Assembly: GCA_027037705.1 (NCBI GenBank)
Contig: JALVYZ010000249.1
Coordinates: forward strand, 1-10,826
Reading direction: 5' to 3'
Source: a bacterium
Lineage (GTDB): Bacteria > DYJV01 > JALVYZ01
DNA length: 10,826 bases
Positions within the stretch are counted from its first letter, which is position 1. Every line of letters begins with the position of its first letter. Shown here in pieces: positions 1 through 10,826 of the stretch. Below the pieces are notes generated by a model, which did no database searches, was not told the DNA's origin, and saw nothing but the letters and a program-made list of their open reading frames with translations. The translations under genes and the position numbers were made by a program.

Positions 1-1141
1 GGTTATATGCCATATTATTTTGGTTAATCAATGTATGCAAGTCATTTTTTAACCCTGAAAATGCAATAATTGAACCCATTGCTCCAAATAATGCCATACT
101 AATCACTGGTTTATATGCTTTTAAAATTGAGCTTTTTAAATATTTGCTTATTTTATCACCTTCTTCTCTGAATAATTTAAAAGAAACTAAAAAACATATA
201 AAAAGATAAATGTATGCGCTATATAGAGGTCTTATCTTAATTATATGAATGGGAATAATTGAAATTTTAAAAATTAAGTCATTGAAAAATTTCTGTTTTA
301 TTGGCGTGATTAGATTAATTCCTGCTAAAAATATAAAAATTAAAATAAATGGAGTTGCATCCTTTAATAAATTTCTATCAATCTTTATTCTAATTCTAAA
401 AATTAAAAATAAAAATATTAACCCCCCAAGTCCTCCAATCATTGCACTAACTGAATAGCTTATATACTTTACAGTGAAATATGTAAAAACATTAATAACA
501 AATGATAGCACAACTATTAATACTAAATATTTTTTTAATAATCTTTGTTCTCCTATTAAATATGGAATAAAAATGAAAAGAAAAAAAGTTGCAGGAAATG
601 ATAAAATAGAAAGATCAACAGATAAAATTCTTGGTGAAATTGATGTAACAGCAGCTAACACAGTAACTATTACACCAGCAAGGGCAAGATGCATAAGTCC
701 CGAATATCCAAGTATACTTAAAACAACTGATCCTTGTGGTGAAATTCCCGCTGAATAGGCCATTGGGGCAACTACAGGTTCTGCTATTACTCCAGCTCCT
801 TCAAAAAAATTACCAAATCCACCTGCAAGAATAAAAGATTTTTGAATCTTATCTTTTGAATTGCTTAGGAATGAAGATGTTAATCTCTGTAGAGATTTTT
901 TTTCAATTAAAAATTGAGATAAAAGTATTCCTGTATAAACTACTAAAATAATTGGTAGTGTAGTTAAAACTCCATCAATTGTGGAAAGAAAAATCACATA
1001 AAAGGATGTATGAAATTTGAATAATGCAATTAAAACAACATAAATTGTTGAAATAATAGAAAGTTTCAAAATATCAATCTTAAAAAATATAACTAAAATA
1101 AAAATTAAAATAACAGGTGATAATGCAAAAAAGAAATTCAT
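1..1141 (-). CDS. L-lactate permease family transporter (3' partial)
   Basis: Integral membrane carrier, probably importing lactate or a related 2-hydroxy acid by ion symport. I translated it by hand from the ATG at 1141-1139; it stays open for about 380 codons to the window edge, so the C-terminal part is missing (family members usually have about 500-550 residues). The start MNFFFALSPVIL is a hydrophobic first helix beginning with the family-like 'LSP'. Residues about 107-127 (GGFGNFFEGAGVIAEPVVA) align with the family signature around GAFLEGAAGFGxPVA of E. coli LldP. Most of the rest is hydrophobic helices, and near residues 350-365 there is a SxxALFGAMGSIIAFSG stretch like the late 'SG' helix of LldP. 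A strong SD (about 1158-1151) overlaps the hemW stop, and the gap is 7 bases. The signature differs from classical LldP (VIAEP for GFGxP), so the substrate may differ. Family assignment is fairly sure, substrate is not. Confidence 0.72.
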   Translation of the reverse strand, partial: MNFFFALSPVILIFILVIFFKIDILKLSIISTIYVVLIALFKFHTSFYVIFLSTIDGVLTTLPIILVVYTGILLSQFLIEKKSLQRLTSSFLSNSKDKIQKSFILAGGFGNFFEGAGVIAEPVVAPMAYSAGISPQGSVVLSILGYSGLMHLALAGVIVTVLAAVTSISPRILSVDLSILSFPATFFLFIFIPYLIGEQRLLKKYLVLIVVLSFVINVFTYFTVKYISYSVSAMIGGLGGLIFLFLIFRIRIKIDRNLLKDATPFILIFIFLAGINLITPIKQKFFNDLIFKISIIPIHIIKIRPLYSAYIYLFICFLVSFKLFREEGDKISKYLKSSILKAYKPVISMALFGAMGSIIAFSGLKNDLHTLINQNNMAYN

Positions 1142-1148
1142 TTAAATT

Positions 1149-2261
1149 TTACCTCCTTACATTTAGAAACTCAGAAAAAATTAAATTGCTAACTTTAAAA
1201 CCATCACTATTTAATCTAACACATTTTGTATTAAATATAAAATATTTTTCAAGTTTATTAAGAACATTGTAATATTTTTTAATAAAATCTTTTTTAAATT
1301 TTATTTTAAAATCATCGAAAATCAATCCCTCAGTTTTTCTTAAATTCATAAAAATATATTCAAACTCCATTGTTTTTTCATCTAAAATTTCTTCATATTC
1401 TTTTTTATTAAAGTTATTTGCATATTCTTTTGGAGATTTTACATTTTGCCATCTTTTCCCTTGATAAAAAGAAACTGCTCCTGCACCAAAGCCCAAATAT
1501 TCCTCATAATTCCAATATCTTAAATTATGTTTACATTTGTATCCTTTTTTTGAGTAATTTGAAATTTCATATTGGATTATGCCTGTTTCATTTAGAAAAT
1601 TGACAATTAAGTCATACATATCACCAAAAAGTATCTCATCTATCTCATTTACTTCTTGGTAATAGAATTTTGTATTTTCCTCAATTGATAATGAATAATA
1701 AGATACATGTTCTGGAGATATTTCTTTTATTTTTTCTAACTCTGATTTTAAATCTGATATTTTTTGACCCAATATTCCAAAGATTAGATCAATAGAAAGG
1801 TTGTTAAAATATTTTCTTACAATTTCAATTGCTTTAATTGCTTGATAAGAGTTATGAGCTCTTCCAAGAAATTTTAAAAATTTGTCATTAAATGATTGTA
1901 TGCCAATGCTTATTCTGTTTATTCCTGAATTTTTATAAATCTTTAATCTTTCTTCTGTAATTGAATCTGGATTGATTTCAATTGATATTTCACAATTTTT
2001 AGAAATTTTAAAATTTTTATAAATAAAGTTTAAAATATTCTCAATATATTCAGGTTTAACAATTGAAGGAGTTCCACCTCCAAAATAAATTGTATCTATA
2101 ATTAAATCACAATTTTTGTAATAATCAATATGTTCTAAAATAGATTTAAAATAACTCTCTAAAATTTTATTCGAAAAATATTTTAATGGATAAGAATTAA
2201 AAGAGCAGTAGTGACATTTGGAAACGCAAAATGGGATATGAATATAAATTGAGATTGTCAT
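1149..2261 (-). CDS. hemW: HemW-like radical SAM protein (heme chaperone / HemN-related)
   Basis: Radical S-adenosylmethionine protein of 370 residues. The [4Fe-4S] motif CxxxCxxC is Cys12, Cys16 and Cys19 in HIPFCVSKCHYCSF. GGGTPS (61-66) is the SAM-binding glycine motif, followed by RISIGIQSF (116-124) and DLIFGILGQ (158-166, usually DLIYGLPGQ). The HemW/HemN C-terminal signature follows: YEISNYSKKGYKCKHNLRYW (231-250) and GFGAGAVSF. The length, and Phe rather than a fourth Cys after the motif, fit HemW (a heme-trafficking protein) better than the longer coproporphyrinogen dehydrogenase HemN, which has CxxxCxxCxC. The ATG at 2261 puts IYIHIPFC at the expected N-terminus. The upstream SD is weak because repeat sequence fills the gap back to the response regulator. 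No other heme gene is in the window. Database tools often mislabel this family as coproporphyrinogen III oxidase. Confidence 0.88.
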   Translation of the reverse strand: MTISIYIHIPFCVSKCHYCSFNSYPLKYFSNKILESYFKSILEHIDYYKNCDLIIDTIYFGGGTPSIVKPEYIENILNFIYKNFKISKNCEISIEINPDSITEERLKIYKNSGINRISIGIQSFNDKFLKFLGRAHNSYQAIKAIEIVRKYFNNLSIDLIFGILGQKISDLKSELEKIKEISPEHVSYYSLSIEENTKFYYQEVNEIDEILFGDMYDLIVNFLNETGIIQYEISNYSKKGYKCKHNLRYWNYEEYLGFGAGAVSFYQGKRWQNVKSPKEYANNFNKKEYEEILDEKTMEFEYIFMNLRKTEGLIFDDFKIKFKKDFIKKYYNVLNKLEKYFIFNTKCVRLNSDGFKVSNLIFSEFLNVRR

Positions 2262-2272
2262 TTTTTTAGGTT

Positions 2273-2334
2273 GAAGGATGAAGGTTGAAGGTGGAAGAGA
2301 TTTTATTAACTAACCCCTTCTGCCTTCCCCATTC
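2273..2334. repeat. inverted pair of GAAGGNN heptamer arrays around an AT core
   Basis: On the plus strand four consecutive heptamers, GAAGGAT, GAAGGTT, GAAGGTG and GAAGAGA (2273-2300), are followed by a 13-base AT-rich core (2301-2313, containing TTATTAAC). Three heptamers of the complementary type then follow: CCCCTTC, TGCCTTC and CCCATTC (2314-2334). The arms can pair: GAAGGTGGAAG (2287-2297) with CTTCTGCCTTC (2317-2327) gives 11 pairs including two wobbles, with a 19-base loop. The right arm touches the stop codon of the response regulator and the left arm ends just before the hemW start. No T tract follows on the transcribed strand, so this is not a standard intrinsic terminator. Function unknown. 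Confidence 0.75.
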
Positions 2335-2686
2335 ACAAAACCAATATTTTTCTTATTTTTTCTTTTAATTCCGTTAAATCACTTGATTTTACAACATATT
2401 CTTCTGCACTCCAGGTTATGAAATTCTGTTTATAACTTTCGTATGCTGAACATAAAATTACTGGAATATCTTTAAAAAGCTCTTTAAATTTTTTTAAACC
2501 TTCTAATCCATCAACTCCTGGCATTTTTATATCAAGAATAATTAAATCAGGGTTAAAATCTTCAATCTTTTTTATAGCATTATTCACACTATCTGCTGTT
2601 TCTATGATATAACCTTCATCTGTTAATTCCTCTTTATAAAGCAATCTTATATTCTCTTCATCATCTACAATTAAAATTTTTTTCAA
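2333..2686 (-). CDS. single-domain response regulator (receiver only)
   Basis: CheY-like receiver of 117 residues with no output domain. Acidic pocket Asp8/Asp9, phospho-acceptor Asp52 (LIILDIKMPG), Ser80 at the switch Ser/Thr position (VILCSAYES) and the conserved Lys100 (YVVKSS) are all present, so it should accept phosphate. The start is TTG at 2686-2684, giving MKKILIVDDEEN, the classical receiver N-terminus. An ideal SD (AGGAGGTGA, 2699-2691) lies just upstream and also encodes the last codons and stop of the kinase gene. The gap is 4 bases, so kinase and regulator are almost certainly cognate and translationally coupled. With no DNA-binding or enzymatic domain, output must be by protein-protein contact or a phosphorelay to another protein; the partner is not in the window. 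Confidence 0.92.
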   Translation of the reverse strand: MKKILIVDDEENIRLLYKEELTDEGYIIETADSVNNAIKKIEDFNPDLIILDIKMPGVDGLEGLKKFKELFKDIPVILCSAYESYKQNFITWSAEEYVVKSSDLTELKEKIRKILVL

Positions 2687-2690
2687 AATA

Positions 2691-2699
2691 TCACCTCCT
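2691..2699 (-). promoter_or_regulatory. Shine-Dalgarno fixing the TTG start of the response regulator
   Basis: The minus strand reads AGGAGGTGA, followed by TATT and the TTG start. The same bases encode the final two arginines and the TGA of the histidine kinase. This near-perfect anti-SD match supports a TTG start, since no ATG lies near the receiver N-terminus. Confidence 0.8.
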
Positions 2700-4346
2700 G
2701 CATGGTAAAGTTATTTCTACTTTTGCTCCAATATCTGTATTTAAAATTTTTATATCTCCTCCATGTTGTTGAATTATTCTGTAAGATATTGTTAATCCAA
2801 GACCTGTTCCATATTCTTTTGTTGAAAAAAATGGTTCAAAAATTCTATTTAAAATTTCTTCTGGAATACCATTTCCAGTGTCTTCAAAAGATATTTTGCA
2901 CATTTTTGTTAATGGTTCAATTTTTATAAAAATTTTACCATTTCTTCCAATCGCTTCTATTGAATTTGTTAAAATATTTAAAAATACCTGTTTCAAAAGT
3001 GATTTATTTCCAAAAATTTTTGGTTCTACAGAATATTCAAATACAACTTTAATATTTTTTTCCTTTAACTCATTCTCTAAAAGATTTAAAGTATCATTAA
3101 TAAGCTCAATAATATTAACAGGATTTAAAGTAATTTTATTAGTTTTGGAAAAAATGAGTAAATCTTTTAATAATCTCTCCAATCTATGAGATTCTTGAGA
3201 AATTATATTTAAATATTTTCTTAATTTTTCTTTATCAAGTTTATCAAAATTTTTTATAATTCTACCAGTAAAACCTGAAATAGACATAATTGGGTTTTTG
3301 ATCTCATGCGATATTTCACCAAGAACCTCAAAAAAACTTGTCCTTTCCTCAATTTCAAGTTTTTTATAAAATAATTTTAGATTATTTAATTTTTTTGAAT
3401 AATTCAAAATTCCAGCAAGGAGATCTGAGATAACTGATATTTTAAAAATAACTGATTGACTTTGAATATTATTTACCACAAGCAATCCAATATTTAAATT
3501 TTTTAATTTTATTGGAAAAATAGCAATATTAATGAATCCAAACTCTTTTAACTTTTTATAAATTTCAATATTACAAAATGGATAATCTATAAGTTTAAAC
3601 TTGAATTTTCCAATCTTTTTAATCTCTTTATTAATACGAAATTTATTAAATGACAGCCTATCAAAATTTTTGAATGCATTTTCTAAAGAAATAAAATTCA
3701 AATCATCTTTTTCAAATGCATATTTAGGAATAAACTTTTTTTCATAAATAAAGAAAACAGCTCTATCTATATTTAATGAAAATTTTAAATAACAGAAAAG
3801 CACTTTAATTATCCTTACCCTTTCATGAAGAGAAAAAAGCTGCAATAAGAATTTTTTATCATCTTCAGTATATCCAATAACTGGATAAGATTTTCCTTTT
3901 ACCTCTTTTTTTAATGCTTCAGAAATATTCTCTAATTTTTCTTTTATTTTTATTTCTTTATAATATTCTTTAAAAAAGAGGGATAAAGTTCTTGTAAAAA
4001 TTGATAAAAATTTTATTTTTTCTTCATCTAAGTTCTCATCATTAACTATTAAAACTCCATAAATATAAAAATTATCTTTTACAGGAAAATAATATAAATT
4101 ATCTTTTTGTAAAACTTCTCCTTTTATAAAAACTTTTTTTAATACTTCGTTATTAATTTTAGAATTTAAATTTTCTATTTCAAAAATTTTTATAAATTTA
4201 TCTTTTTCAAATTGGTAAATGGAAATATATTGAAATGAAATTAGATTTTTTAATAATAAAAGCGCAGTATGTATTTTCTCATTTATAGATATGGGATAAT
4301 CATTTAATTCAAGACATTTACCTATTGCTTCTGCAAAAATTAGCAA
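2691..4346 (-). CDS. soluble sensor histidine kinase with two GAF-like N-terminal regions
   Basis: Cytosolic sensor kinase of 551 residues with no convincing transmembrane helix. Residues about 15-130 and 165-320 look like two divergent GAF-like sensor domains (alternating strand patterns ending in YGVLIVNDE and IGLLVVNN), separated by a charged coiled-coil-like linker (about 128-152). The HisKA dimerisation helix carries the phospho-acceptor His347 (GEISHEIKNP). The ATPase domain has the N box around Asn457-Asn461 (VFLNILTNSIEAI), G1 DTGNGIP (489-495), an F box (FEPFFSTK) and G2 GTGLGL (513-518). All catalytic elements are intact. The only start is TTG at 4346-4344, since a stop codon lies directly in front in frame; AAAGGAG at 4364-4358 is the SD at a rather long 11-base spacing. 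It follows galT by 3 bases and precedes its receiver partner by 4. The ligand is unknown. Confidence 0.92.
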   Translation of the reverse strand: MLIFAEAIGKCLELNDYPISINEKIHTALLLLKNLISFQYISIYQFEKDKFIKIFEIENLNSKINNEVLKKVFIKGEVLQKDNLYYFPVKDNFYIYGVLIVNDENLDEEKIKFLSIFTRTLSLFFKEYYKEIKIKEKLENISEALKKEVKGKSYPVIGYTEDDKKFLLQLFSLHERVRIIKVLFCYLKFSLNIDRAVFFIYEKKFIPKYAFEKDDLNFISLENAFKNFDRLSFNKFRINKEIKKIGKFKFKLIDYPFCNIEIYKKLKEFGFINIAIFPIKLKNLNIGLLVVNNIQSQSVIFKISVISDLLAGILNYSKKLNNLKLFYKKLEIEERTSFFEVLGEISHEIKNPIMSISGFTGRIIKNFDKLDKEKLRKYLNIISQESHRLERLLKDLLIFSKTNKITLNPVNIIELINDTLNLLENELKEKNIKVVFEYSVEPKIFGNKSLLKQVFLNILTNSIEAIGRNGKIFIKIEPLTKMCKISFEDTGNGIPEEILNRIFEPFFSTKEYGTGLGLTISYRIIQQHGGDIKILNTDIGAKVEITLPCRR

Positions 4347-4349
4347 TTA

Positions 4350-5351
4350 TTAGTCAACTCCTTTTAAATATTCTGCAGCTTCTTCTGGTGGAGTTGGATT
4401 AATATAGAAACCTGTACCCCATTCAAAACCAGCAATTTTAGTGAGTTTTGGCATTATTTCAATATGCCAATGATAATAAGGATTTTCTAGATTATTAAAA
4501 CTTGAAGTGTGAATAATATAATTAAACGAAGGGTTCATCAAACATATATCTATCTTTTTTAATATTTTTCCTAAAACTACAGATAAAGAATTTAATTCAT
4601 CATCAGTTATTTTTAAAAAATCTGAACAATGTCTTTTTGGAATTATCCATGTTTCAAATGGCGAACATGATGCAAAAGGCGCAACAACAATAAAATTTCT
4701 TTCATCAATTATAACTCTTTCACGAGAATGTAATTCCTGTGCAATTATGTCACAATAAATACATCTATCTCTATATTCATAATATCTCTTTGCTCCTGTC
4801 ATTTCTTCATTTACTCTTTTTGGAACAACAGGCAAAGCTATCAATTGAGAATGAGAATGGCTAAGGGATGCTCCAGCCTCTTCTCCATAATTTTTAAAAA
4901 TCATGATATATTTGAATCTTATATCTTTTTTTAAATCTGCAAGTCTCTCTTTATATGCAATTAAAATTTTTTTAATATGGTCATGAGTCATTTGACTCAT
5001 TCTTAGAAAATGATCTGGAGTTTCAATTATAACCTCATGAGCTCCTATTCCATTCATCATATCATAAAGCCCTATGCCTCTCTTATTTAAATCACCTTCA
5101 ACAACTAAAGCTGGGAATTTATTTGGTACAACTCTAACCTCCCAGCCAGGAGTATCCAATTGTCTACCAGGTTTTCCAATTGCAAATATTTCATGAGGAG
5201 CATATTTTTCATTTCCAGGACAGAAAGGACAATATTCAGGAGAAATTTGAGATGTTGATTCTTTCCTCCCCCATTCAATTGGCCTTTTTGCTCTTTCAGT
5301 TGAAATTATTACCCATCTGCCAATTATTGGGTCTCTTCTTAATTGAGGCAT
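4350..5351 (-). CDS. galT: GalT-family hexose-1-phosphate nucleotidyltransferase
   Basis: HIT-superfamily enzyme of 333 residues. GalT moves UMP between UDP-glucose and galactose-1-phosphate through a uridylyl-histidine. First zinc site: Cys41 and Cys44 (CPFCPGNE), His114 (TPDHF) and His165. Catalytic nucleophile: His167 in SHSHSQ (165-169; E. coli has HPHCQ). A second CxxC pair (Cys197, Cys200 in RCIYC) and the C-terminal HWHIEI...GFEWGTGFYINP region resemble the two-zinc branch that includes thermophile GalTs and plant ADP-glucose phosphorylase, so an ADP- or UDP-sugar phosphorylase/transferase role is possible. The ATG at 5351 gives MPQLRRDPIIGRWVIIS, the expected family N-terminus. The first 13 bases overlap the end of the M16 peptidase gene, suggesting translational coupling. 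No other sugar gene is nearby. Family sure, exact substrate not. Confidence 0.85.
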   Translation of the reverse strand: MPQLRRDPIIGRWVIISTERAKRPIEWGRKESTSQISPEYCPFCPGNEKYAPHEIFAIGKPGRQLDTPGWEVRVVPNKFPALVVEGDLNKRGIGLYDMMNGIGAHEVIIETPDHFLRMSQMTHDHIKKILIAYKERLADLKKDIRFKYIMIFKNYGEEAGASLSHSHSQLIALPVVPKRVNEEMTGAKRYYEYRDRCIYCDIIAQELHSRERVIIDERNFIVVAPFASCSPFETWIIPKRHCSDFLKITDDELNSLSVVLGKILKKIDICLMNPSFNYIIHTSSFNNLENPYYHWHIEIMPKLTKIAGFEWGTGFYINPTPPEEAAEYLKGVD

Positions 5352-7822
5352 AATGTTATTCTTGGACTTGTAAAATATTTTTTTATAACTTTATCTACTT
5401 CATCTTTACTTAAAGTTTTGATTTTTTGCAAATACTTTTTCTCAAAGTTTAACCCAAAGCCATATAATTCATTAAAAAAGTTATTACCAGCTATTGAAAT
5501 AAATTTCTGTTGCGAAATTTTATAATTCCCAATTAAATAATTCCTTGCTAAATTTAATTCTTCTTTTGTAATTCCATTTTCAACCAATTCATCAATTAAT
5601 AAATCCAATTCTTTTAAAACTTTTTCTGTTAATTTTTTATCAGTATTAACATATATTCCAAAACAACCACCATCAATACCATTTAAATAAAATGGGAAAA
5701 TGGCATAACAAAGTCCTAATTTTTCTCTAATATTATTAAAAAGTCTTCCACTTTGGTTTCCAAGAGCATTTTTAATTAAAGTCATTGCAAAAGAATCTTT
5801 ATGACCATGTTCTGGTGCAATAAAACCAGTAATTATATATGATTGATTTTTATTGTATTTCTCAACTATTTTCTGCTCTTTAATTTTATCAGGCAATCTT
5901 TTTTCTTTTATACAAAATTTTCCTGCAGATTTTATTAAGTTCAAACTCCCTATTATTTCATCTTTTTGTTGGATTGTAAAATCTCCTGCAAAACTAAAAA
6001 CTATATTTTCTGGGACAAAAATTTTTTTATAAAATTCTTTTACCTGATTTACTTTAAATTTTTTAATATTTTTCTCTTCACCTTTTATGTCAAATTGATA
6101 ATGATGTCCCTTAAATATATTTTTATAAAACAATCTTAATGCATACTCCATTGGAGTATCTTTTTCCAACTTAATTCTACCTAAAATTTCATTTTTCAGG
6201 CGATTTAACTTATACTCTGGAAAAATAGAATTAAATATTATATCTTTTAACACTTCAAAAGATCTTAATAATTCGTTCTTTAATACATACCCGCTTATTC
6301 CAATTGAATTTCTCCCTGAAAAGGAAATTAACTCTCCGCCCCTTGATTCAATTTGCTCAAAAATCTCATTTTCAGAATAATTAACAGAGCCTTTTGTTAA
6401 ATATTTTGCTAATAAATAACTTATACCATTATTATTTTCATTTTCAAATCTTAATCCACCAAATGCACCAATTTTATATGCAACAATAGGAGTCCTTTTT
6501 ATTTTTTCAAAAATTATCTTGATACCATTATCTAATTTAATTAACTCTCTTTTTTTTAGATTTTTTTTAAAAAAATTAACATTTGGTGTAATCTCATTAA
6601 ACTCTAAATCAACTGGAGATAACATAACAACAGTAGCAAAATTTTTATCTAACCAATTTTTAACAGCATTTTTTATCTTTTTTGGTGTAATTTTATTTAA
6701 CTTTCTAATATAAATTTTTTCATTTTTATAATCGCCAGTTATAATATGATAAAATAAAATTTTTTTCGCTTCTTCAGAACAACTTTCTTTATCATAATAT
6801 ATTTCAGATTTTAAATTTAAAACACTTTTTTCAATATCTGTTAATGTTAATTCATTTTTTTGAAAAAATTCTAATTCATTAAAAATTTCTGAAAGAACTA
6901 ATTTTATATCTTTATCTGTTGAAACTATTGCTGTGATTAAAAAAATAGAAAAATATTTCATTGGATAAATATAAGATGCTATATCAAGAACCAACTCTTT
7001 TTCTTTTTTTAATTTTTTAACAAGATAAGAGCTTTGGCCTGATCCAAAAAAATTTGCAAAAACATCTAAACTAACAAAATCGTCTGAATTAAATTTTGGC
7101 AATTTAAAGCTTATGCCCAAATAAAAATGAGAACAGTCTAACTTTTCTACAAAAATATTAAAATTATTTTTTTCATTTTCTTTAAAGTCTAATTCTATAA
7201 TACTATTTTTTTCACATTTAATATCACTAAAAATCTCTTCAACTTTTCTTTTTACATCATCTTCAATTAGGTCTCCGACTATAATTAATGTTGAATTGGT
7301 TGGAGAATAATAGTTTTTATAATATTCTAAAATTTTTTCATGTGTGATACTTTTAATAGATTCTTTTAATCCTATAACAGGCCTTTTATAACCGATATTT
7401 TGAAATGTTTTCTCAAAAATCTTTTCATAAAGTAATTTAAAAGGATTATCTTTTCCACCTTTTAATTCTTCAATTATAATATTTTTCTCTAATTCAACTT
7501 CTTCTTTTGAAAACGAAAGATTATAAACTAAATTTTTTATTTCCTTAAGGCCAACTTCTAAATTTTCACTTGGAATGGTTATATAAAAAACTGTCTCATC
7601 AAGAGATGTGTATGCATTTAAATAGCCACCGCAACTTTCAATAACAGTTGCAGTGGCTTTTCCTTTAAATAATAAATGTTCTAAAAAATGTGATACACCT
7701 GCGAGTTCTTCAGGTTCATTTACACTACCTGTTTTGATAGCAAAATATATTGAACAAACTTTTGTTTTTTGTTGTTTTTCAAATATAACTTCAAGTCCAT
7801 TATTTAAAGTAAAATACTCCAC
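5339..7822 (-). CDS. fused two-half M16 (insulinase/pitrilysin-type) zinc metallopeptidase
   Basis: Peptidase of 827 residues built as two roughly 410-residue M16 halves in one chain. The N-half (1 to about 420) has the inverted zinc motif HxxEH: His45, Glu48, His49 in SHFLEHLLFKG. The third ligand Glu is at about 118-119 (NIIIEELKGG). The C-half starts near 427 (LIKLDNGIKIIFEK) and has ISYLLAKYLTKGS where HxxEH would be, so it is catalytically dead. It keeps the R...Y substrate-binding signature IREKLGLCYA (about 698-707). Family enzymes degrade peptides inside a clamshell formed by two such halves. There is no signal peptide or lipobox, so it is probably cytoplasmic. The start is GTG at 7822-7820, one base after the stop of the upstream gene, and it gives the typical FTLNNGLEVIFE N-terminus. 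The SD is weak and purine-rich (AAGAAAAAGA), so coupling to the upstream gene is likely. Substrate unknown. Confidence 0.9.
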   Translation of the reverse strand: MEYFTLNNGLEVIFEKQQKTKVCSIYFAIKTGSVNEPEELAGVSHFLEHLLFKGKATATVIESCGGYLNAYTSLDETVFYITIPSENLEVGLKEIKNLVYNLSFSKEEVELEKNIIIEELKGGKDNPFKLLYEKIFEKTFQNIGYKRPVIGLKESIKSITHEKILEYYKNYYSPTNSTLIIVGDLIEDDVKRKVEEIFSDIKCEKNSIIELDFKENEKNNFNIFVEKLDCSHFYLGISFKLPKFNSDDFVSLDVFANFFGSGQSSYLVKKLKKEKELVLDIASYIYPMKYFSIFLITAIVSTDKDIKLVLSEIFNELEFFQKNELTLTDIEKSVLNLKSEIYYDKESCSEEAKKILFYHIITGDYKNEKIYIRKLNKITPKKIKNAVKNWLDKNFATVVMLSPVDLEFNEITPNVNFFKKNLKKRELIKLDNGIKIIFEKIKRTPIVAYKIGAFGGLRFENENNNGISYLLAKYLTKGSVNYSENEIFEQIESRGGELISFSGRNSIGISGYVLKNELLRSFEVLKDIIFNSIFPEYKLNRLKNEILGRIKLEKDTPMEYALRLFYKNIFKGHHYQFDIKGEEKNIKKFKVNQVKEFYKKIFVPENIVFSFAGDFTIQQKDEIIGSLNLIKSAGKFCIKEKRLPDKIKEQKIVEKYNKNQSYIITGFIAPEHGHKDSFAMTLIKNALGNQSGRLFNNIREKLGLCYAIFPFYLNGIDGGCFGIYVNTDKKLTEKVLKELDLLIDELVENGITKEELNLARNYLIGNYKISQQKFISIAGNNFFNELYGFGLNFEKKYLQKIKTLSKDEVDKVIKKYFTSPRITLCLN

Positions 7823-7823
7823 T

Positions 7824-8102
7824 TTATCTTTTTCTTGCTGCTCTCTTTGATGCTTTTAATGGGTTAATTTTTTTGCTTTCTTCTACAAATTCAGGTTTTC
7901 TGTGTGTAGCAAAATTACAAAGCCCATTTTTCCATTTTACTGAGGGATCCGGGAAAACAGAACAATATTTTTGTCCATTGTATTCTTCAATTCTTGCACA
8001 TCCTTCACAATCCTGAACAATTGGTTTACAACTACCAAGTTTACAACCATTTTTTCCCATTAAAAAACATTCTTTATTTGGTTTTACTGTTACACACTGC
8101 AT
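7824..8102 (-). CDS. PxxKW-family small cysteine-rich protein
   Basis: Basic 92-residue protein with eight cysteines (3, 12, 20, 25, 32, 35, 47, 62) and a late His67. The segment Pro53-x-x-Lys56-Trp57 followed by KNGLCNFATH matches the 'PxxKW' Cys-rich family that I recall mainly from Desulfobacterota-type anaerobes; this recognition is from memory. The Cys spacing (CxxC at 32-35 plus scattered Cys) suggests binding of zinc or an iron-sulfur cluster, but no standard ferredoxin motif (CxxCxxCxxxC) is present. The Lys/Arg-rich tail (NPLKASKRAARKR) could bind nucleic acid or acidic protein. The ATG at 8102 is supported by SD AGGGAG at 8114-8109, spacing 6. It sits between the lyase-like gene and the M16 peptidase, with a one-base gap to the latter. 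Function not established. Confidence 0.8.
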   Translation of the reverse strand: MQCVTVKPNKECFLMGKNGCKLGSCKPIVQDCEGCARIEEYNGQKYCSVFPDPSVKWKNGLCNFATHRKPEFVEESKKINPLKASKRAARKR

Positions 8103-8108
8103 TTTTAT

Positions 8109-8114
8109 CTCCCT
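8109..8114 (-). promoter_or_regulatory. Shine-Dalgarno of the PxxKW gene
   Basis: The minus strand reads AGGGAG, six bases before the ATG at 8102. It immediately follows the hexamer array in the gap, so the repeat lies entirely within the untranslated leader. Confidence 0.65.
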
Positions 8115-8118
8115 TTTA

Positions 8119-8199
8119 ATGTTAGTGTTGGTGTTTGTGTTTATTTTTTATTAATCAATTACTAATTTCTCACTCCCGACTCCTGTCTCCATACTCCAG
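8119..8199. repeat. composite tandem-repeat element: ACTCCNN heptamers and GTGTTN hexamers around an AT core
   Basis: This lies in the gap between the lyase-like gene and the PxxKW gene. On the plus strand four hexamers (ATGTTA, GTGTTG, GTGTTT, GTGTTT; 8119-8142) are followed by an AT-rich core (8143-8171, containing TTATTAATCAATTACTAATTTCT). Four heptamers then follow (ACTCCCG, ACTCCTG, TCTCCAT, ACTCCAG; 8172-8199). The plan of short array, core with TTATTAA, short array is the same as in the element near 2300, although the unit sequences differ and these two arms are not complementary. No gene, clear promoter or terminator was seen here. Confidence 0.7.
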
Positions 8200-8207
8200 A
8201 CAAAAAA

Positions 8208-9224
8208 TTAAAATCCAGTTGGTTCTTTTGGTATTCTACCATTTTTAATTGTTTCAGATCTCAATCTTCTTCCAACAATTTTTTCATTCATATTACCTAT
8301 TTCAAGTAATCTATCCACATCAATACCTGTATCAATTCCCATTTCATCAAGCATTACAACCATATCTTCAGTTGAAACTAAACCTGTTAAATTTGGGTCT
8401 CTATAATAATATTTACCTGTTCCAGGCACAGGTACTCCATCTACAAAGTTTGCAGGTTGTCCTCCAATTCCTCCAAGTGTTCCTTCAAATCTAACAACTC
8501 CAGCTTGAAGAGCTGCTAAAACATTTGCAAGCCCCCATCCTCTTGTAACATGAAAGTGAGCTACGTGTAACTCTGGATCTGGAAAAGTATCCATTACCAT
8601 TGAAAAATATTCATATACTTTATTTGGTGGAGCAGAACCGTCATGATCTGCATGTTCAATATCAGTAGCACCTATATCAAACCATCTTTTTGTAAACTCA
8701 ATAGCTTTTTTCATATCTGTTGGTCCTTCAATTGGGCATCCCCAGATAGTACTTACAGTCCCGCAAACCTTCATTCCAACATCTCTTGCCATCTTAATAT
8801 ATTTTTCTGCCATTTCCCAATATTCTTTTAAAGAAATTCCAGAATTTCTCCTATGATGTGATTCACTTGTTGAAACCATTAATAAAATTCTATCAGGACC
8901 ATACCCTTCTTTTCTTGCATTGATTGCTCTTTCAATTGCTCTTTCTCTAATAGTTATTGCAGTCAATTCTACTTCGTTAAGCAAATGTTTTACCTTTTTA
9001 CTATTTCTAATTGCTTTAAAAAGCTCATCTGCATCTTTAAATTGTGGCATATACTTTGGAGGTCCAAAATTAGTCACTTCAAGATGTTTAAATCCAGCCA
9101 AAATCAATTCTTCTAAAACCCATAGCTTAGCAGCAGTAGGAATAAATTTTTCCTCGTGTTGATATCCATCTCTTACAGTAATGTCTCCAATTATTACCTT
9201 TTTTGGATACTTTAATTCTGCCAT
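8208..9224 (-). CDS. HMG-CoA-lyase-like metallolyase (DRE-TIM, 'pyruvate carboxyltransferase' type)
   Basis: DRE-TIM (TIM-barrel, divalent-metal) lyase/Claisen-condensing superfamily protein of 338 residues. The family includes HMG-CoA lyase, isopropylmalate and citramalate synthases. Near the N-terminus GDITVRDGYQHEE gives catalytic Arg18 and metal ligand Asp19. His223 and His225 (HVAHFHVTRGWGLAN) occupy the metal HxH site. The C-terminal TEDMVVMLDEMGIDTGIDVDRLLE (about 285-308) is very like HMG-CoA lyase. The lyase loop GxGGCPxA reads GGIGGQPAN here (251-259), so the catalytic Cys is Gln256. About 20 extra residues (260-280, containing GTGKYYYRDPN) separate it from the STED segment. The reaction is therefore uncertain: it may be a lyase using another acid or an aldolase-like or synthase enzyme. 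The ATG at 9224 has a perfect SD (9234-9228) and a promoter upstream. No signal peptide. Confidence 0.82.
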   Translation of the reverse strand: MAELKYPKKVIIGDITVRDGYQHEEKFIPTAAKLWVLEELILAGFKHLEVTNFGPPKYMPQFKDADELFKAIRNSKKVKHLLNEVELTAITIRERAIERAINARKEGYGPDRILLMVSTSESHHRRNSGISLKEYWEMAEKYIKMARDVGMKVCGTVSTIWGCPIEGPTDMKKAIEFTKRWFDIGATDIEHADHDGSAPPNKVYEYFSMVMDTFPDPELHVAHFHVTRGWGLANVLAALQAGVVRFEGTLGGIGGQPANFVDGVPVPGTGKYYYRDPNLTGLVSTEDMVVMLDEMGIDTGIDVDRLLEIGNMNEKIVGRRLRSETIKNGRIPKEPTGF

Positions 9225-9227
9225 AAA

Positions 9228-9234
9228 ACCTCCT
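9228..9234 (-). promoter_or_regulatory. Shine-Dalgarno of the lyase-like gene
   Basis: The minus strand reads AGGAGGT, three bases before the ATG at 9224 (five from the AGGAG core). It fixes the start and suggests high translation. Confidence 0.75.
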
Positions 9235-9255
9235 TTTAAAATTTTGGAAAGATTG

Positions 9256-9282
9256 ATTACAATTAATTATTATTTATGTCAA
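9256..9282 (-). promoter_or_regulatory. probable sigma-70-type promoter for the lyase-like operon
   Basis: On the minus strand a perfect -35 hexamer TTGACA (9282-9277) is followed after 15 bases by TGTAAT (9261-9256), a 5/6 match to TATAAT. The spacer is slightly short; an alternative -10 at 17 bases (TAATCA) fits less well. The expected start of transcription is near 9249, giving a leader of about 25 bases that contains the SD. The 65-base gap between yedF and the lyase-like gene holds little else. Confidence 0.5.
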
Positions 9283-9289
9283 GAATTTT

Positions 9290-9880
9290 TTATGGAGTAA
9301 CTATCTTTATTGCTTCAATAAGCTCATTTTGAATGTCAAACATATTTGATATACTACCAACTTTAATTTTCTCTTTTAAGTTAAAATAGTCAAGGCATGT
9401 GCCACAAGCTAAAATCTCAATGTTAAATTCTTTAGAGAGTTTTTCAAGTTCTTCTAAGATTTCTGACCCTTCTACTACTAACTTTACCCCTGAATTTACA
9501 AAAATAATTTTTTTTGGTTTTTTATCATTCTCAATTAATGTTTTAAAAAATGCTCTGATTAATATTGTTCCAAGTTCATCATTTCCCATTCCCATTGTGT
9601 TTTTATTAATGTATAAAATATAATTTTCAAGATTATTTTCTCTTTGAACTGGGATTTCACATGTAAAACCTTTTGTTATTGTTAAAGTAAAAACTCCATC
9701 TTTCTCCTCAACTTCGACAAAACATCCGGCTTTTTTAGCAAATCTTTCAACATTATTTTTTGATACAACATTATCCACTTCAACGATAACTATACCTTCA
9801 TCTATACTATCAAGAGCTTTTTTAGTTTCAACTACTGGAGTAGGACATGGTTTTCCTTTTAAATCAAGCTTCTTAGTCAT
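9290..9880 (-). CDS. yedF: YedF-type selenium-metabolism protein (TusA-like + DsrE-like)
   Basis: Cytosolic two-domain protein of 196 residues. The N-terminal TusA/SirA-like domain (1 to about 75) has the sulfur-carrier motif CPTP with Cys12 (LKGKPCPTPVVETKKAL). After a short linker, the DsrE/DsrF-like domain (about 85-196) contains MGMGNDELG (96-104) and a Cys pair CGTC (159-162) followed by LDYF. This architecture and length match YedF, a family often found next to selD and thought to carry or deliver sulfur or selenium during selenophosphate metabolism; its chemistry is not firmly settled. The ATG at 9880 overlaps the TGA of the potassium channel gene (ATGA), with GGAG at 9891-9888 as SD, so the two are translationally coupled. 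No selD, selA or selenouridine synthase gene is in the window. The family call is sure. Confidence 0.9.
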   Translation of the reverse strand: MTKKLDLKGKPCPTPVVETKKALDSIDEGIVIVEVDNVVSKNNVERFAKKAGCFVEVEEKDGVFTLTITKGFTCEIPVQRENNLENYILYINKNTMGMGNDELGTILIRAFFKTLIENDKKPKKIIFVNSGVKLVVEGSEILEELEKLSKEFNIEILACGTCLDYFNLKEKIKVGSISNMFDIQNELIEAIKIVTP

Positions 9881-10590
9881 TTGCTTTCTCCAACATCTTT
9901 TTTCAACCTATCAATATTTTCCTGTTCGCTTATAAAAATTAGAGTATCCCCTTCCTGAAGCACATAATCAAAATTTGGGTTAAAAACCATTGTCCCATCT
10001 TCTTTTTTTATTGCAACAACTATAGCATTATATTTCTTTCTAATTTGAGATTCTGCTAAATTTTTCCCAACAAGAGGTGAATTAGGAGAAATTGTAACCT
10101 CATCCATTTCAATTTCATTTATTAAAGTATCATGATAAGTAAAATCAAGAAAGTCTGTAACACTTGGCTTTAAAATAGCTTTAGCCATACGCATCGCTCC
10201 AATTTTATAAGGTGAAAAAACTTTATTAGCACCAGCTCTTAATAGTTTTCTTTCTGAACTTTCAACACTTGCTCTTGCAATAATATGAAGGTTTTTATTT
10301 AATTGCTTAGCAGTTAAAACCAAAAATAAATTATCTGTATCTTTTGGTAATGAAGCAACTAAAACTTTTGCTCTTTCAACCCCAGCTTCTAATAAAACTT
10401 CATCATCTGTTGCATCACCCAATAAAAAAGGAATTTTTAATTTAATTAATTCATTTAATAATTCTCTATCGTTATCAACAACGACTACTTCTTTATTAGC
10501 TTTATTTAATTCTTGAGTTATTATCTTTCCAATTCTACCATATCCACAGACAATATAATGATCACTAATTTCACTAATTAATTTTAACAT
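9877..10590 (-). CDS. candidate internal in-frame ORF: free soluble RCK subunit of the channel
   Basis: In the same frame as the channel, the ATG at 10590-10588 (Met74 counted from 10809) begins MLKLISEISDHYIVCGYG. It would yield a 237-residue soluble protein made only of the RCK and TrkA-C domains. In the studied archaeal MthK an internal start at Met107, at essentially the same position before the RCK Rossmann fold, supplies the extra RCK subunits of the octameric gating ring. Here the site has a textbook SD at ideal spacing. Production is inferred, not shown. Confidence 0.6.
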   Translation of the reverse strand: MLKLISEISDHYIVCGYGRIGKIITQELNKANKEVVVVDNDRELLNELIKLKIPFLLGDATDDEVLLEAGVERAKVLVASLPKDTDNLFLVLTAKQLNKNLHIIARASVESSERKLLRAGANKVFSPYKIGAMRMAKAILKPSVTDFLDFTYHDTLINEIEMDEVTISPNSPLVGKNLAESQIRKKYNAIVVAIKKEDGTMVFNPNFDYVLQEGDTLIFISEQENIDRLKKDVGESK

Positions 10591-10826
10591 TTTATTTCTC
10601 CTGAATTTTAATGTTAATACACTCTCAACAAAACTCTCAGTTACTATTTTAATTGTATAACCAAAACCTGTAAATCCAATCAATATAACAAATATAGTGT
10701 ATATTCTGCCAAATTTATCTAAAGGCTCAATTTCTCCATATCCAACAGTTGTAATACTTATAAAAACCATATAAAGAGCATCTATAAATGAATATTTTTC
10801 AAAGACCATATAGCCTAACGACGAGA
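9877..10826 (-). CDS. MthK-type RCK-gated potassium channel (5' partial)
   Basis: The reading frame stays open through the window edge (SSLGYMVFEKYSFIDALY...), so the first transmembrane helix and true start lie upstream. Numbering from the Met at 10809: pore helix and selectivity filter TTVGYGE (20-26), then the inner helix (about 36-60, IYTIFVILIGFTGFGYTIKI). A linker leads to an RCK N-domain with nucleotide-binding-like GYGRIG (89-94) and acidic Asp112 closing strand 2 (VVVVDND). A TrkA-C-type domain (about 225-305, ending YVLQEGDTLIFISEQENIDRL) follows. This is a two-helix potassium channel gated by ligand at the RCK ring, usually Ca2+ or nucleotides. The GYGRIG motif suggests nucleotide binding, unlike the GWSES of M. 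thermautotrophicus MthK. An internal SD and ATG precede the RCK domain (separate entry). The stop overlaps the yedF start by 4 bases. Confidence 0.92.
   Translation of the reverse strand, partial: SSLGYMVFEKYSFIDALYMVFISITTVGYGEIEPLDKFGRIYTIFVILIGFTGFGYTIKIVTESFVESVLTLKFRRNKMLKLISEISDHYIVCGYGRIGKIITQELNKANKEVVVVDNDRELLNELIKLKIPFLLGDATDDEVLLEAGVERAKVLVASLPKDTDNLFLVLTAKQLNKNLHIIARASVESSERKLLRAGANKVFSPYKIGAMRMAKAILKPSVTDFLDFTYHDTLINEIEMDEVTISPNSPLVGKNLAESQIRKKYNAIVVAIKKEDGTMVFNPNFDYVLQEGDTLIFISEQENIDRLKKDVGESK
10596..10602 (-). promoter_or_regulatory. internal Shine-Dalgarno before the RCK domain
   Basis: The minus strand reads AGGAGAA, with 7 bases between AGGAG and the in-frame ATG at 10590. 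It lies in codons of the membrane-to-RCK linker (LKFRRNK). It is as good as the SDs of the separate genes in this window. Confidence 0.65.

Follow-up and report, generated by a model that had tools for sequence, protein, structure and literature searches.

The closest solved single-RCK channel to the gene described here is MthK, for which the origin of a free RCK protein from an internal start at Met107 is established, the free protein being co-expressed with the channel from the same gene (PMC9440719, PMC2573919). The corresponding RCK fragment, M107-A336, was purified from cultures expressing wild-type MthK (PMC2573919), and the solved structure features rings composed of four tethered and four free RCKs (PMC9440719). 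It is disputed whether RCK channels in general use such an internal start under physiological conditions or whether it is an oddity of overexpression. An internal start in single-RCK channels of bacteria has already been proposed (PMC3510474, PMC2920069, PMC4565861), and a general need of such channels for a free RCK product was stated earlier as well (PMC3510474).

In the small alignment presented by Roosild et al., the linkers of Kch channels always hold a methionine (PMC2920069). As cited in that article, Kuo et al. (2003) removed the putative internal start of Escherichia coli Kch and found expression and function unchanged, and thus the internal-start rule is not universal. Electron crystallography of Kch, again as cited by others (PMC4565861), suggested free RCK domains and not a ring. 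E. coli Kch resembles the present gene product, hereafter the query, in being an RCK channel with a linker methionine (the putative start Met240) and a reported soluble RCK (PMC4565861), yet it differs in its 6TM architecture, in the distance of Met240 from the RCK, which is 5 and not 10 residues, and in an AAGGA located 12 nt before Met240. This atypical internal start region of the E. coli kch gene (L139:7017-8270) may explain the published negative result obtained with the mutant.

One construct of GsuK from Geobacter initiated at Met107 in E. coli (PMC3510474). GsuK shares with the query a pore and an RCK gating ring, the latter presumed for the query; unlike the query, it is a dual-RCK channel, which needs no free subunit because two RCKs reside in one chain, and the five relatives examined lack a regular cassette of Shine-Dalgarno (SD) sequence and start codon (signal at 1/5 dual-RCK loci, a set too small to decide). 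In Thermotoga maritima, TM1088A and TM1088B are two RCK-type proteins of one ring whose common transcript contains an internal ribosome binding site (PMC4380455). Unlike the query, however, they are encoded in two separate overlapping frames, an in-frame internal start is absent, and no pore forms part of the chain.

The window, i.e., the whole stretch of 10,826 nt analysed here, is identical with its contig (G000:C249), and the 5' end of the channel gene is open for this reason, its N-terminal part including the first TM lying beyond the contig end. The following features are relevant to the gene:

9877..10824, minus strand: partial gene of a 2TM, single-RCK K+ channel (Pfam Ion_trans_2, TrkA_N and TrkA_C; selectivity filter TTVGYGE; match to MthK)
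10627..10815, minus strand: pore module (Pfam Ion_trans_2), truncated at its start
10598..10602, minus strand: putative internal SD AGGAG (codons AGG AGA, Arg-Arg), read from the sequence and in the same register as in homologues
10588..10590, minus strand: putative internal start codon ATG, equivalent of MthK Met107 (sequence; homologous codon)
9877..10590, minus strand: predicted second product, a soluble RCK subunit of 237 aa and 26.6 kDa (translation from the internal ATG; homology to MthK RCK chains)

As in MthK, a 2TM K+ pore with its selectivity filter is followed by one RCK (TrkA_N plus TrkA_C), the first TM of the query being cut off by the contig end, and an in-frame start codon lies 10 residues before RCK strand 1. 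Unlike MthK, the query is bacterial, and its relatives use TTG and GTG besides ATG. MthK chains align to residues 3-310 of the channel product, while the MthK RCK chains 2fy8, 2aef and 3rbx align to residues 87-310. With one TrkA_N and one TrkA_C in its chain, the query falls outside the dual-RCK channels of the GsuK/BK type. In the nearest relative found (L007, same order, 56% identity), the homologous channel occupies an open frame of 358 aa. The translation of the query displays the hallmarks of a putative nucleotide-binding RCK/KTN domain, GYGRIG ... VVVVDND, comprising GxGxxG and an acidic residue at the end of strand 2. The Ca2+ ligands of MthK, D184, E210 and E212, are replaced by A, R and S at the aligned positions, which sets the query apart from Ca2+-gated MthK orthologues and therefore suggests that it is probably gated by a nucleotide instead of Ca2+. 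The retained GYGRIG...D motif likewise points to a nucleotide as the more probable ligand of its RCK.

On the minus strand, the sequence at the linker reads ...AAATTC AGGAG AAATAAA ATG TTA..., in which a gap of 7 nt separates the SD (10602-10598) from the in-frame ATG (10590-10588), both being placed between the Ion_trans_2 pore and TrkA_N. This arrangement at the junction of pore and RCK, as described in an earlier note on this DNA, was confirmed, and so was its proposed equivalence to MthK Met107: the internal methionine precedes the histidine that opens the first RCK strand by 10 residues, just as Met107 precedes His117. The second product of about 26 kDa predicted there agrees with the mass computed from the internal ATG, while the SD, which had been called optimal, is good but not maximal, since it constitutes 5 nt of AGGAGG.

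Genes of the window use SDs such as aaggaggt, ggaggtgat and aaaggaggtttt, and an SD of at least 5 nt is found in range of 2 of the 46 in-frame internal ATGs of the window's genes. Given the residues before the internal methionine and the local codon usage, in which arginine is encoded by AGA in 81% and by AGG in 15% of cases, 14.7% of the synonymous versions carry such an SD (P = 0.147). The single instance in the query gene is not significant by this chance estimate, and the case was therefore judged by comparison of homologues. A weak hairpin predicted at 10583-10617 (UUAACAUU...AAUGUUAA) contains the SD and has the internal ATG in its paired part, though its folding energy of -7.2 kcal/mol (z -0.69) is not significant.

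For this comparison, 80 loci were taken from a genome collection and another 150 from whole genomes, most families being sampled with one or a few, which together yielded 227 usable homologues; proteins were aligned and codons were read at the homologous linker position. Expected codon counts for the first set were derived from the codon usage of each locus itself, whereas the null for the combination of NTG and SD consisted of synonymous shuffles that keep the protein, with small positional shifts allowed. P values from these comparisons assume independent sequences although the homologues are related, and are indicative only.

In L007, AGGAG and ATG are kept in an identical register, and the cassette is retained across many bacterial families, so that the nucleotide conservation which the earlier note had proposed as a check was indeed observed. 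NTG together with an SD occurs at the linker of 199/227 homologues, as opposed to 44.5 +/- 5.0 expected from synonymous shuffles, and the codon homologous to the start is ATG, TTG or GTG in 194/227. The distance between SD and start, in the AGGAGG register, is 6 nt in 136 of 162 cases. Strong cassettes with a non-AUG start include GGGAGG-N6-TTG, as seen in Desulfobacterota or Nitrospirota. When each alignment column was examined for start codons preceded by an SD at a suitable distance, the linker gave 67 against 5.0 expected in the genome-collection set and 96 against 20.7 in the family-spread set; in both sets no other column has a strong excess, the remaining columns together being near expectation. 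The query itself has an in-frame start codon at the linker site equivalent to Met107, with an SD suitably placed before it, and both are conserved as nucleotides.

The individual codons are constrained as well. Leucine at the start position is encoded by TTG in 48/48 cases of the first set (6.3 expected), while no other among the 67 leucine columns of the gene exceeds 27% TTG in that set; among the 227 homologues the corresponding values are 53/61 against 8.0. Valine at the same position is GTG in 23/25 (8.3 expected; 227 homologues). Upstream, glycine at -4 is GGG in 62 of 67 cases in the first set, where 16 were expected, and in 86 of 94 among the 227 homologues (22.5 expected), and arginine at -3 is AGG or AGA in 85/87 (36 expected) and 149/153 (59.9 expected), respectively. 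Moreover, the tree implies about 49 changes of residue class, and TTG is the sole codon at the site in 22 of 28 separate leucine clades, which indicates that the result is not driven by a few lineages.

Most homologues with 40-47% identity to the query carry leucine or valine in place of the methionine. Loss of this residue in close homologues had been named in the earlier note as grounds for refutation, and literally it has occurred; these residues are, however, written as TTG and GTG, which are bacterial start codons, and the loss therefore strengthens the claim of an internal start. The residue drifts between methionine, leucine and valine but its codon stays within the bacterial start set, which argues that selection maintains the linker signal for its role in starting ribosomes and not as protein. 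The same figures bear on coincidence or protein constraint, according to which a basic linker (Gly/Arg-Arg-X-X-hydrophobic) merely happens to be encoded by purines. The chance estimate of P ~0.15 for the query gene alone and the abundance of Arg-Arg at the site are in line with such an explanation, yet the shuffles preserve the protein and reach 44.5 where 199 were observed, which refutes it at the family level, and neither the other leucine, glycine and arginine columns of the same genes nor the linkers of Kef antiporters exhibit the pattern. It is accordingly judged very improbable, and constraint at the protein level was rejected on the basis of the synonymous shuffles and the control columns.

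Start codon and SD are moreover coupled. Linker leucines accompanied by an SD are TTG in 51 cases and another codon in 2, as compared with 2 TTG and 6 other codons where the SD is missing. Weaker start codons are paired with stronger SDs: an SD is present at 96% of TTG or GTG linker starts and at 75% of ATG linker starts, while in-frame NTG codons elsewhere in the gene have one in 15-18%. In addition, the mRNA of the homologues around the site is less folded than that of synonymous shuffles by 1.77 +/- 0.21 kcal/mol, of which 0.86 +/- 0.17 kcal/mol remains when SD and start codons are held fixed; at least 20 codons away from the site, folding deviates in the opposite direction. A conserved RNA hairpin was considered and rejected, given the insignificant hairpin of the window and the reduced folding of the homologues there.

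These observations also speak to the idea that the SD-like purines, with no start involved, make ribosomes pause so as to time insertion into the membrane, or folding, between TM2 and the RCK. Such a pause might be useful at this place, directly behind TM2; it needs, on the other hand, no start codon, yet the codon some 6 nt downstream is restricted to ATG, TTG or GTG while the residue varies, this restriction vanishes where the SD is lost, and the mRNA is relaxed as it is at starts. A pause is thus regarded as very improbable. SD-like sequences can also stimulate frameshifts, and a programmed frameshift stimulated by the SD would be conceivable on these general grounds, but nearly all homologues retain an open, conserved frame throughout the RCK and a frameshift does not predict the start-codon constraint, which reduces its probability to a negligible level. 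As judged from the aligned genes, selection across this bacterial channel family acts at the nucleotide level on the start codon, the SD, their spacing and the relaxed mRNA structure, consistent with internal initiation.

Kef antiporters, in which the same RCK fold follows a linker and no free copy is needed, served as controls and displayed the signal in 2/31 cases against 1.94 expected; with these controls at expectation, the signal was rejected as a general property of RCK linkers. Neither is the internal-start signal universal among the channels, as 28/227 homologues are without it by the criterion used, some of them having an SD that is one nucleotide too close for this criterion. Losses were encountered in Acidobacteria, Chloroflexota and a Nitrospira. 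Some of the groups without the signal rely less on SDs. In plasmid-borne relatives from Rhodococcus and Hymenobacter, the signal was looked for and not found. The named plasmid records with a homologue annotate a single full-length product, and among them only the genes of Azospirillum and Sphingomonas have an SD-like stretch before an in-frame TTG or ATG. The gene of Azospirillum lipoferum (L278:1300-2391), an alphaproteobacterial channel with 29% identity to the query, carries GGAGG-N8-TTG in its linker. CTG takes the place of the start codon in two homologues, L162 and L225; that of L162 stands behind a full GGGAGG and is directly followed by an in-frame GTG, so that the start may have shifted by one codon or CTG itself may be used. 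L112, L153, L173, L183, L189 and L196 have lost the usual start codon but contain an in-frame ATG 1-4 codons further downstream, which gives the impression of a relocated start.

With regard to the query, the site is very probably an internal translation start that yields a free RCK of 237 aa besides the full-length channel. Ribosomes would bind AGGAG within the coding sequence of the channel and start at the ATG at 10590, which would provide the free RCK domain alongside the full-length protein. The notion of one gene with two proteins is thus supported at the nucleotide level in homologues, from which we infer that the second protein is produced in the query organism. By homology to MthK, four free and four tethered RCKs would then assemble into a ring of eight RCKs that opens and closes the pore; it is by this analogy that the second product is presumed to join the channel in a 4:4 ring. 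Alternatively, initiation might occur internally without any 4:4 ring being formed, the free RCK functioning as a homodimer in solution, as a substoichiometric modulator or in partnership with a different K+ system. Ring stoichiometry is not visible in sequence, and both varying stoichiometry (Kuo et al. 2007, 2008, as cited in PMC2920069) and free RCK arrangements in Kch (as cited in PMC4565861) have been reported. Since MthK as the closest solved single-RCK channel has solved rings of four tethered and four free RCKs (PMC9440719), and most homologues place the start precisely where MthK has its boundary, this alternative is considered unlikely, and participation in a 4:4 ring is preferred.

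Beyond the query, it appears somewhat probable that the single-RCK K+ channels of many bacterial groups are two-product genes with a selected cassette (GGGAGG/AGGAG, a spacing of about 6 nt, and ATG, TTG or GTG) whose start is often non-AUG, that databases list only one of two obligatory subunits, and that the proportion of free versus tethered RCK depends on how strong the SD is and on which start codon is used. That leucine is written TTG wherever an SD accompanies it is difficult to account for other than by selection for an internal start, and bacterial genes with the cassette constitute places where the dispute on such starts can be settled. If the proposal holds true, annotations of a large class of bacterial K+ channels omit the second subunit, which may also be lost unnoticed when constructs are recoded for expression. 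While the mechanism itself is known from Met107 of MthK, nucleotide-level evidence, TTG or GTG starts or bacterial breadth for the linker site were not found in the searchable literature; a family-wide nucleotide-level signature in bacteria with TTG and GTG starts appears to be unreported in the literature searched.

Further features of the contig and genome accompany the channel gene. Within 2333-4346, a histidine kinase and a response regulator both have TTG starts with strong SDs upstream, which suggests that TTG starts are used by the organism. The genome of the query contains a second, distant pore/RCK-like locus (G000:C314:13-879, L003) with 25% identity, whose matched frame has a stop codon near a contig end and which is possibly another K+ channel or a broken gene. 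Finally, the channel stop codon shares 4 nt (ATGA, 9877-9880) with the ATG of the next gene, which encodes a YedF-type selenium-metabolism protein (TIGR03527) and whose translation may, on account of this overlap, be coupled to the channel/RCK frame.
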